Part shown: one piece after another, positions 1-64,000 of the stretch
How positions within the stretch are numbered: the stretch's first letter is position 1
Layout: each line of letters opens with the position of its first letter
Assembly: GCF_016899935.1 (NCBI RefSeq)
Contig: NZ_JACJJK010000004.1
Location: 1-64,000 of the forward strand
Reading direction: 5' to 3'
Length of the DNA: 64,000 nucleotides
Source of the DNA: Olsenella uli
GTDB lineage: Bacteria; Actinomycetota; Coriobacteriia; Coriobacteriales; Atopobiaceae
Position numbers and translations under genes: made by a program
The notes under the pieces: model-generated
The model's database searches: none
Seen by the model: the letters and a program-made list of their open reading frames with translations, nothing else
What the model was told of the DNA's origin: nothing

Positions 1-75
1 CGCGATGGTCCACGGCACCGGCAACAACGGCGAGGACGGCGGCGGAGGCAGGCGAGAAGAACGCCCCCTCGCGGC

Positions 76-108
76 AAAAAACGGCCCCCGGCACAGGGCC
101 GGGGGCCG
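76..108 (-). terminator. Terminator of nifJ
   Basis: Perfect 11-bp stem (CGGCCCCCGGC against GCCGGGGGCCG, 5-nt loop) followed on the minus strand by six T residues. It lies 25 bp past the nifJ stop codon. Positions 1-50 to its left show nothing I can assign. Confidence 0.9.
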
Positions 109-132
109 CAGCTCAGACGTTGTCGTCAGCGC

Positions 133-3669
<3,537 letters not shown>

Positions 3670-3767
3670 ATCCTCTCCTTCGTAGTGATTCCAACGAATC
3701 CCTCGCGGGCACGCCCGAGCCGCCGAAGGCGCATGACGGAACGGGGCCTTTGCCCATTCATGGTCAT

Positions 3768-3773
3768 AGTCTA
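3768..3773 (-). promoter_or_regulatory. Possible -10 of the nifJ promoter
   Basis: TAGACT on the minus strand, about 100 bp before the nifJ start codon, is the best -10 candidate in the gap. No convincing -35 is seen at 17 bp, so the call is weak. Confidence 0.3.
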
Positions 3774-3843
3774 CTACCCCGCGCGGCCCAAACGGACGAG
3801 AAGAGCGGCGGACGGTCGAAGCCTGAAAGAACCCGGTCCGACC

Positions 3844-4539
3844 TCACGCGCCGACGGCCGACGCGCCGGGCCGGGCGGCCCGTCGGGCGGACTCGAGCAG
3901 CCGCGCGTAGCCGTCGGCAAGGCGCCGGGCGCGCGGGCCGGAGGCACCGGCGGCCGGGACCACGCCGTGCTCGTCCGAGACGAGAAACGCCTCGTCGTAG
4001 CGGGCGGTGCCGTCCATGACGGCGCGCGCGACACCCTCCTCGCAGGCCACGGGGATCCCCGCCGTGCGCGCGAGGTCGGCTATCAGCGAGGCCGCACCGG
4101 AGAGCGGCCGCTCGGGCGCCCCGTCGCGGACGAGCTCCTCGCCGCGCACCAGCCAGAGCCCCTCGGGAGCGACGCCGGTGACGTCGGCCTCGCGCGCGGC
4201 ACCGAGGGCGCGCTCGGCGAGGGCGGAGACCGTGGTCACGGGCAGCGGGTCGTAGGGGCCCACGGTCATGGCGGCGCGACCCTCCTCGTCGACGATCACC
4301 ATGAGCACGCCGTCTGGGTGGAGCGCGGCGCCGGCACCGAGCGTCCACTCGATGTGCTGCTTGGCCCAGGCCACGAGCTGCGGCGACACCGGCGCGCCGT
4401 TGACAACGCGGCGGGAGAGCGCCCTGAGGTGGCGGTTCTCGAGCGGCAGGGTGCGGGCGGCGAGGCGCCACCGGCAGACGAGCGCCGGGCGGCCCAGCCT
4501 GAAGTTCTCCATCTGCGCGTCGTTCTTCTCGCCCGTCAT
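3844..4539 (-). CDS. Degenerate class IV aminotransferase-like protein
   Basis: 231 aa, no signal peptide or membrane segment. The C-terminal half resembles the class IV aminotransferase fold (branched-chain aminotransferase, aminodeoxychorismate lyase): a region SGAASLIADLARTAGIPVAC is followed by YDEAFLVSDEHGVVPAAG, matching the family pattern DEAFLTST..GVVPV. I do not see the catalytic lysine in its usual context, and the chain is shorter than most members (about 270-300 aa), so activity is doubtful. Start is the ATG at 4539, with GGAAGGAGCC upstream and a TAGAAT -10 at 4566-4571. It is transcribed toward nifJ. The exact substrate or role cannot be told from the sequence; a non-enzymatic relative is equally possible. 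Confidence 0.7.
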   Translation of the reverse strand: MTGEKNDAQMENFRLGRPALVCRWRLAARTLPLENRHLRALSRRVVNGAPVSPQLVAWAKQHIEWTLGAGAALHPDGVLMVIVDEEGRAAMTVGPYDPLPVTTVSALAERALGAAREADVTGVAPEGLWLVRGEELVRDGAPERPLSGAASLIADLARTAGIPVACEEGVARAVMDGTARYDEAFLVSDEHGVVPAAGASGPRARRLADGYARLLESARRAARPGASAVGA

Positions 4540-4565
4540 GAGGCTCCTTCCTTCGCGGGCCTCAC

Positions 4566-4571
4566 ATTCTA
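4566..4571 (-). promoter_or_regulatory. -10 element (TAGAAT) for the aminotransferase-like gene
   Basis: TAGAAT read on the minus strand, 27 bp before the start codon at 4539. The same hexamer precedes several other genes here (11341, 21380, 30991, 35854). It directly abuts the left end of the 31-bp repeat region. Confidence 0.5.
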
Positions 4572-4590
4572 GCGCGGCGGTCGGGGGTGG

Positions 4591-4796
4591 CGTCGTCCCG
4601 GAATTGGCGGGGTTGTTCCAAGGGCGTCTAAGAATTGCGGGGGTTGTCCCGTTGGCGGCCGCTTGAAGTGCGCAAGGCTGGCGATTCCTAGAGTTTTTCG
4701 GTCAAAGGTGCGATAAGGGCGGCGATTTCCGGAGGCCTGCGGGACAAAGGCGCAAATTCCTAGAAGACCCCGGAACAAAGTCCCGGAAAACGAGAA
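4591..4796. repeat. 31-bp phased palindromic repeat array A
   Basis: Degenerate copies of the CGACAAGGGCGGCGATTC / TGGAAG-type unit. To the right of about 4675 the units read forward with an exact 31-bp step (GATAAGGGCGGCG at about 4732, GACAAAGGCGCAA at 4743); to the left they are inverted (GGTTGTTCC, GGGTTGTCCC). The centre and right end closely match array C at 21 kb, including the ending GGAAAACGAGAAGC. Together with its flanks it fills the 320-bp gap between purH and the aminotransferase-like gene; no ORF with gene-like features is seen in it. Confidence 0.75.
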
Positions 4797-4829
4797 GCGC
4801 CCCGGCAGCCGCAGGGCCGACCGGGGCGC
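4797..4829 (-). terminator. Terminator of purH
   Basis: Stem GCGCCCCGG / CCGGGGCGC followed on the minus strand by CTTCTCGTTTTCC. It lies just beyond the stop-adjacent palindrome after purH. Confidence 0.65.
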
Positions 4830-4831
4830 AT

Positions 4832-4858
4832 GTGGAAAAGGGACTGTCCCCTTTCCAC
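4832..4858. repeat. Stop-adjacent palindrome, family 2 (copy 1)
   Basis: 27-bp near-perfect palindrome with arms GTGGAAAAGGGAC and GTCCCCTTTCCAC. One base separates it from the purH stop codon. A second copy lies in the same position after purB (29579-29605). Similar palindromes are familiar as REP-type extragenic repeats; a terminator or mRNA-end-protecting role is inferred. Confidence 0.8.
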
Positions 4859-4859
4859 G

Positions 4860-6494
4860 TCAGTGACGGAAGTGGCGGTTGCCGGTGAAGACCATCGCGA
4901 TGCCGTGCTCGTTGCAGGCCTCGATGCTCTCGTCGTCGCGCTTGGAGCCGCCGGGCTGGATGATGCAGGTCACGCCGTGCTCGGCGAGCACGTCCACGTT
5001 GTCGCGGAACGGGAAGAACGCGTCGGACGCGCAGGCGTAGCCGCCCTTCTCCACGCCCATGCGCTCGCAGGCCTCGTCGGCGCGCTCGCAGGCGAGAAGG
5101 GCCGAGTCCACACGGTTGGGCTGGCCCGGGCCCATGCCGATGCCGGCCTTGCCCTTGGAGACGAGGATCGCGTTGGACTTGACGCCCTTGCAGACGCGCC
5201 AGGCGAACATCAGCTCGTCCATCTCGGCGTCCGTGGGCTTGCGCTCCGTGGGGCAGGTGAAGGTCGCGGGGTCCTCGGAGACGGAGTCGACGTTCTGCAG
5301 CAGCACGCCGCCGTCGATGGAGCGCAGCTCGTACTCGGCGTGGCCGCCCACGCCGCCGGTGGCCAGCACGCGCAGGTTGGGGCGCTTGGCCATGCGCTCG
5401 AGGGCCTCGGCCGTGTAGCTCGGCGCGATGATGACCTCCACGAACTGGCCGTTCTCGTCGAAGGCGTGCTCGACCAGCTCGTAGGGCACCTCGCGGTTGC
5501 AGGCGATGATGCCGCCGAAGGCGCTCTTGGGGTCGCACGCGAAGGCGCGGTCGTAGGCGGTCGTGACGTCGTCGGCCACGGCGGAGCCGCAGGGGTTCTG
5601 GTGCTTGAGGATCACGCAGGCCGGGCCGTCGAACTCGCGCACGAGGTTCCACGCGGCGTCCGCGTCCAGGTAGTTGTTGTAGGAGAGCGGCTTGCCCTGG
5701 ACCTGCTCGGCGCCCACGAGCGGGAACTCGGAGGAGCCGGCGGCCGCGAAGTCGTCCGCAAAGCGGTAGACCGCGGCGCTCTGCTGGGGGTTCTCGCCGT
5801 AGCGCAGGTCGTCGACCTTCTCCAGGTAGACGCCCAGCTCGTCCGGGGTGGCGGGCGCCTCGGCGTCCTCGAGCTCCTCGGGGAACTCCTCGTCGTAGCG
5901 CTCGGCCAGCCAGCCGGCGATGGCCGCGTCGTAGCAGGCCGTGGTCTCGTAGACCTTGAGCTGCAGGTAGCGGCGCAGCTCGAGCGTGGTGCAGCCGTCG
6001 CAGGCGCGCATGGTGTCCAGGACCTCGTCGTAGTCGTCAGGGTCGGAGACCACGGTCACGGAGTCGGCGTTCTTGGCGGCGGAGCGCAGCATGGAGGGGC
6101 CGCCGATGTCGATGTGCTCGATCGCGTCGTCGAAGGTGACCTCGGGGTTGGCCACGGTCTTCTCGAACTCGTAGAGGTTCACGACCACGAGGTCGATCAT
6201 GCCGATGCCGTGCTCGGCGGCCTCGGCCATGTGGGCCGGGTTGTCGCGCCGGGCGAGCAGACCGCCGTGCACCTTGGGGTGCAGCGTCTTCACGCGACCG
6301 TCCATCATCTCCGGGAAGCCCGTGTACTGCTCGATCGGCACCACGCGGACGCCGGCCTCCTCGAGCACGCGCGCGGTGCCGCCGGTGGAGATCACCTCGA
6401 CGCCGAACTCGTCCTCGAGCGCCTTGACGAAGGCGACGACGCCGGTCTTGTCCGTGACGGAGACGAGCGCCCGCTTGATGGGAGTGTCTGCCAT
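4860..6494 (-). CDS. purH: Bifunctional AICAR transformylase / IMP cyclohydrolase
   Basis: Last two steps of de novo IMP synthesis: formylation of AICAR with 10-formyl-THF and ring closure to IMP, in the cytoplasm. 544 aa, normal length. The N-terminal cyclohydrolase domain (about 1-195) begins [18 protein letters not shown] and has the STGGTARVL and [15 protein letters not shown] signatures. The transformylase domain follows, with the KHQNPCG catalytic motif near residue 297. Start is the ATG at 6494, preceded by AAGGAGGGG. It is divergent from the acetyltransferase gene across 69 bp. purC and purB are elsewhere in the window, so purine genes are dispersed. Confidence 0.97.
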
Positions 6495-6563
6495 GGCCCC
6501 TCCTTGGGTTTGTCGACGACATGATGTACCGTCTCATCTACGATACCGCAGCTGGAGGACAAC

Positions 6564-7223
6564 ATGACGCAGACTCGGAACTTGACGTGGCGCGCCTTCG
6601 AGCCGGGGGACTTCGAGAGGGCGGCGCGGCTGCTCGGCCGCACGTGGCTCCCGGAGTTTGGCGAGGCGGCGCAGCGGGCGGCGAGCCAGATCGAGCTCGC
6701 GCACTACCTGGCGGCCAGCACGTGGTCGCTCCTCGCGGAGCGGGACGGCGAGGTCCTGGGCGTGGTGCTGGTCGCCGAGCGCGGTCGCGAGGCTGCCGGC
6801 GACGTCGACTGGGCCGGGCTCGAAGCGCGTCTGACGCGGGCGGCCGAGAAGGACGAGGCGCTCGCGGAGGCCGTGCGGACGGAGATGGACGGCGTGCGCG
6901 AGGAGGCCGAGCTGGAGCGGGAGTACGCCGCCGACGGCCCCGCAGGCGCGGACGCCACGGTGAAGCTGCTCATCGTCTCCCCCGACGCCAAGGGCCTGGG
7001 GATCGGCGGGGGGCTCTTCTCGGCCGCGCTGGAGCACCTGCGCGAGACCGGTGCCCGGGGCTACCACCTGCTCACGGACGACAGCTGCGACGTCGGGTTC
7101 TACGAGCACAAGGGGCTCACGCAGGCGATGCGGCGGCGCTCCCGCGCGTACTGGCCCGGCGTCGACCCCGAGAAGGACGAGTTCTATGTCTACGTCTACG
7201 AGCAGTCCCTCCAACTTGCCTAA
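6564..7223 (+). CDS. GNAT-family N-acetyltransferase
   Basis: 219 aa soluble protein. The N-terminus (LTWRAFEPGDFERAARLLGRTW) and the acetyl-CoA loop region (VSPDAKGLGIGGGLFSAALEHLRE, near residue 145) are typical GNAT features, followed by GARGYHLLTDDSCDVGFYEHKGL. A long charged insertion lies between the first strands and the CoA loop. The substrate cannot be predicted. Start is the ATG at 6564 after CTGGAGGAC. The stop codon TAA lies inside the left arm of the palindrome at 7213-7251, and the next gene, gluQ, begins in the same palindrome. Confidence 0.85.
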   Translation: MTQTRNLTWRAFEPGDFERAARLLGRTWLPEFGEAAQRAASQIELAHYLAASTWSLLAERDGEVLGVVLVAERGREAAGDVDWAGLEARLTRAAEKDEALAEAVRTEMDGVREEAELEREYAADGPAGADATVKLLIVSPDAKGLGIGGGLFSAALEHLRETGARGYHLLTDDSCDVGFYEHKGLTQAMRRRSRAYWPGVDPEKDEFYVYVYEQSLQLA

Positions 7224-7251
7224 AAGGGGTCAGACCCCTTTTAGGCAAGTT
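7213..7251. repeat. Stop-adjacent palindrome, family 1 (copy 1)
   Basis: 39-bp perfect palindrome with a 3-bp centre (arms AACTTGCCTAAAAGGGGT and ACCCCTTTTAGGCAAGTT). The acetyltransferase stop codon and the only upstream in-frame start candidate of gluQ both fall inside it. The second copy is at 63719-63751. Confidence 0.9.
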
Positions 7252-8199
7252 TGCGGGAGGTTCGCGCCTACGCCGTCGGGGCGGATGCATCTGGGCAACG
7301 CGTTCGCCGCGCTGGTGGCGTGGCTCTCCGTGCGCGCGGCGAACGGCAGGATGGTGCTGCGCGTCGAGGACCTGGACCCGCGCGCGGCGAGCCGCGAGCG
7401 CGCGGAGCTCCTGATGGACGACCTGCGCTGGCTGGGGCTCGACTGGGACGAGGGCCCGTACTGGCAGAGCGAGCGCGGGTCGCTCTACGACGAGGCGATC
7501 GCGCGTCTGGACGCCGCCGGGCTCACCTACCCCTGCTTCTGCACCCGGGCGGAGCTGCACGCCGCGAGCGCACCGCACGCCTCCGACGGCACGCCGGTCT
7601 ACGCCGGCACGTGTCGCGGGCTCTCCGCGCAGGAGGTCGCACGCCGCTCGGCCGTGCGCCCTCCGGCGACGCGCCTGCGCGTGCCAGATGCCGACGACCC
7701 CGCAGGCACCATCGAGTTCCGCGACCTCGCCTACGGGCCGCGGCGCGAGGTGCTCGCGCGCGAGTGCGGCGACTTTCTCGTCCGGCGCAGCGACGGCGTG
7801 GTGGCCTACCAGCTCGCCGTGGTGGTGGACGACTCCCTCATGGGCGTGACCCAGGTGGTGCGCGGGCGCGACCTGCTCGGCTCCTGCGCGCGCCAGATCT
7901 ACCTGGGGAGGCTCCTGGGCTTTCCCGCTCCCGAGTACGGCCACGTTCCGCTGCTCGTGGCCCCCGACGGGCGCCGCCTCGCCAAGCGCGAGAAGGACCT
8001 CGACCTCGGTGCCCTCCGCGCGAGCGGCGTGCGACCCGAGCGCGTGGTGGGCACCCTCGCCTGCGCGGCGGGCCTCGCCGAGCCAGGCTGGGAGGGCCGG
8101 CCGGCGGAGCTCGTCGGCGGCTTCTCCTGGGAGCGTCTCGCGGCTCACCGGCATGACATCGTCGTGGACGACGTTTTTCTCGCCCGACTCCGTGCGTGA
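7216..8199 (+). CDS. gluQ: Glutamyl-Q tRNA(Asp) synthetase
   Basis: Truncated GluRS paralogue that attaches glutamate to queuosine in tRNA(Asp). Seen: GRFAPTPSGRMHLGN (HIGH-like motif), a zinc site of the GluQRS type (CFC followed about 20 residues later by YAGTC), and AKREKD in place of KMSKS. No anticodon-binding domain. The start is uncertain: no ATG or GTG precedes the conserved GRFAPTPSG motif in frame. The only upstream candidate is TTG at 7216, inside the palindrome and without a visible ribosome binding site, so expression may depend on coupling to the acetyltransferase gene. The next ATG (7282 region) would remove part of the active site. The 5' end may have been rearranged. Confidence 0.85.
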   Translation: MPKRGQTPFRQVCGRFAPTPSGRMHLGNAFAALVAWLSVRAANGRMVLRVEDLDPRAASRERAELLMDDLRWLGLDWDEGPYWQSERGSLYDEAIARLDAAGLTYPCFCTRAELHAASAPHASDGTPVYAGTCRGLSAQEVARRSAVRPPATRLRVPDADDPAGTIEFRDLAYGPRREVLARECGDFLVRRSDGVVAYQLAVVVDDSLMGVTQVVRGRDLLGSCARQIYLGRLLGFPAPEYGHVPLLVAPDGRRLAKREKDLDLGALRASGVRPERVVGTLACAAGLAEPGWEGRPAELVGGFSWERLAAHRHDIVVDDVFLARLRA

Positions 8200-8202
8200 A
8201 AG

Positions 8203-8231
8203 TTGTGAGACCTCCGTTTGTGCGGTATGAT
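8203..8231 (+). promoter_or_regulatory. Promoter of tRNA-Ser
   Basis: TTGTGA, 17-bp spacer, TATGAT, ending 17 bp before the tRNA-Ser 5' end. Confidence 0.75.
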
Positions 8232-8248
8232 GCACAGGCACCAGCCAC

Positions 8249-8340
8249 GGAGAGCTGACCGAGAGGCCGAAGGTGCTCGCCTGCTAAGCGAGTATAGGAT
8301 GCAAATCCTATCTGGGGTTCGAATCCCCAGCTCTCCGCCA
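8249..8340 (+). tRNA. tRNA-Ser(GCT)
   Basis: 92 nt including an encoded CCA. Acceptor stem GGAGAGC pairs with GCTCTCC. The anticodon loop CTGCTAA gives anticodon GCT at 8283-8285. A long variable arm (TATAGGATGCAAATCCTA) is present, as in class II tRNAs. Confidence 0.96.
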
Positions 8341-8352
8341 GTGTCCTGTCAA

Positions 8353-8389
8353 GCGGGCCCCTGTCGCAGCGTCGGCGGGGGCCCGCTTT
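8353..8389 (+). terminator. Terminator of tRNA-Ser
   Basis: Stem GCGGGCCCC / GGGGCCCGC followed by TTTCG. Confidence 0.8.
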
Positions 8390-8430
8390 CGTAGGCGTCA
8401 CCACATCTTCGACACTTTTCTCCTTTTCCC

Positions 8431-8459
8431 TTGACTTCCGCCGGGCACGATGGCAGTAT
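8431..8459 (+). promoter_or_regulatory. Promoter of tRNA-Arg(ACG)
   Basis: TTGACT, 17-bp spacer, CAGTAT, ending 12 bp before the tRNA. Confidence 0.65.
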
Positions 8460-8471
8460 TAACAACCGCAC

Positions 8472-8548
8472 GCGGCGTTACCTCAGCTGGATAGAGGACC
8501 TGACTACGAATCAGGGCGTCATAGGTTCGAATCCTATACGCCGCACCA
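8472..8548 (+). tRNA. tRNA-Arg(ACG)
   Basis: 77 nt with encoded CCA. Acceptor GCGGCGT pairs with ACGCCGC. The loop CTACGAA gives anticodon ACG (8516-8518), which would be deaminated to ICG to read CGN codons. T-arm GTTCGAATC. Confidence 0.96.
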
Positions 8549-8557
8549 CGCAAGATA

Positions 8558-8587
8558 CGGGAGGCTCCCTCGGGGGCCTCCCGTTTT
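8558..8587 (+). terminator. Terminator of tRNA-Arg(ACG)
   Basis: Stem CGGGAGGC / GCCTCCCG followed by TTTT. It also faces the convergent hypothetical gene. Confidence 0.88.
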
Positions 8588-8605
8588 GCTATGGACGCGA
8601 ACTTG

Positions 8606-8956
8606 CTACAGCGCCGGTCGGCACTGCACGCCGCTCTCCGGCCCCACGCCCACGAACGTGTACGCGACACCGCGCGCGTCGCAGAGGTCCATCAGGTCCA
8701 CGACGTCGTTCTTCTCGTCCGTGAGATAGGCCGCGAGCGAGGGCCGGCCCGCCGCGCCGACCGCGCCCAGCACGCCCGGCACCGCCGCTGGCGCGAAGAT
8801 CACCCGCAGGCTGCGCTCGTCCTCCCCGTAGGCGACGAGCGTCGACGGCCCCTCGAGATGCTCCCGCACCTCGAGGACGCCGTCGTCCCCCTCAACGATG
8901 CTGACCGAACGAACGTCCCCCGCACGCTCGAAGCGCGCCACCGCATGCTCCCGCAT
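8606..8956 (-). CDS. Uncharacterised 116-aa protein, probably SOS-regulated
   Basis: I do not recognise the family. The protein is soluble and acidic, has no signal peptide or catalytic motif I can name, and has a single C-terminal cysteine (GVQCRPAL). Start placed at the ATG at 8956, preceded by GGAGAGGAG; an upstream in-frame extension has no ribosome binding site. Its promoter region contains AGAACAAGTGTTCT (9010-9023), which fits the Gram-positive/actinobacterial LexA consensus GAAC-N4-GTTC and overlaps a -35 element. A DNA-damage-induced role is therefore inferred from the operator alone. Confidence 0.75.
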   Translation of the reverse strand: MREHAVARFERAGDVRSVSIVEGDDGVLEVREHLEGPSTLVAYGEDERSLRVIFAPAAVPGVLGAVGAAGRPSLAAYLTDEKNDVVDLMDLCDARGVAYTFVGVGPESGVQCRPAL

Positions 8957-8987
8957 CCCGTACTCCTCTCCACGCTTTCCTGCGTAC

Positions 8988-9023
8988 AGTACAGCACAGC
9001 TGCAGGACCAGAACAAGTGTTCT
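8988..9023 (-). promoter_or_regulatory. Promoter with LexA (SOS) box
   Basis: On the minus strand TTGTTC (9011-9016), 17-bp spacer, TGTACT (8988-8993). The -35 sits inside AGAACAAGTGTTCT (9010-9023), a match to GAAC-N4-GTTC. Overlap of box and -35 is the normal arrangement for repression. Confidence 0.6.
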
Positions 9024-9055
9024 GCCGTTCGCCCGACAACCCGTTCGGCGAGCGG

Positions 9056-10348
9056 TTACTCCGGCCGGATGACCTCGACGCCGCCCATATAGGGGCGCAG
9101 GGCCTCGGGCACCGTGATGGAGCCGTCGGCGTTCTGGTAGTTCTCCATGATCGCGGCCATCGTGCGGCCCACGGCCAGGCCGGAGCCGTTGAGCGTGTGC
9201 ACGTAGCGCGTGCCCTTGAACTCCGCCGGGTCCTTGTAGCGGATGTTGGCGCGGCGGGCCTGGAAGTCCCAGCAGTTGGAGCAGGAGGAGATCTCCTTGT
9301 AGTTGTTGTAGCTGGGCAGCCACACCTCGAGGTCGTAGCACTTGCACGCGGAGAAGCCGATGTCGCCGGTGCAGAGCGTGACCACGTGGTAGGGCAGCCC
9401 CAGCGCCTGCAGCACCGCCTCCGCCTCGGCGACCATGCTCTCGAGCTGGTTCATCGAGTCCTCGGGCTTGGCGAACTTGACCATCTCCACCTTGTCGAAC
9501 TGATGCACGCGGATGATGCCGCGCGTGTCGCGCCCGGCCGAGCCCGCCTCCTCGCGGAAGCACGGCGTGAACGCGGTGTACCACAGCGGAAGCTGGGAGC
9601 CGTCCAGCACCTCGCCCCGGTGCAGGTTGGTGAGCATGACCTCGGCCGTGGGGATGAGGTAGAGGTCCGGGTTCACGTGGTAGAGGTCGTCCTCGAACTT
9701 GGGCAGCTGGCCCGTGCCAAAGAGGGTCTCGCGGTTGGTGATGACGGGCATCCACCACTCCTTGAAGCCCGCCTTGACGTGCATGTCCACCATGAAGCTG
9801 ATGAGCGCGCGCTCCATGCGGGCGCCCATGCCGCCGAGCACGTAGAAGCGCGTGCCGGCGATCTTGACGCCGCGGTCGAAGTCGATCATGCCCGTGGCCG
9901 GGCCCAGGTCCCAGTGCGCCTTGGGCTCAAAGCCGTCCGCCGCGAAGTCGCGCGGGGTGCCCCAGCGGCGCACCTCGGGGTTGTCGGAGTCGTCCCTGCC
10001 GTAGGGCACGGACTCGTGCGGGATGTTGGGGATGCGGGAGACCAGGTCAAAGAGGGCGTCCTCGACCTCGGTGCGACGGTCGTCCAGGCTCGCGATGCGG
10101 TCCTTGTTGGCGGCCACGCGCGCCTTGGCGGCCTCGGCCTCGTCCCTCTTGCCCTCGCGCATGAGCTGGCCGATCTCCTTGGAGACGGCGTTGCGCTCGG
10201 CCTGGAGCTTCTCGACCTCGGAGATGACCGAGCGGCGCTCCTCGTCAAGCTCGAAGAACTTCTCGCGGTCCCAGTGGGCGTTCTGCCGAGACTCGCAGGC
10301 CTTGTCAACAAGGTCGGGGTTCTCGCGAACGAACTTGATGTCGAGCAT
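9056..10348 (-). CDS. serS: Seryl-tRNA synthetase
   Basis: 430 aa class II synthetase that charges tRNA-Ser. The N-terminal coiled-coil arm (about residues 25-100, rich in E, K, R, A) is followed by the catalytic core. Motif 2 reads CFREEAGSAGRDTRGIIRVH and motif 3 NGSGLAVGRTMAAIMENYQ. Start is MLDIKFVREN at 10348, after GCGAGGAGTGACC, matching the conserved SerRS N-terminus; a longer in-frame extension upstream is not coding. The gene is divergent from a small membrane-protein gene. Confidence 0.97.
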   Translation of the reverse strand: MLDIKFVRENPDLVDKACESRQNAHWDREKFFELDEERRSVISEVEKLQAERNAVSKEIGQLMREGKRDEAEAAKARVAANKDRIASLDDRRTEVEDALFDLVSRIPNIPHESVPYGRDDSDNPEVRRWGTPRDFAADGFEPKAHWDLGPATGMIDFDRGVKIAGTRFYVLGGMGARMERALISFMVDMHVKAGFKEWWMPVITNRETLFGTGQLPKFEDDLYHVNPDLYLIPTAEVMLTNLHRGEVLDGSQLPLWYTAFTPCFREEAGSAGRDTRGIIRVHQFDKVEMVKFAKPEDSMNQLESMVAEAEAVLQALGLPYHVVTLCTGDIGFSACKCYDLEVWLPSYNNYKEISSCSNCWDFQARRANIRYKDPAEFKGTRYVHTLNGSGLAVGRTMAAIMENYQNADGSITVPEALRPYMGGVEVIRPE

Positions 10349-10402
10349 GGTCACTCCTCGCTTTGTGCTGTACCGGTCGCAGGCCCTCGCCCGCAAGCCC
10401 CC

Positions 10403-10416
10403 CAAGTATATACTTG
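10403..10416. promoter_or_regulatory. Palindrome in the serS / small membrane protein divergent region
   Basis: Perfect 14-bp palindrome CAAGTATATACTTG, the only AT-rich stretch in the divergent gap. It provides -10-like sequence on both strands and may serve as shared promoter or operator. Confidence 0.4.
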
Positions 10417-10450
10417 TGCGGTTGGAAGACGACGCGCCCAGGGAGGCAGC

Positions 10451-10636
10451 ATGCAGGCACTTTCGGATTTCTTCACGTGGCTCTTCAGCGACAAGGTGGG
10501 CGTCCTCTGCCTCATCGGCGGCGGCATCGTGATCTGCCTGCTCATCGCGATTCTCATGGAGCGCAAGACCAAGCGGCGCTACTTCAACCACGAGAAGACC
10601 GACGACGACTGGGACCTCTTCGGCGACGACGAGTAG
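10451..10636 (+). CDS. Small single-pass membrane protein
   Basis: 61 aa. A hydrophobic segment VGVLCLIGGGIVICLLIAIL (about residues 17-36) is followed by a basic stretch (ERKTKRR) and an acidic tail (DDDWDLFGDDE), predicting an N-out/C-in single-pass protein. Start is the ATG at 10451 after GGGAGG. Divergent from serS. I do not recognise the family. The high-confidence features are the ribosome binding site, the clean membrane segment and the divergent promoter gap. Confidence 0.7.
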   Translation: MQALSDFFTWLFSDKVGVLCLIGGGIVICLLIAILMERKTKRRYFNHEKTDDDWDLFGDDE

Positions 10637-10660
10637 CCGCCCCGCCGCGCGCCGGGGCGG
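10637..10660 (+). terminator. Possible terminator of the small membrane protein gene
   Basis: Stem CCGCCCCG / CGGGGCGG directly after the stop codon, without a T-run. Confidence 0.4.
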
Positions 10661-10680
10661 GCGCGGGTCGTCCCGGCGCA

Positions 10681-10715
10681 CAAGAAAGGGGCCCCGGCGC
10701 TGCCGCCGAGGCCCC
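10681..10715 (-). terminator. Terminator of tRNA-Leu
   Basis: GC-rich hairpin (GGGGCC outer stem, CGGCG inner) followed on the minus strand by CCCTTTCTTG. Confidence 0.65.
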
Positions 10716-10724
10716 GAACGATCG

Positions 10725-10811
10725 TGGTGCGGGCGAAAGGACTTGAACCTTCATGGAGTTGCCCCCATACGGACCTGAACCGTACGCGTCTGCCAATTCC
10801 GCCACGCCCGC
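10725..10811 (-). tRNA. tRNA-Leu(CAG)
   Basis: 87 nt with encoded CCA and a long variable arm. Acceptor GCGGGCG pairs with CGCCCGC. The loop TTCAGGT gives anticodon CAG (complement of 10775-10777). Confidence 0.95.
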
Positions 10812-10821
10812 GTGCTGAGCT

Positions 10822-10850
10822 ATCGTAACGCATCCGTCGCGCGTTGCCAA
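10822..10850 (-). promoter_or_regulatory. Promoter of tRNA-Leu
   Basis: TTGGCA (10845-10850), 17-bp spacer, TACGAT (10822-10827) on the minus strand. Confidence 0.7.
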
Positions 10851-10880
10851 GTGTTTTTCTCGCCGGGCGAGAAGGGCGGC

Positions 10881-11330
10881 GGGGTCCGGGAATCTGCGGG
10901 CTTGTTCCGGGCGATTCTAGGAATCGCCGGGTTTGTTCCGGGCGGTTCCAGGAATTCGGGCCCTTGTTCCGGTCGCCTCCGGGAATCGGCGAGCTTGTCC
11001 CGAGCGGTTCCGAGAATCGGCGACCTTGCACAGCCGAGACCCCTTTCCGCGCGACAAGGGCAGCGTTTTTAAGAAGCTCGTGCAACAAGAGCGCCAATTC
11101 CGAGAAGAACGCGCGACAAGGTCGGCTTATTTTAGATAGCCTTGCGACAAGGGCGTCCATTCTTGGAAGACCCCGCGACAAGGTCAGCGATTCCCGGATG
11201 CCAGCGCAACAAGGACGGTGATTCCTGGAGCGCCGCGCGACAAAGGCGGTGTTTCCCGGAAAGTCCTGCGACAAGGGCGGCGATTCTTGGAAGGCCCCGC
11301 AGCAAGGACGGCGCTTCCCGCCCGGACCGG
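10881..11330. repeat. 31-bp phased palindromic repeat array B
   Basis: The longest array, about 450 bp. From about 11075 to 11330 units read forward: CGACAAGGGCGTCC, CGACAAGGTCAGCG, CAACAAGGACGGTG, CGACAAAGGCGGTG, CGACAAGGGCGGCG, each exactly 31 bp from the next. From 10881 to about 11030 the units are inverted (CTTGTTCC..GGAATC). It fills the gap between the tRNA-Leu promoter and the kinase promoter (TAGAAT at 11341). Short ORFs across it change frame with the 31-bp period and are not genes. Confidence 0.85.
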
Positions 11331-11340
11331 TCGCAAGCGC

Positions 11341-11346
11341 TAGAAT
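11341..11346 (+). promoter_or_regulatory. -10 element (TAGAAT) of the kinase-FHA-PBP cluster
   Basis: TAGAAT 40 bp before the GTG start at 11387, immediately to the right of array B. Confidence 0.5.
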
Positions 11347-11386
11347 GGCACCACACGGCCGGAAGCAGCTGAAACGAGGAGGAGCC

Positions 11387-13156
11387 GTGAGCGAGACGCC
11401 CACGAGGGTGCACGCCACCCCCCTGCTGTCCGCGGCCCAGCCGCGCGACGAGTACCTGCTCGGCCGCTACCGCGTGCTCGAGCGGCGCGGGCGCGGCGGC
11501 TTCGGCACGGTCTGCACCTGCTGGGACCGGCGCCTGCAGCGGCGCGTGGCCATCAAGCGCATGCCGCTCGCCGCAGAGACCGGCACCACGGCCGAGGAGG
11601 CGCTCGCCGAGGCGCGCACGGCCTGCATGCTCGGGCACCCCAACATCGTCACGGTCTTTGACTTCGAGACGGACGGGACCTTCGCCTACCTCGTCATGGA
11701 GTACGTCGACGGCCTCAACCTCGCCGAGCTGCTCGCCCGCGTGGAGGGCGGCCGCCTGACCCCGGACGAGTGCGCCCACGTGCTGCAGAGCGTGGCCCGC
11801 GCGCTCGCCTTCGCGCACGAGAACCGCGTCCTGCACCTCGACATCAAGCCGACCAACATCATGATCGACCGCCAGGGCGTCGTGAAGCTCGCGGACTTTG
11901 GCATGGCGACCCTCGCCTCGGCGGCGGGCTACGGCGACGCGCGCGGCGGGACCGTGGGCTACATGCCGCCCGAGCAGATCGACGGCGCCATGGTCGACGA
12001 GCGCACCGACGTCTTCTCGCTCGCGGTCGTGACCTGGCAGGCCCTCACCGGCGCAAACCCGTTCCTGGCGAGAAGCGCGGAGGACTCGCGCCGGCGCATC
12101 GCCAAGGGGCCCGGGCGGCTCGCGCGGCTCTGCCCCGGGATCGACCCGGGCGTGGAGACGGCGCTTCTGGCAGAGCTGTCGCCCTCCCCCTCGGGGCGCA
12201 GCGCCGACGCGCTCGACCTTGCCGACGAGCTCGTCCCGCGCCTGGGGATCCCCGCGATGGGCGCCGAGTCCCTGCGCGAGCTCGTCTCCCAGGCCGAGAA
12301 GGACGACGAGCCGGACGCCGACGGTCGGGTGCGCCGCGACGCCGCCCGTCCCGCCCCGCGCCTGCCGGAGGGCCTCGCGGCGCGCCTGGCCACGGGCCTG
12401 GCCGCCTTCTCCGCGCTCAGGCTCCTCGTCCCCGGGATCCCGTGGCTGGGCGACGGCGCGCCCGGCGTCGTGGCGCCGCTCGTCTGCGGGCTGCTCGGCG
12501 CCCTCTGGCCGCCCGCGACGGGGCCGCTGCCGGCGCTCGCCCTGACGGCCGCGCTCGCGGCGGCGCCGGACGGGGACAGGGCGGGCGTTCTTCTCGCCGG
12601 GGCGCTGCTCGTGGCCACCCTGGCGTGGTGGGCGGTCTTCGGGCGCCGGGAGCGCCTCACGTCGCTCGCCGTCCTCCTGCCGTGCTGCCTGCCCTCGCCG
12701 GTCTCGGGCGCCGCGCTCGCGGGCTACGCGCTCGACCCGCTCCCGGCAGCGCTCACCGGCCTGCTGGGATACCTGACCGGCGCCCTCTACCACGCGGCGG
12801 TCTCGTCCTCCTTCGCAGCCGGTCCGCTCGGGGCGGCGCTGCTCGCCGGGGCGGCCGACCCCTCGTTCTGGCTCCTGCTCGTCGGCTCCGTGGCCTGCGC
12901 GGCGCTCTCCTCCGCCGTCGCGCTGCGCGGCTCGGTGGCGAGCGGGGTCGCCGGGCAGCTCCTTGGCCTGGCCTGCATAGTCGCCTCCGGCGTCCTCGCA
13001 GCTAGGATGGAGAATAGCGGTATATGGCCCGCCCTCGACTGGTCCGCGCTCGTCCTTGCGGTACTCTTGACTGTGCTTATGTGCATCGCGACCGTCCTGC
13101 GAGGGCCTCTCGACGAGGACCGGGAAGGCGAGGAGATAGATGAGTTTTCTGAGTGA
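11387..13156 (+). CDS. Serine/threonine protein kinase with polytopic membrane C-terminus
   Basis: 589 aa. An N-terminal Hanks-type kinase domain (about 25-300) has a glycine-rich loop RRGRGGFGTV, ATP lysine in VAIKRMP, catalytic loop HLDIKPTNIMI (HLD instead of HRD), DFGMA, and PPEQ in the activation segment. After an acidic linker the C-terminal third is a run of six or more hydrophobic segments, so the kinase is membrane-anchored by a polytopic domain rather than by one helix. Start is the GTG at 11387 after GAGGAGGAG. It is the first gene of the cluster and overlaps the FHA gene. It lacks PASTA domains, unlike the second kinase. The signal it senses is unknown. Confidence 0.9.
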   Translation: MSETPTRVHATPLLSAAQPRDEYLLGRYRVLERRGRGGFGTVCTCWDRRLQRRVAIKRMPLAAETGTTAEEALAEARTACMLGHPNIVTVFDFETDGTFAYLVMEYVDGLNLAELLARVEGGRLTPDECAHVLQSVARALAFAHENRVLHLDIKPTNIMIDRQGVVKLADFGMATLASAAGYGDARGGTVGYMPPEQIDGAMVDERTDVFSLAVVTWQALTGANPFLARSAEDSRRRIAKGPGRLARLCPGIDPGVETALLAELSPSPSGRSADALDLADELVPRLGIPAMGAESLRELVSQAEKDDEPDADGRVRRDAARPAPRLPEGLAARLATGLAAFSALRLLVPGIPWLGDGAPGVVAPLVCGLLGALWPPATGPLPALALTAALAAAPDGDRAGVLLAGALLVATLAWWAVFGRRERLTSLAVLLPCCLPSPVSGAALAGYALDPLPAALTGLLGYLTGALYHAAVSSSFAAGPLGAALLAGAADPSFWLLLVGSVACAALSSAVALRGSVASGVAGQLLGLACIVASGVLAARMENSGIWPALDWSALVLAVLLTVLMCIATVLRGPLDEDREGEEIDEFSE

Positions 13157-14234
13157 CTTCGAGTCCCGGATCGGCTCCGTCTTTGGCGCGGCGCCCCAAG
13201 GCTACACCGAGCCCTTCTCGTTCAAGAAGCTCGCCAAGCGCGCCGCGCGCGAGATGGAGAACGAGACCTACGAGATCGACGGCGTGGACACCGCGCCCGC
13301 CCTCTACACCGTGCTCGTCTCCGCCACCGACGATTCCCTGATGCGCCCGCTCTACGAGCAGATCACCTACGAGACTTCCTCGTTCGTGACGGCCCAGGCC
13401 CAGAAGAAGGGCTACGCGTTCGTGGGCAGCCCCCTCGTGCGCTTCATGGTCGACCCGTCCCTCAAGTCCGGCAAGTTCGCCGTCTTCGCCGAGAACGTGG
13501 ACGCGGGCACGCTCGCGCGCCTGCGCGAGGAGGAGCGCGCGTTTCTCGCCGGCAACTCGAGCGCCGGCGGCGCCGCGGCCCAGGTGCACCCGCGCGGGCG
13601 CCGCCGCGAGGCGCCGGTCGCCGAGGTCGCCCCGGCCCAGACGCCGGTCCCGACCCCCGCTCCCGTGCCGACCCCGGCCCCGACCCCGGCGCCCGCTTCC
13701 GTGGACGACGGCCTCGACGTGATGCCGCTCGACATGATCGAGCCCCTGCCCGTGGCCTCCGCGTCCTCCTCGACCCCCATGCCGGTGCCCCTGGGCGGCC
13801 CCGCCCCGGTCGTCGTGCCCGGCGAGGGCCCCGGCGCCGCGCCCGTCCCACAGACCCAGCGCCGCAACGTGCCGCTCGTCGACCCGCGCCGCGGCGTGGG
13901 CGAGCCCGTCGCGGCCGCCGCTCCCGCCGCCGAGCCCCGCCCGGCGACCTGCCTGCTCATCGACCGCCAGAGCGGCCAGACCTACACCGCGAGCGCGCCG
14001 TCCACGATCATCGGCCGCGAGCGCTCCCAGTCCGGCGTCGTCCTGCGCGACCCCAACGTCTCGCGCCGCCACGCCCAGCTCTCCTTCGACGGCCGCGACT
14101 GGCACATCGCCGACCTCGGCTCCACCAACGGCACGCTGGTCAACGACGTCGACGTCCGCGAGTGCGTCCTGCGCGACGGCGACCTCATCACGCTCGGCCT
14201 CATGAACCTCGAGTTCAGGGAGAACCCGCGATGA
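13140..14234 (+). CDS. fhaA: FHA-domain protein, FhaA type (DUF3662 + FHA)
   Basis: 364 aa. The N-terminal domain (about 1-135, FLSDFESRIGSVFGAAP...) matches the DUF3662 module of actinobacterial FhaA. A Pro/Ala-rich linker (about 160-250, PVPTPAPVPTPAPTPAPA) leads to a C-terminal FHA phosphothreonine-binding domain (about 275-364) with GRERSQSGVVL, SRRHAQL and DLGSTNGTLVND. FhaA proteins bind phosphorylated partners of PknB-type kinases and scaffold peptidoglycan synthesis at the membrane. The ATG overlaps the upstream kinase by 17 bp and the next gene by 4 bp, so the cluster is translationally coupled. Confidence 0.92.
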   Translation: MSFLSDFESRIGSVFGAAPQGYTEPFSFKKLAKRAAREMENETYEIDGVDTAPALYTVLVSATDDSLMRPLYEQITYETSSFVTAQAQKKGYAFVGSPLVRFMVDPSLKSGKFAVFAENVDAGTLARLREEERAFLAGNSSAGGAAAQVHPRGRRREAPVAEVAPAQTPVPTPAPVPTPAPTPAPASVDDGLDVMPLDMIEPLPVASASSSTPMPVPLGGPAPVVVPGEGPGAAPVPQTQRRNVPLVDPRRGVGEPVAAAAPAAEPRPATCLLIDRQSGQTYTASAPSTIIGRERSQSGVVLRDPNVSRRHAQLSFDGRDWHIADLGSTNGTLVNDVDVRECVLRDGDLITLGLMNLEFRENPR

Positions 14235-14644
14235 TCGAGCTCGTGCTGTTCGCGGGGCGCATCCTGCTGGTCGTCGTCCTCTACCTCTTCCTCTTCGCGG
14301 TCATGCGCACCGGCGTGGGCCTCGTGCGCGGCCAGCGCCGCGACGCCGCCATCTGGGCGATCGACGTCGAGAAGGGCACGCGCTCCCTGCGCGGCCTGCA
14401 CGTCGACATCCTCGGGCCGATCGTCATCGGCCGCTCCCCCTCCTCCGACGTCGTGATCGACGAGCCGTACGTCTCCTCCACGCACGCGCGCCTCGCCCTC
14501 CAGGGCCCCGCGCTCGTCCTCGAGGACCTCGGCTCCACCAACGGCACCCTCGTCAACGGGCACGTCATCGACCAGCCCGTCACGCTGCGCGAGGGCGACG
14601 AGGTCCAGGTCGGCGACACCATCATGCGAGTGAGTCGCGGATGA
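14231..14644 (+). CDS. fhaB: Membrane-anchored FHA protein, FhaB (FipA) type
   Basis: 137 aa. An N-terminal transmembrane helix (about 4-26, LVLFAGRILLVVVLYLFLF) is followed by an FHA domain with GRSPSSDVVI, SSTHARL and DLGSTNGTLVNG. In mycobacteria the equivalent gene sits in the same operon, and its product links kinase signalling to the divisome. ATGA overlaps with both the preceding and the following genes indicate coupling. Confidence 0.92.
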   Translation: MIELVLFAGRILLVVVLYLFLFAVMRTGVGLVRGQRRDAAIWAIDVEKGTRSLRGLHVDILGPIVIGRSPSSDVVIDEPYVSSTHARLALQGPALVLEDLGSTNGTLVNGHVIDQPVTLREGDEVQVGDTIMRVSRG

Positions 14645-15882
14645 CGTCCGCCGAGGCACAGACGGCCCCCCTCCAGGAGCCGACCAACGCCCCGGGCCGC
14701 GCCGAGATCCCCGTCGAGGGGCGCGTCGGCGCGGACGCCGTCTCGGGCTCCAACGAGTTCATCTCCTGGGGCGCCCGCAGCGACGTGGGCCTCGTGCGCG
14801 GCCACAACGAGGACTCCTTCCTGCTGCGCACGCCGCTCTTCATGGTCTCGGACGGCATGGGCGGCCACGCCGCCGGCGAGGTGGCGAGCTCGATCGCGGT
14901 GGAGACCGTGGGCGAGCAGGCCCCCGGCACGGCCGACGACGTCCTTCTCGGCGCCGCCGTCGAGGCCGCCAACATGGCCGTCATCGAGGCGGCCGAGCAG
15001 GGCATCGGCAAGCCCGGCATGGGCTGCACCGCCACCGCCGTGCTCGTCGAGAAGAACAAGATGGCCGTGGCCCACGTGGGCGACTCGCGCGCCTACGTCC
15101 TGCGCCAGGGCACGCTCGTGCGCGTCACGCACGACCACTCCTACGTGGAGGAGCTCGTGGACGCCGGGGAGATCACGGCCGACGAGGCCCGCACGCACCC
15201 CTCCCGCTCCATCATCACCCGTGCCCTGGGCTCCGACCCGGACATGTACGCCGACCACTTCTCCCTCGAGGTCAACGACGGCGACCGCATCATCCTCTGC
15301 TCGGACGGTCTCTCGTCGATGATCTCCGACGCGGAGATCGAGTCCGTCGCGGTCTCGAGCGCCACGCCGCAGCAGGCGGCCGACAACCTCGTGGCCGCCG
15401 CGCTCACCGCCGGCGGGGCCGACAACGTCACCGTCGTCGTGGTGGACGTCCTGAACGACGGCCTCGCCGACGCCGCCCGCAGGCGCCTCGTCCGGCGCGC
15501 GGGCATCATCGGGGGCGTGGTCGTGGCGCTCGTGGCGCTCGCGGTGCTTCTCGCCGCCGCGCTCGTACGCAGCGAGTGGTTCCTCGGCGTCAACGGCACC
15601 ACCGTGGGCCTCTACCGGGGCGTCAGCGGCAGCTTCCTCGGCGTGCCCACCTACGAGCTCGTGGGGACGAGCTCCGTCGAGCTCTCCGACCTGCCCACCT
15701 CCGTCCAGGACCAGCTCGCGCAGGGCATCCGCGTGGACAGCGAGGAGGCGGGCCGCGAGGTCATCGACTCCTACCATGACCAGATCAACGCCGAGAAGGA
15801 CCGCGCCGCGGAGATTGCCGAGACGGCGCGCTCCGAGACGGACGGCGCCACGGCCGATGACGCGGGGGGCGATCAGCAGTGA
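14641..15882 (+). CDS. pstP: PP2C-family protein phosphatase (PstP type)
   Basis: 413 aa. A cytoplasmic PP2C domain (about 38-275) shows the metal-binding motifs [33 protein letters not shown] and [13 protein letters not shown] transmembrane helix (about 285-308, [23 protein letters not shown]) is followed by an extracytoplasmic region of about 100 aa. It should reverse Ser/Thr phosphorylation by the two kinases of the cluster. It overlaps fhaB by 4 bp and the SEDS-PBP gene by 4 bp. Confidence 0.94.
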
Positions 15883-18857
15883 GGCGCAGAAGGTACGCGG
15901 GCGCGCTGTCGCGCTCCGAGGTCGAGGCCTCCGTCATGGCCGCGCCGCTTCCCGCAGAGCGCGGGCGCCGGCACGGCCACGGCCGCCGCAACACCGAGCT
16001 CTTCCTGCTCTGCCTCGCGGCTGTGCCGGTCCTGTTGCTCTACGCGATGTACGTCCTCAACTCCGACGCCCAGCTGAGCCTCTCCACGCTCGGGGTGCCG
16101 CTCGGGCTCTTCGGCGCCTTCGCGGCCGCCCACGTGGCGATCCGCTTCCTCGCGCCGGGCGCCGACCCCGCCGTCCTGCCCATCGTCTTCGTGCTCTCGG
16201 GGACCGGCATCACCTTCCTCACGCGGCTCGCGCCGGACGCGGCGGTGAGCCAGGTCGTGTGGCTGTTCCTCTCCGTGGCCGCGATGGTGGCCGTGCTGGC
16301 CGTGGTGCGGGACCTCGACGCGCTCGCCGACTACAAGTACACGCTGGGGATAGCCGGCGTGGTCCTTCTCGTCCTGCCCATGATCTTGGGCACCGAGCAG
16401 AACGGCTCCAAGCTCTGGATCTACATCGGCGGCTTCAGCTTCCAGCCCGGCGAGTTCGCCAAGATCGCGATCACGCTCTTCCTGGCGTTCTACCTCGCCA
16501 CCAACCGCGAGGCGCTCTCCGCGTCCATGCGCAAGCTGGGGCCCTTCTCGCTGCCGCGCCTGCGCATGCTGCTCCCGCTGCTGGTCATGTGGGGCATCAG
16601 CCTGCTCGTCGTGATCTTTGAGACGGACCTCGGCAGCGCCCTGCTCTTCTTCGCGTTCTTCGTGATCATGATCTACGTGGCCACGGGCCGCGCGAGCTAC
16701 GTGGTGGTGAGCCTGCTTCTGCTCGCCGTCGGCGGCGTGGCGTGCTACTTCCTCTTCGGCCACGTGCAGAACCGCGTCAACATCTGGCTCGACCCGTGGT
16801 CGGCCGCGTCGAGCGGGGGCTACCAGATCGTGCAGGGCCTCTACTCGCTCGCCGACGGCGGCCTGGTGGGCACGGGCATCGGCAACGGCCTCTCCACGAC
16901 GATCCCCTTCGTCGAGAGCGACTTCATCTTCGCGGCGGTCGGCGAGGAGATGGGCCTTCTCGGCGCGTCGGCGATCCTGATCCTCTTCCTGCTCTTCTGC
17001 GTACGCGGCCTCGCGACGGCGGCGCGCGCCAAGTCCGACTGCTCCGCCTTCGCGGCCGTCGGCCTCACATGCGCCATCTCCATCCAGGCCTTCATCATCG
17101 TGGGCGGCGTCACCAAGCTCCTGCCGCTCACCGGCGTGACCCTGCCCTTCATGAGCCAGGGCGGCACGTCCCTTCTCGCCAGCTTCGTGATCGTGGGCCT
17201 GCTGCTGCGCGCCGGCGACGAGGGCACCGGGCGGGAGACGCAGATGCGCAGCGCGACCGAGCGCGAGAGCTCCCGGCGCGACCCCGTCCTCACCCTGACG
17301 AGCCAGATCCAGGCGCCGGGCGCGGCGGGCGCGCACGCGGCCTCCGTGGTCCACGGCAGCCACGCGCGCGGGCGCTTTGGCCTCACGACCGCCGAGTCCG
17401 GCGTGCTCGGGCGCGTGGCGCTCGGCAAGCGTCTGACCGCGCTCATCACGGTCTTCTCGCTCTTCTTTGCCGCGCTCGTGGCCAACCTGACCTACGTCCA
17501 GCAGATTGACGCGGACCGCATCCAGAGCCTGCCGACCAACAACCACACGATCGCGCGGAGCGCCTACGTGCAGCGCGGCGCGATCATCACCTCCGACGGC
17601 GTGACCCTCGCCGAGAGCACCCAGCAGCCCGACGGCACCTACACGCGCTCCTACCCGCAGGGCTCGCTCGCGCGTCACACCGTGGGCTACATCTCCACCC
17701 AGTACGGGACCGAGGGCGTCGAGGCCACGATGAACGAGACGCTCACCGGGCGGGAGGACTACTCCAACTGGCGCAGCGCCCTCTACTCCCTGGCCGGGGT
17801 CGCCCAGCCGGGCTCGACGGTCCAGCTGACCATCAACTCGCAGATCCAGCGCGCGGCCGAGCAGGCGCTCGAGGGGTACACGGGCGCGATCGTGGTGCTG
17901 GACCCGAAGACCGGCGCCGTGCTCGCGAGCGCGTCGTCGCCCACCTACACCGTGGACCAGCTCGACCAGGTGATCTCCTCCGGCACGGGCGGCGAGCTCG
18001 TCAACCGCGCCACGCAGGCGCTCTACGCGCCCGGCTCCACGTTCAAGGCCGTCACGCTCGCGGCCGCGCTCGACTCCGGCGCGACGTCGCTCGACGCCAC
18101 CGTGAGCGCGCCCGCCTCGATCGAGCTCGGCGGCGCCGAGGTGACCAACATCCATGACGCGGACTACGGCAACGTCTCCGTGTCCGACGCCTTTGCCGTC
18201 TCGGCCAACACGGCGTTCGGCCAGATCGGGCTCTCCACGGGGGCGGACACCCTCGTGAGCTACGCCAAGGCCTTCGGCTACGGGCAGGAGATCGGCCAGG
18301 ACTTCCCGTGCCTCGCCTCGCTCATGCCCGTCCCCGCCGAGATGACGGAGTGGGAGACGGCCTGGGCCGCGTGCGGCCAGCCGGTCGGCCAGCACGAGAG
18401 CCCGGCGGGCCCGCAGACCACGGTCATGCAGAACGCCGTGGTCGCCCAGGCGATCGCCAACGGCGGCGTGGCGATGGACCCCTACGTCGTCGGGCACGTG
18501 CTCTCGCCGGAGGGCGTCGAGACCTCCTCGACGGCGCCGCGCTCGCTCGGCCAGGTGGTCTCCGCCTCCACGGCCGACCAGCTCAAGGAGGCCATGCTCG
18601 GCGTGGTCGAGGGCGGCACCGGCACGGCGGCGCGGGTCTCGGGCACGCGCGTGGCCGGCAAGACCGGCACCGCCGAGGTCGAGAACGGCAACGTCAACTC
18701 GCTCTTCATCGGCTTCGCGCCGTACGACGAGCCCACGCTCGTGATATCGGTCTGCGTGGAGGGGCAGGGCAGCGACGTCGAGGGGCTCGCGGCCGGGATC
18801 GCCGGCCGGGTGCTCGCGACCTCCCTGCAGGTGCAGGCCGCCGGCGCGGGGAGCTGA
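15879..18857 (+). CDS. SEDS glycosyltransferase (FtsW/RodA) fused to a class B penicillin-binding protein
   Basis: 992 aa combining two proteins that are normally encoded by neighbouring genes. Residues about 35-445 form a polytopic SEDS domain with the SEDS signatures [27 protein letters not shown] and [13 protein letters not shown]. After a linker of about 70 residues and one further transmembrane helix ([17 protein letters not shown]) comes a class B PBP: active-site Ser in GSTFK near residue 720, SAN near 775, and KTGT near 928. It would polymerise lipid II and cross-link the glycan in one polypeptide. All catalytic motifs are intact and the frame is continuous. The linker includes [13 protein letters not shown], a plausible kinase target region, but this is inference. 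Confidence 0.95.
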
Positions 18858-18859
18858 CG

Positions 18860-18922
18860 ATGATGGGCGCAACCGGACGCGACACCGGACGATACGACGC
18901 GGGCCCCGCCCGCGAGGGATAG
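18860..18922 (+). CDS. Possible 20-aa ORF in the pknB leader
   Basis: An ATG-ATG start overlapping the SEDS-PBP stop region opens a 20-codon frame ending at TAG (18922), 9 bp before the pknB start. It has no family or motif. It may serve only to carry ribosomes toward pknB. Weakly supported. Confidence 0.2.
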   Translation: MMGATGRDTGRYDAGPAREG

Positions 18923-18930
18923 GAGAGACG

Positions 18931-20868
18931 ATGACAGCGATGCTACTTGGCGGACGCTACCAGGTTCAGGACAAGATCGGCGCGGGCGGCATGGCCACGG
19001 TCTACCGCGGCCTCGACGAGGTACTCGGGCGCACGGTGGCGATAAAGACCATGCTGCCCCAGTACGCCAACGACCCCTCGTTCGCCGCGCGCTTCAAGCA
19101 GGAGGCCCAGGCGGCCGCCGCGCTGCAGAGCCCCTACATCGTGAGCGTCTACGACTGGGGCAAGGACGCGGACACCTACTACATCGTCATGGAGTACCTG
19201 CGCGGCACCGACCTCAAGAGCGGCATCCGCAAGCACGGCGCGCTCGACTGCAAGAAGGTCGCGCAGATCGGCTCGCAGATCGCGCAGGCGCTCTCGGTGG
19301 CGCACAAGCACGACATCATCCACCGCGACATCAAGCCGCAGAACATCATGGTGCAGCCGGACGGCAACATCAAGGTGATGGACTTCGGCATCGCGCGCGC
19401 CAAGAACAGCCACCTCACGCAGGACAACTCCGTCCTCGGCACCGCGCACTACGTCTCCCCCGAGCAGACGCAGGGCAAGGAGCTCGGCCCCACCACGGAC
19501 ATCTACTCGCTCGGCATCGTGATGTACGAGGCGGCCACCGGCCAGGTCCCCTTCCAGGGCGACGACGCCATCTCCGTGGCGCTCAAGCAGGTCAACGAGC
19601 AGCCCAAGCCGCCCAGCCAGCTCAACCCCGCCGTGGACCCGCAGCTCGAGGCCATCATCCTCAAGTGCATGCAGAAGAGCCCGGCCGACCGCTTCCAGAC
19701 GGCCGACGAGCTCTACCGGACGCTGCGCGACTACCTCGCCGGCCGCATGCAGGCCGTGAACTCCGCGACCGCCATGCTGCCCGTCCAGACGACCAACAAG
19801 CTCGACCGCAGCGCGGCGGGCGTCGGCGGCACCGCCCAGATGGCGCGCACCGAGCGCACGGGGCGCTTCTACACGCAGAGCGCCACGGCCCAGGCCGCCG
19901 AGGAGGAGGCGGAGCGGCAGCGCAAGCACCGTCGCAACGTCATCCTCGGCGTGGTGGGCGGCATCGCGGCCGTCGCGCTGATCGTGGCCGCGCTCGTCAT
20001 GGTGCTCGGCTCGGGCACGGCCACGGCGACGGTGCCCAACCTCGCCAACCTCACCGTGGAGCAGGCCGAGCAGGCCATCACTGATGCCGGCTTCGTGCCG
20101 GGCGAGCCCGAGTACACCTACAACGACAGCGTCGAGAAGGGCAAGGTCTGCGAGCAGGACCCGGCGGCGTACCGCGAGATGCCCGAGGGCAGCACCATCA
20201 ACTTCAAGGTCTCCAACGGCCCGACGCCCATCGAGCAGGTGGAGGTCCCCGACCTGCAGAACATGACGCAGGAGGAGGCCGAGGACGCGCTCGCCAAGGT
20301 CAACCTCACCCCCAACCGGGGCGCCGACGAGGAGAGCGACGAGGTCGAGAAGGGCAAGGTCTCCTCGCAGGACACCGAGCCGGGCGCCATGGTCGACGCC
20401 GGCACCACGATCACCTATCACATCTCCAGCGGCGCCAGCCAGAAGGTCATCCCCAACGTGATCGGTGACTCCGAGTCCAGCGCGCGCCAGCGCCTCGAGG
20501 ACGAGGGCTTCGTCGTGAGCGTGAACGAGGACTACTCCTCTTCGCCCGAGGGCACGGTCACGGCCGTCAACCCCGGCGTCGGGGAGTCGGCGGACGTGGG
20601 CTCCACGGTGACGATCACCGTCTCGCTCGGCGTCCAGTACGTTGACGTGACCAACGTCGTGGGCTGGACCGGGAGCCAGGCGAGCACCGCGCTCACCAAC
20701 AGCGGCTTCCACGTCACGGTCAACGGGCCGAACGACGGCATCGTCGTCTCCCAGTCCGCGACGGGGTCTGCGCCCTACGGCTCCACGATCACGCTCACGA
20801 CCGAGGCGCAGCAGACGACCACGCCGCCCGAGCCCGAGACTCCCTCGGGCGGCGAGACCACCGAGTAG
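18931..20868 (+). CDS. pknB: Serine/threonine kinase with four PASTA domains
   Basis: 645 aa PknB/StkP-type kinase. Kinase domain (about 9-270): GAGGMATVY, ATP lysine K39 in VAIK, HRDIKPQN with D133, DFG at 151. Juxtamembrane linker rich in R, E and A. Transmembrane helix about 336-360. Four extracellular PASTA repeats follow (about 369-434, 438-505, 509-575, 577-640), each with the V-P-x-L/V...A...L pattern. PASTA domains bind peptidoglycan fragments and lipid II, and the kinase adjusts wall synthesis and division. A Thr/Ser/Pro/Glu tail ends the protein. Start ATG at 18931 after TAGGAGAG. Confidence 0.97.
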   Translation: MTAMLLGGRYQVQDKIGAGGMATVYRGLDEVLGRTVAIKTMLPQYANDPSFAARFKQEAQAAAALQSPYIVSVYDWGKDADTYYIVMEYLRGTDLKSGIRKHGALDCKKVAQIGSQIAQALSVAHKHDIIHRDIKPQNIMVQPDGNIKVMDFGIARAKNSHLTQDNSVLGTAHYVSPEQTQGKELGPTTDIYSLGIVMYEAATGQVPFQGDDAISVALKQVNEQPKPPSQLNPAVDPQLEAIILKCMQKSPADRFQTADELYRTLRDYLAGRMQAVNSATAMLPVQTTNKLDRSAAGVGGTAQMARTERTGRFYTQSATAQAAEEEAERQRKHRRNVILGVVGGIAAVALIVAALVMVLGSGTATATVPNLANLTVEQAEQAITDAGFVPGEPEYTYNDSVEKGKVCEQDPAAYREMPEGSTINFKVSNGPTPIEQVEVPDLQNMTQEEAEDALAKVNLTPNRGADEESDEVEKGKVSSQDTEPGAMVDAGTTITYHISSGASQKVIPNVIGDSESSARQRLEDEGFVVSVNEDYSSSPEGTVTAVNPGVGESADVGSTVTITVSLGVQYVDVTNVVGWTGSQASTALTNSGFHVTVNGPNDGIVVSQSATGSAPYGSTITLTTEAQQTTTPPEPETPSGGETTE

Positions 20869-20900
20869 CGCTCCGCCTTCCAACGGACTTGCAGCCGCAG

Positions 20901-20935
20901 CCCCCGCTCGTGAATTCACGAGCGGGGGTTCTTCT
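20901..20935 (+). terminator. Terminator of the kinase/PBP cluster
   Basis: Perfect 28-bp palindrome (half-site CCCCCGCTCGTGAA) followed by TTCTTCTC. A half copy of the palindrome (GTGAATTCACGAGCGG) recurs at 20963-20978. Confidence 0.85.
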
Positions 20936-20989
20936 CGCCGGAGCGTTAGAAACGGGCCGCAGGTGAATTCACGAGCGGACCCAGGTACG

Positions 20990-21248
20990 CGGTAGGCGGG
21001 CGCGTTCCCGGAATCGGCGGCCTTGTTCCGGGGACGTCCGAGAAACGCGGGGCTTGTCCCACGGACGCGCGCCAGAGGCGCGCAAGGCCGCCAGTTCCTA
21101 GAGTTTCTCGCCCAACAATACGACAAGGACGGCGATTCTCGGACCAACGCGGGACAAGGGCACGATTTACTAGAAGCACGCGGAACACGGTCGCGAATTC
21201 CCGGAAGCCCCTGGGACAAGGTCCGGCAAAACGGGAAGCATCCCCGAC
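20990..21248. repeat. 31-bp phased palindromic repeat array C
   Basis: Between pknB and tRNA-Arg(CCT). Forward units at about 21120-21240 (GACAAGGACGGCG, GACAAGGGCACG, AACACGGTCGCG, GACAAGGTCCGG) step by exactly 31 bp; inverted units lie at about 21000-21062. The centre (GCGCAAGGC..CCTAGAGTTT) and the right end (GGCAAAACGGGAAGC) match array A. There is no gene-like ORF in the 425-bp gap. Confidence 0.8.
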
Positions 21249-21250
21249 AG

Positions 21251-21286
21251 CAAAGCAGGCCAGCAGCCACATGGCCACTGACCTGC
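21251..21286 (-). terminator. Probable terminator of tRNA-Arg(CCT)
   Basis: Imperfect hairpin closed by GCAGG / CCTGC, followed on the minus strand by TTTGCTG. Confidence 0.55.
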
Positions 21287-21294
21287 GAAAACTC

Positions 21295-21370
21295 TGGTGC
21301 CCCCGGGCCGATTCGAACGGCCGACACCCGCTTTAGGAGAGCGGTGCTCTATCCCCTGAGCTACGAAGGC
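21295..21370 (-). tRNA. tRNA-Arg(CCT)
   Basis: 76 nt with encoded CCA. Acceptor GCCTTCG pairs with CGGGGGC through two G-U wobbles. The loop CTCCTAA gives anticodon CCT (complement of 21335-21337), which reads AGG. Confidence 0.94.
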
Positions 21371-21379
21371 GTGAATGAC

Positions 21380-21407
21380 ATTCTATCACCGGGGCGCCGC
21401 CCGACAA
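21380..21407 (-). promoter_or_regulatory. Promoter of tRNA-Arg(CCT)
   Basis: On the minus strand TTGTCG, 16-bp spacer, TAGAAT (21380-21385), just before the tRNA. Confidence 0.5.
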
Positions 21408-21410
21408 GAA

Positions 21411-22052
21411 CTACTTCTTCTTGCGCCGGGCCTCCCGCGCCACCTGCTTGGCGACCTGCGCGGCGCGGTCCTGCTCGAAGAGCTCGACGAGGCGCTTCTC
21501 GGTGAGGCCGTTGACCTGCGCCTGGGCGCGCTTGCGGAAGGGGCGGCGCTTGGCGAAGTCGTAGATGATGGCGCCGATGATGAGGGCGTAGGCGGCCACC
21601 AGCGTGACCGTGGCGACGATGCCGTGCACGGACGTGATGTCGGTGACCTCGCCGAACGCGTACATGCCCACGAGCGAGGCGACGGCGAACACCATGGCCA
21701 CGCCGACGACGACCCAGAAGATGCGGTCGGTCCTGCGGTACTCGGGGATCGAGCGCAGGAGCAGGTCGTAGGCGCGGGTGCGCATGTCGGACTCCTCGCG
21801 CTCGCGACGGCGGCGCTCCTTCTTCTCCTCCTTGCTCTCGGACTTCCCGAAGAGCCCGGACGACTGCGGCTTGGAGCCGGTGCGGACCGAGGCGGCCGCC
21901 TCGCGCGCGGGCTTGGCCTTGGCGGCGGAGCTGCGCGAGAAGCCCCTCTTCTCGTCGTCGCCGACGACCTCCTCGACCTCCTTCTTGGGACGGCCGGCGG
22001 CGTTGCCCTCGGCCTCCTGGAGGGCGCCCTGGATGGTGTCTTTCAGTGACAA
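21411..22052 (-). CDS. Uncharacterised membrane protein with charged N-terminus
   Basis: 213 aa. Residues 1-95 are hydrophilic and strongly charged (KEEKKERRRREREE), probably disordered or coiled. Two transmembrane helices follow (about 112-134, IFWVVVGVAMVFAVASLVGM, and about 143-165, IVATVTLVAAYALIIGAII), then a basic C-terminal tail ending in KKK. Start is a TTG at 22052, chosen because AAGGAG lies 7 nt upstream and no ATG fits. It lies 26 bp downstream of purC on the same strand and may be cotranscribed with it. I do not recognise the family. Confidence 0.8.
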   Translation of the reverse strand: MSLKDTIQGALQEAEGNAAGRPKKEVEEVVGDDEKRGFSRSSAAKAKPAREAAASVRTGSKPQSSGLFGKSESKEEKKERRRREREESDMRTRAYDLLLRSIPEYRRTDRIFWVVVGVAMVFAVASLVGMYAFGEVTDITSVHGIVATVTLVAAYALIIGAIIYDFAKRRPFRKRAQAQVNGLTEKRLVELFEQDRAAQVAKQVAREARRKKK

Positions 22053-22078
22053 TGGAACTCCTTAGCTTGACGTCGCCG

Positions 22079-22963
22079 CTAGTTGGCGCGGACGGGCTCG
22101 AACGCGGTGCCGGTGATGATCTGGAACGCCTCCTGGTAGCGGTCGGAGGTACCCTTGATGACCTCGGCGGGGATGCGCGGCGGCTCGCCGGTCATGTCCC
22201 AGTTGGCGCGCAGCCAGTCGCGGACGTACTGCTTGTCGTAGCTGGGCTGGACCTTTCCCTCCTCGTAGGAGTCGGCCGGCCAGAAGCGGCTGGAGTCGGG
22301 CGTGAGGCACTCGTCGATCAGCGTGAGCCTGCCGTCGATGAAGCCGAACTCGAACTTGGTGTCGGCGATGATGATGCCCTGCTCGGCCGCGTAGTCGGCG
22401 GCCGCCTTGTAGATGGCGAGCGACGCGTCGCGCAGCTGCTCGGCGACGTCGGTGCCCACGATCTCGCAGCAGCGCTCGAAGGAGATGTTCTCGTCGTGGT
22501 CGCCGAGCTCCGCCTTGGTGGACGGGGTGAAGATCGGCTCGGGGAGCTTGGAGGCCTCGGTCAGGCCGTCGGGCAGCTTGATGCCGCAGACGGTGCCGTC
22601 CTGGTCATAGGTCTTCTTGCCGGACCCGGTGAGGTAGCCGCGCACGATGCACTCGATGGGCACGGTCTGGGCCTTCTTGACCAGCATGGAGCGGCCGGCG
22701 AGGTAGTCCGCGTAGGGCTTGAACTCCTCGGGCAGGTCCGCCACGTCGCAGGAGATCATGTGGTTGGGGATGAGGTCGGCGAAGCGCTCGAACCAGAACG
22801 CGGAGATGCGGGTGAGGATCTCGCCCTTGTAGGGAATCTCGTCGGGCAGGATGTAGTCGTAGGCGCTGATGCGGTCGGACGCCACCATGAGCAGCTTGTC
22901 GCCGCAGTCGTAGATGTCACGCACCTTGCCGTGCGAGTCCGGGCGAAGTTCCATCTCAGCCAT
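22079..22963 (-). CDS. purC: SAICAR synthase
   Basis: Phosphoribosylaminoimidazole-succinocarboxamide synthase, 294 aa, of the longer (non-E. coli) type. It ligates aspartate to CAIR in purine synthesis. Seen: HGKVRDIYD near the start, RISAYDYILPDEIPYKG, IECIVRGYLTGSG, and DTKFEFGF. Start set at the ATG at 22963 (MAEMELRPDS), 9 nt after AAAGG; a GTG at 22972 is in frame but too close to that site. A TATACT -10 lies at 23001-23006. Confidence 0.96.
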   Translation of the reverse strand: MAEMELRPDSHGKVRDIYDCGDKLLMVASDRISAYDYILPDEIPYKGEILTRISAFWFERFADLIPNHMISCDVADLPEEFKPYADYLAGRSMLVKKAQTVPIECIVRGYLTGSGKKTYDQDGTVCGIKLPDGLTEASKLPEPIFTPSTKAELGDHDENISFERCCEIVGTDVAEQLRDASLAIYKAAADYAAEQGIIIADTKFEFGFIDGRLTLIDECLTPDSSRFWPADSYEEGKVQPSYDKQYVRDWLRANWDMTGEPPRIPAEVIKGTSDRYQEAFQIITGTAFEPVRAN

Positions 22964-23000
22964 TCCGGCCACCTTTCCTCGGCGTCTCAGTCAAACAACC

Positions 23001-23006
23001 AGTATA
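23001..23006 (-). promoter_or_regulatory. -10 element of purC
   Basis: TATACT on the minus strand, 38 bp before the start. The 12-mer GTTCTTCTCGCC (23011-23022) lies immediately upstream of it. Confidence 0.5.
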
Positions 23007-23030
23007 GCGCGGCGAGAAGAACAGGCGAAG

Positions 23031-23054
23031 GGGCGGGCCCGGCTGGGTCCGCCC
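23031..23054 (-). terminator. Possible terminator of the surface-protein gene
   Basis: Stem GGGCGG / CCGCCC with inner GGG/CCC, followed on the minus strand by CTTCGCC. Only a weak T-run. Confidence 0.45.
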
Positions 23055-23099
23055 CCGACGAATTCATGCGTGCCTCAATTTGCCTGCTGGCCTCGTGAG

Positions 23100-25601
23100 C
23101 TAGCCGTTCCTGCGCCGGCGGGAGGAGACGCCCAGAGCGGCGAGAAGCGCACTCATGCCGGAGAGGGCTGCAGTGGCGACGCTCTGGAGGCTGGAGGGGT
23201 CGGAGGTCCTGGGAAGCGCCTTGCCCTCGTCAGCGGACTCGTCCTTCTCGTCCTTCTCGTCCTTCTCGTCCTTCTCGTCCTTCTCGTCCGTCTCGTCCGT
23301 CTCGTCCGTCTTGGTGTCCTGAACGTCGCCCGGCTTCTCGTCGGTGGGCTTCTGCTCCCCGCTCAGGTCCAGCTGACTCTTGGCCGTGTAGACGTAAAGC
23401 GGGCCGTCCTCTCCCTCGCAGCGGTAGACCGTGCCGTCCTGACCGTCGGTGCGTAGCGTGACGGCAGTCTTAGAGGCGTCCTCGTCCAGCGCGAAAGCCG
23501 CGTCGAGGTCGTCGACGCCGAGGGTCGAGCCGTCGATGCCGAGACCTGCGGGCGTGAGGGTCGGCATCCAGGCGTCGACCGCCCAGTTGCCCTCTTCGTC
23601 AAGATAGGGGTCAGAGACGGAGGCCAGCTCGTCGTGCCTGGTCGTGGTGCCACTCGTGATGAGGGTTCCGTCCGCGTTGCGGAGCTCGTAGCGCACGGGA
23701 ACCGTGCCGTCGTAGGTAAACGCAGGGGCCTGGGGCTCCTGCGGGGCCTTGTAGCGGAACACGAAGGTCGGACGGTCGGTGCCCGCGATGGTGTACGTGG
23801 TGCCGGAGCCCGTCGTGCGGTAGGTGCCCGTGAGGTCGGAGGACGCGAGGTCGAGGACGTAGTCGCCCTTGTCGTGCTTGAGCTGATACGCCGGGACGTC
23901 GGTCTGGTCGAGCGAGGTGAGCGTGTCTTCCGCGAGCGTCACGACCACGGCCCAGGTGCTGTCAACCTGCTGCTCGGGCTCGCCCTCTTTCTCGACCTTG
24001 CTGACGCCGCCGAGCGCCGAGAGGCTCACGCTGCCGCGGTACTCGACCTGACCGTCCTCGCCGTACACCACGTATGCCACGTTGTTGATGTCGTAGGCAT
24101 GGGCGTTTATGTCGAAGGCAGGGCCGACCACGGGAGCGAAGGTGAGCTGGATGACGTTCGGCCAGGTGTAGTTCCATGCGCCGTCCTGGTACTCGAGGGT
24201 CATCTTGGTCGTGGACTGATCAGCGACGAGCTTGTAGGCGTCGGTATACCCCGCCGACGGGACAAAGCCGTTCTCGGCAGGGGTCTCCTTTGCGTCCACG
24301 GTCACGTCGACGGCGTAATTGCCGTCATCCGCCTTGTAGACGTTCCCGACGGTGATGAGCTCAGCGGGAAGCTGGCCTGCAGTGGAGCGCACGGAGTATC
24401 CCTCGCTGCCATCAGCGTTCAGAAGTCGATAGTTTGCCATGCCTGCAATGTTGGAGACCTCGGCAGCAGTCGGCGCGGCAGGGGCGACATCGTGCTTGAA
24501 GTGGAGCAGGGCGTAGGAACCTGCGCCGGCCTGCCACTTGGACTGGCCGTCATAGAGGACGAACGTCGTTACGAGGTCGTTCTCCTGGCTGTCGTCAAAA
24601 ACCCACTCGGACGGGTCCGTCTGACCGAGGTAGCCGGTCGGCACGCCGTAGTCTTCCGCCGTGGTGCCCGCGCCCTTGATGGTGACGTCAACGGACCAGT
24701 AGGAAAGGCGCGGAATGTTCGCATTCTCATGACGGACCGGCTGGCTCCAGCTCACCACGTTGCTGATGCTCCCGATGTTCGTGGCGTGCTTCGTGCTGCC
24801 GTTCGCGTAGTAGTGCACGGCATTGTCGACGTCGAGCACGTCGTTGACGTCGAACGCGGGGGCCTGCGCAGATGCCTGGTCGGTGAAGACGATGCTCGCA
24901 CGAGCGGAACTCGTGCAGCTCCACGAACCGTCGGTGGCGGAGTCGGTGCTGAACGTGAGGGTGAGCTTGGACGCGGCCGCGTCGATGTAGACGCTCTTGG
25001 GGTCCTTGCTCCCGACCTGCCAGCTGCTCAGACCGAAATCGCTCGCCGTGGCCTGGGCGTCAAGCGTCACCGTGACGTCCCAGCCTCCCTTTTCGTTCTT
25101 GGTCGGCTCTCCGATGGAGGCGATGTTGCCCGCCGAGAGGATCGACGTGCTGTTGCTCAAGCCGTCAGCGCCGTACTTGTAGCTCACCGTGCTGGTTACG
25201 CGCGCAAGGGTGCTCGCGTCGTGCGCGGGGGCCTCAGTCTCGTACGGGTCGCCGGCGGCCTGCGCGACGGGCGCCGCCTGAGCCTCCGGATCTGCGGTCT
25301 CCACGGCCGCGGGCGCCGTCTCCCCGTCGGCCGCCTCGTTCTTCTCGGCCGGCGCCGGCTCGTCGACCTCGGTCCCGGCAGGCGCCTCCCCAACGGCCTC
25401 CGCCTCGGCCTCGGTCCCGGCGGGCACTTCCTCGGCGATTGCGTCACCCAGATCGTCGGCCTCGTCGCCGTCCACGGCCTGCTCGTCTGCGACGGCACCG
25501 CCGGCGCTGGGGTCCAGGGCCTCCGCCAGGGCGGGCGCCGGGACAGCCGTCGCGATCATCAGGGCCGAGAGGGCGCTTGCCATCAGCTGGTTTCTCGTCA
25601 T
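23100..25601 (-). CDS. LPxT-anchored surface protein with five repeats
   Basis: 833 aa. Signal peptide at 1-26 (SALSALMIATAVPAPALA). An acidic low-complexity stretch (about 28-100) is followed by about five divergent repeats of 110-120 aa, each starting near a Tyr-rich strand (VSYKYGADG, VHYYANGS, NYRLLNADG, AYVVYGEDG, VRYELRNADG) and continuing with a WDVTV-like strand. A wall-spanning tract of DEK/DET triplets follows. The C-terminus has LPRTSD, a hydrophobic segment and RRRR, i.e. a sortase signal with S in place of G. It lies downstream of a two-component system on the same strand. Adhesin-like; the ligand is unknown. I have no named family for the repeat. Confidence 0.88.
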   Translation of the reverse strand: MTRNQLMASALSALMIATAVPAPALAEALDPSAGGAVADEQAVDGDEADDLGDAIAEEVPAGTEAEAEAVGEAPAGTEVDEPAPAEKNEAADGETAPAAVETADPEAQAAPVAQAAGDPYETEAPAHDASTLARVTSTVSYKYGADGLSNSTSILSAGNIASIGEPTKNEKGGWDVTVTLDAQATASDFGLSSWQVGSKDPKSVYIDAAASKLTLTFSTDSATDGSWSCTSSARASIVFTDQASAQAPAFDVNDVLDVDNAVHYYANGSTKHATNIGSISNVVSWSQPVRHENANIPRLSYWSVDVTIKGAGTTAEDYGVPTGYLGQTDPSEWVFDDSQENDLVTTFVLYDGQSKWQAGAGSYALLHFKHDVAPAAPTAAEVSNIAGMANYRLLNADGSEGYSVRSTAGQLPAELITVGNVYKADDGNYAVDVTVDAKETPAENGFVPSAGYTDAYKLVADQSTTKMTLEYQDGAWNYTWPNVIQLTFAPVVGPAFDINAHAYDINNVAYVVYGEDGQVEYRGSVSLSALGGVSKVEKEGEPEQQVDSTWAVVVTLAEDTLTSLDQTDVPAYQLKHDKGDYVLDLASSDLTGTYRTTGSGTTYTIAGTDRPTFVFRYKAPQEPQAPAFTYDGTVPVRYELRNADGTLITSGTTTRHDELASVSDPYLDEEGNWAVDAWMPTLTPAGLGIDGSTLGVDDLDAAFALDEDASKTAVTLRTDGQDGTVYRCEGEDGPLYVYTAKSQLDLSGEQKPTDEKPGDVQDTKTDETDETDEKDEKDEKDEKDEKDESADEGKALPRTSDPSSLQSVATAALSGMSALLAALGVSSRRRRNG
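23238..23310. repeat. 9-bp tandem repeat in the surface-protein gene
   Basis: About eight copies of CTTCTCGTC or CGTCTCGTC, encoding Asp-Glu-Lys/Thr triplets. Because the unit is a multiple of three, slippage would change tract length without breaking the frame. Confidence 0.85.
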
Positions 25602-25689
25602 GTGCGTTCCTCCTCATGCGTGGTCAGGTGTCACCACACAACCCTAGGAACGCGTTGTCTCGGTCCTTGCATCATTTGGAAAGAGTTGC

Positions 25690-25709
25690 GTAACGCTGTG
25701 TAAACAACG
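25690..25709. promoter_or_regulatory. Candidate response-regulator site upstream of the surface-protein gene
   Basis: Two direct copies of a GTAAC/GTAAA half-site 10 bp apart (GTAACGCTGT then GTAAACAACG), the spacing typical for OmpR/PhoB-family regulators. It sits in the 141-bp gap between the kinase and the surface-protein gene. Confidence 0.35.
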
Positions 25710-25742
25710 TCCGTCCCCCGCCTTACAGAGTCCGCCCCGGCG

Positions 25743-27263
25743 CTACCGCTCTTGCTGCTTGCGCTCGCGGCGCTGCGGGATACGCAGCGTGAAGGTGGTG
25801 CCGCGCCCGAGCTCGGACTCCACGAGGATCGTGCCGTTGTGCCGGTCCACGATCTCCTTGGTGATGGCCAGTCCCACGCCCAGGCCGCCGGACACGCGCT
25901 CGCGGCTCACGTCGGAGCGCCAGAAGCGCGCGAAGGTCTGCGGGATGTCCTCCTTGGCGATGCCGATGCCCGTGTCCTGCACGGCAATGAGCACGTCGGA
26001 GTGGTCCTGCCGCAGAGAGACCTTCACCCAGCCGTCGGCGTTGGTGTAGCGCATCGCGTTGCTCATCAGGTTGACGATGGCCTCGCGCAACAGGTCGGGG
26101 TCCACGTCGGCGTAGAGCTCGCCGTGGGGCGTCTCGTCCACGAAGCGCAGGTGGAGGCCCTTCTCGTGGAAGAGCTGGTGCTGCGAGGAGACCAGGCTCC
26201 GCACCAGGTAGACGAGGTCGGTCCGCTCGCTCTTGAGCTCGGTCGTGCCGTTCTCCAGACGGGAGAGCTTGAGCATCGCGTCGATCAGGCGGGAGAGGCG
26301 GCGCACCTCGGTGGCCACGACCTCGAGGTGCTCGTCGTCGGCCGGGAGCACGCCGTCCTGCATGGCCTCGACGGTGGCCTGCATCGCCATGAGCGGGGTG
26401 CGCAGCTCGTGCGCCACGTCGCCGGTCAGGCGGTGCTCGAGCTTGAGGTCGCGCTCGATCGTGCCCGCCATGTCGTCGAAGGTCTCGCCGAGCTGGCCCA
26501 CCTCGTCGGTTCCCGTGACCTTGGAGCGGGCGGTGAGGTCACCGTTCCTGATCTGCTTGGCCGTAGAGGTGATGCACTGGATCGGGCGGGAGATGGCCCG
26601 CGACACAAAGTACCCGATCACGCAGGCGAGAAGGGCGGCGATGGCCGCGGCGGTGGCGATGGCGCCGTAGGAGTTGGTCCGGAAGGCGGCGTCGGCCTTC
26701 GTGAGGAGGGCCTCGGACCCGAGCGCCCAGAGCCGGACCGTGCCCACGATCTTGCCGCTGGGGGCCGTGATGGCCGCGCTGACCGTGGCGTTCTCTGCCG
26801 TGGGCACCGTCGCCGAGGCGCGTGAGCCGCCGCCGGGCAGCCGGCCCGGGCCGGTGGCCCACGTGTCGTCGTAGAGGATCTCCCCATCGGTCGTGGTGAC
26901 CTGCACCACGATCTCCGACGAGACGGCCGAGGCGGAGCCCGCGACGGCCGCGACCTCCTCGTTCATCTCGCCTGCCTCGGCGTAGGCGTCGGAGATGGCG
27001 TCTGCCGTGGAGTCCGCCAGCCCCTGCATGTTCTGGCGCGTGTAGGCCATGAACTGCGGCTCCCACACGATGGCGAGAACCGCCACGAGCACGAGCGCGG
27101 TCATGATGGCGGTGAGCGCGAAGGCGAAGGTGAGGCTCGTCACGTAGGGACGGCCCCGCTTGGGACGGCGCTTGATGGTGTTCCACGAGCTGGTGCCCGA
27201 GGACGGCCGCTCGCCGCCCTCGTCGGCGGGCGCCCTTCTCCCGGTCACGAACTTTGCGGCCAT
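25743..27263 (-). CDS. Two-component sensor histidine kinase
   Basis: 506 aa. A basic N-terminus is followed by TM1 (about 41-66), an extracytoplasmic sensor domain (about 67-198), TM2 (about 199-221), HAMP (about 222-275), HisKA with the phosphorylated His near 285 (DVAHELRTPL), and a HATPase domain with N-box NLMSNAMRYT, DTGIGI, and GGLGVGLAI. It should autophosphorylate and pass the phosphate to the adjacent response regulator, whose stop codon lies 9 bp upstream. Start ATG at 27263 after AGGAAG. The stimulus is unknown; the location suggests a role in envelope or surface-protein control. Confidence 0.95.
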   Translation of the reverse strand: MAAKFVTGRRAPADEGGERPSSGTSSWNTIKRRPKRGRPYVTSLTFAFALTAIMTALVLVAVLAIVWEPQFMAYTRQNMQGLADSTADAISDAYAEAGEMNEEVAAVAGSASAVSSEIVVQVTTTDGEILYDDTWATGPGRLPGGGSRASATVPTAENATVSAAITAPSGKIVGTVRLWALGSEALLTKADAAFRTNSYGAIATAAAIAALLACVIGYFVSRAISRPIQCITSTAKQIRNGDLTARSKVTGTDEVGQLGETFDDMAGTIERDLKLEHRLTGDVAHELRTPLMAMQATVEAMQDGVLPADDEHLEVVATEVRRLSRLIDAMLKLSRLENGTTELKSERTDLVYLVRSLVSSQHQLFHEKGLHLRFVDETPHGELYADVDPDLLREAIVNLMSNAMRYTNADGWVKVSLRQDHSDVLIAVQDTGIGIAKEDIPQTFARFWRSDVSRERVSGGLGVGLAITKEIVDRHNGTILVESELGRGTTFTLRIPQRRERKQQER

Positions 27264-27272
27264 GACCGCTTC

Positions 27273-27995
27273 CTACTTGGTGGCGGAATCAGACGGCTTC
27301 TCCGGCGCCTCGAAGCGGTAGCCCACGCCGTGCACGGTGTAGAGCCAGCGCGGGTTGCGCGGGTCGTCGCCGAGCTTGGCGCGCAGGTTCTTGACGTGGG
27401 AGTCGATCGTGCGCTCGTAGCCCTCGAAGTCGTAGCCCAGGACCTTCTCGACCAGCTCCATGCGGGTGTAGACGCGGCCCGGGTAGCGCGCGAGGGTGGT
27501 GAGCAGCTTGAACTCGGAGGCCGTGAGGTCGACCTCCTTGCCCTCAACGAGGACCTTGTGGCCGGAGATGTCGATCACGAGGTCGCCGAAGTCGAGCGTC
27601 TCGAGCGCGGGCTCGGCCTCGGTGTGGGCGCGACGCAGCAGCGCGCGGACGCGCGCGACGAGCTCGCGGGGCGAGAAGGGCTTGATCAGGTAGTCGTCCG
27701 CGCCGAGCTCCAGGCCGATGATGCGGTCCTCCACCTCGCCCTTGGCCGTGAGCATGATGATGGGCACGTTGGAGGTCTCGCGGATGGCGCGGCAGACGCG
27801 CTCGCCCGAGAGCTTGGGGAGCATCAGGTCCAGGATCACGAGGTCGAAGGAGTGCTTCTCGAACTCCTCGACCGCGCTCTGGCCGTCACCGACCCCGCGC
27901 ACGATGTAGTTCTCGCGCTCGAGATAGGCCGCGACGGCGTCACGGATCGCCTTCTCGTCCTCGACCAGCAGGATCTTCTTCTCGTCTGAAGCCAT
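27273..27995 (-). CDS. OmpR/PhoB-family response regulator
   Basis: 240 aa. The receiver domain (about 7-120) has acidic pocket VEDE, phosphoacceptor Asp near 56 (LVILDLMLP) and switch lysine in MLTAKG. A winged-helix DNA-binding domain (about 135-230) contains TASEFKLLTTLARYPGRVYT and the Tyr-rich C-terminal hairpin LYTVHGVGYRF. First gene of the two-component operon; start ATG at 27995 after GGGAGG. A -10-like TACACT lies about 55 bp upstream. Confidence 0.96.
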   Translation of the reverse strand: MASDEKKILLVEDEKAIRDAVAAYLERENYIVRGVGDGQSAVEEFEKHSFDLVILDLMLPKLSGERVCRAIRETSNVPIIMLTAKGEVEDRIIGLELGADDYLIKPFSPRELVARVRALLRRAHTEAEPALETLDFGDLVIDISGHKVLVEGKEVDLTASEFKLLTTLARYPGRVYTRMELVEKVLGYDFEGYERTIDSHVKNLRAKLGDDPRNPRWLYTVHGVGYRFEAPEKPSDSATK

Positions 27996-28081
27996 CTTGG
28001 CCTCCCTGGTTTTCTCGCGTTGCCGACGCGCGGCCCGTAAGTGTCTCTAGTGTACCCCACCGGCGCGGGCTCGATGCGACC

Positions 28082-29290
28082 TTACAGGCGGAAGGTGCGT
28101 ACGGCCACGGTGGCCGGATAGCCCGTGTCGGCGTCCTTGACCGTGGCGTAGGTGACGAAGAGGTCGCACTCGCCCGTGCGGGCGGGGTAGTCGCCGTAGT
28201 CGACGGAGCGGTCCGCCGAGCCGAGCACCGCGTACTGCCGCTTGGCGAGGTCGACAACGAAGTACGAGGCGAGGCTCTTGATGATGACCGTGTCGCCGGT
28301 CCCGCAGCCTATCTCGGAGGGCTCGCGGTTGAGCCGGAAGAAGCCCCCGTCGGCGGTCCCGACGTAGGTCCCCATCTGCCCGAGCAGGCCGCCGGTGCTG
28401 TAGCTGGCCTCAACCGAGACGAGAAACCGCTCGCCGACGCGCGTGGCCTTGAACGGGCGGACGTTCTGGGGCATGACGAGCTGGTCCAGGCGGGTGGCAA
28501 GGTCGTCCGAGAGCGAGTAGGCCGTCACGCCGTAGAAGACGCCCTCGTCGGCGCGGACGCGCGGGGTGAGGATGACGGCGTCGCCCGAGACGCTCGGCGC
28601 CGTGGCAAAGCGCCCCGGCGACTCCACCGCCGCCTTGGCCTCCGCGTCGCCGAGATGCCACACGTAGCAGCGCGAGGGGTCGGCCGTGTGCGAGCCGGTC
28701 GCGGAGGGCTGCACCTGCCAGAGGACCGTCCGGCCGGACACGGCGACCGCCGCCGGGTCGTACTCCGCGTCCGACTCCCAGAGCGTGACGGGGTCGTCGG
28801 CGAGCGCGCCGCCCGAGAAGGACGCGGCGTAGAGCTTCCACGCGCGCGACTGCAGGTCGAGCTCGACCCAGGCGTAGGCGTAGTCCGAGCAGCGGACGTC
28901 GTAGATCACGGTGGTCGCGGTCGTGCCCACCGGCTCGGACACCACCTCGACGAGCTGGCCCGACGCGAGGGAGAGCGCCGAGGCCTTCACCATGGGCGCG
29001 GCGGAGGAGCCGGCCGTGGTGACGGGCACCCAGGTCCCCTCGCTCGGGTGGAGCACGTTACCCAGGGGGAAGGACCAGGCCGCCTCCTCGACGAGCGCGA
29101 GGTCCACGCTCTCAAAGGTGTCCAGGATGCTCTCGGCCGAGTCCTCGTCGACCACGACCGGGTCGGAGGTCTCCTCCTCGTCGGTGGTGTGGGTGCAGCC
29201 GGAGAGGAGGGTGACCGTCGCGGCGGCGGCCGCCGAGCCGACGGCCGCGCCCTTGAGGAACGTGCGGCGTGTGGGGACGGGCAGGCGCAT
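28082..29290 (-). CDS. Tat-exported lipoprotein, probable beta-propeller
   Basis: 402 aa. The N-terminus RRTFLKGAAVGSAAAAA carries a twin-arginine motif, and LLSGC is a lipobox, so the mature protein should start at Cys near residue 30 on the outer face of the membrane. The rest consists of repeated strands such as SRAWKLYAASFSGG, RTVLWQVQPS and YAVLGSADRSV, in the style of a bladed beta-propeller. Start ATG at 29290 lies 7 bp after the TSCPD gene's stop codon and lacks a clear ribosome binding site, so coupling is likely. A longer reading frame upstream overlaps the TSCPD gene and was not used. Function unknown. Confidence 0.82.
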   Translation of the reverse strand: MRLPVPTRRTFLKGAAVGSAAAAATVTLLSGCTHTTDEEETSDPVVVDEDSAESILDTFESVDLALVEEAAWSFPLGNVLHPSEGTWVPVTTAGSSAAPMVKASALSLASGQLVEVVSEPVGTTATTVIYDVRCSDYAYAWVELDLQSRAWKLYAASFSGGALADDPVTLWESDAEYDPAAVAVSGRTVLWQVQPSATGSHTADPSRCYVWHLGDAEAKAAVESPGRFATAPSVSGDAVILTPRVRADEGVFYGVTAYSLSDDLATRLDQLVMPQNVRPFKATRVGERFLVSVEASYSTGGLLGQMGTYVGTADGGFFRLNREPSEIGCGTGDTVIIKSLASYFVVDLAKRQYAVLGSADRSVDYGDYPARTGECDLFVTYATVKDADTGYPATVAVRTFRL

Positions 29291-29297
29291 GGCGGGG

Positions 29298-29561
29298 CTA
29301 GCCGCGCGCGGCGGCGGTCGCCTCGGTGAGCGCGCGGGCGAGCTGATCGGCACAGGACGTGGGGCGCGGGCCGCAGGTGTTGCCGGACAGGATGCCCACA
29401 ATCTCTTCCACGGGGTGGCCGACCACGAGCTTGCCGATCGCCTTGAGGTTGCCGTTGCAGCCGCCCTCGAAGGAGACGTGCTCGATGGTCGTGCCGTCGT
29501 CGGACAGGTCGATGTGGATGGCGCGCGAGCAGACGCCGCGCGGCGTGTAGTCGAAGTGCAT
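29298..29561 (-). CDS. TSCPD-domain protein (TIGR03905 type)
   Basis: 87 aa. The whole protein corresponds to the small TSCPD domain known from the C-terminus of some ribonucleotide reductases and from stand-alone proteins. Visible are VCSRAIHIDL, FEGGCNGNLKAI, SGNTCGPRPTSCADQLARAL, with three conserved cysteines. Start ATG at 29561 after AGGAG. Placed between purB and the lipoprotein gene. The biochemical role of stand-alone TSCPD proteins is not established. Confidence 0.85.
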   Translation of the reverse strand: MHFDYTPRGVCSRAIHIDLSDDGTTIEHVSFEGGCNGNLKAIGKLVVGHPVEEIVGILSGNTCGPRPTSCADQLARALTEATAAARG

Positions 29562-29578
29562 CTCTATCTCCTCTCGAT

Positions 29579-29605
29579 GTGGAATAGGGACTGTCCCTTT
29601 TCCAC
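29579..29605. repeat. Stop-adjacent palindrome, family 2 (copy 2)
   Basis: 27-bp palindrome with arms GTGGAATAGGGAC and GTCCCTTTTCCAC, one base from the purB stop codon, as at 4832-4858. Confidence 0.8.
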
Positions 29606-29606
29606 G

Positions 29607-30953
29607 TTAGTCAAAGCTCAGCTGCTCCAGGCGGTCAAAGACCACGCCGGCGCGGGTGAGGAACGCGCGCGGGTCGAAGATCTTGTCCAGCTCTGCGGCA
29701 GGGACGGTGCAACGCGGGTCGGCCTCGAGCTTCTCGCGGAACGTGGTGCCGCCCTCGCACTGCTGGACCTCGCGCCACGTGGCCATGGCGTTCTCCTGCA
29801 CGATCGCGTAGGCCTCCTCGCGCGTGATGCCGGTCTCCACCAGGGCGAGCAGCACCTTGGAGGAGTAGATGAGCCCGCGCGTCTTGTTGAGGTTGGCGAG
29901 CATCTGCGCCGGGTAGAGGATGAGGCCGTCCACGATGCGGATGAGGCACTGGAACATGTGGTCCAGCGCGATGAAGCTGTCCGCCTGGGCCACGCGCTCG
30001 GCGGAGCTGTGGGAGATGTCGCGCTCGTGCCAGAGCGCCACGTTGTCAAAGGCAACCTGTGCGTTGGCCTTCACCACGCGGGAGAGGCCGCAGACCTTCT
30101 CCACCGTGATGGGGTTGCGCTTGTGCGGCATGGCCGAGCTGCCCTTCTGGCCCTTGCGGAACGGCTCCTCGGCCTCCAGGGTGTCGGTCTTCTGGAGGTT
30201 GCGGATCTCCGTGGCGATGCGCTCGCAGGTGGCGGCGGTGGTGGCCAGAACGCCGGCGAGGTAGGCGTGGTGGTCGCGGGAGATGACCTGCGTGGACAGC
30301 GGGTCGTGGACCAGGCCCAGGTGCTCGCAGACGTACTCCTCCACGAACGGGTCGATGGAGCTGTAGGTGCCCACCGCGCCGGAGATGGCGCCAAAGGCCA
30401 CGTTGGCGCGGGCGTCCTTGAGGCGGTCGTAGTCGCGCTTGAGCTCCCACGCCCAGCTGCCGAACTTCATGCCAAAGGTCATGGGCTCGGCGTGGATGCC
30501 GTGCGTGCGGCCCACGCAGAGGGTGTCGCGCTCCTCGAAGGCGCGGCGGCGGCAGATCTCGCCGAGCTTGCGGCAGTCCTCGATGAGGAGGTCGGTGGCC
30601 TGGACGAGCTGGTAGCAGAGGGCCGTGTCGCCGAGGTCGGAGGAGGTCATGCCAAAGTGGACCCAGCGGGACGGCTTGGGCTCGCCCTCGGGGACGTCCT
30701 TGTCGATGTACTCGCCCATGTTGGTGAGGAAGGCGATGACGTCGTGGTTGGTCACGGCCTCGATGGCGTCGACCTCGTCCTTGTTGAAGTCCGCGTGCTC
30801 GCGGATCCAGGCGGCCTCCTCGCGCGTGATGCCGATCTTGCCCATCTCGGCGTGCGCCTCGCAGGCCAGGACCTCGATCTCCTGCCAGATGCGGTACTTG
30901 TTCTCCAGGGAGAAGATGTGGCCCATCTCGGGACGGGTGTAGCGATCGATCAT
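29607..30953 (-). CDS. purB: Adenylosuccinate lyase
   Basis: 448 aa. Cleaves SAICAR and adenylosuccinate in purine synthesis, in the cytoplasm as a tetramer. Fumarase/aspartase superfamily signature SSAMPHKRNPI near residue 275; N-terminal IDRYTRPEMGHIFS typical for PurB. Start ATG at 30953 after GAGGAGG. A TAGAAT -10 lies at 30991-30996. It is the first gene before the TSCPD and lipoprotein genes on the same strand. Confidence 0.97.
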   Translation of the reverse strand: MIDRYTRPEMGHIFSLENKYRIWQEIEVLACEAHAEMGKIGITREEAAWIREHADFNKDEVDAIEAVTNHDVIAFLTNMGEYIDKDVPEGEPKPSRWVHFGMTSSDLGDTALCYQLVQATDLLIEDCRKLGEICRRRAFEERDTLCVGRTHGIHAEPMTFGMKFGSWAWELKRDYDRLKDARANVAFGAISGAVGTYSSIDPFVEEYVCEHLGLVHDPLSTQVISRDHHAYLAGVLATTAATCERIATEIRNLQKTDTLEAEEPFRKGQKGSSAMPHKRNPITVEKVCGLSRVVKANAQVAFDNVALWHERDISHSSAERVAQADSFIALDHMFQCLIRIVDGLILYPAQMLANLNKTRGLIYSSKVLLALVETGITREEAYAIVQENAMATWREVQQCEGGTTFREKLEADPRCTVPAAELDKIFDPRAFLTRAGVVFDRLEQLSFD

Positions 30954-30990
30954 GTGAGGCCTCCTCGGCGGTTGCGCGGCTGACCCCTCG

Positions 30991-30996
30991 ATTCTA
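30991..30996 (-). promoter_or_regulatory. -10 element (TAGAAT) of purB
   Basis: TAGAAT 37 bp before the start codon on the minus strand, adjoining the left end of array D. Confidence 0.5.
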
Positions 30997-31011
30997 CCGC
31001 AGGCAGGACGC

Positions 31012-31275
31012 GTCTAGGTTTTGGCGGGCTTGTCCCGGCGGGCTCTAGGAACTGGCGAGGTTGCGCAGGCGAGAAGGACGACGGCCGCGCAAGGTCGGCG
31101 ATTCCCGGAATCACGGCGCGCAAGCCCGGCGATTTCCGGACGCCCTGCGACAAGGGCCGCAATTCCAAGAAGCCCGTGCAACAAGGGCGGCGATTCCTGG
31201 AAGCCTGCGCGACAAGGGCGGCCGTTTCTAGAACGACGGACGACAAGGGCGGCGATTCCTGGAAGCCCTCCGTCA
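31012..31275. repeat. 31-bp phased palindromic repeat array D
   Basis: Between purB and argH. Forward units from 31148: CGACAAGGGCCGC, CAACAAGGGCGGC, CGACAAGGGCGGCC, CGACAAGGGCGGC, each exactly 31 bp apart. Inverted units at about 31020-31065 (GGCTTGTCCC, GAGGTTGCGC). The turn between the two orientations contains GGCGAGAAGGAC. No gene-like ORF is seen in the 348-bp gap. Confidence 0.85.
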
Positions 31276-31301
31276 CGGGCGCATGTTCTTCTCGGCCGGC
31301 G

Positions 31302-32693
<1,392 letters not shown>

Positions 32694-32766
32694 GCCAGCC
32701 TCCTTGCCCGCGATTTTGTCGTGTACAGCTTAGCAAACGATGCTGCTGCGCTGATGTCGTGGCCGT

Positions 32767-32840
32767 TAGCATACACTGGCGTCCACTACCTGAAAGTTCT
32801 TCTCGGCATATGCGGAATTACGGTGCGTCAGTGTATGCTA
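32767..32840. repeat. 74-bp inverted-repeat element, copy 1 (argH promoter)
   Basis: TAGCATACACTG (32767-32778) and its exact inverse CAGTGTATGCTA (32829-32840) enclose 50 bp. The spacer contains CTGAAAGTTCTTCTCG at 12-27 bp from the left arm. Copy 2, inverted, is at 34081-34154 with the same spacing and the same internal 16-mer. Confidence 0.85.
32768..32796 (-). promoter_or_regulatory. Promoter of argH
   Basis: CTTTCA (32791-32796), 17-bp spacer, TATGCT (32768-32773) on the minus strand; the -10 is part of the left arm of the inverted repeat. Confidence 0.6.
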
Positions 32841-32886
32841 TCGCGCCGCAAAAACCCGCCCGGCGAGAAGAACACCGCGCCCGCAG

Positions 32887-34038
32887 TCAGAACTTGATGA
32901 CCTCGTCGTGGACCTCGGGGTCGTTCCGGCCGCCGCGCAGGCGCACGAGCTCTGCGGCATACCGCGCGCCCTGCGGCCAGGGAAGCAGCGCCCAGATCGT
33001 GAGCTGGCGAACCACAGACAGCGTGTCCGACTCGAGCAGCATGCAGTCCAGCTCGGCCATCCGGCGGCCGTCGATTCTCCCGGCCACCATCATCGCCTCA
33101 AGCATCACGGCGTCAAGCCCGCCGGGCGCGAACAGGTCCTCGCTGGTCACCGGCAGCACGATGCGTCCCTGCGCGGCGAGCTCGCGGTTGCGGCTCAGGT
33201 CGTCGCGGTACTTCCCGCGGACGGCGGCCATGGCCTCGGAGACGTCCTCCGGCGTTGCCTCGGCAATCGACGCCAGGTCAAGGTGATCGTGCCCGTCGTA
33301 GTTGAGCCCGACCGAGGTGCCCGCGATCTCGATGTCGGGCACCCGGGACGCGCGCGTGCCGAGGGCGACGAGGCCCCGGTCGTTGGCGCGGCGGCGGTTG
33401 AGGCGCACGCGGCCCAGGCCGTAGCCAAAGCGCTCGATCGGCGTGGTGGCCATGAGCGCGATCACGGACTCCGGCGCCGACCAGGCGTTGTCGGCGGCGC
33501 GGGCGAGGGCGCGCCGGGCCTCGGCCACGCCGCGCACCCCGGGGCACGAGTCCAGGTAGGTCGCGATGCGCGCGACGCTGGTGACGGGCTCCACGTCGTA
33601 GGTGACGGGCCCGAGCCGGGGGTCGCGCGCGTCGCGCGAGAAGGTGCCGCAGAGCTCGTAGGCAAGAAGGGCCAGGGTGTCCTGCATGAGCACGCCGGCC
33701 AGCTCGAGGAACAGCAGCTCCGGGCAGGGGATCACCAGTCCGTCGCCCAGGTCCACGAAGGAGCCGGCTGGATAGCCCCTGGAGTGGAGCGCGTTGGCCA
33801 CAAAGCCCGCCTGGATCCGGGCGTCGCGCGTCGGGACCGCCACGTCGATGCGCCGCTCGGCGCTGGGGCGCTCGTCCAGCGCGAGGCGCTCCACGGGCAC
33901 GAGGCGCGACGTCCAGCGGCAGGCGGGGCTCGGGTCCGGCACGGGAAGGTCGCAGCGCGCCTCGGGCAGCCGTGCGCTCGAGCTGCGCAGCTGGCGCAGG
34001 GCACGCAGGGCGGTGAGCTTGCAGACGCAGAGGCGCAT
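32887..34038 (-). CDS. Vsr/DUF559-like (PD-(D/E)XK fold) protein, AbiEi-related
   Basis: 383 aa. The C-terminal part (about 280-370) has a pattern resembling the DUF559/Vsr endonuclease-like fold: GTSVGLNYDGHDH, then KYRDDLSRNRELAAQGRIVLPVT. The usual Glu of LEYDG is Asn here, so nuclease activity is doubtful. The middle contains CPELLFLELAGVL and LALLAYELCGTFS, which I associate with uncharacterised coriobacterial proteins distantly like AbiEi antitoxins. Start is the ATG at 34038 after AAGGAA; the reading frame continues upstream but passes through the promoter. It lies between argG and argH, bracketed by two inverted copies of the 74-bp element. No partner toxin gene is adjacent. Function unknown. 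Confidence 0.7.
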   Translation of the reverse strand: MRLCVCKLTALRALRQLRSSSARLPEARCDLPVPDPSPACRWTSRLVPVERLALDERPSAERRIDVAVPTRDARIQAGFVANALHSRGYPAGSFVDLGDGLVIPCPELLFLELAGVLMQDTLALLAYELCGTFSRDARDPRLGPVTYDVEPVTSVARIATYLDSCPGVRGVAEARRALARAADNAWSAPESVIALMATTPIERFGYGLGRVRLNRRRANDRGLVALGTRASRVPDIEIAGTSVGLNYDGHDHLDLASIAEATPEDVSEAMAAVRGKYRDDLSRNRELAAQGRIVLPVTSEDLFAPGGLDAVMLEAMMVAGRIDGRRMAELDCMLLESDTLSVVRQLTIWALLPWPQGARYAAELVRLRGGRNDPEVHDEVIKF

Positions 34039-34081
34039 AGGGTTCCTTGGGTGGCGGGCGGAGGTTCTTCTCGGCAAGATT

Positions 34082-34111
34082 AGCATACACTGGCGCCGCG
34101 CTTATCGTCAA
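34082..34111 (-). promoter_or_regulatory. Promoter of the Vsr-like gene
   Basis: TTGACG (34106-34111), 18-bp spacer, TATGCT (34082-34087) on the minus strand. Confidence 0.6.
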
Positions 34112-34124
34112 AACGCGAGAAGAA

Positions 34125-34153
34125 CTTTCAGCTTGCGGCGCTCAGTGTATGCT
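34125..34153 (+). promoter_or_regulatory. Possible rightward promoter antisense to argG 3' end
   Basis: CTTTCA, 17-bp spacer, TATGCT, the same hexamers and spacing as the argH promoter, but pointing into the 3' end of argG. Confidence 0.35.
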
Positions 34154-34192
34154 ATTGGTCACACAGTGCCGAGAACCCCAGCCCCGCCGCGC

Positions 34193-35422
34193 CTAGTGCA
34201 CGGGCTGCAGGCCGCTGCCCGGCCCCTGCACGCGCGACCAGGTCTTGGACTGCAGGCCGTGGAGGACGATGAAGCCCTCGGCGGCGGTGTGGTCGAAGGT
34301 GTCGCCCTCGTCGTAGGTGGCCAGGTTGTAGTCGTAGAGGCTGTAGGCGGAGCGCACGCCGTCCACGAACAGGCCGCCCTTGCAGAGGATGATGCGGACG
34401 TCGCCGGTCACGTACTTCTGCGTGTAGGCGTTGTACGCGTCGATGGCGTTGCGGTTCTGGGAGAACCAGAGGCCGCGGTAGACCGTGGAGGCCCACTCGA
34501 CGTCCATCTTGGCCTTCTGCTTGAGGGTCTCGGCGTCGAGGCAGAGCTGCTCGAGCGTCTGGTGCGCCTGGATGAGCAGCAGCGCGGCCGGGCACTCGTA
34601 GCACTCGCGGCTCTTGATGCCCACGACGCGGTCCTCGATCATGTCGATGCGGCCGTAGCCGTTGCGGCCGGCGATCTCGTTGGCCTTGATGATGAGGCTG
34701 AGCAGGTCCATCTTCTCGCCGTTGATGGCGGTGGGGACGCCCTCCTCAAAGCTGATCACGACCTCCTCCGGCTCGGCCGGGCAGTCCTCGAGGTTGGCCG
34801 TCATCGTCCAGATGTCCGCGGGCGGCTTGTTCCAGGTGTCCTCAAGCACGCCGCACTCGATCGCGCGGCCCCAGAGGTTGTCGTCGATGGAGTAGGGCTT
34901 CTTCTTGGTGGTGGGCACGGGCACGCCGTTGGCCTCGGCCCACTCCATCTCGGAGTCGCGCGTGGTGAGGTCCCACTCGCGCACGGGAGCGATGATCTCC
35001 AGCTCGGGGTCAAGCGCGCGGATGCAGGTCTCGAAGCGCACCTGGTCGTTGCCCTTGCCAGTGCAGCCGTGGGCGATGTACTTGGCGCCGTACTGGTGCG
35101 CGATGTCCACGAGGTGCTTGGAGATCAGCGGGCGGGAGAGCGCGGAGAGCAGCGGGTAGACGCCCTCGTACTTGCCGTTGGCCCAGATGGCCTTGGAGAG
35201 GATCTTCTCGGCGTACTCGGCGCGCATGTCGATGGCCTCGGACGCGATGGCGCCCATGTCGAGGGCCTTCTGCTTGATCCAGGAGAGGTCCTTCTCGTCC
35301 TGGCCCACGTTGCCGCAGATGGCAATGACGTCGAGGTTCTTCTCGACCTGCAGCCACTTGACGATGACGGACGTGTCCAGTCCGCCGGAATACGCGAGGA
35401 CGACCTTTTCCTTCTCTGCCAT
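34193..35422 (-). CDS. argG: Argininosuccinate synthase
   Basis: 409 aa. Joins citrulline and aspartate with ATP to give argininosuccinate. N-terminal PP-loop AYSGGLDTSVIVKWL; further family motifs ARGCTGKGNDQVRF-like (AHGCTGKGNDQVRFE) and YSIDDNLWGR. Start is the ATG at 35422 (MAEKEKVVLAYSGG), 6 nt after AGGAAG; the GTG 15 bp upstream is in frame but lacks a suitable site. A 346-bp leader precedes it, containing a small ORF and a hairpin (see leader peptide). Confidence 0.97.
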   Translation of the reverse strand: MAEKEKVVLAYSGGLDTSVIVKWLQVEKNLDVIAICGNVGQDEKDLSWIKQKALDMGAIASEAIDMRAEYAEKILSKAIWANGKYEGVYPLLSALSRPLISKHLVDIAHQYGAKYIAHGCTGKGNDQVRFETCIRALDPELEIIAPVREWDLTTRDSEMEWAEANGVPVPTTKKKPYSIDDNLWGRAIECGVLEDTWNKPPADIWTMTANLEDCPAEPEEVVISFEEGVPTAINGEKMDLLSLIIKANEIAGRNGYGRIDMIEDRVVGIKSRECYECPAALLLIQAHQTLEQLCLDAETLKQKAKMDVEWASTVYRGLWFSQNRNAIDAYNAYTQKYVTGDVRIILCKGGLFVDGVRSAYSLYDYNLATYDEGDTFDHTAAEGFIVLHGLQSKTWSRVQGPGSGLQPVH

Positions 35423-35462
35423 GATGCTTCCTTTCACGGGATGGGTGTCAGAACAGGGGAAA

Positions 35463-35514
35463 CCCGACGATGTCGGTCACGGGGCGGCAGCGCGCGCCGA
35501 GGGGACATCGCGGG
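35463..35514 (-). promoter_or_regulatory. Hairpin between leader ORF and argG
   Basis: Arms CCCGACGATGTC (35463-35474) and GACATCGCGGG (35504-35514) pair with one bulge, starting directly after the leader stop codon. Followed by TTTCCCC only, so it could be an attenuator stem but is not a classic terminator. Confidence 0.4.
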
Positions 35515-35586
35515 CTAGATTCGTCGCATCTGGGAGGTGGCGAGGAGGAGGACCGCAGCGGGCATGGGCGCGCTGTGAACGTTCAT
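35515..35586 (-). CDS. Candidate argG leader peptide (Arg-Arg)
   Basis: 23-codon ORF on the minus strand with a strong ribosome binding site (GAGGAGG, 9 nt before ATG at 35586). It begins MNVHSAPM and ends Q-M-R-R-I before TAG. The two adjacent Arg codons are CGA CGA, rarely used in this genome, where CGC dominates. The hairpin at 35463-35514 starts immediately after the stop codon. This is the layout expected for ribosome-mediated attenuation by arginyl-tRNA(Arg) supply upstream of an arginine-synthesis gene. The role is inferred. Confidence 0.5.
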   Translation of the reverse strand: MNVHSAPMPAAVLLLATSQMRRI

Positions 35587-35593
35587 GAACGTT
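35578..35593. repeat. Perfect 16-bp palindrome over the leader start codon
   Basis: AACGTTCATGAACGTT overlaps the start codon of the leader ORF. It could act as an operator or hide the start codon in a hairpin; no known regulator consensus is matched with confidence. Confidence 0.5.
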
Positions 35594-35652
35594 GGCCTCC
35601 TCAGTAGTTGAGCGGGCGCAGGCTATTGGCCTGCGGCTGTCTGACGTGGGTG

Positions 35653-35658
35653 ACTATA
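35653..35658 (-). promoter_or_regulatory. -10 element of the argG leader
   Basis: TATAGT on the minus strand, 67 bp before the leader start codon. No good -35 seen. Confidence 0.4.
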
Positions 35659-35722
35659 GGACAGCGGCCCGCGAGCAGCGAGAAGTGACTCCTTTTTGAA
35701 ACATTCCCGGCGCGGGAGGGCA

Positions 35723-35759
35723 CAAAGAAGGGCCGGACGCCGAGAAGGACGTCCGGCCC
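35723..35759 (-). terminator. Terminator of tRNA-Lys
   Basis: Perfect 10-bp stem GGGCCGGACG / CGTCCGGCCC followed on the minus strand by TTCTTTG. Confidence 0.85.
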
Positions 35760-35768
35760 GATGCGCTC

Positions 35769-35844
35769 TGGTGCGCCCTCAGGGGTTCGAACCCTGGGCC
35801 TTGGGATTAAAAGTCCCCTGCTCTGCCAGCTGAGCTAAGGGCGC
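35769..35844 (-). tRNA. tRNA-Lys(TTT)
   Basis: 76 nt with encoded CCA. Acceptor GCGCCCT pairs with AGGGCGC. The loop CTTTTAA gives anticodon TTT (complement of 35809-35811). A TAGAAT -10 lies at 35854-35859. Confidence 0.95.
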
Positions 35845-35853
35845 GTGGTGTCG

Positions 35854-35859
35854 ATTCTA
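35854..35859 (-). promoter_or_regulatory. -10 element (TAGAAT) of tRNA-Lys
   Basis: TAGAAT on the minus strand, 10 bp before the tRNA 5' end, inside the gap after the peptidase gene. Confidence 0.5.
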
Positions 35860-35881
35860 GCACGGCGCGGTCGCGCGGCGG

Positions 35882-37162
35882 CTACTCCCAGGCCCACTGG
35901 CCGTTGACGAACACGGGGACCTCGGTGCCGTCGGCGCAGATGCCGGTGATCGTGAGGTCGTCCGAGCCCACCATGAAGTCGACGTGCGCGCTGCTCTGGT
36001 TGACGCCGTGCTCGAGCAGGGCCTCCTTGCTGAGCTTGGGGCCGCCGGCGATGCACTCGGGGAAGCCCATGCCGAGGGCGAGGTGGCAGCTCGCGTTCTC
36101 GTCGTAGAGGGTGTCGTAGAAGAGCGTGTCGCTCTGGCGGATCGGCGTGTTCTTGGAGACGAGCGCGACCTCGCCGAGGCGGCGCGAGCCCTCGTCGGTC
36201 TCGAGGACGTGACGCAGCACCTCGCGGCCCTGCTCGGCGCCAAAGTCGACCACGGCGCCGCCCTCGAAGCGCAGCCAGAAGTCGCGCACCACCTGGCCGG
36301 CGTGGACGAGCGGCAGCGCTGAGTGGACCACGCCGTCCGCGCGCAGGCGGTCCGGCGAGGTGAAGACCTCCTCGGTGGGAATGTTGGGGAAGAACGTCAC
36401 GCCGTCCTGCGTGCGCCCGGCGCCGCCGTCCCAGATGTGCCCGGCGGGCAGGCCGATCGTGAGGTTGGTGCCGTTGGCGGCCTCGTAGCGCAGGGCGTCG
36501 AAGGCGTGGCCGTTGAGGAAGCGCTTGGTCTTCTCGAAGGACGCGTTATGCGTCTCCCAGGCGCTCTCGGGGTCCTCGCCGTCGGCGCGGGAGACCTCAA
36601 GGATGAGGACCCAGAGGCGATAGAGCGCCTCGGCCGGGGAGAGTTCGGGGAAGACCTCGCGCGCCCAGGCCTGGACGGGCACGCCGGCGATGCACCAGGC
36701 GTTGTGGCCGAAGTCCATGCCGTCGCGGAAGGAGCGGCACTCGGTGTTGCGCGCGCGGGACGCGGCGGCGGGCTTGGCGGGGTCGATGCCGCGCAGGATC
36801 GTGGGGTCCTGGCCCTCCAGGAACAGGAACGCCGCGCCGGCCTCGGCGAGCGAGTTGAGCTGCTCGACCTGCCAGGACGGCGTGTGCTCGAAGAACTCGA
36901 GCGGGCAGCTCTCGTAGGTGAGGCGGCTCACCTCGTCGTCCGCCCAGATGACGGTCACGTGGCCCGCGCCGTGACGGTACGCCGCGCGCACCACGCGGCG
37001 CGCGAAGTCGGCCCGCTCGACGGGCGCCTGCAGGACGAGCTCCTGCCCGGCGCGCAGCGCGACGCCCTTCCTCACGAGGAGGTTTGCGTAGAGGTCGAGC
37101 TGCTCGGAGAGCCGCTCGGTCGCGACGCGGCACTCCTCGTCGGTCATGGGGATGCTTGCCAC
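35882..37162 (-). CDS. M29-family aminopeptidase
   Basis: 426 aa (421 from the internal ATG at 37147). Thermophilic-aminopeptidase/AmpS family, cobalt- or zinc-dependent exopeptidases of the cytoplasm. Seen: GQELVLQAPVERADFARRVV, the acidic strand EGGAVVDFGAEQG, and the C-terminal metal-site motifs ALGMGFPECI, HVDFMVGSDDLTI. Start chosen at the GTG at 37162 because AAGGAACC lies just upstream; the ATG five codons later is the alternative. It is transcribed between tRNA-Gly and tRNA-Lys on the same strand. Confidence 0.92.
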   Translation of the reverse strand: MASIPMTDEECRVATERLSEQLDLYANLLVRKGVALRAGQELVLQAPVERADFARRVVRAAYRHGAGHVTVIWADDEVSRLTYESCPLEFFEHTPSWQVEQLNSLAEAGAAFLFLEGQDPTILRGIDPAKPAAASRARNTECRSFRDGMDFGHNAWCIAGVPVQAWAREVFPELSPAEALYRLWVLILEVSRADGEDPESAWETHNASFEKTKRFLNGHAFDALRYEAANGTNLTIGLPAGHIWDGGAGRTQDGVTFFPNIPTEEVFTSPDRLRADGVVHSALPLVHAGQVVRDFWLRFEGGAVVDFGAEQGREVLRHVLETDEGSRRLGEVALVSKNTPIRQSDTLFYDTLYDENASCHLALGMGFPECIAGGPKLSKEALLEHGVNQSSAHVDFMVGSDDLTITGICADGTEVPVFVNGQWAWE

Positions 37163-37205
37163 CTTGGTTCCTTTCGCTCGTGCTCGCCCGGGGGCGGCGG
37201 GCGGC

Positions 37206-37232
37206 AACAAAAAAAGGGCCCGCGCGGGGCCC
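37206..37232 (-). terminator. Terminator of tRNA-Gly
   Basis: Stem GGGCCC / GGGCCC with a 5-nt loop and GC extension, followed on the minus strand by seven T residues. Confidence 0.85.
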
Positions 37233-37241
37233 CGTTCAGTC

Positions 37242-37316
37242 TGGAGCGGGCAACGGGACTCGAACCCGCGAGTGTCAGCTTGGGAAGCTGATGCCTTACC
37301 ACTTGGCGATGCCCGC
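37242..37316 (-). tRNA. tRNA-Gly(CCC)
   Basis: 75 nt with encoded CCA. Acceptor GCGGGCA pairs with TGCCCGC. The loop TTCCCAA gives anticodon CCC (complement of 37282-37284). Confidence 0.95.
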
Positions 37317-37346
37317 GTCTGTGGCGCCATGCGAGACGCACGGTAT

Positions 37347-37376
37347 AGTATACCCTGCCTCTCGACCGGGAGGCAA
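37347..37376 (-). promoter_or_regulatory. Promoter of tRNA-Gly
   Basis: TTGCCT (37371-37376), 18-bp spacer, TATACT (37347-37352). The -10 lies in the palindrome GGTATAGTATACC (37342-37354), which also offers TATAGT toward bioY. Confidence 0.6.
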
Positions 37377-37464
37377 GGCACGCGGAATCACCATCGCCCC
37401 ATGGCTAGGGCGAGAAGAACGTCCGTGTGCCTCCGTCAGAAACGGCCGTCAAGGGAGCCGCCCC

Positions 37465-38016
37465 ATGTCCGCCCGTCTCGTCACGCGCTGCGGCGTCGCC
37501 GTCGCGCTGCTCGCCGTCGCGTCCTCGATCACCGTCGCGCTCGGGCCCGTCCCGTTCACGCTGCAGACGCTCGTGCTCGCCATGCTCCCCGTGGCGCTCG
37601 GCGGGCGCGAGGCGGTGTGGGCGGTCGGCGTGTACCTGCTGCTCGGCGGCGTGGGCCTGCCCGTCTTCTCGGGGTTCTCGGGCGGCGTCGCCCACCTGCT
37701 CGGCCCCACCGGGGGCTACCTGTGGGGATTCTTCGTCGGCATGCTGCTCGCGGCCGCCGTCCTCTCCGTCCGCGCACTGCCCGAGCGGGTGCGCGAGGCG
37801 CTCGCCGTGACCGTGATGCTGCTCGTCGCCTACGCGCTCGGGACGCTCCAGCTCATGGTGCTGCTCAACGTGGGGCCCGTCGCCGCCCTGGGGATGGCGG
37901 TCGTGCCCTTCGTCGTGCCGGACGCCCTCAAGCTCGCGGTCGGCGTGAGCGTTGGCCGCGCCGTGCGGCGCGCGGTGCCGACGACGGTGCACGCGGACGG
38001 GGCCCGTCTCCGCTGA
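37465..38016 (+). CDS. bioY: BioY-family biotin transporter substrate-binding component
   Basis: 183 aa integral membrane protein with about six transmembrane helices. BioY is the S component of energy-coupling-factor biotin importers. Family motifs: GPVPFTLQTLVLAMLP near residue 27, LLGGVGLPVFSGFSGGVAHLLGPTGGYLWGF, and the C-terminal VVPDALKLAVG. Start is the ATG at 37465, 7 nt after AGGGAG. No ECF ATPase or T component is nearby, so it probably uses a shared ECF module or acts alone. No biotin-repressor palindrome is evident upstream. Confidence 0.94.
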   Translation: MSARLVTRCGVAVALLAVASSITVALGPVPFTLQTLVLAMLPVALGGREAVWAVGVYLLLGGVGLPVFSGFSGGVAHLLGPTGGYLWGFFVGMLLAAAVLSVRALPERVREALAVTVMLLVAYALGTLQLMVLLNVGPVAALGMAVVPFVVPDALKLAVGVSVGRAVRRAVPTTVHADGARLR

Positions 38017-38036
38017 TGGAGGTCCTGTGAGACGCG

Positions 38037-38162
38037 GCGGTCCCGTCCGGTGCGTCCGAGCGGGCTGGCTTGGTGTGGCACGGGCTGTGCGCGGGGCGTG
38101 AGCTGCTGACCCAGAGAGGTCGTCAGCCAGCCGCACGCCCCGTGCGAGCGCGCGGGACGCCG
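38037..38162. other. Highly structured intergenic segment after bioY
   Basis: Nested stems: outer GGCGGTCCCG with CGGGACGCC, middle CGGGGCGTG (38092-38100) with CACGCCCCG (38134-38142), inner GCTG-CTGAC with GTCAG-CAGC. It may be the bioY terminator or a small structured RNA. No T-run. High GC makes chance pairing more likely. It occupies the first third of the 394-bp gap between bioY and the M28 gene. Confidence 0.35.
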
Positions 38163-38196
38163 TCGGAAAGATTCGTGCAAGGGACCCTGCGTAACG

Positions 38197-38233
38197 TGTG
38201 ACCTCCCATCCACCAGAGAGACGGGAGGTCACA
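38197..38233. repeat. Inverted repeat in the bioY-M28 gap
   Basis: Perfect 11-bp arms TGTGACCTCCC and GGGAGGTCACA around a 15-bp loop. Purpose unknown. Confidence 0.6.
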
Positions 38234-38349
38234 TGCATAGAGAGCCGATAGGTGCGTCCGGGCGGTCCCGGGACCACCCGGACCGGGTGCGGGCGAGAAG
38301 GACGTGCGCCCCGCGCTCGTGGCCGAGGGGCGGGGACCTGCCCCGCGAC

Positions 38350-38408
38350 GGCCGTCACCCGGCGGTCGGTCACGCCGGGAGGGCGTGCGTCGGCGTGCCG
38401 TGACGGCC
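38350..38408 (-). terminator. Nested hairpins at the M28 peptidase 3' end
   Basis: Outer arms GGCCGTCAC / GTGACGGCC enclose an inner CCCGGCG / CGCCGGG hairpin, starting 3 bp past the stop codon. No T-run, so a termination or RNA-stability role is inferred. Confidence 0.45.
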
Positions 38409-38410
38409 CG

Positions 38411-40579
38411 CTACGAGCGACGGATCATCTCGGTGACGATGGCCGCGACCTGGGCCGCCTGGTCGCCGCTCACGTTCTCGATAACGTCCTCCGGGGTGCG
38501 CGAGAGCGCGGGGAGACCGTTGTCGTCCAGACCCATGAGGGTGACGGCGCGCAGCGAGGAGCGCATGGCGGGGGTGGCGTCGGTGTCCGCCCAGTCGTGC
38601 GTCTCCTGGCCGAGCTCGACGTGCAGGTCGTTCGCGGCACCGTTGAGCAGGCGCGTCATGCGGCGGTCGGCGCGGCGCGTCTCCTCGCGGCCCTCGTTCT
38701 TGAGCGTGACGAGGCGCCCAGCGCCCACGCAGTCGAGGTTGACCACGAAGCAGCCGCGGATCTCGGAGCGGTGGCGGGAGAGGAAGGAGCGCATGCCGGC
38801 GTGGTCGAGGGCGGAGCCGCCGAGGGCGACGAACCAGATGTCGTGGGCGATGAGCGCGTCGTCGCCGAGCGCGAGCACGGCGTCGCGGAGCTCCTCCTCG
38901 CCCGGCTGCTCGTCCTCGCCCACGAGGCGGAGGTCGCCGCGCGTCGCGGCGCCGCCGCGCCAGTCGCGGCCGTCGTCGGCGTCGTCATCGGCGTCGGGCT
39001 CGTCCTCGGGCGCGGCGTTGCGCGGCGCCGCGCCGCGCAGGCGCTCGATGAGGGAGAGCACGATGTTCTTGGACTTCTTCCCCGCGCGCGCCTCCTCGGG
39101 GGCGGCGCCGGTCGCGGAGATGGTCTCGATCGGCTCGGCCTGCGGGGCGTCGGCGCTCGCGGGGGCGGGCTCGGCGGCGCGGGCGTCGGCGGGCGGCTGC
39201 ACCCGCGTCGCGTTGGGGTCGGTCGCGAACGGGTCGGACTCGCTCGCCGAGGGGTCGGGCAGGTCGAAGAGCGACGCACGGCGCGCGACGCTCGAGAGCT
39301 GCGGCCGGTAGCTCGTCTTGCCCCACTCGGGATCGTCCGGGGCCTCCGGGCGCCGAATCGGCTCGGCCGGGCGGGTGGCGTCGGGGTCGAGGTCCTCCTC
39401 CATCGCAGAGAGGCCCGAGGAGTCCTTGGGGCCGACGCCCGTGCTCTCGTCGTCCATCACGATGGCGAAGCGGCCGGTCGCGAGCAGGTCATCGCGCGTC
39501 GTCGCCGTGTCATCGGCGATGGGGGCGGTCCGCTCGGGCTCGGGGGCGGGCTGCTCGACGGGAGCCTCGTCCTTAGCGGCGGGCGTCTCGTCCTCCGCGA
39601 CGACGGGCGCCGGGGCGGGCGGAGCCGCGACCGGGCGGGCGGGCGCCGCAGCCGGGGTCACGTACTCGATCTCGCAGGACTCGGGCAGGATCGCGAGGGC
39701 CCTAAGGACCTCGGCGCCGTGACGGACGCCCACCACCGGCTCGTCCGCCGGGGCGGTGGCCGCAGGCTCGGGCTCCGGCTCGGCTGCGGGCACCTCAGGC
39801 TCGTCTGCCTGCTCCGGCTCGGGCTTCGGAACGGGGCGAGCCTTGGGCACGGCGCCGCTCGGGCGAACGTTCTCGAGCACGCCGAGAAGTGCGGCGACGG
39901 CGGCCTTGTTGTCGTTGGCGCCGTCGGTGCACGGGGCGGTCCGCTCGATGATCGAGCCGACCGCGAGGACGGTGGCCGGGACGGCGGCGAGGATGCCAAC
40001 GATCCACACGACGATGCGGAAGGGAGCGGGCAGGAAGCCCAGCAGCTGAATGAGCGCGCACACCGCCACGGCGAAGGAGCACGGCACGACCAGCCGTCCC
40101 ATGAGCGCGAGATAGGGCGCGAGCGGCGAGGTGTAGAGGAGGTTCTCGCGAGGAGAGTCGTAGTGAGCCGCGATGACGATGGTGCGGCTCCCCTTGGTCA
40201 CGAGGGGGCCGGTGGCGCGGTGGACCGCGACGACGTTCTGGCTCTGCGCGCGCGGGCCGAACGCGAGGCGCGGCGCGCGGCCGAAGAGCCGCAGCAGCGA
40301 GATGACGGCGGGGGCGACGGCGAGCACGAGACCGACCAGCGTGAGCGGGAGCACCCCGATGCCGACGAGCACCATGCCCACGAGCGAGATGACGGCGAGA
40401 AGGGCCGGCGTGAGGCCGGAGAGCGCCGGCACCTCGAAGTCCTCGATGCTGGCCTCGACGTTGTGCTGCCCCATGAGGTCGGAGATGACCTCCGCAGCCT
40501 GGAGCTCCTCCTCGCTGTTGGTGGGCGAGATGCCGATTCTCTCGTCGAGGAAGTCAAGGTAGTCGTGTGTCATGGCCAT
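38411..40579 (-). CDS. M28-family metallopeptidase with membrane segments and a long disordered insertion
   Basis: 722 aa. An N-terminal part precedes two transmembrane helices (about 55-105), then the first half of an M28 peptidase domain with IVIAAHYDSPREN, another hydrophobic pair (about 165-215), and the zinc motif TDGANDNKAAVAALLGVLE near residue 225. About 300 residues rich in Pro, Glu, Ala and Asp (about 245-555) separate this from the C-terminal peptidase half (DIWFVALGGSALDHAGM, VVNLDCVGAG, DDNGLPALSRTPEDVIENV). Start is the ATG at 40579, 8 nt after AAAGGA. Divergent from the WYL pair. The insertion inside a catalytic domain is unusual; the topology is my reading of hydrophobicity. 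Confidence 0.85.
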   Translation of the reverse strand: MAMTHDYLDFLDERIGISPTNSEEELQAAEVISDLMGQHNVEASIEDFEVPALSGLTPALLAVISLVGMVLVGIGVLPLTLVGLVLAVAPAVISLLRLFGRAPRLAFGPRAQSQNVVAVHRATGPLVTKGSRTIVIAAHYDSPRENLLYTSPLAPYLALMGRLVVPCSFAVAVCALIQLLGFLPAPFRIVVWIVGILAAVPATVLAVGSIIERTAPCTDGANDNKAAVAALLGVLENVRPSGAVPKARPVPKPEPEQADEPEVPAAEPEPEPAATAPADEPVVGVRHGAEVLRALAILPESCEIEYVTPAAAPARPVAAPPAPAPVVAEDETPAAKDEAPVEQPAPEPERTAPIADDTATTRDDLLATGRFAIVMDDESTGVGPKDSSGLSAMEEDLDPDATRPAEPIRRPEAPDDPEWGKTSYRPQLSSVARRASLFDLPDPSASESDPFATDPNATRVQPPADARAAEPAPASADAPQAEPIETISATGAAPEEARAGKKSKNIVLSLIERLRGAAPRNAAPEDEPDADDDADDGRDWRGGAATRGDLRLVGEDEQPGEEELRDAVLALGDDALIAHDIWFVALGGSALDHAGMRSFLSRHRSEIRGCFVVNLDCVGAGRLVTLKNEGREETRRADRRMTRLLNGAANDLHVELGQETHDWADTDATPAMRSSLRAVTLMGLDDNGLPALSRTPEDVIENVSGDQAAQVAAIVTEMIRRS

Positions 40580-40722
40580 GCGAAGCATCCTTTTCACGAG
40601 TGTCGCGAACGTCGTCACGAGCCGTGCATACAATCAAAAGAGTATACGTCTTGTCCCTGCGCCACGCAGGAAAGACACCGAATGGCTCAATGAACGGGAA
40701 CGTGAGAAGGGTGGGAGGCACC

Positions 40723-41691
40723 GTGAGGCTCACGCGCGACGACGAACGGGCGAGGCGGGTCTGCTCCCTCGCGCTCGACTTCATGAACGCGACCGTCCCG
40801 GTCCCCTCCTCCCAGATCGCTCGCGCGCACTACCCCGGGCTCTCGCCCGACAGCTTCCGGCGGTCCTTCTCGCGCGACCGCGCCGTGCTCGCCGCCTGCG
40901 GCGTCATCGTGGTCGAGCGGCGCGTGCCCGGCGAGGAGTCGCTCTGGGAGGCGGACGCCGCGCGGTCGTTCGCGCGCGGGGCCGAGCTCTCCCCGACGGA
41001 CGCGGCGGCGCTCGAGCTCGCCTGCCGCCCGCTCGCGGACGACCCCTCCTTCCCGCTTGCCGACGACCTGCGGCTCGCCCTCGCCAAGGTGTCGCGCGCC
41101 TTCTCCGAGGCCCTCTCCGCGTCGCGCGTGCGTGCGGCGGGGCCCGGGCGCGTCCTCGACGCCCTCCGCGCGTGCCTGACCGACCGGACGGCGGCGCGCG
41201 TGTCCTACGTGGACGCGCGGGGCGTCGCCTCGGAGCGCACGCTCGCCCCCTATGGGTTCTTCGGCCTGCGCGGGACCCTCTACCTCGTCGCCGCCCGACT
41301 CGCGGACGACGGCGGGCCGGGCGCGGGGGACGTGCGCACCTATCGCATCGACCGCTTCTCCTCCGCGCGCCCCCTCGAGGGGACGTCCTTCTCGGTTCCC
41401 GAGGGCTTCTCGGTGGCGGCCTGGCGGCGCCTTCCCTTCCAGATGGGTCCGGCGCGCGGCACGGCGCGGCTGCTCGTGAGCCCGGAGCGCGAGGACGACG
41501 TGCGCCGCATGGCGGGCGCGCAGGGGACCTTCGAGCGCACGGAAGACGGCTTCGTCTGGACCGTCGAGGTCAGCGACGAGCTCGCGGCCGCGCGCTGGGC
41601 GGTCGCGGCAGACGTGCGGCCGGTATTCCCAGACTCGCTCGTCTCCGCGTGGCGAGGCGTCCTCGAGGGAGTGGCGGACGATGGCCGGTAG
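40723..41691 (+). CDS. WYL-domain transcriptional regulator, PafB-like
   Basis: 322 aa. N-terminal helix-turn-helix-like region (LALDFMNATVPVPSSQIARAHYPGLSPDSFRRSFSRDR), then a WYL-type domain with APYGFFGLRGTLYLVAA and TYRIDRFSSA. PafB/PafC pairs activate the DNA-damage response in actinobacteria through a single-strand-DNA-sensing WYL domain. Start set at the GTG at 40723 after GGGAGG; an ATG at 40690 is in frame but its ribosome binding site belongs to no clear gene. It overlaps the second WYL gene by 11 bp. Confidence 0.82.
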   Translation: MRLTRDDERARRVCSLALDFMNATVPVPSSQIARAHYPGLSPDSFRRSFSRDRAVLAACGVIVVERRVPGEESLWEADAARSFARGAELSPTDAAALELACRPLADDPSFPLADDLRLALAKVSRAFSEALSASRVRAAGPGRVLDALRACLTDRTAARVSYVDARGVASERTLAPYGFFGLRGTLYLVAARLADDGGPGAGDVRTYRIDRFSSARPLEGTSFSVPEGFSVAAWRRLPFQMGPARGTARLLVSPEREDDVRRMAGAQGTFERTEDGFVWTVEVSDELAAARWAVAADVRPVFPDSLVSAWRGVLEGVADDGR

Positions 41692-42613
41692 GGGCGGCGG
41701 CGCGGGAAGGCCCGGCTCCCTCGACGAGGCGCGCGAGCTCGTGGCGCTCGTCACGAGCCTGAGCGACGCCGGCGACGCCCTCGGGGCGGACGCCGTCGCC
41801 GAGCGGCTCGGGGTCAGCGAGGAGCGGGCCGAGAAGCTCCTGGAGCTCGTCCTCTCCTCGGCGTCCGCAGGAGGCGCGGGCCTGCCGCTCGCCGAGGACG
41901 GCGACCTGCTCACGCTCGTCGGCGCGGACGGCGTGCGCGGCCGGAGGCTCCGCCTGAGCCACGCCGAGACCCTCGCCCTCGACGCGGCGCTCGAGCGCCT
42001 CGGCGTCCCCGGTGACGACCCGCTGCGCGAGACGCTCTCCGGGGCCCTCGCCGCCGAGCCCGTCGACGAGGGGCTCGTCCGGCGTCTCATGGCGGGAGAG
42101 CGCGGCGAGAAGGGCCTCGCCCGAACGCTCGTGGCCTGCGGCCGGGCGATCGCCGGCCGGCGCGTGCTCGAGTTCGCCTACCGCAAGCCGGACGGCGGTA
42201 CGACGGAGCGGCGCCGCGTCGTCCCGCGCGAGCTCAGGTCGGAGGACGGGGCGTGGTTCCTCGACGCCCACGACCTGGACCGAAACGCCGAGCGCACCTT
42301 CCGGGCGGACCGCATGTCGGAGGTCGAGACCGGCCGCCGCGCGCCGGACGGGCCCACCGAGCCCGAGCGCCCCCGCGCCCGGACGGTCCGCCTGACCTTC
42401 GAGGACGCCGCCCTTCTCGACCTGCTCCCCTGGCACGACCTGCACGTGACGAGCGCCCCGGGGGCGCGGCCCGTGGTCGCTGAGACGCCCTATTACGGCG
42501 GCATGTGGCTCCCGCGCATGCTCGCGGCCTGCGGTGGGTCGGCACGCTGCGACGACCCCGAGGTCACGTCCCTGGCCACGTCATACGCCCAGCAGCAGCT
42601 TGAGGAGGCCTGA
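41681..42613 (+). CDS. WYL-domain transcriptional regulator, PafC-like
   Basis: 310 aa. N-terminal winged-helix-like region (DALGADAVAERLGVSEERAEKLLELV), then a WYL domain with VLEFAYRKPDGGTTERRRVVPREL and WFLDAHDLDRNAERTFRADRM, and a C-terminal WCX-like region (VVAETPYYGGMWLPRMLAACGG). Translationally coupled to the upstream WYL gene; the two probably act as a heterodimer. It ends 14 bp from the convergent helicase gene. Confidence 0.82.
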   Translation: MAGRGGGAGRPGSLDEARELVALVTSLSDAGDALGADAVAERLGVSEERAEKLLELVLSSASAGGAGLPLAEDGDLLTLVGADGVRGRRLRLSHAETLALDAALERLGVPGDDPLRETLSGALAAEPVDEGLVRRLMAGERGEKGLARTLVACGRAIAGRRVLEFAYRKPDGGTTERRRVVPRELRSEDGAWFLDAHDLDRNAERTFRADRMSEVETGRRAPDGPTEPERPRARTVRLTFEDAALLDLLPWHDLHVTSAPGARPVVAETPYYGGMWLPRMLAACGGSARCDDPEVTSLATSYAQQQLEEA

Positions 42614-42627
42614 GCCCGGCCCCGGCC

Positions 42628-45579
42628 TCACTCGTGGCTCGCGCGCCAGATCTTGAGGTAGCGCCCGACGTGCGCAGCCTCGAGCCGAGACACGTTCTTC
42701 GATGGCAGCGACTTCAGGAACAGGCTCCCGTAGCGCTTGCTCGCCACGCGCGAGTCCGCGAGCACGAGCACGCCGGTGTCGGTCGCGCTGCGGATGAGGC
42801 GGCCGGCGGCCTGCTTGACGGAGATGACCGCGTCGGGCAGGGAGTAGCGCCACCAGGCGCGCTCCTCGCGGCGGTCGCGCTCGCGCACGAGCGGGTCGGT
42901 GGGGCTCGCGAAGGGCAGCTTGGGAATGACCACGCAGCGCAGCGTGTCGCCGCCGGCGTCGAAGCCCTCCCAGAACGAGCGCAGCGCCAGCAGCGAGAGG
43001 GTCTTCTCGGCCATGAAGCGCGTTCGCAGGCGCCGGGGCGAGCTGCCGCGTTCCTGGCACGCGAGCTCCAATCCGGCTACCGCCAGGCGCGGGCGCAGCC
43101 CCTCGTAGACGCGCTCCATGTCGCGCCTGTTGGTGAACAGGGTGAGCACCGAGCCGCCCATGCCCACGTGCACGTCAAAGAGCAGGTCCTCCAGCGCGTC
43201 CAGGTAGCCGCGCTCGCTCGGCGCCGGCAGGTCGCTCGCCACGATTACGGACATGTGCGCGTCGTAGTCGAAGCTCGAGTCGAGCCGTACGTCGCGGTGG
43301 GCGCCCTCGGGCAGCTCGACAAGGCCCACGGCGCGATCGAAGTGCGAGAAGTCGTCTCCGACCGCGATCGTCGCCGACGTGAAGACCACGCTCTCCATCT
43401 CCGGCAGCCAGCGCGCGGCGAGGTCGGCGCCCACGTCGAGCTTCTCGGCCACCAGCCGCTCGGACGCGATGCGCTTGCGCGAGCGTGAGAGCTGCGCCGA
43501 GTAGACGTAGCTCTCATCCGTCCCCTCGCAGATGAGCCGGATGCCGGCGAGAAGGTCGCGCAGCTCGCGGCCGTGGTCGGCGAGGTCGGCGGCGTGCTGC
43601 GGCAGCTGCGCCTCGAGCGCCCCTGCGGCGTCCGCGAGCGCGCGGACGGTCTCGTCGAGGGCGTCCTCGGCGCGCGCCGCCGCGTCGAGCACCGCGTGCC
43701 ACTCGGCGCTCTCGCGGGCGGCGGCGTCGAGCCAGAGCGTCACCGTGTCGTAGCCGCCGTCGCCGCGAGCGAGGCGCGCGAGGCCGTGTACGGCCTCGAA
43801 GAGGTCGGCCGTCGCCGCCATGGAGCGCGCGGCCGACGCCGCGACCTTCGTGAGCAGGCCCACCATGAGCGTGGAGCCCTCCGCTCCCATGGCCGCGACG
43901 AGCGCCGCGTGGAGCGTGCCGGTCTGCGTGCCGCCGAGCCGCTCGAAGACGGTGCGCGCCTCGGTCCCCGAGACCTCGACGGCCCACTGGCGGCGCGCCT
44001 CGGCCTCGAAGCCGTGCGCCTCGTCTACCACCCAGTTGCGGACCGGCGGCAGGATCCGCCCTTCGGCCTCCACGTCGCGCAGGAGCAGCGAGTGGTTGGT
44101 CACCACGACGTCGGAGCAGCCCGCGCGCCGGCGGGCGCCGTGCAGCAGGCACGCCCCCGGGAAGTACGGGCACCGGGCGTGCAGGCACTCGCCCGGCGTG
44201 ATCGTGAGCATCTGCCGGGGCACGTAGCGCCAGCGGATGCCGAGCGCGTCGAGGTCGCCCTCGAGCGACTGGCACGCAAAGGCGTAGGTCACCGCGATCG
44301 CCGTGAGCATGTCGCAGGACACCGCGTTGTCCGAGCGCCCGTCGTGGGGGACCTCCCCGAGCGGCAGGGGCTCCTCCGCCGCGCGGTCCAGGCGGCGCAG
44401 GCAGGGGTAGTGGTCGTAGCCCTTGAGGCTCGTGAAGGTGAGCCCGCCGGGAAGGGCGGCCGCGAGCGCCGGCAGCTCGTGGGAGACGAGCTGGTCGGTG
44501 AGCGCGTTGGTCTTGGTCGCCACGCCCACGCTGACGTGGTTGCGCTGCGCGTAGAGCACCTCGGGCAGCAGGTAGGCGACCGACTTGCCCACGCCCGTGC
44601 CCGCCTCGATCGCACGGTGCGTGCCGCTCGCGAGCGCCTCGGCGACCTCGCGGGCCATCGCCACCTGTTCGGGGCGGCGCTCCATGCGCTCGTACATCCT
44701 CGAGACCGCGCCGCCGGGGGCAAACTCCGCCTCGACCTCCTCCAGGCTCGGCGCCGAGCGGCGCTCGAGCGTGGCGGCGTCGGCGCGGACGTCGTCGGGG
44801 GCGTCCCGCAGCAGCGTCGCGCGGTGCTCCCTGAGCGAGAAGGGCCGCGCCGTCGCGGCCTCGCCGGCAAGCGCCGCGAGGTGGGAGAACACGGGCCGGA
44901 AGGCCCAGTCGACGTCCGGGTGCATGGACGCCAGGCGGGCGAGAAGGGCGCCGGGCAGGTCGGAGAGGGCAAGCAGCAGGATCCTCCACATGCCGCAGAG
45001 CGCGTCCACGTCGTCGGAGGCCCGGTGCGTCACGGAGGCGCACCCGAAGGCCTCGGCCATGTCGGCGAGGCGGTGGGTGGAGAGCCTCGGCAGCGCGATC
45101 CGCGAGAGCGCCAGCGTGTCGATCCAGGTGTCGCTCACCGCCGCGCCGCCGGGGACGGCCTCTATGAAGGTGCGGTCGAAGGTCGCGTTGTGGGCCAGGA
45201 CGGGGCTGCCGCCCACGAAGTCGGCGAGTGCGGCCACGGCCTCGCGCGCGGAGGGCGCGCCGGCCACGTCGACGCTGCGGATCCCCGTGAGACGCTCGAT
45301 CTCCGGCGGGATGGGGCAGCCCGGGTCCACGAAGGTCTGGAAGCGCCCGACCACCTCGCGCCCCGAGAGGCGGGCGGCGGAGATCTCGATGAGCTCGCAG
45401 TCCTTGAAGGAGAGGCCCGTGGTCTCGGTGTCGAGCACCACCACGTCCTCCTCGAGCGGCCCGAAGTCGGCCGTCTCCGCGCGGGCGGCGAGCGTCAGGT
45501 AGCGCGCGCGGACCTCCTCCGGCGTGCCCGAGAGGAGCAGGTCCTCGACGGGCGGCCGGGGGCCGGCCGCCGCCGTCAC
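42628..45579 (-). CDS. dinG: DnaQ-like exonuclease / DinG-family helicase fusion
   Basis: 983 aa. An N-terminal DEDDh 3'-5' exonuclease domain (about 35-200) has VVLDTETTGLSF, LAHNATFDRTF and HRASDDVDALCG. A superfamily 2 XPD/DinG helicase follows: Walker A AIEAGTGVGKSVAYLLPE, a cysteine cluster (CLHARCPYFPGACLLHG, GCSDVVVTNHSLLL) that should hold a 4Fe-4S cluster, WVVDEAHGFE, and the C-terminal motifs SFWEGFD and QAAGRLIRS. This is the B. subtilis/S. aureus DinG architecture; in those proteins helicase activity is weak or absent. Start is a GTG at 45579 in a GTGA overlap with the ddl stop codon, after GAGGAA. Confidence 0.92.
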   Translation of the reverse strand: MTAAAGPRPPVEDLLLSGTPEEVRARYLTLAARAETADFGPLEEDVVVLDTETTGLSFKDCELIEISAARLSGREVVGRFQTFVDPGCPIPPEIERLTGIRSVDVAGAPSAREAVAALADFVGGSPVLAHNATFDRTFIEAVPGGAAVSDTWIDTLALSRIALPRLSTHRLADMAEAFGCASVTHRASDDVDALCGMWRILLLALSDLPGALLARLASMHPDVDWAFRPVFSHLAALAGEAATARPFSLREHRATLLRDAPDDVRADAATLERRSAPSLEEVEAEFAPGGAVSRMYERMERRPEQVAMAREVAEALASGTHRAIEAGTGVGKSVAYLLPEVLYAQRNHVSVGVATKTNALTDQLVSHELPALAAALPGGLTFTSLKGYDHYPCLRRLDRAAEEPLPLGEVPHDGRSDNAVSCDMLTAIAVTYAFACQSLEGDLDALGIRWRYVPRQMLTITPGECLHARCPYFPGACLLHGARRRAGCSDVVVTNHSLLLRDVEAEGRILPPVRNWVVDEAHGFEAEARRQWAVEVSGTEARTVFERLGGTQTGTLHAALVAAMGAEGSTLMVGLLTKVAASAARSMAATADLFEAVHGLARLARGDGGYDTVTLWLDAAARESAEWHAVLDAAARAEDALDETVRALADAAGALEAQLPQHAADLADHGRELRDLLAGIRLICEGTDESYVYSAQLSRSRKRIASERLVAEKLDVGADLAARWLPEMESVVFTSATIAVGDDFSHFDRAVGLVELPEGAHRDVRLDSSFDYDAHMSVIVASDLPAPSERGYLDALEDLLFDVHVGMGGSVLTLFTNRRDMERVYEGLRPRLAVAGLELACQERGSSPRRLRTRFMAEKTLSLLALRSFWEGFDAGGDTLRCVVIPKLPFASPTDPLVRERDRREERAWWRYSLPDAVISVKQAAGRLIRSATDTGVLVLADSRVASKRYGSLFLKSLPSKNVSRLEAAHVGRYLKIWRASHE

Positions 45580-46535
45580 CGGCGTTCCTCGAGCGCGTAC
45601 TCGACGAAGCGCGTGCAGAGCTCCGGGAACTCGATGCCGCCGTGGCGCGCCGAGTCGGGCAGCAGGCTCTCCGCCGTCATGCCGGGGATGGTGTTGGTCT
45701 CCAGAATGACCGGCGTTCCGTCCGCGCGGACGATGAAGTCGCTGCGCGAGCATCCCCGGCACCCGAGGGCGCGGTGCGCGCGCACGGCGAGCTCCTGGGC
45801 GCGGGCGTACACGCCCGGCTCCAGACGGGCGGGGATGACGTGGTGCATGGAGGATGGCTCGTACTTGACCTTGAGGTCGTAGAACGCGGCGCCGGTCACG
45901 ATCTCCACGATCGGCAGCGCGTGGGCGTCCTCGTTGCCGATGACCGGGACCGTGATCTCGGTCCCCTCGACGCAGCTCTCGATCAGCACGCGTCCGCCCT
46001 CGGCGCCGGCGGCCTCGAGCGCGGCCGCGAGCTGCCCGCGCTCGGTGACGCGCGTGACGCCGAAGCTCGAGCCGTTGGCGGCCGGCTTGACGAACATCGG
46101 CAGCCCCAGGCGCTCGACGAGCGAGTCCACGCACGCCTCGGAGAGCGCCTGCCCCGCCGGAACGTCCACGCCCTCGGGCACGGGGATGCCGGCGTCCTTG
46201 AAGACCGCCTTCGCTATCTGCTTCTCGGCCGCAGCGGACGACGCCGCCACGCCGGAGAAGGTGTAGGGGATGTGCAGGATGTCGAGAAACCCCTGGATGC
46301 TGCCGTCCTCCCCGTAGCGGCCGTGCAGCGCCACGAAGGCGACGTCGTAGCCGCCCCCCATGAGCCGCGAGACGAAGTCCCGCGCCGCGAGGTCGAGCAG
46401 GTCAACCGTCTGGAAGCCGGCCTCGCGCAGGGCCCTCTGGCACTCCGTCGCAGACTGGAGCGAGATCTCCCGCTCGTCCGACCAGCCGCCGCCGATCACG
46501 GCGACGCGCGTTCCCATCAGCTTCTCTCTGTCCAT
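45576..46535 (-). CDS. ddl: D-alanine--D-alanine ligase
   Basis: 319 aa ATP-grasp enzyme that makes D-Ala-D-Ala for peptidoglycan. Seen: VAVIGGGWSDEREISLQSA, VALHGRYGEDGSIQGFLDI, FVKPAANGSSFGV, and the C-terminal RSDFIVRADGTPVILETNTIPGMT (two conserved Asn/Glu metal ligands). Start ATG at 46535 after AAAGGGG. The omega-loop position reads EPSSMHHVIPA-like (KVKYEPSSMHHVIPARL); a Tyr typical of D-Ala-D-Ala enzymes is present in the FYDLKVKYE stretch. It shares a GTGA overlap with dinG. Confidence 0.94.
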   Translation of the reverse strand: MDREKLMGTRVAVIGGGWSDEREISLQSATECQRALREAGFQTVDLLDLAARDFVSRLMGGGYDVAFVALHGRYGEDGSIQGFLDILHIPYTFSGVAASSAAAEKQIAKAVFKDAGIPVPEGVDVPAGQALSEACVDSLVERLGLPMFVKPAANGSSFGVTRVTERGQLAAALEAAGAEGGRVLIESCVEGTEITVPVIGNEDAHALPIVEIVTGAAFYDLKVKYEPSSMHHVIPARLEPGVYARAQELAVRAHRALGCRGCSRSDFIVRADGTPVILETNTIPGMTAESLLPDSARHGGIEFPELCTRFVEYALEERR

Positions 46536-46632
46536 CGACGCCCCTTTGGTACCGCATGCTTGCGCTAGACTCGGCTTGGTTCTCTCGCAGAAGAGGATAC
46601 TCCAAAGAACGCTTCGTGATACGGGGGTAGAG

Positions 46633-47712
46633 ATGACGTCCGCTGCCAGCAACCGCCCTGACGCACCGCAGGAGCCGCCGCGCGACATCCACGCGCTCAC
46701 GGGCGGCGAGCTGCGCGACCTGCTCGCCCGCCTCGGGCAGCCGGCCTTCAGGGCCAAGCAGGTCGAGGAGTGGGTCTGGTCCAAGAACGCCCGCTCCTTC
46801 GACGACATGACCAACCTCCCCAAGTCCCTGCGCGAGGAGCTCTCGCGCCACCTTACGCTCGGAGCCGCCGAGGAGCTCGCGCGTCAGTTCTCGGCGGACG
46901 GAAGCCGCAAGTACCTGCTCGGGCTCGCCGACGGCGTCAGCGTGGAGTGCGTCGGCATGCCGTCCGGCAACCGCCTCGCCGTCTGCGCCTCCACCCAGGC
47001 GGGATGCGCCATGGGCTGCGCGTTCTGTGCGACCGGCGGCGCTGGGCTCACGCGCTCCCTCACCGCCGCAGAGATCTACGAGCAGGTCATGCACGTGCGC
47101 GACGACTTTGGCACGCGCGTCACGAGCGTCGTCCTCATGGGCCAGGGCGAGCCCTTCATGAACTATGACGCCACGCTCAAGGCGCTCCGCCGGCTCAACT
47201 CGCCCGACGGGGCGGGCATCGGCGCGCGACACCTCACGGTCTCGACCTGCGGCATCATCCCCCAGATCATGCGCTTCGCCAACGAGCCCGAGCAGTTCAC
47301 GCTCGCCGTGTCGCTCCACTCCGCCGTCCAGAAGACGAGAAACGCCCTCATGCCGGGCGTCCGCAAGTACTCCCTCGTCAACCTCTACGACGCCATGGGC
47401 ACCTACGTCTCCAAGACCGGGCGGCGCCCCACGTACGAGTACGCCCTCATTGGCGGCGTCAACGACACCGAGCCCGAGCTCCAGGCGCTCTGCGACTTCT
47501 GCGAGGGCACGCTCGCCCACGTCAACCTCATCCTGCTGAACGAGGTCGAGGGCTCCAAGCTGCGCCCCTCCACGCCCGCGCGGGCCGAGGACTTCGTGAG
47601 GCGCCTCGCCTCCGTCGGCGTCGAGGCGACCGTCAGGAACTCGCGCGGCGCCGACATCGACGCCGCCTGCGGCCAGCTCAAGCAGCGCGTGGCCCGTGCG
47701 CGGCGCTCCTAG
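46633..47712 (+). CDS. rlmN: 23S rRNA (adenine2503-C2) / tRNA (adenine37-C2) methyltransferase
   Basis: 359 aa radical-SAM methyltransferase. The 4Fe-4S motif CAMGCAFC is near residue 127, with the following GGGLTRxLTxxEI-like region (GGAGLTRSLTAAEIYEQV), MGQGEPFMNYD, and NEVEGS near the C-terminus; the C-terminal Cys of the active site is in DIDAACGQL. Start ATG at 46633. Divergent from ddl and followed by a strong terminator. Confidence 0.96.
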   Translation: MTSAASNRPDAPQEPPRDIHALTGGELRDLLARLGQPAFRAKQVEEWVWSKNARSFDDMTNLPKSLREELSRHLTLGAAEELARQFSADGSRKYLLGLADGVSVECVGMPSGNRLAVCASTQAGCAMGCAFCATGGAGLTRSLTAAEIYEQVMHVRDDFGTRVTSVVLMGQGEPFMNYDATLKALRRLNSPDGAGIGARHLTVSTCGIIPQIMRFANEPEQFTLAVSLHSAVQKTRNALMPGVRKYSLVNLYDAMGTYVSKTGRRPTYEYALIGGVNDTEPELQALCDFCEGTLAHVNLILLNEVEGSKLRPSTPARAEDFVRRLASVGVEATVRNSRGADIDAACGQLKQRVARARRS

Positions 47713-47724
47713 CCGCCTCAACGA

Positions 47725-47768
47725 AGAGGGACCCTGCGAGACGAAACGCAGGGTCCCTCTTTTCTTCT
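47725..47768 (+). terminator. Terminator of rlmN
   Basis: 14-bp stem AGAGGGACCCTGCG / CGCAGGGTCCCTCT followed by TTTTCTTC. Confidence 0.95.
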
Positions 47769-47789
47769 ATCGAAAAGAACACATGTTCG

Positions 47790-48029
47790 TTAGTATCCGA
47801 GCGCTGACCACATCTCTCGGGTTCGCTGCTGGTTTGCTCTGGTCGCTTCCTCGTTGTTTTGCCTCTCCACGAGGGTCTCGTTGAGCGTTTCGACGGCATG
47901 GCGTACCTCATCGAAACTGTCCCTGAGTGCCGCCTTGGCCTCGCTTGTCAGCAGCAGACGATAGGCCGCCACTCCTGCGCCCACGACAAGACCGGCGAGA
48001 AGAACCGCGCCGCCGACCTTCTTGCTCAC
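47790..48029 (-). CDS. Small membrane protein downstream of parB
   Basis: 79 aa. One N-terminal hydrophobic helix (VGGAVLLAGLVVGAGVAAYRLLL) is followed by a charged amphipathic helix (SEAKAALRDSFDEVRHAVETLNETL), in the style of small YtxH/coiled-coil proteins. Start is placed at the GTG at 48029, which forms a GTGA overlap with the parB stop codon; a GTG three codons upstream (48038) is the alternative. Last gene of the parA-parB operon. Family not recognised. Confidence 0.7.
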   Translation of the reverse strand: MSKKVGGAVLLAGLVVGAGVAAYRLLLTSEAKAALRDSFDEVRHAVETLNETLVERQNNEEATRANQQRTREMWSALGY

Positions 48030-48895
48030 TCCGACCACGTCCCCGGACCGCTCAGTAGGTCGACGATGTGACCGAGCTGTTCCTCGTCGGAGAACTCGAT
48101 CTCAATCTTGTTCTTGCCGCGCACGTTCTTCACCTTGACGTTGGTGTCCAGCGCCAGGCGAATCTGACGGGCCGCCCGCTTGAAGGACTGGGGCGTCGGC
48201 ACCCTGACGGCCCGCTCGGTGCTCTCTGTGACAGAAAACAGTGGGGCGAGACTTTCTGTCTGACGTACCGACAGCCGCTCGTTGACGACCTTCTGTGCCA
48301 GCTTGATGCGGCCCTCCTCGCTGGGGACCGCAAGGATGGCTCGGGCGTGCCCGGCCGACAGGCTGCCCTCCTCGACGAGGTCCTGGACCTCCTCGGGAAG
48401 GTCGAGCAGGCGAATCGTGTTCGTGATCGCAGAGCGAGACTTGGAGAGAATCTTGGCAAGCTCCTCCTGGGTCAGGCCCTTGTCCTTGATCAGCTGGCGA
48501 TATCCTCGAGCCTCCTCGAGCGGGGTCAGGTCGGAGCGCTGGAGGTTCTCGATCAAGGCAAGCTTGAACACGTCGTCATCGGAGATCTCACGGATGACGA
48601 CCGGCACCTCGGTCAGGCCGGCAGCCCGTGCCGCCTGATAGCGGCGCTCGCCGGCCACGATCTCGTAGCCGTTTCCCTTCTTGCGGACGAGCAGCGGCTG
48701 CAGGATGCCGTTCTGTTTGATGGAGTCCGTCAGCTCGGCGAGGTCCTCAGCCTTGAAGCTCTTTCTCGGCTGATCCTTATTTGGCTTGATCTCGTTGATT
48801 GGAAGCGTCGAGTCCGGTCGCATCCCCGCCGTCTCGGCATCCGCCTCACCGACGAGAAGACCCAGTCCCTTTCCGAGTCCGCTCTTCTTAGCCAC
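48026..48895 (-). CDS. parB: Chromosome-partitioning protein ParB
   Basis: 289 aa CTP-dependent parS-binding clamp. N-terminal SGLGKGLGLLVG (ParA-contacting), ParB/Srx domain with QPRKSF, EIVAGERRYQAARAAGL and LIENLQRSDLTPLEEA, helix-turn-helix LTQEELAKILSKSRSAITNTIRLL, and a C-terminal dimer domain. Start is a GTG at 48895 overlapping parA by 8 bp. Three parS sites lie at 49.7-50.0 kb. Confidence 0.97.
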   Translation of the reverse strand: MAKKSGLGKGLGLLVGEADAETAGMRPDSTLPINEIKPNKDQPRKSFKAEDLAELTDSIKQNGILQPLLVRKKGNGYEIVAGERRYQAARAAGLTEVPVVIREISDDDVFKLALIENLQRSDLTPLEEARGYRQLIKDKGLTQEELAKILSKSRSAITNTIRLLDLPEEVQDLVEEGSLSAGHARAILAVPSEEGRIKLAQKVVNERLSVRQTESLAPLFSVTESTERAVRVPTPQSFKRAARQIRLALDTNVKVKNVRGKNKIEIEFSDEEQLGHIVDLLSGPGTWSE

Positions 48896-49688
48896 GCGCG
48901 ACCACCTCTTTTGCCAACTTCATATAGGCCAGCGATCCCTTGCTTACACGTGCGTACTGAACGACGGGCAGGCCGTGACTCGGTGCCTCAGAGAGCTTCA
49001 CGTTGCGGGGGATGATCGTCTTGAACATCTTCTTCCCAAAGTAGTTCTGCACCTCGTCGACAACTTGCTTGGAAAGCGTCGTTCTGCTGTCGAACATCGT
49101 CATCAGGACGCCAAAGATCTCAAGATCGGGGTTCATGCGGCGCTTGACCATCTGCATCGACTCAAGAAGCTTTGCCACACCCTCGAGTGCGTAGTACTCA
49201 CACTGAATCGGGATCAGAAGCGAGTTGGCTGCAATAAGCGCGTTGATGGTCAGAAGACCCAGAGACGGCGGGCAGTCAATCAGAATGTAGTCAAAGTCAT
49301 TCACGAGCGGCGCAATCGCGTCCTTGAGCACTGACTCACGCGCCATCGCACTGACGAGCTCGATTTCCGCCGTCGCAAGCTGAATCGTCGCAGGAACGAT
49401 GAACACGTTGCTCTCACACGTCTCCAGAACGACGTCCTCAATCGGATGATCGTGTAGGATGACGTCGTAGATGTCGTGCTCGAGCTCCTCCTTCTCGATT
49501 CCGTACCCACTGGTCGAGTTTCCCTGTGGGTCAAAGTCGATGACGAGGACCTTCTTCTTGTTCTCACCGAGACATGCGGACAGGTTGATGACCGTGGTCG
49601 ACTTTCCGACGCCGCCCTTCTGGTTGATGACCGCAATCACCCTCGTTTCACGCTGAGGAAGTCCACGTTTGGTGTCCTTATAGCTCAT
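48888..49688 (-). CDS. parA: Chromosome-partitioning ATPase ParA (Soj)
   Basis: 266 aa. Deviant Walker A KGGVGKST near residue 24, Walker A' VIDFDPQGNSTSGYG, Walker B YILIDCPPSLGLLT. ATP-dependent DNA-binding sandwich dimer that moves ParB-parS complexes after replication. Start ATG at 49688 after GGAGG. One parS site lies in its promoter region, allowing ParB autoregulation (inference). Confidence 0.97.
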   Translation of the reverse strand: MSYKDTKRGLPQRETRVIAVINQKGGVGKSTTVINLSACLGENKKKVLVIDFDPQGNSTSGYGIEKEELEHDIYDVILHDHPIEDVVLETCESNVFIVPATIQLATAEIELVSAMARESVLKDAIAPLVNDFDYILIDCPPSLGLLTINALIAANSLLIPIQCEYYALEGVAKLLESMQMVKRRMNPDLEIFGVLMTMFDSRTTLSKQVVDEVQNYFGKKMFKTIIPRNVKLSEAPSHGLPVVQYARVSKGSLAYMKLAKEVVARG

Positions 49689-49735
49689 TTATCCTCCGTT
49701 TTCCTCGCAAGCGTATCTATAGAGATAATACGGCA

Positions 49736-49751
49736 TGTTCCACGTGAAACA
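49736..49751. promoter_or_regulatory. parS site 1
   Basis: TGTTCCACGTGAAACA, one mismatch to the parS consensus, within a longer near-palindrome (49732-49757) in the parA upstream region. Confidence 0.85.
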
Positions 49752-49801
49752 TGCCGTCATTATCGTTGTTCTCTATATTGAAGTTCTCAAATCTTTGTCG
49801 C

Positions 49802-49817
49802 TGTTTCACGTGAAACA
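49802..49817. promoter_or_regulatory. parS site 2
   Basis: TGTTTCACGTGAAACA, a perfect match to the parS consensus, between parA and rsmG. Confidence 0.96.
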
Positions 49818-49825
49818 GCGTGTGA

Positions 49826-50548
49826 CTATCTCAATGGATTGGATCGGGCCATACCAACCTTACGGGGGAGTCGAATCTTACTCTTTCGAATCTTCTGATA
49901 GATCAATATCTCACGATGCCCAAGCTCATGAGGAAGCTCATACGTTTCACGTGAAACAAGCTTCATCCCACAGAGGTCAGCCGCACGTTCGGCTCGCTCA
50001 ATCTCGTCCTCCTCAGGACGGCCCTTCTCAACAACGAGAAGTCCAGAGCGTCGCAAGAAAGGTGTCGCATACTCAAGGAGCACGTTGGTCTGTGCGAGTG
50101 CGCGCGCGAACACGACATCCTGGGAAGCAGGAAGCTCGCGAGCAAGGTCCTCCAGACGAGCATGGCGTGTGGTCACGTTGTGGATGCCTAGTGCACTCGC
50201 AAACTCCTGAACGGCATCCACCTTCTTGCGCACGGAGTCAACGAGCGTAGCCTGAGCCCCGGTGACGATGGCAAACGGCACGCCAGGAAACCCAGCACCC
50301 GTACCCATGTCAAGGAGACGGCTCCTCTCGTCAAGGCTCAGCAGCGGGGAGGCAAGCGGGAGCAACGAGTCAACCAAATGGAGGGTAACTGCCTCATCAG
50401 GTTCGGTGATGCGCGTGAGGTTCATCACCTTGTTCTTCTCGATGACCAGATCGAGGTAGGCAACAAGAGCCTCGGCCTGCTGACCAGTAACCTCAATCCC
50501 AAATCCAGACAGCTCGTCAAGGAGCCGTTCGACTCGACCGTTGCTCAT
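49826..50548 (-). CDS. rsmG: 16S rRNA (guanine527-N7) methyltransferase
   Basis: 240 aa SAM-dependent enzyme (GidB). SAM-binding LLDMGTGAGFPGVPFAI near residue 78; N-terminal NLTRITEPDEAVTLHLVDSL typical for RsmG. The basic C-terminal extension (KIRKSKIRLPRKVG) is normal. Start ATG at 50548 after AAGGGG. A parS site lies within the gene. Loss of RsmG is a known route to low-level streptomycin resistance. Confidence 0.95.
   Translation of the reverse strand: MSNGRVERLLDELSGFGIEVTGQQAEALVAYLDLVIEKNKVMNLTRITEPDEAVTLHLVDSLLPLASPLLSLDERSRLLDMGTGAGFPGVPFAIVTGAQATLVDSVRKKVDAVQEFASALGIHNVTTRHARLEDLARELPASQDVVFARALAQTNVLLEYATPFLRRSGLLVVEKGRPEEDEIERAERAADLCGMKLVSRETYELPHELGHREILIYQKIRKSKIRLPRKVGMARSNPLR
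49943..49958. promoter_or_regulatory. parS site 3
   Basis: CGTTTCACGTGAAACA, one end mismatch to consensus, inside the rsmG coding region. Confidence 0.9.
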
Positions 50549-50593
50549 AGAAACCCCTTGCTGACAAAAACCTGTGTATCAAGAGAAATTGTC

Positions 50594-50627
50594 ACAGAAA
50601 AAGGGAGAGCACTCAATGCTCTCCCTT
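50594..50627 (-). terminator. Terminator of jag
   Basis: 11-bp stem AAGGGAGAGCA / TGCTCTCCCTT, followed on the minus strand by TTTCTGTG. It would separate the jag/yidC transcript from rsmG. Confidence 0.85.
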
Positions 50628-50650
50628 GACCGGACCATATGTGAGGGCGC

Positions 50651-51211
50651 CTACCGGACGGCAGTGATGACGACCCGGCGCTCGGGCTCCTCGCCCTCGG
50701 AGTGGGTGACCACGCCCTCGTCCCCACGGAGCGCCAGGTGGATGATGCGGCGCTCGTAGGCATTCATCGGCGCGAGGGTCACCTTGCCACCACGATCCTT
50801 GGCTCGGGCGGCGGAGCTGCGTGCCATGTCCTCGAGCTTCTTGCGACGACGGGACTTGTAGCCCTCGATGTCCACCACGATGGGATAGTAGAACTTGATG
50901 CGGCTGCTCATGAGCGAGGTGAGCACCATCTGCAGAGCGTCGAGCGTCCGGCCGTGCCGGCCGATGAGGACGGCCAGGTCACCGCCGTTGACGTCGAGGA
51001 TGAGCTCGCCGTTCTCGCCGTCGTACTCGTCGATGGAGGACTCGTTCTCCCCAAAGAGGGAGAGGATGCCCTTGAGGTATCCCACGGCAAGGTCGGCGAC
51101 CCTGTCCATCTCCTCGTCGGTCAGCTCGACGCCTGCCTCGTAGTGCTCACGGATGGAGGAGAACTCGTCCTCGACAGGCACCGTCGTCTCCATCTGCTCT
51201 TCCTCTGACAT
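50651..51211 (-). CDS. jag: RNA-binding protein Jag (KhpB)
   Basis: 186 aa. A KH-II-like domain (about 75-125, LIGRHGRTLDALQMVLTSLM) and a C-terminal R3H domain (about 150-186, APMNAYERRIIHLALRG). The Jag-N domain is absent; an acidic N-terminus stands in its place. KhpB with KhpA binds RNAs involved in wall elongation and division in Gram-positives. Start ATG at 51211 after GGAGG. Part of the rpmH-rnpA-yidD-yidC-jag set. Confidence 0.92.
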   Translation of the reverse strand: MSEEEQMETTVPVEDEFSSIREHYEAGVELTDEEMDRVADLAVGYLKGILSLFGENESSIDEYDGENGELILDVNGGDLAVLIGRHGRTLDALQMVLTSLMSSRIKFYYPIVVDIEGYKSRRRKKLEDMARSSAARAKDRGGKVTLAPMNAYERRIIHLALRGDEGVVTHSEGEEPERRVVITAVR

Positions 51212-51276
51212 GCCGTCCTCCGAAACAGAAACTAAACTACTTGGTCAAAGAAACCAAAGGTGAGACTTTGGTCGTA

Positions 51277-52035
51277 CTAGCTCTTCTTGTGCGGGCGCGG
51301 CTTCTTCTCGCGACGCACGACGTCCACCTCGACCGGCTTGTTGGCCGCCTCGGCCTCGGCCTCGGCCTTCGCCTTCTCCATGACGCGGACGGTGATGAGG
51401 CGCTGCTGGACGACCTGCCAGAGCGAGGAGGTCACGTAGTAGATCAGCACGGCGGCGGGCACGTTCCAGCCGAACATCAGCATCATGAGGGCCATGATGG
51501 CGCCCATCGTCATGGTCTGGGTGCGCTGCGCGGAGTCCTGCATGGAGGTGTTGAGCACCATGGGGACGAAGGTGAGCACGCCGAAGAGGACGTCAAAGAC
51601 GATGTAGGGCGCCGCGGCCAGCCAGTCGCCACTCTGGACCATGGTGGCGCAGGAAGTGGCGATCGACGGGAGGATGTTGTAGAAGCACGCGTCGGCGGGC
51701 ACCGCCTGCACGACGGAGAACAGGCCGAAGAAGATGGGCATCTGGAGCAGCAGGGGCAGGCAGCCGCCGAGCGGGTTGAACTTCATGTCGGCGTAGGCCT
51801 TGCGAAGCTCCTCGGCCTGGCGCGCCGGGTCGTCGGCGTAGCGCTCCTGGATCGCCTGAAGCTTGGGCTGCATGACCTGCATGCGCGCCGTCGAGCGCGT
51901 CGAGTGGGCCATGAGCGGCGTGAGGATCAGGCGCACGATGACCGTGAGGATGATCACCGCCAGGCCCCAGTCGCCGACAAAGCCCTCGATGCCCGCGAGC
52001 ACCCAGGTCAGAAAGTTAATAAACCATTCCCACAT
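51277..52035 (-). CDS. yidC: Membrane protein insertase YidC/Oxa1
   Basis: 252 aa with five predicted transmembrane helices, the short Gram-positive form without the large periplasmic domain. Conserved: VRLILTPLMAHSTRSTARMQ (with the conserved basic residue of the hydrophilic groove), NPLGGCLPLLLQMPIFFGLF, and YYVTSSLWQVVQQ. Basic C-terminal tail. Start ATG at 52035 (MWEWFINFLTW), after GGAGG; a longer in-frame extension upstream lacks a ribosome binding site. No lipobox is seen. Confidence 0.95.
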   Translation of the reverse strand: MWEWFINFLTWVLAGIEGFVGDWGLAVIILTVIVRLILTPLMAHSTRSTARMQVMQPKLQAIQERYADDPARQAEELRKAYADMKFNPLGGCLPLLLQMPIFFGLFSVVQAVPADACFYNILPSIATSCATMVQSGDWLAAAPYIVFDVLFGVLTFVPMVLNTSMQDSAQRTQTMTMGAIMALMMLMFGWNVPAAVLIYYVTSSLWQVVQQRLITVRVMEKAKAEAEAEAANKPVEVDVVRREKKPRPHKKS

Positions 52036-52054
52036 GGTTCCTCCGCTCCGTCCC

Positions 52055-52291
52055 TCAGGGGACGGGATCGTATCCTCCGGCATGAAGGGGATGGCACCGT
52101 GCGATCCTGCGCAGGGCGAGCAGACCCCCTCGTACTAGACCGTACTTCTCGATTGCCTCGTACGCATAGCTCGAGCACGTGGGCACGTAGATGCATCGGG
52201 CGGGAAGTGCGGGTGAAACTCTCGTCTGATAGAGACGAATAAGGGCGCGCGCCCCACGTGAGGGCAGTGCGCCCGGACCGTTCGGAACCAT
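52055..52291 (-). CDS. yidD: Membrane protein insertion efficiency factor YidD
   Basis: 78 aa, with the family signature [35 protein letters not shown] (three conserved cysteines) and [15 protein letters not shown]. Small amphipathic membrane-associated protein that assists YidC/Sec insertion. The ATG overlaps the rnpA stop codon. Confidence 0.95.
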
Positions 52292-52611
52292 CAGAGGCCG
52301 ACCCTTCCCAGGAGGCGACCCAGCGAGCCGGCCACCTGGGCCGGCGTGCTGTCGTGCGTCGCGCGCGTCGAGAAGAGGATCACGTCGTAGCCGGGCGCCG
52401 GCAGGTCACAGAGGCGCGCGGCCTCGCGCAGGACGCGCTTGCACCGGTTGCGGAAGACGGCGTTTCCCAGGCGCTTGGCGGCGACGAAGGCCACCCTTCC
52501 GGGAACACCCTCCCCCGTTGCGAGCACGCGCACGCGGAGGAGGGTGTCGTTGAGACGCCTCCCCCGCGAGAAGACCCTCTCGAAGTCACCTCTGGACTTG
52601 ATGGTCCTCAT
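52291..52611 (-). CDS. rnpA: Ribonuclease P protein component
   Basis: 106 aa basic protein that binds RNase P RNA for tRNA 5' maturation. Signature [25 protein letters not shown] (RNR motif). N-terminal [17 protein letters not shown]. It lies 9 bp from rpmH in the classic order. Confidence 0.96.
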
Positions 52612-52620
52612 CGGGCGACG

Positions 52621-52755
52621 CTACACGGTCAGGCGCTTGCGGCCCTTCGCGCGACGACGGGCGAGGACGGCGCGGCCGCCCTTGGTGGCCATGCGGGCAC
52701 GGAAGCCGTGGGTGGTGGCGCGCTTGCGCTTGTTGGGCTGGTAGGTACGCTTCAT
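52621..52755 (-). CDS. rpmH: 50S ribosomal protein L34
   Basis: 44 aa, [20 protein letters not shown]..., a full match to L34. Start ATG at 52755, 7 nt after GGGAGG. First gene of the leftward origin operon; its promoter is at 52809-52838. Confidence 0.98.
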
Positions 52756-52808
52756 GTCTATTCCTCCCGGTTGGGTATGAACGTCCAGATAGAGCAATAA
52801 GCTCAGAG

Positions 52809-52838
52809 ATTGTAAGGGTCCGTCGTGGGGCGTGTCAA
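52809..52838 (-). promoter_or_regulatory. Promoter of rpmH
   Basis: TTGACA (52833-52838), 18-bp spacer, TACAAT (52809-52814) on the minus strand. Confidence 0.8.
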
Positions 52839-52920
52839 TTTGGGATGCAGACAATCTTCACGATTGCTTCGCAGGTGGGCAGCGTCGTCTGCGGGTGTGC
52901 TCGCCGCGCGTGGGACCCGA

Positions 52921-52946
52921 CGGATGAATTCATTTGGATTCATCCG
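52921..52946. repeat. Inverted repeat near the origin
   Basis: CGGATGAA and TTCATCCG arms 10 bp apart, between the rpmH promoter and the rightward promoter of the ATPase gene. Possible operator. Confidence 0.5.
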
Positions 52947-52978
52947 TTCATATGAGTCTTTGAAATCACCGCACATGC

Positions 52979-52984
52979 TATGAT
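52979..52984 (+). promoter_or_regulatory. Extended -10 promoter of the GHKL ATPase gene
   Basis: TGC-TATGAT, an extended -10, with CTTTGA as a possible -35. Confidence 0.5.
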
Positions 52985-53014
52985 TTTTCACCACCATTCA
53001 GCGGAAAGAGCCAG

Positions 53015-53107
53015 TTTTCAACAAGTGTTTGACGTTTGTTGAAACCTTTCGTTCAGATAGAATCCCGTCTGAAAAGTTTTCTACAGATGACGAACGAATG
53101 TTGAAAG
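53015..53107. promoter_or_regulatory. DnaA-box cluster upstream of the ATPase gene
   Basis: TTTTCAACA (53015-53023), TTTTCTACA (53077-53085) and the inverse-strand copies TGTTGAAAC (53037-53045) and TGTTGAAAG (53099-53107). All are close to the DnaA box TTATCCACA. They fall between promoter and start codon, so they are probably part of a bipartite origin or control the gene. Confidence 0.65.
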
Positions 53108-53115
53108 GGGAGACG

Positions 53116-54126
53116 GTGCCGAGAGACTTCTATCCCTTCGTGGAGAACGGCCCCGAGGGCGCGCACGAGCCCGAGGGCACCGAGCTCGTGGTGCGTCACC
53201 CCGCGCGCATCGCCGTCTACGACGACGCGTCGGCGGCACCCCGCGTGGTGATGGTCGAGCCCCAGGAGGTGCGCGCCTACCTCGAGGAGATCACCGCCAC
53301 CGTGAACCGCCTCGTGCGCGAGCAGGGGGGCACCATCCCCTTCATGGTCATCCGCGAGATCGTGGAGAACTTCATCCACGCGTACTTCCAGGCCCCCACG
53401 ATCACGATCCTCGACGGCGGCGACACCATCCGCTTCTCCGACCAGGGCCCCGGCATCCGCGAGAAGTCCCTCGCGCTCGAGTACGGGACGTCGTCGGCCA
53501 CCGAGGAGATGAAGCGCTACATCCGCGGCGTGGGCAGCGGCCTGCCCTACGTGCAGCAGTACATGAGCGACAAGGGCGGCAGCCTCGAGGTGGAGGACAA
53601 CATCTCCGGCGGGACCGTCGTCACCATCTCGACGCGGCCCCGGGAGGAGGCCCGCGCCATCTCCGGCGCCGAGCACGCGCCGGCCGAGAAGGACCTCCCG
53701 CCGCAGGTCCAGCCGCCGACGCCGCAGATGCCGGCCGTCCCGCAGCAGGGCTGGGCCCAGCCGTCCCCGTGGGGGGCGGCCGCGCCGTGGCCGCAGCCGG
53801 CACAGGCGCAGATGCAGCCCCAGCCGCAGCAGGTCCCTGCCTACGGCTACTACCCGCCGTCCTTCTCGCCCGCCATGGCCGCGCCCGCGCCGGCCCCGGC
53901 GCCGGCCCCGTCGGCCGTCCCGCCCGTGCAGCTCGACGAGCGCTCGTCGCAGGCCCTGTCCTACCTCGGCGCGCACGAGAGCTGCGGCCCCACCGAGCTG
54001 ACCCGCGCCTTCGGCGCCTCGGGCCCCACGTGGTCGCGCACGCTCGCCGGGCTCGCCGCGCAGGGACTCGTCATGAAGGACGGGCAGAAGTACCGCCTCA
54101 CCGGAATCGGGCGGGCGTTCGTCTAA
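53116..54126 (+). CDS. GHKL (HATPase) ATP-binding protein with C-terminal winged helix
   Basis: 336 aa. N-terminal GHKL ATPase domain (about 60-175): N-box REIVENFIHAYF, G1 FSDQGPGIREKSLALEYG, G2 GVGSGLPYVQQYM, and strand SGGTVVTIS. A Pro/Gln/Ala linker (about 195-275) leads to a C-terminal winged-helix-like domain (ERSSQALSYLGAHESCGPTELTRAFGASG). No histidine phosphoacceptor or membrane segment, so it is not a sensor kinase. Start at the GTG at 53116 after GAAAGGGGAG; the frame is open further upstream, but that stretch contains DnaA boxes. Located between rpmH and dnaA. Possible anti-sigma-like or DNA-binding switch; function unknown. Confidence 0.8.
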   Translation: MPRDFYPFVENGPEGAHEPEGTELVVRHPARIAVYDDASAAPRVVMVEPQEVRAYLEEITATVNRLVREQGGTIPFMVIREIVENFIHAYFQAPTITILDGGDTIRFSDQGPGIREKSLALEYGTSSATEEMKRYIRGVGSGLPYVQQYMSDKGGSLEVEDNISGGTVVTISTRPREEARAISGAEHAPAEKDLPPQVQPPTPQMPAVPQQGWAQPSPWGAAAPWPQPAQAQMQPQPQQVPAYGYYPPSFSPAMAAPAPAPAPAPSAVPPVQLDERSSQALSYLGAHESCGPTELTRAFGASGPTWSRTLAGLAAQGLVMKDGQKYRLTGIGRAFV

Positions 54127-54140
54127 CTCCCGACGAGTAG

Positions 54141-54181
54141 TTATCAACAATCGCTATACTGGTTCTTCGCTGTTTTCAACA
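54141..54181. promoter_or_regulatory. dnaA promoter with DnaA boxes
   Basis: TTATCAACA (54141-54149) and TTTTCAACA (54173-54181) flank a TATACT -10 (54155-54160). DnaA autoregulation is the likely purpose. Confidence 0.65.
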
Positions 54182-54200
54182 ATAGGGGAATGCAAGGACC

Positions 54201-55760
54201 ATGGAACTCTCCCTCGAGTCGGACGCCGAGGCGCTCTGGCAGGACACGCTCGATCTTCTGGCCGGCAGGAACCTGCCCGAGGCCACGCTCGCCATGCTCA
54301 GGAACTGCACGCCCACGAGCATGGAGGGCTCGACCATGCGCGTCGAAACCCCCATGCGCCTCGTGCTCAAGACGGTGTCGAAGAACGCCGGGGTCATAGA
54401 GGAGTGCCTCTCGCAGGCCGCCTTCCAGCCCATGCGCTTCGAGGTCACCTTTGCCCAGGCGGGCGCCCCCGCCGCAGCGGCGCCGGCGCCGTCGAGCATG
54501 TCGCGCGAGGAGGCCGACAGCTGGGCGGCGGAGACCGGCGGCGGCCGGCCCGCCTGGGAGGGCCCCGCCGCCCGCACGATCGCCGACGACGGCTGGGTGG
54601 GCCCGAGCCCGGAGGACCTGCGCGCGGACGCCGAGCGCCGCAGGCGCAACAACCCGCTCGTCGAGGACATCTCGCCGACGACCTCCAAGCTCACGTTCGA
54701 GCGCTTCGTCCGGGGCGAGGAGAACGACATCGCCTACCAGGCGGCGGTGCAGGTGGCCAACGGCATGAACAGCACGTACAACCCGCTGTTCATCTACGGC
54801 AAGAGCGGTCTGGGCAAGACGCACCTCCTGCGCGCCATCCAGAACTACATCGCGCGCGACGACCCCTCGCGCCTGTGCGTCTACCGCGACGCCTCCTCCT
54901 TCATCAACGACTACACCGGGGCCATGCGCGACCCCGCGCGCTCGGCGGCCGAGGCGCTGCGCCAGAACTACGCCGACATCGACGTCCTCATCATCGACGA
55001 CGTCCAGAAGATGGCCGGCAAGGCGGGCACCGTCGGGTTCTTCTTCGACACCTTCAACGACCTCATCGCCAACGGCAAGCAGATCGTGCTCGCGGCCGAC
55101 CGCACGCCGGCACAGCTCGGCATGGGCAAGGACGGCTTCGACGAGCGCGTCACGAGCCGCCTCTCGTCGGGCTTCACCACGCCGATCCAGGCCCCGAACT
55201 ACGAGCTCAAGCTCCGCCTCGTCGAGACCTTCTGCGAGCGGATGCGCGAGGACGCCCTGCGCGAGAACGTGGCCGGCCTCACCGGGACGGTGCCCGAGGC
55301 GGCGCGCAGCTACATGGCCGAGCGCGCCGGGACCAACATCCGCGTGATCGAGGGCTTCTGCCAGCGCTGCCTCTACGCGGCCACGGCGGCCGAGAAGCGC
55401 GGCGACGAGCTCGGGCGCGACGAGATCGAGGCGATCGCGCGCGAGTGCTGGCCGGGCGCCGGCAGGTCCGTCTCCATCGAGGACGTCCAGCGCGCGGTCG
55501 AGAAGTTCTACGACATCGACCACTCGAGCCTCGTGGGCAACAAGCGCAACAAGGGCCTCATGGAGGCCCGTCACGTCGCGATCTGGCTCTCGCGCGAGCT
55601 CTGCGACCGCACGCTCGTGGACATCGGGGACCACTTCGGCGGGCGCAGCCACGCGACCGTCAAGCACAGCATCAACGTCGTCGACGAGGCGCGACGGGAG
55701 GACAAGACCTTCTACGACCGACTCATGCAGATCAGGGAGTCGATCACGGGGAGCATGTGA
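54201..55760 (+). CDS. dnaA: Chromosomal replication initiator DnaA
   Basis: 519 aa. Domain I (about 1-80) is followed by a Pro/Ala-rich linker. The AAA+ domain (about 160-380) has TFERFVRGEENDIAYQAA, Walker A GKSGLGKTH near 201, and Walker B VLIIDDVQKMAGK. Domain IV DNA-binding region carries the signature DHFGGRSHATVKHSI near 478. Initiates replication by binding DnaA boxes and melting DNA. Start ATG at 54201 after AAGGACC. The variant signature GGRSHATVKH replaces the usual GGRDHTTVLH, in line with a slightly different box (TTTTCAACA). Confidence 0.96.
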   Translation: MELSLESDAEALWQDTLDLLAGRNLPEATLAMLRNCTPTSMEGSTMRVETPMRLVLKTVSKNAGVIEECLSQAAFQPMRFEVTFAQAGAPAAAAPAPSSMSREEADSWAAETGGGRPAWEGPAARTIADDGWVGPSPEDLRADAERRRRNNPLVEDISPTTSKLTFERFVRGEENDIAYQAAVQVANGMNSTYNPLFIYGKSGLGKTHLLRAIQNYIARDDPSRLCVYRDASSFINDYTGAMRDPARSAAEALRQNYADIDVLIIDDVQKMAGKAGTVGFFFDTFNDLIANGKQIVLAADRTPAQLGMGKDGFDERVTSRLSSGFTTPIQAPNYELKLRLVETFCERMREDALRENVAGLTGTVPEAARSYMAERAGTNIRVIEGFCQRCLYAATAAEKRGDELGRDEIEAIARECWPGAGRSVSIEDVQRAVEKFYDIDHSSLVGNKRNKGLMEARHVAIWLSRELCDRTLVDIGDHFGGRSHATVKHSINVVDEARREDKTFYDRLMQIRESITGSM

Positions 55761-55997
55761 GGCAGGTTGACAAGCCTGTGGGAAGGATGTCGAAACGTGT
55801 GGAAAAGTGAGGTCGCGATGTAGAACGTTCTTCTCGCCCGGCGGGCCGTGTCGAGAGGTGTCGAGGGGACGGCCCTCGGCAGGCGACCTCGATCAGGCTC
55901 GTGACCTCGGAGTTCTCCGGGTTTTCGTCTTTTCTACAGGCCCTATTACTACTACTGTTCTTTTATTCTCTAAGTACTATTAGAAGAAGGGGCAACC
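55761..55997. other. oriC: Probable replication origin (oriC), dnaA-dnaN intergenic region
   Basis: 237 bp. DnaA-box-like sites on the minus strand: CTTCCCACA (55777-55785), GTTTCGACA (55788-55796), TTTTCCACA (55798-55806); on the plus strand TTTTCTACA (55930-55938). The right third is AT-rich (55930-55990), in contrast to the GC-rich surroundings, and is a likely unwinding element. Coding strand switches on either side support this as the replication start. Confidence 0.85.
55930..55960. promoter_or_regulatory. DnaA box - GC cluster - DnaA-trio
   Basis: TTTTCTACA, then GGCCC, then CTATTACTACTACTG. Read 3'-5' on the complement the last part is GAT-AAT-GAT-GAT-GAC, the repeating 3'-GAT trio described for the basal unwinding system of B. 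subtilis-type origins. Confidence 0.75.
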
Positions 55998-57098
55998 ATG
56001 AAGTTCACCGTCAGCCAGTCCTCGCTCATGAAGGCCCTCACGGTCGTGGCGAAGGGCATGAGCGCCAACACGACCCTTCCCATCCTCTCGGGCATCTACC
56101 TCCGCGCCGCGGACGGCAACCTGGAGCTCCAGACCAACAACCTCTCGATCTCCATCCGCCACCTCGTCCCGGCCAACGTGGAGGAGCCCGGCGAGACGGT
56201 GGTCTCGGGCAAGGTGCTGACCAACATCGTCAAGACGCTGCCCGACGCGGCGGTGAGCTTCGCCGACGACGGTCACCAGGTCGAGATCTCCTGCGCGAAG
56301 TCGACGTTCCGCCTGAACACCCTCAAGGCCGCGGACTGGCCCGCCTTCCCGGAGATCCGGCCGGAGCGCACGATCGAGCTGCCGAGCGAGCTGCTCTCCC
56401 GCATGGTCGACAAGGTCTATCGCGTCACCTCGAAGGAGACCACGCGCCAGTATCTCCAGGGCATCCAGCTCACCGTCGAGGACAACACGATCCGCATGGT
56501 CGCCACCGACACGATCCGCCTGGCCGTCTGCGACTCCTCCGTCGAGGCGGCGCCCGACGAGCCCTTCTGCTCGGTGATCGGCGGCCAGGTGTTCCACGAC
56601 GTGCTGGCCATGCCCTCCATCACCGACACGATCTCGCTCGGCACGGCGGAAAACCAGGCGGTCTTCTCGTTCGGGACCACGACGTTCGTGACGCGCCTGC
56701 TCGAGGGCAACTTCCCCTCCTGGCGCCAGCTCGTCTCGCCCACGTGCTCCACGGCGGTGACCCTGGACGTGGCCGAGTTCTCCGCCGCGCTCAAGCGCGT
56801 CTCGGTCATCGCCCAGCAGAATGCCTCGATCCGCTTTGACGTGGACGCCGACGGCGGGCTGGTGCGCCTGTCCGCCCGCTCGCCCGAGCAGGGAGAGTCC
56901 TCCGAGACGCTCTCCTGCGAGATCGAGGGCCAGAGCCTCGCGATCGGCCTCAACTACCACTACGTCTTCGACTGCGTGAACGCCGTCTCCGACGCCGAGC
57001 AGGTCCGTCTGGAGCTGCAGGGCGCCACCCAGCCGGGCATCTTCAAGAGCAACGGGAAGATCAACTACCTCTATCTGCTCATGCCGATCCGCCTCTAG
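55998..57098 (+). CDS. dnaN: DNA polymerase III sliding clamp (beta subunit)
   Basis: 366 aa, three-domain processivity clamp. N-terminal MKFTVSQSSLMKALTVVAKGMSANTTLPIL and C-terminal LLMPIRL are typical. Start ATG at 55998 after AAGGGG, just right of the origin unwinding element. It ends 8 bp before recF. Confidence 0.97.
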   Translation: MKFTVSQSSLMKALTVVAKGMSANTTLPILSGIYLRAADGNLELQTNNLSISIRHLVPANVEEPGETVVSGKVLTNIVKTLPDAAVSFADDGHQVEISCAKSTFRLNTLKAADWPAFPEIRPERTIELPSELLSRMVDKVYRVTSKETTRQYLQGIQLTVEDNTIRMVATDTIRLAVCDSSVEAAPDEPFCSVIGGQVFHDVLAMPSITDTISLGTAENQAVFSFGTTTFVTRLLEGNFPSWRQLVSPTCSTAVTLDVAEFSAALKRVSVIAQQNASIRFDVDADGGLVRLSARSPEQGESSETLSCEIEGQSLAIGLNYHYVFDCVNAVSDAEQVRLELQGATQPGIFKSNGKINYLYLLMPIRL

Positions 57099-57106
57099 GC
57101 GCGCGG

Positions 57107-58195
57107 ATGGGACTTCTCGTCACAGAGCTCGCGCTGCGGGACTTTCGCAGCTTTGAGCGGCTCGACCTCGAGCTGGCGCCGGGGGTGACGGTGCTCGTGG
57201 GGCCAAACGCCGCTGGCAAGACCAACACGGTCGAGGCCGTGCAGCTGCTGACCGCCGGCACGTCCTTCCGCCGTCCCGCGCCCGCCCAGCTCGTCCGCGA
57301 GGGCGCCGAGTCCGCGCGGATCGACGCGCGGCTCGTCGGGGACGGCCGCGTCATCGACCACCGCTGCGACGTGACCCGCACCGGGCGGCGCTTCTCGCGC
57401 AACGGGAAGCGCTGCCGGGCGGCGGACATGCCCGAGTCGCTGGTCTCGGTGCTCTTCTCGCCGGACGACCTCGCGCTCGTCAAGCGCGGGGCCTCGGTGC
57501 GCCGCGACGAGCTGGACCTCCTGGGCCGTCAGGTGAGCCGGGGCTACGCGCACGTGTTCGCGGAGTACCAGCGCTCCGTGGAGCAGCGTAACCGCCTGCT
57601 GCACGAGGAGCGGCCGGACCCGTCGCTCCTGGACGCGTGGGACGCGTCGGTCGCGCTCGGCGGCGCGACGCTGCTCGCCGCGCGGCTGCGGCTGTTCTCA
57701 CGGCTGGCCGAGAAGGTCGCGGAGGCCTACGGCGTCATCTCGGGGGGCGAGGTGCTCGCGTGCTCCTACGTCTGCACGCTCGGGGAGGGGCTGGGAGAGC
57801 TCTCGCGCGACGAGCTGCGCGACGCGTTTCTCGACCGCCTGGTGGCATCGCGCGCCGACGACCTGCGGCGCCAGCAGACCTGCGTGGGGCCCCATCGCGA
57901 CGACGTGGCCTTCTCCGTGGCCGGGCGCGACGCGCGGGCCTTCGCCTCGCAGGGGCAGCAGCGCTCCGTGGTGCTTGCGCTCAAGATGGCCGAGGTGGAG
58001 CTCGCCGGGGAGATCCTGGGGAGCCGCCCGGTGCTCCTGTTGGATGACGTCATGAGCGAGCTCGACGAGCGCCGCCGCGAGGCCGTGGTCCGCTTCGTCG
58101 ACGGCGGCATCCAGACGCTGATAACCACGACGAACCTCGGGTACTTCTCGCCCGAGCTCCTGGACGCGGCCAAGGTGGTGAGCTTCGGTGGCTGA
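57107..58195 (+). CDS. recF: DNA recombination and repair protein RecF
   Basis: 362 aa SMC-like ATPase that loads RecA at gaps. Walker A VGPNAAGKTN near residue 31, signature SQGQQRSVVLALKMAE, Walker B VLLLDDVMSELDERRR. N-terminal LALRDFRSFERLDLEL is typical for RecF. Start ATG at 57107; the short spacing after dnaN suggests cotranscription. It overlaps the next gene by 8 bp. Confidence 0.96.
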   Translation: MGLLVTELALRDFRSFERLDLELAPGVTVLVGPNAAGKTNTVEAVQLLTAGTSFRRPAPAQLVREGAESARIDARLVGDGRVIDHRCDVTRTGRRFSRNGKRCRAADMPESLVSVLFSPDDLALVKRGASVRRDELDLLGRQVSRGYAHVFAEYQRSVEQRNRLLHEERPDPSLLDAWDASVALGGATLLAARLRLFSRLAEKVAEAYGVISGGEVLACSYVCTLGEGLGELSRDELRDAFLDRLVASRADDLRRQQTCVGPHRDDVAFSVAGRDARAFASQGQQRSVVLALKMAEVELAGEILGSRPVLLLDDVMSELDERRREAVVRFVDGGIQTLITTTNLGYFSPELLDAAKVVSFGG

Positions 58196-58733
58196 CGAGC
58201 TCGAGCGCGCGGTGCGGGCGCGCGAGCAGGGCGGCGAGGCCCTGGCGGGGCTCGTCGGCGGCGAGGTGGAGCGCCTGGGCAGCCGGGGCGAGCGCGCCGC
58301 GGCCTCGCGCGCGTGGATCGCCTGGAACGAGGTGAACGGCGATGTCGAGCGCGCCCACACGACGGGCGTCTACGTGGGCGCGCCCCGGCGCGGCGAGCGC
58401 GACCCGGAGCTCACGGTCTACGTGGACTCCGCCGCGTTCCTCACGGACTTCTCGGCCAACCGGGAGATCTACCTCGCCCGCCTGGAGACGGCCGGCCTGC
58501 GCTTCTCGCGCGTCACCTTCCGTCGCGGCAGGAGGGGGACGGGTTCCTCTTCACGGAAGGGGGCAAGCCACCCGGCGCCGGCCACGGCATCGGCCGCCGC
58601 GCCGCCCGAGCTCACCGACGCCCAGCGCCGCGAGATCGCCGCACGCGTCGCGGAGCTTCCCGAGGCGCTGCGAGACAGCGTTTCTCGGGCGATGAGCGCC
58701 TCCTATCGCGCCCAGAACAGCCGACATAGCTAA
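58188..58733 (+). CDS. DUF721 (DciA-like) protein
   Basis: 181 aa. The part RAWIAWNEVNGDVERAHTTGVYVG...LTVYVDSAAFLTDFSANREIYLARLE matches the DUF721 pattern (W..vvG..ia.ht..v...gg.L.V.v.sp.w...l......l). In actinobacteria this gene regularly sits between recF and gyrB, and family members (DciA) help load the replicative helicase. A Ser/Pro/Ala-rich linker and a helical C-terminal part (LTDAQRREIAARVAELPEAL) follow. GTG start overlapping recF by 8 bp. Confidence 0.82.
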   Translation: MADELERAVRAREQGGEALAGLVGGEVERLGSRGERAAASRAWIAWNEVNGDVERAHTTGVYVGAPRRGERDPELTVYVDSAAFLTDFSANREIYLARLETAGLRFSRVTFRRGRRGTGSSSRKGASHPAPATASAAAPPELTDAQRREIAARVAELPEALRDSVSRAMSASYRAQNSRHS

Positions 58734-58851
58734 TTTGTTGAGACTGCCCTCAGCGCGCCTCTCAGGGCCCCACAAGCGCTATCATCGTTCGGTCCATGCA
58801 GTTTTTGGCATCGGCTGAGTGAAACTACGCCCTTACAGGGAGGATGTGCGC

Positions 58852-60891
<2,040 letters not shown>

Positions 60892-60915
60892 CAACCGATA
60901 AGAGAAAGGCCACAC

Positions 60916-63669
<2,754 letters not shown>

Positions 63670-63675
63670 CGGCGA

Positions 63676-63710
63676 CGGGCGCCCGCAGATCATCCTGCGG
63701 GCGCCCGTTT
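63676..63710 (+). terminator. Terminator of gyrA
   Basis: 13-bp stem CGGGCGCCCGCAG / CTGCGGGCGCCCG followed by TTTCG. Confidence 0.85.
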
Positions 63711-63718
63711 CGCCTAAC

Positions 63719-63751
63719 TTGCCTAAAAGGGGTCAGACCCCTTTTAGGCAA
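63719..63751. repeat. Stop-adjacent palindrome, family 1 (copy 2)
   Basis: 33-bp perfect palindrome (arms TTGCCTAAAAGGGGT and ACCCCTTTTAGGCAA), identical in core to 7216-7248. Its right end touches the stop codon of the leftward gene at 63752. Confidence 0.9.
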
Positions 63752-64000
63752 CTATTCGGCGTCCTGATCGCCGGGCGCGACGTTGAAGTCCTCGGGCGAG
63801 AGATTCTCCACGAAGGCGTGGAACGCCTCCAGCTCGTGGGCCACCTCGTCCTTCTCGACCTGGCGGAAGTCGGGCATGGCGGCGGCGTCGAGCACCGCGT
63901 CGTCGGCGTAGACGGGTACGCCCTCGCGCACGGCCAGCGCCAGCGCGTCGGAGGGGCGGGCGTCCAGGAAGACGCGCTCGCCGTCGGCGCGGTCGAGCAC
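63752..64000 (-). CDS. Bifunctional nuclease family protein (DUF151), 5' end outside the window
   Basis: Last 82 residues only. LDARPSDALALAVREGVPVYADDAVLDAA is the conserved core of the DUF151/bifunctional nuclease family (pattern ARPSDAIALA...PI). An acidic C-terminal tail follows. The gene runs leftward into the palindrome after gyrA and its start lies beyond position 64000. Role in actinobacteria not established. Confidence 0.85.
   Translation of the reverse strand: MLDRADGERVFLDARPSDALALAVREGVPVYADDAVLDAAAMPDFRQVEKDEVAHELEAFHAFVENLSPEDFNVAPGDQDAE

Follow-up and report, generated by a model that had tools for sequence, protein, structure and literature searches.

Four two-armed arrays in the window

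The window, that is, the whole 64-kb stretch of DNA that was analysed, holds four two-armed arrays of a degenerate repeat unit, at 4589-4802 (array A), 10878-11298 (array B), 20999-21243 (array C) and 31006-31270 (array D). Array B lies between the promoter-like site of a tRNA-Leu and a kinase gene. The features are as follows.

4589..4650, minus strand: array A minus arm, 2 units, step 31
4651..4668: array A centre, 18 bp
4669..4802, plus strand: array A plus arm, 4 units; steps 41, 31, 31
10822..10850, minus strand: promoter-like site of tRNA-Leu, directly left of array B (TTGGCA, 17, TACGAT; 9/12 consensus matches)
10878..11032, minus strand: array B minus arm, 5 units, step 31
11033..11050: array B centre, 18 bp
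11051..11298, plus strand: array B plus arm, 8 units, step 31
11299..11329, plus strand: degenerate ninth unit of the array B plus arm (scoring 14.9 bits with the first model and below threshold with a later one)
20999..21060, minus strand: array C minus arm, 2 units
21061..21078: array C centre, 18 bp
21079..21243, plus strand: array C plus arm, 5 units; steps 41, 31, 31, 31
31006..31067, minus strand: array D minus arm, 2 units
31068..31085: array D centre, 18 bp
31086..31270, plus strand: array D plus arm, 6 units; steps 31, 30, 31, 31, 31

The sequence-only reading had placed a 31-bp repeat array at the position of array B, and 13 units above 12 bits, five on the minus and eight on the plus strand, are indeed found there in addition to the degenerate unit. 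That reading had described the exact 31-bp step for the right arm; it holds there and is equally constant on the left, all tandem steps of both arms being 31 bp. The two arms stand in inverted orientation on either side of an 18-bp centre, facing one another at a head-to-head distance of 49, and this layout recurs in arrays A, C and D. Within the right arm of array B the fraction of matching bases is 0.65 at a lag of 31 and 0.67 at a lag of 62, against 0.23-0.30 at six other lags tried, and Tandem Repeats Finder reports a period of 31 at arrays B and D. The motif model gives 34 hits above 12 bits in the window, forming the four arrays that had been claimed for these 64 kb, whereas 60 dinucleotide-preserving shuffles of the window give a mean of 0.30 hits (maximum 3) and no array. 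A model built from the right arm of array B alone recovers units of A, C, D and the left arm of B; given that at its threshold of 10 bits each shuffle yields about 4.1 hits, isolated hits of this looser model are meaningless.

Arrays A and C can be aligned over their entire length, and in both the first plus unit is followed by a 41-bp step, which suggests exchange between the two loci. The words CGAGAAG and CGAGAAG(A/G)AC are strongly over-represented in the noncoding DNA of the window (for example at 20898-20930), with 23 copies of CGAGAAG in 7.9 kb and a presence in 16 of 32 longer gaps, often as the tail behind terminator-like hairpins. As a signal of the array centre CGAGAAG was rejected, since it is a general intergenic word of the genus and occurs in only 16 of 134 centres. 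A ParB gene lies at 48539-48808 (G000:C81, G000 being the genome of the window), and the window is probably near the origin.

The unit and the kind of signal

The core of the unit comprises C5 A6 A7, C11, T17 T18 and G23 A24, positions 25-31 are nearly free, and the unit is asymmetric (non-palindromic); the innermost units start somewhat differently. Across 1074 distinct units mutual information is strong only for neighbouring bases (21-22, 9-10 and 3-4), no covariation was found along possible stems, and six of six single units fold no better as hairpins than their shuffles. Array B taken whole folds better than shuffles (z -3.3), and Rfam at gathering score gives six matches in the window, all tRNA and none to the arrays. 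A reading as RNA structure or as an Rfam family was rejected on the lack of stem covariation, of unit folding and of an Rfam match, and so was pairing between the arms, given that at free positions mirror units resemble each other no more closely than non-mirror units do (0.426 versus 0.433 in G000; 0.421 versus 0.417 in other species).

Adjacent units agree at 0.93-0.94 over the eight core positions, a figure partly favoured by unit detection itself, and at 0.45-0.48 over the free positions, where units from different arrays agree at 0.39-0.42. With adjacent units only 0.48 alike at free positions, against 0.42 between arrays, they are not fresh duplicates of one another. These statistics fit one asymmetric protein site per three helical turns and, on sequence grounds, the arrays are very likely protein-binding arrays.

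A genome-wide set

The 62-bp two-unit model R1 has at least 177 matches in G000, all R1 and R2 genome counts given here, the order-wide search included, being lower bounds. In the stretches around these matches there are at least 40 arrays, lying between genes and comprising 398 units. Their tandem steps are 31 bp in 284 of 306 cases and 30 bp in 12 (the remainder being 32, 41, 44 and 61-63), their head-to-head distances are 49 bp in 32 of 46, and 37 of the 40 run simply from a minus arm to a plus arm with fixed centre and polarity, the other three being higher-order repeats. At the loci of other species 487 of 505 tandem steps are 31 bp and 63 of 88 head-to-head distances are 49 bp. Odd spacings are mostly in phase: counted by hand, 13 head-to-head distances beyond 48-50 and 79-82 (38 twice, 39 three times, 60, 70 twice, 89, 90, 101 twice and 111) all lie within 1.3 bp of whole turns relative to 49, and ten tandem steps fall beyond 30-32 and 61-63, of which seven keep the phase (41 six times, and 20) and three do not (29, 34 and 44). 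Distances of 61-63 and 79-82 reflect in part one missed unit.

The argument of the sequence-only reading, that selection on helical phase points to protein binding, is supported by these searches: the step is constant in at least 40 arrays with free positions near saturation, and the steps of relatives exceed it (41/42) or fall short of it (20-21) by about one turn. With period and orientation tabulated within the genome and across species, the 31-bp step stayed constant among diverged units; in the searches made, the copies were not confined to the window, the period was not variable and no identity to a described family appeared.

None of the 40 arrays lies inside a gene as predicted by a purpose-made gene finder trained on the window, and eight array ends run 1-11 bp into a gene end. 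At six array ends (L034, L041, L050, two arrays of L051, and L054) the overlap with the adjacent gene is about 11 bp, and there the CTAG of the outermost unit would provide the TAG stop of the gene. The gene pairs around the 40 arrays are codirectional in 20 cases, convergent in 12 and divergent in 8, compared with 122, 24 and 22 for all 168 neighbouring pairs in the fetched loci. The neighbours examined are mostly housekeeping genes, and a regulon was rejected on account of their diversity. Between arrays, 22 of 780 G000 pairs are more similar than every one of 1770 simulated pairs.

Distribution, turnover and loss

At E 1e-6, R1 matches occur in 8 of 31 genomes of the genus: at least 125 in G000, 124 in G004, 102 in G014 and 66 in G023, and at least 7 in G022, 3 in G040, 2 in G006 and 1 in G003. 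Across the order at least 9 of 395 genomes have matches, eight being those of the genus and the ninth the MAG G195. Listed as Collinsella, G195 has two contigs (L070 and L071) with arrays like those of the genus of G000; given that the L071 array has units in common with an array of G040, this MAG is probably contaminated. In T. provencensis two lone 31-type arrays (L069, 6383-6617 and 13204-13500) stand around a mannose-type PTS/SIS operon, with no evident partner gene in the pair or the sugar-PTS operon that it brackets. The two arrays stand beside an IS3-type fragment, and horizontal transfer is their probable origin.

For at least 33 of the 40 arrays of G000, the fetched loci of other species include one with an array at the syntenic position. 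Unit number differs between species in 68 of 71 orthologous comparisons, and orthologous units, counted outward from the centre, are hardly more alike than random units, so that most unit-by-unit homology has been lost. In line with this, only 14% of the 71 orthologous array pairs score above the 99th percentile for random pairs. Nevertheless, some centres are clearly common to species, as at locus L049, which indicates that the array sites are inherited.

In G040 and G003 a related motif, GCGAGAAGGTCGCCGATTCCGGGACG, recurs at a 41-bp step in the same two-armed layout, with at least 101 matches to its model (R2) in G040 and at least 89 in G003; seven of the 41-type arrays of this pair of genomes were examined, and four of them occupy array sites of G000 (L074 and L076 the same one). 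A motif-free scan identified two-armed arrays that differ in motif and step in G001, G005, G042, G044 and G045, at 42 bp in G029 (of another family) and at 20-21 bp in G033, and found none in many of the stretches sampled. No similar array was found in phages and plasmids. Two further kinds of intergenic repeat were encountered: MITE-like elements (L083 and L197 in G001, L077 in G024, L086 in G045 and L088 in G010), whose terminal inverted repeats vary by copy around a similar interior near CTGCGGATAT, and an inverted family of few units, GGTTAG-N4-TACCGGCGCGTCCCC (L087 in G003, L085 in G040, and L261).

A five-gene tree places G024 as sister to G000 (98) and G006 as sister to G004 (98) within a six-species clade (100). 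Neither R1 nor R2 finds a match in G024, whose genome is 89% complete. G006 lacks the 31-bp set and carries just two 41-type arrays; at ten G000 array loci located in its fetched sequence no 31-type array remains, gaps are down to 2-15 bp, and two loci hold apparent relics, read by eye.

A candidate partner gene

The candidate partner gene of G000 lies outside the window, at C49:250020-251114 (L327 1279-2373), encodes 364 residues and is flanked by arrays at L327 711-1007 and 2381-2923. Its family has 2-10 members in each of the 31 genomes of the genus and is present in 9 of 16 genomes tested beyond it (15 from other families or genera of the order, and G195). Two of 30 best-hit family loci were dropped as too short; the noncoding flanks of the remaining 28 hold helical-step arrays in 18 cases (on both sides in 12) and non-helical ones in four, compared with 4 and 1 of 30 control loci carrying an unrelated gene, and all four helical-step control positives fall at one site known to hold arrays in array-bearing genomes. 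Ten of the 28 give no helical-step signal. The flank arrays have steps of 30-31 and 40-43 with a motif that varies by genome, and a 591-bp neighbour gene that marks the G000 locus is absent at 9 of the 18 positive loci.

The flank motifs of G044 and G005 form an array at another locus of their own genome (L092 and L103) and none in about 1.05 Mb of other genomes, and that of G016 forms a doubtful array elsewhere in its own. In 11 of 14 tests, each covering 19-83 kb, no recurrence in the own genome was found; searched against about 1.03-1.10 Mb from other genomes, the 14 motifs together yielded six arrays. Outside the genus the same count gives a weak association, as 30 family loci include ten with helical-step repeats (one on both sides) and 12 with other steps. 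A few of these arrays are nonetheless clearly two-armed on visual inspection, L385 (31 bp) plainly so, and at L379 stepped repeats (52 bp) flank the gene on both sides.

The species with a 31-bp set, namely G000, G004, G014 and G023, carry orthologs that are 80-82% alike and are flanked by arrays on either side, and G003, with the 41-bp set, has an ortholog at 73% that also lies between arrays. In G006 the Tyr and His conserved in the nuclease motif are gone from the copy, which also runs on at its end; the best copy in G024 is 55% identical, and that of G001 is without the conserved Tyr and His and has no array alongside. Within the clade, an intact copy goes with arrays in four of four species and a missing or degraded copy with their absence in two of two. 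There are two exceptions: first, G040, a near-identical sister of G003, has a full 41-bp set, yet its best family member is at 55% and has no helical-step array beside it, for which recent gene loss is offered as an excuse rather than a result; second, G029 carries a 42-bp array, yet the family search at 1e-5 gives no match there. With 2-10 members per genome, some of the nearness of gene and arrays must be due to chance. It is nevertheless likely, from position and co-occurrence, that the protein encoded by the candidate gene binds the arrays.

The G000 protein has no match in Pfam or NCBIfam. Over the family, MTES_1575 matches 8 of 28 members (best E 3e-5, the two scores shown singly both lying below the cut-off) and DUF559 one (0.0018), and the best PDB profile matches, both weak, are the endonuclease-like protein 3hrl (0.017) and the mobile intron protein 3r3p (0.063). 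D225 and R261 are invariant in the 28 members, with Y244, H249 and D258 at 90% or above, and these Asp, Tyr, His, Asp and Arg columns we take to be a nuclease motif. AlphaFold2 on three sequences gave a mean pLDDT of 39.3. No relatives were found in the viral contigs, phages or plasmids searched. The domain may be a nuclease of Vsr/DUF559 type, an assignment for which these matches give weak grounds.

Discussion

Comparison with known systems bears on what the arrays are. As the sequence-only reading had held, they are not CRISPR, which was rejected because the 31-bp step is the degenerate unit itself, with seven free bases at which adjacent units are 0.48 alike. ParB/parS was rejected given that ParB occurs in 29 of 31 genomes with or without arrays and that the unit is asymmetric, a parS site being a palindrome. 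Plasmid Rep iterons are asymmetric sites of about 20 bp arranged head to tail in helical phase, and the arrays resemble them as direct repeats in helical phase; unlike iterons, they form at least 40 chromosomal arrays with two arms and a fixed centre, and no replicon was seen. REP, BIME and REPIN elements, of which the earlier reading had already excluded REP, were rejected since 1074 units show no stem covariation and six of six show no folding beyond that of shuffles; Y1_Tnp (RAYT-type) matches are not tied to arrays, with none in G004 and one in G000 compared with three in the array-less G024 and two in G006. REPIN/BIME-RAYT systems comprise many dispersed intergenic elements with inverted parts and one linked chromosomal gene of nuclease type (PMC8049555). 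To that extent the arrays are similar, being dispersed, intergenic, built of inverted parts and associated with a candidate nuclease-type chromosomal gene, but their units are non-palindromic with a 31-bp helical step, no hairpin and no link to a Y1 transposase, and their candidate partner is a Vsr/DUF559-like protein. BldC of Streptomyces forms asymmetric head-to-tail oligomers on variable numbers of direct repeats, its protomers binding 9-bp repeats (PMC5859096); the arrays share the head-to-tail asymmetric sites and the variable repeat number and differ in the 31-bp unit, the two facing arms and neighbours that are not regulon-like. The candidate protein itself resembles Vsr/DUF559/MTES_1575-type nucleases (3hrl, 3r3p) in weak profile matches over its putative nuclease part and in its conserved columns; it differs in that the similarity is weak, a conserved N-terminal part has no family match and the gene is coupled to phased arrays.

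It is suggested that the arrays serve as platforms of double-stranded DNA on which a single sequence-specific protein binds. Every three helical turns this protein would recognise an asymmetric core, about 24 bp long with a consensus near GGGACAAGGGCGGCGATTCCTGGA; its copies would stack in head-to-tail order along one face of the helix, starting from the centre, where two copies would face each other. The most likely candidate is the product of the chromosomal gene at G000:C49:250020-251114, which has about 364 residues and a putative nuclease domain of Vsr/DUF559-like type. The arrays would be under selection while this gene is intact and be lost once it decays, and when the protein changes its specificity and spacing the arrays of the genome would change along. 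They would most likely hold, neutralise or self-mark the nuclease-like protein of a genomic-conflict (defence or addiction) system. Whereas the arrays, their phasing and turnover, the association of gene and arrays and their linked loss in one clade are observed, binding, filament, nuclease activity and function are read from sequence. Taken as a whole, from phased platforms and nuclease-like binder to linked selection and conflict function, we consider this explanation probable. The lean towards a conflict system is due to the rapid change of specificity, the multi-copy, nuclease-like nature of the family and the joint disappearance of gene and sites.

The next best reading of function is chromosome organisation, in which a host nucleoid protein on the arrays would build loops or boundaries between transcription units. 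The position of 40 of 40 arrays outside predicted genes, the sites common to another species in at least 33 of 40, the mostly housekeeping neighbours without a regulon and the location of array B between the promoters of two divergent genes are in its favour, and conserved array sites also fit it. Even so, it is rather unlikely, given that whole sets are absent from G024 and G006, where convergent genes are only a few bases apart, that close species differ in motif and step, and that ParB occurs with or without arrays. Somewhat less plausible is that another protein binds the arrays and the nuclease-like gene just happens to lie in intergenic regions rich in them: the exceptions G040 and G029 and the multi-copy family speak for this, whereas the count of 18 of 28 family loci compared with 4 of 30 controls, over varied genomic positions and motifs, speaks against it.

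An improbable alternative is a mobile or homing element, the array-gene-array unit being the full element and lone arrays non-autonomous copies spread by nuclease and repair. The gene does lie between two arrays in many species, 3r3p is a mobile-intron nuclease structure, if weakly matched, the 22 of 780 exceptionally similar array pairs would follow, and two lone 31-type arrays of T. provencensis stand beside an IS3-type fragment; however, units and arrays are not homogenised (0.48 between adjacent units at free positions), no target duplication was found in the junctions inspected, and no relative was found in viral contigs, phages or plasmids. Bidirectional terminators or roadblocks are more doubtful still: convergent pairs are enriched at arrays (12 of 40 compared with 24 of 168 overall in the fetched loci), yet 20 arrays are codirectional and 8 divergent, and in the array-less G006 just 7-27 bp separate these convergent genes, where no terminator is seen to have taken the place of the array. 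Neutral tandem repeats or satellites maintained by slippage, to which the unit numbers (differing in 68 of 71 comparisons) and the three higher-order repeats might be ascribed, can hardly be credited with a step and core that stay constant while free positions are saturated, or with the fixed centre and polarity of 37 of 40 arrays.

Beyond what had been noticed in the window, two arms are the rule, motif and step vary between species, sites are shared and there is a candidate partner gene. A literature search gave no description of such arrays among the matches listed, and arrays and partner gene together point to an undescribed protein-and-array system in this gut bacterium and its relatives. 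More tentatively, this may be an undescribed two-part genome-conflict system of Coriobacteriales, in which a Vsr-like nuclease-fold protein and dozens of phased arrays of its own site, with a lineage-specific motif and a whole-turn step, would be retuned or lost together, the arrays acting as sink or self-mark. If the preferred reading of phased platforms for a nuclease-like protein is true, bacterial chromosomes bear a large, fast-evolving class of protein-binding arrays tied to a nuclease-like gene, which would have gone unnoticed because the sequence varies by species and only the architecture and the helical step are kept. Close relatives with or without the set, and with 31- or 41-bp steps, provide a natural experiment in which the co-change of a DNA-binding protein with hundreds of dispersed sites can be studied, and the system gives a direct test of the role of an orphan nuclease-like family.
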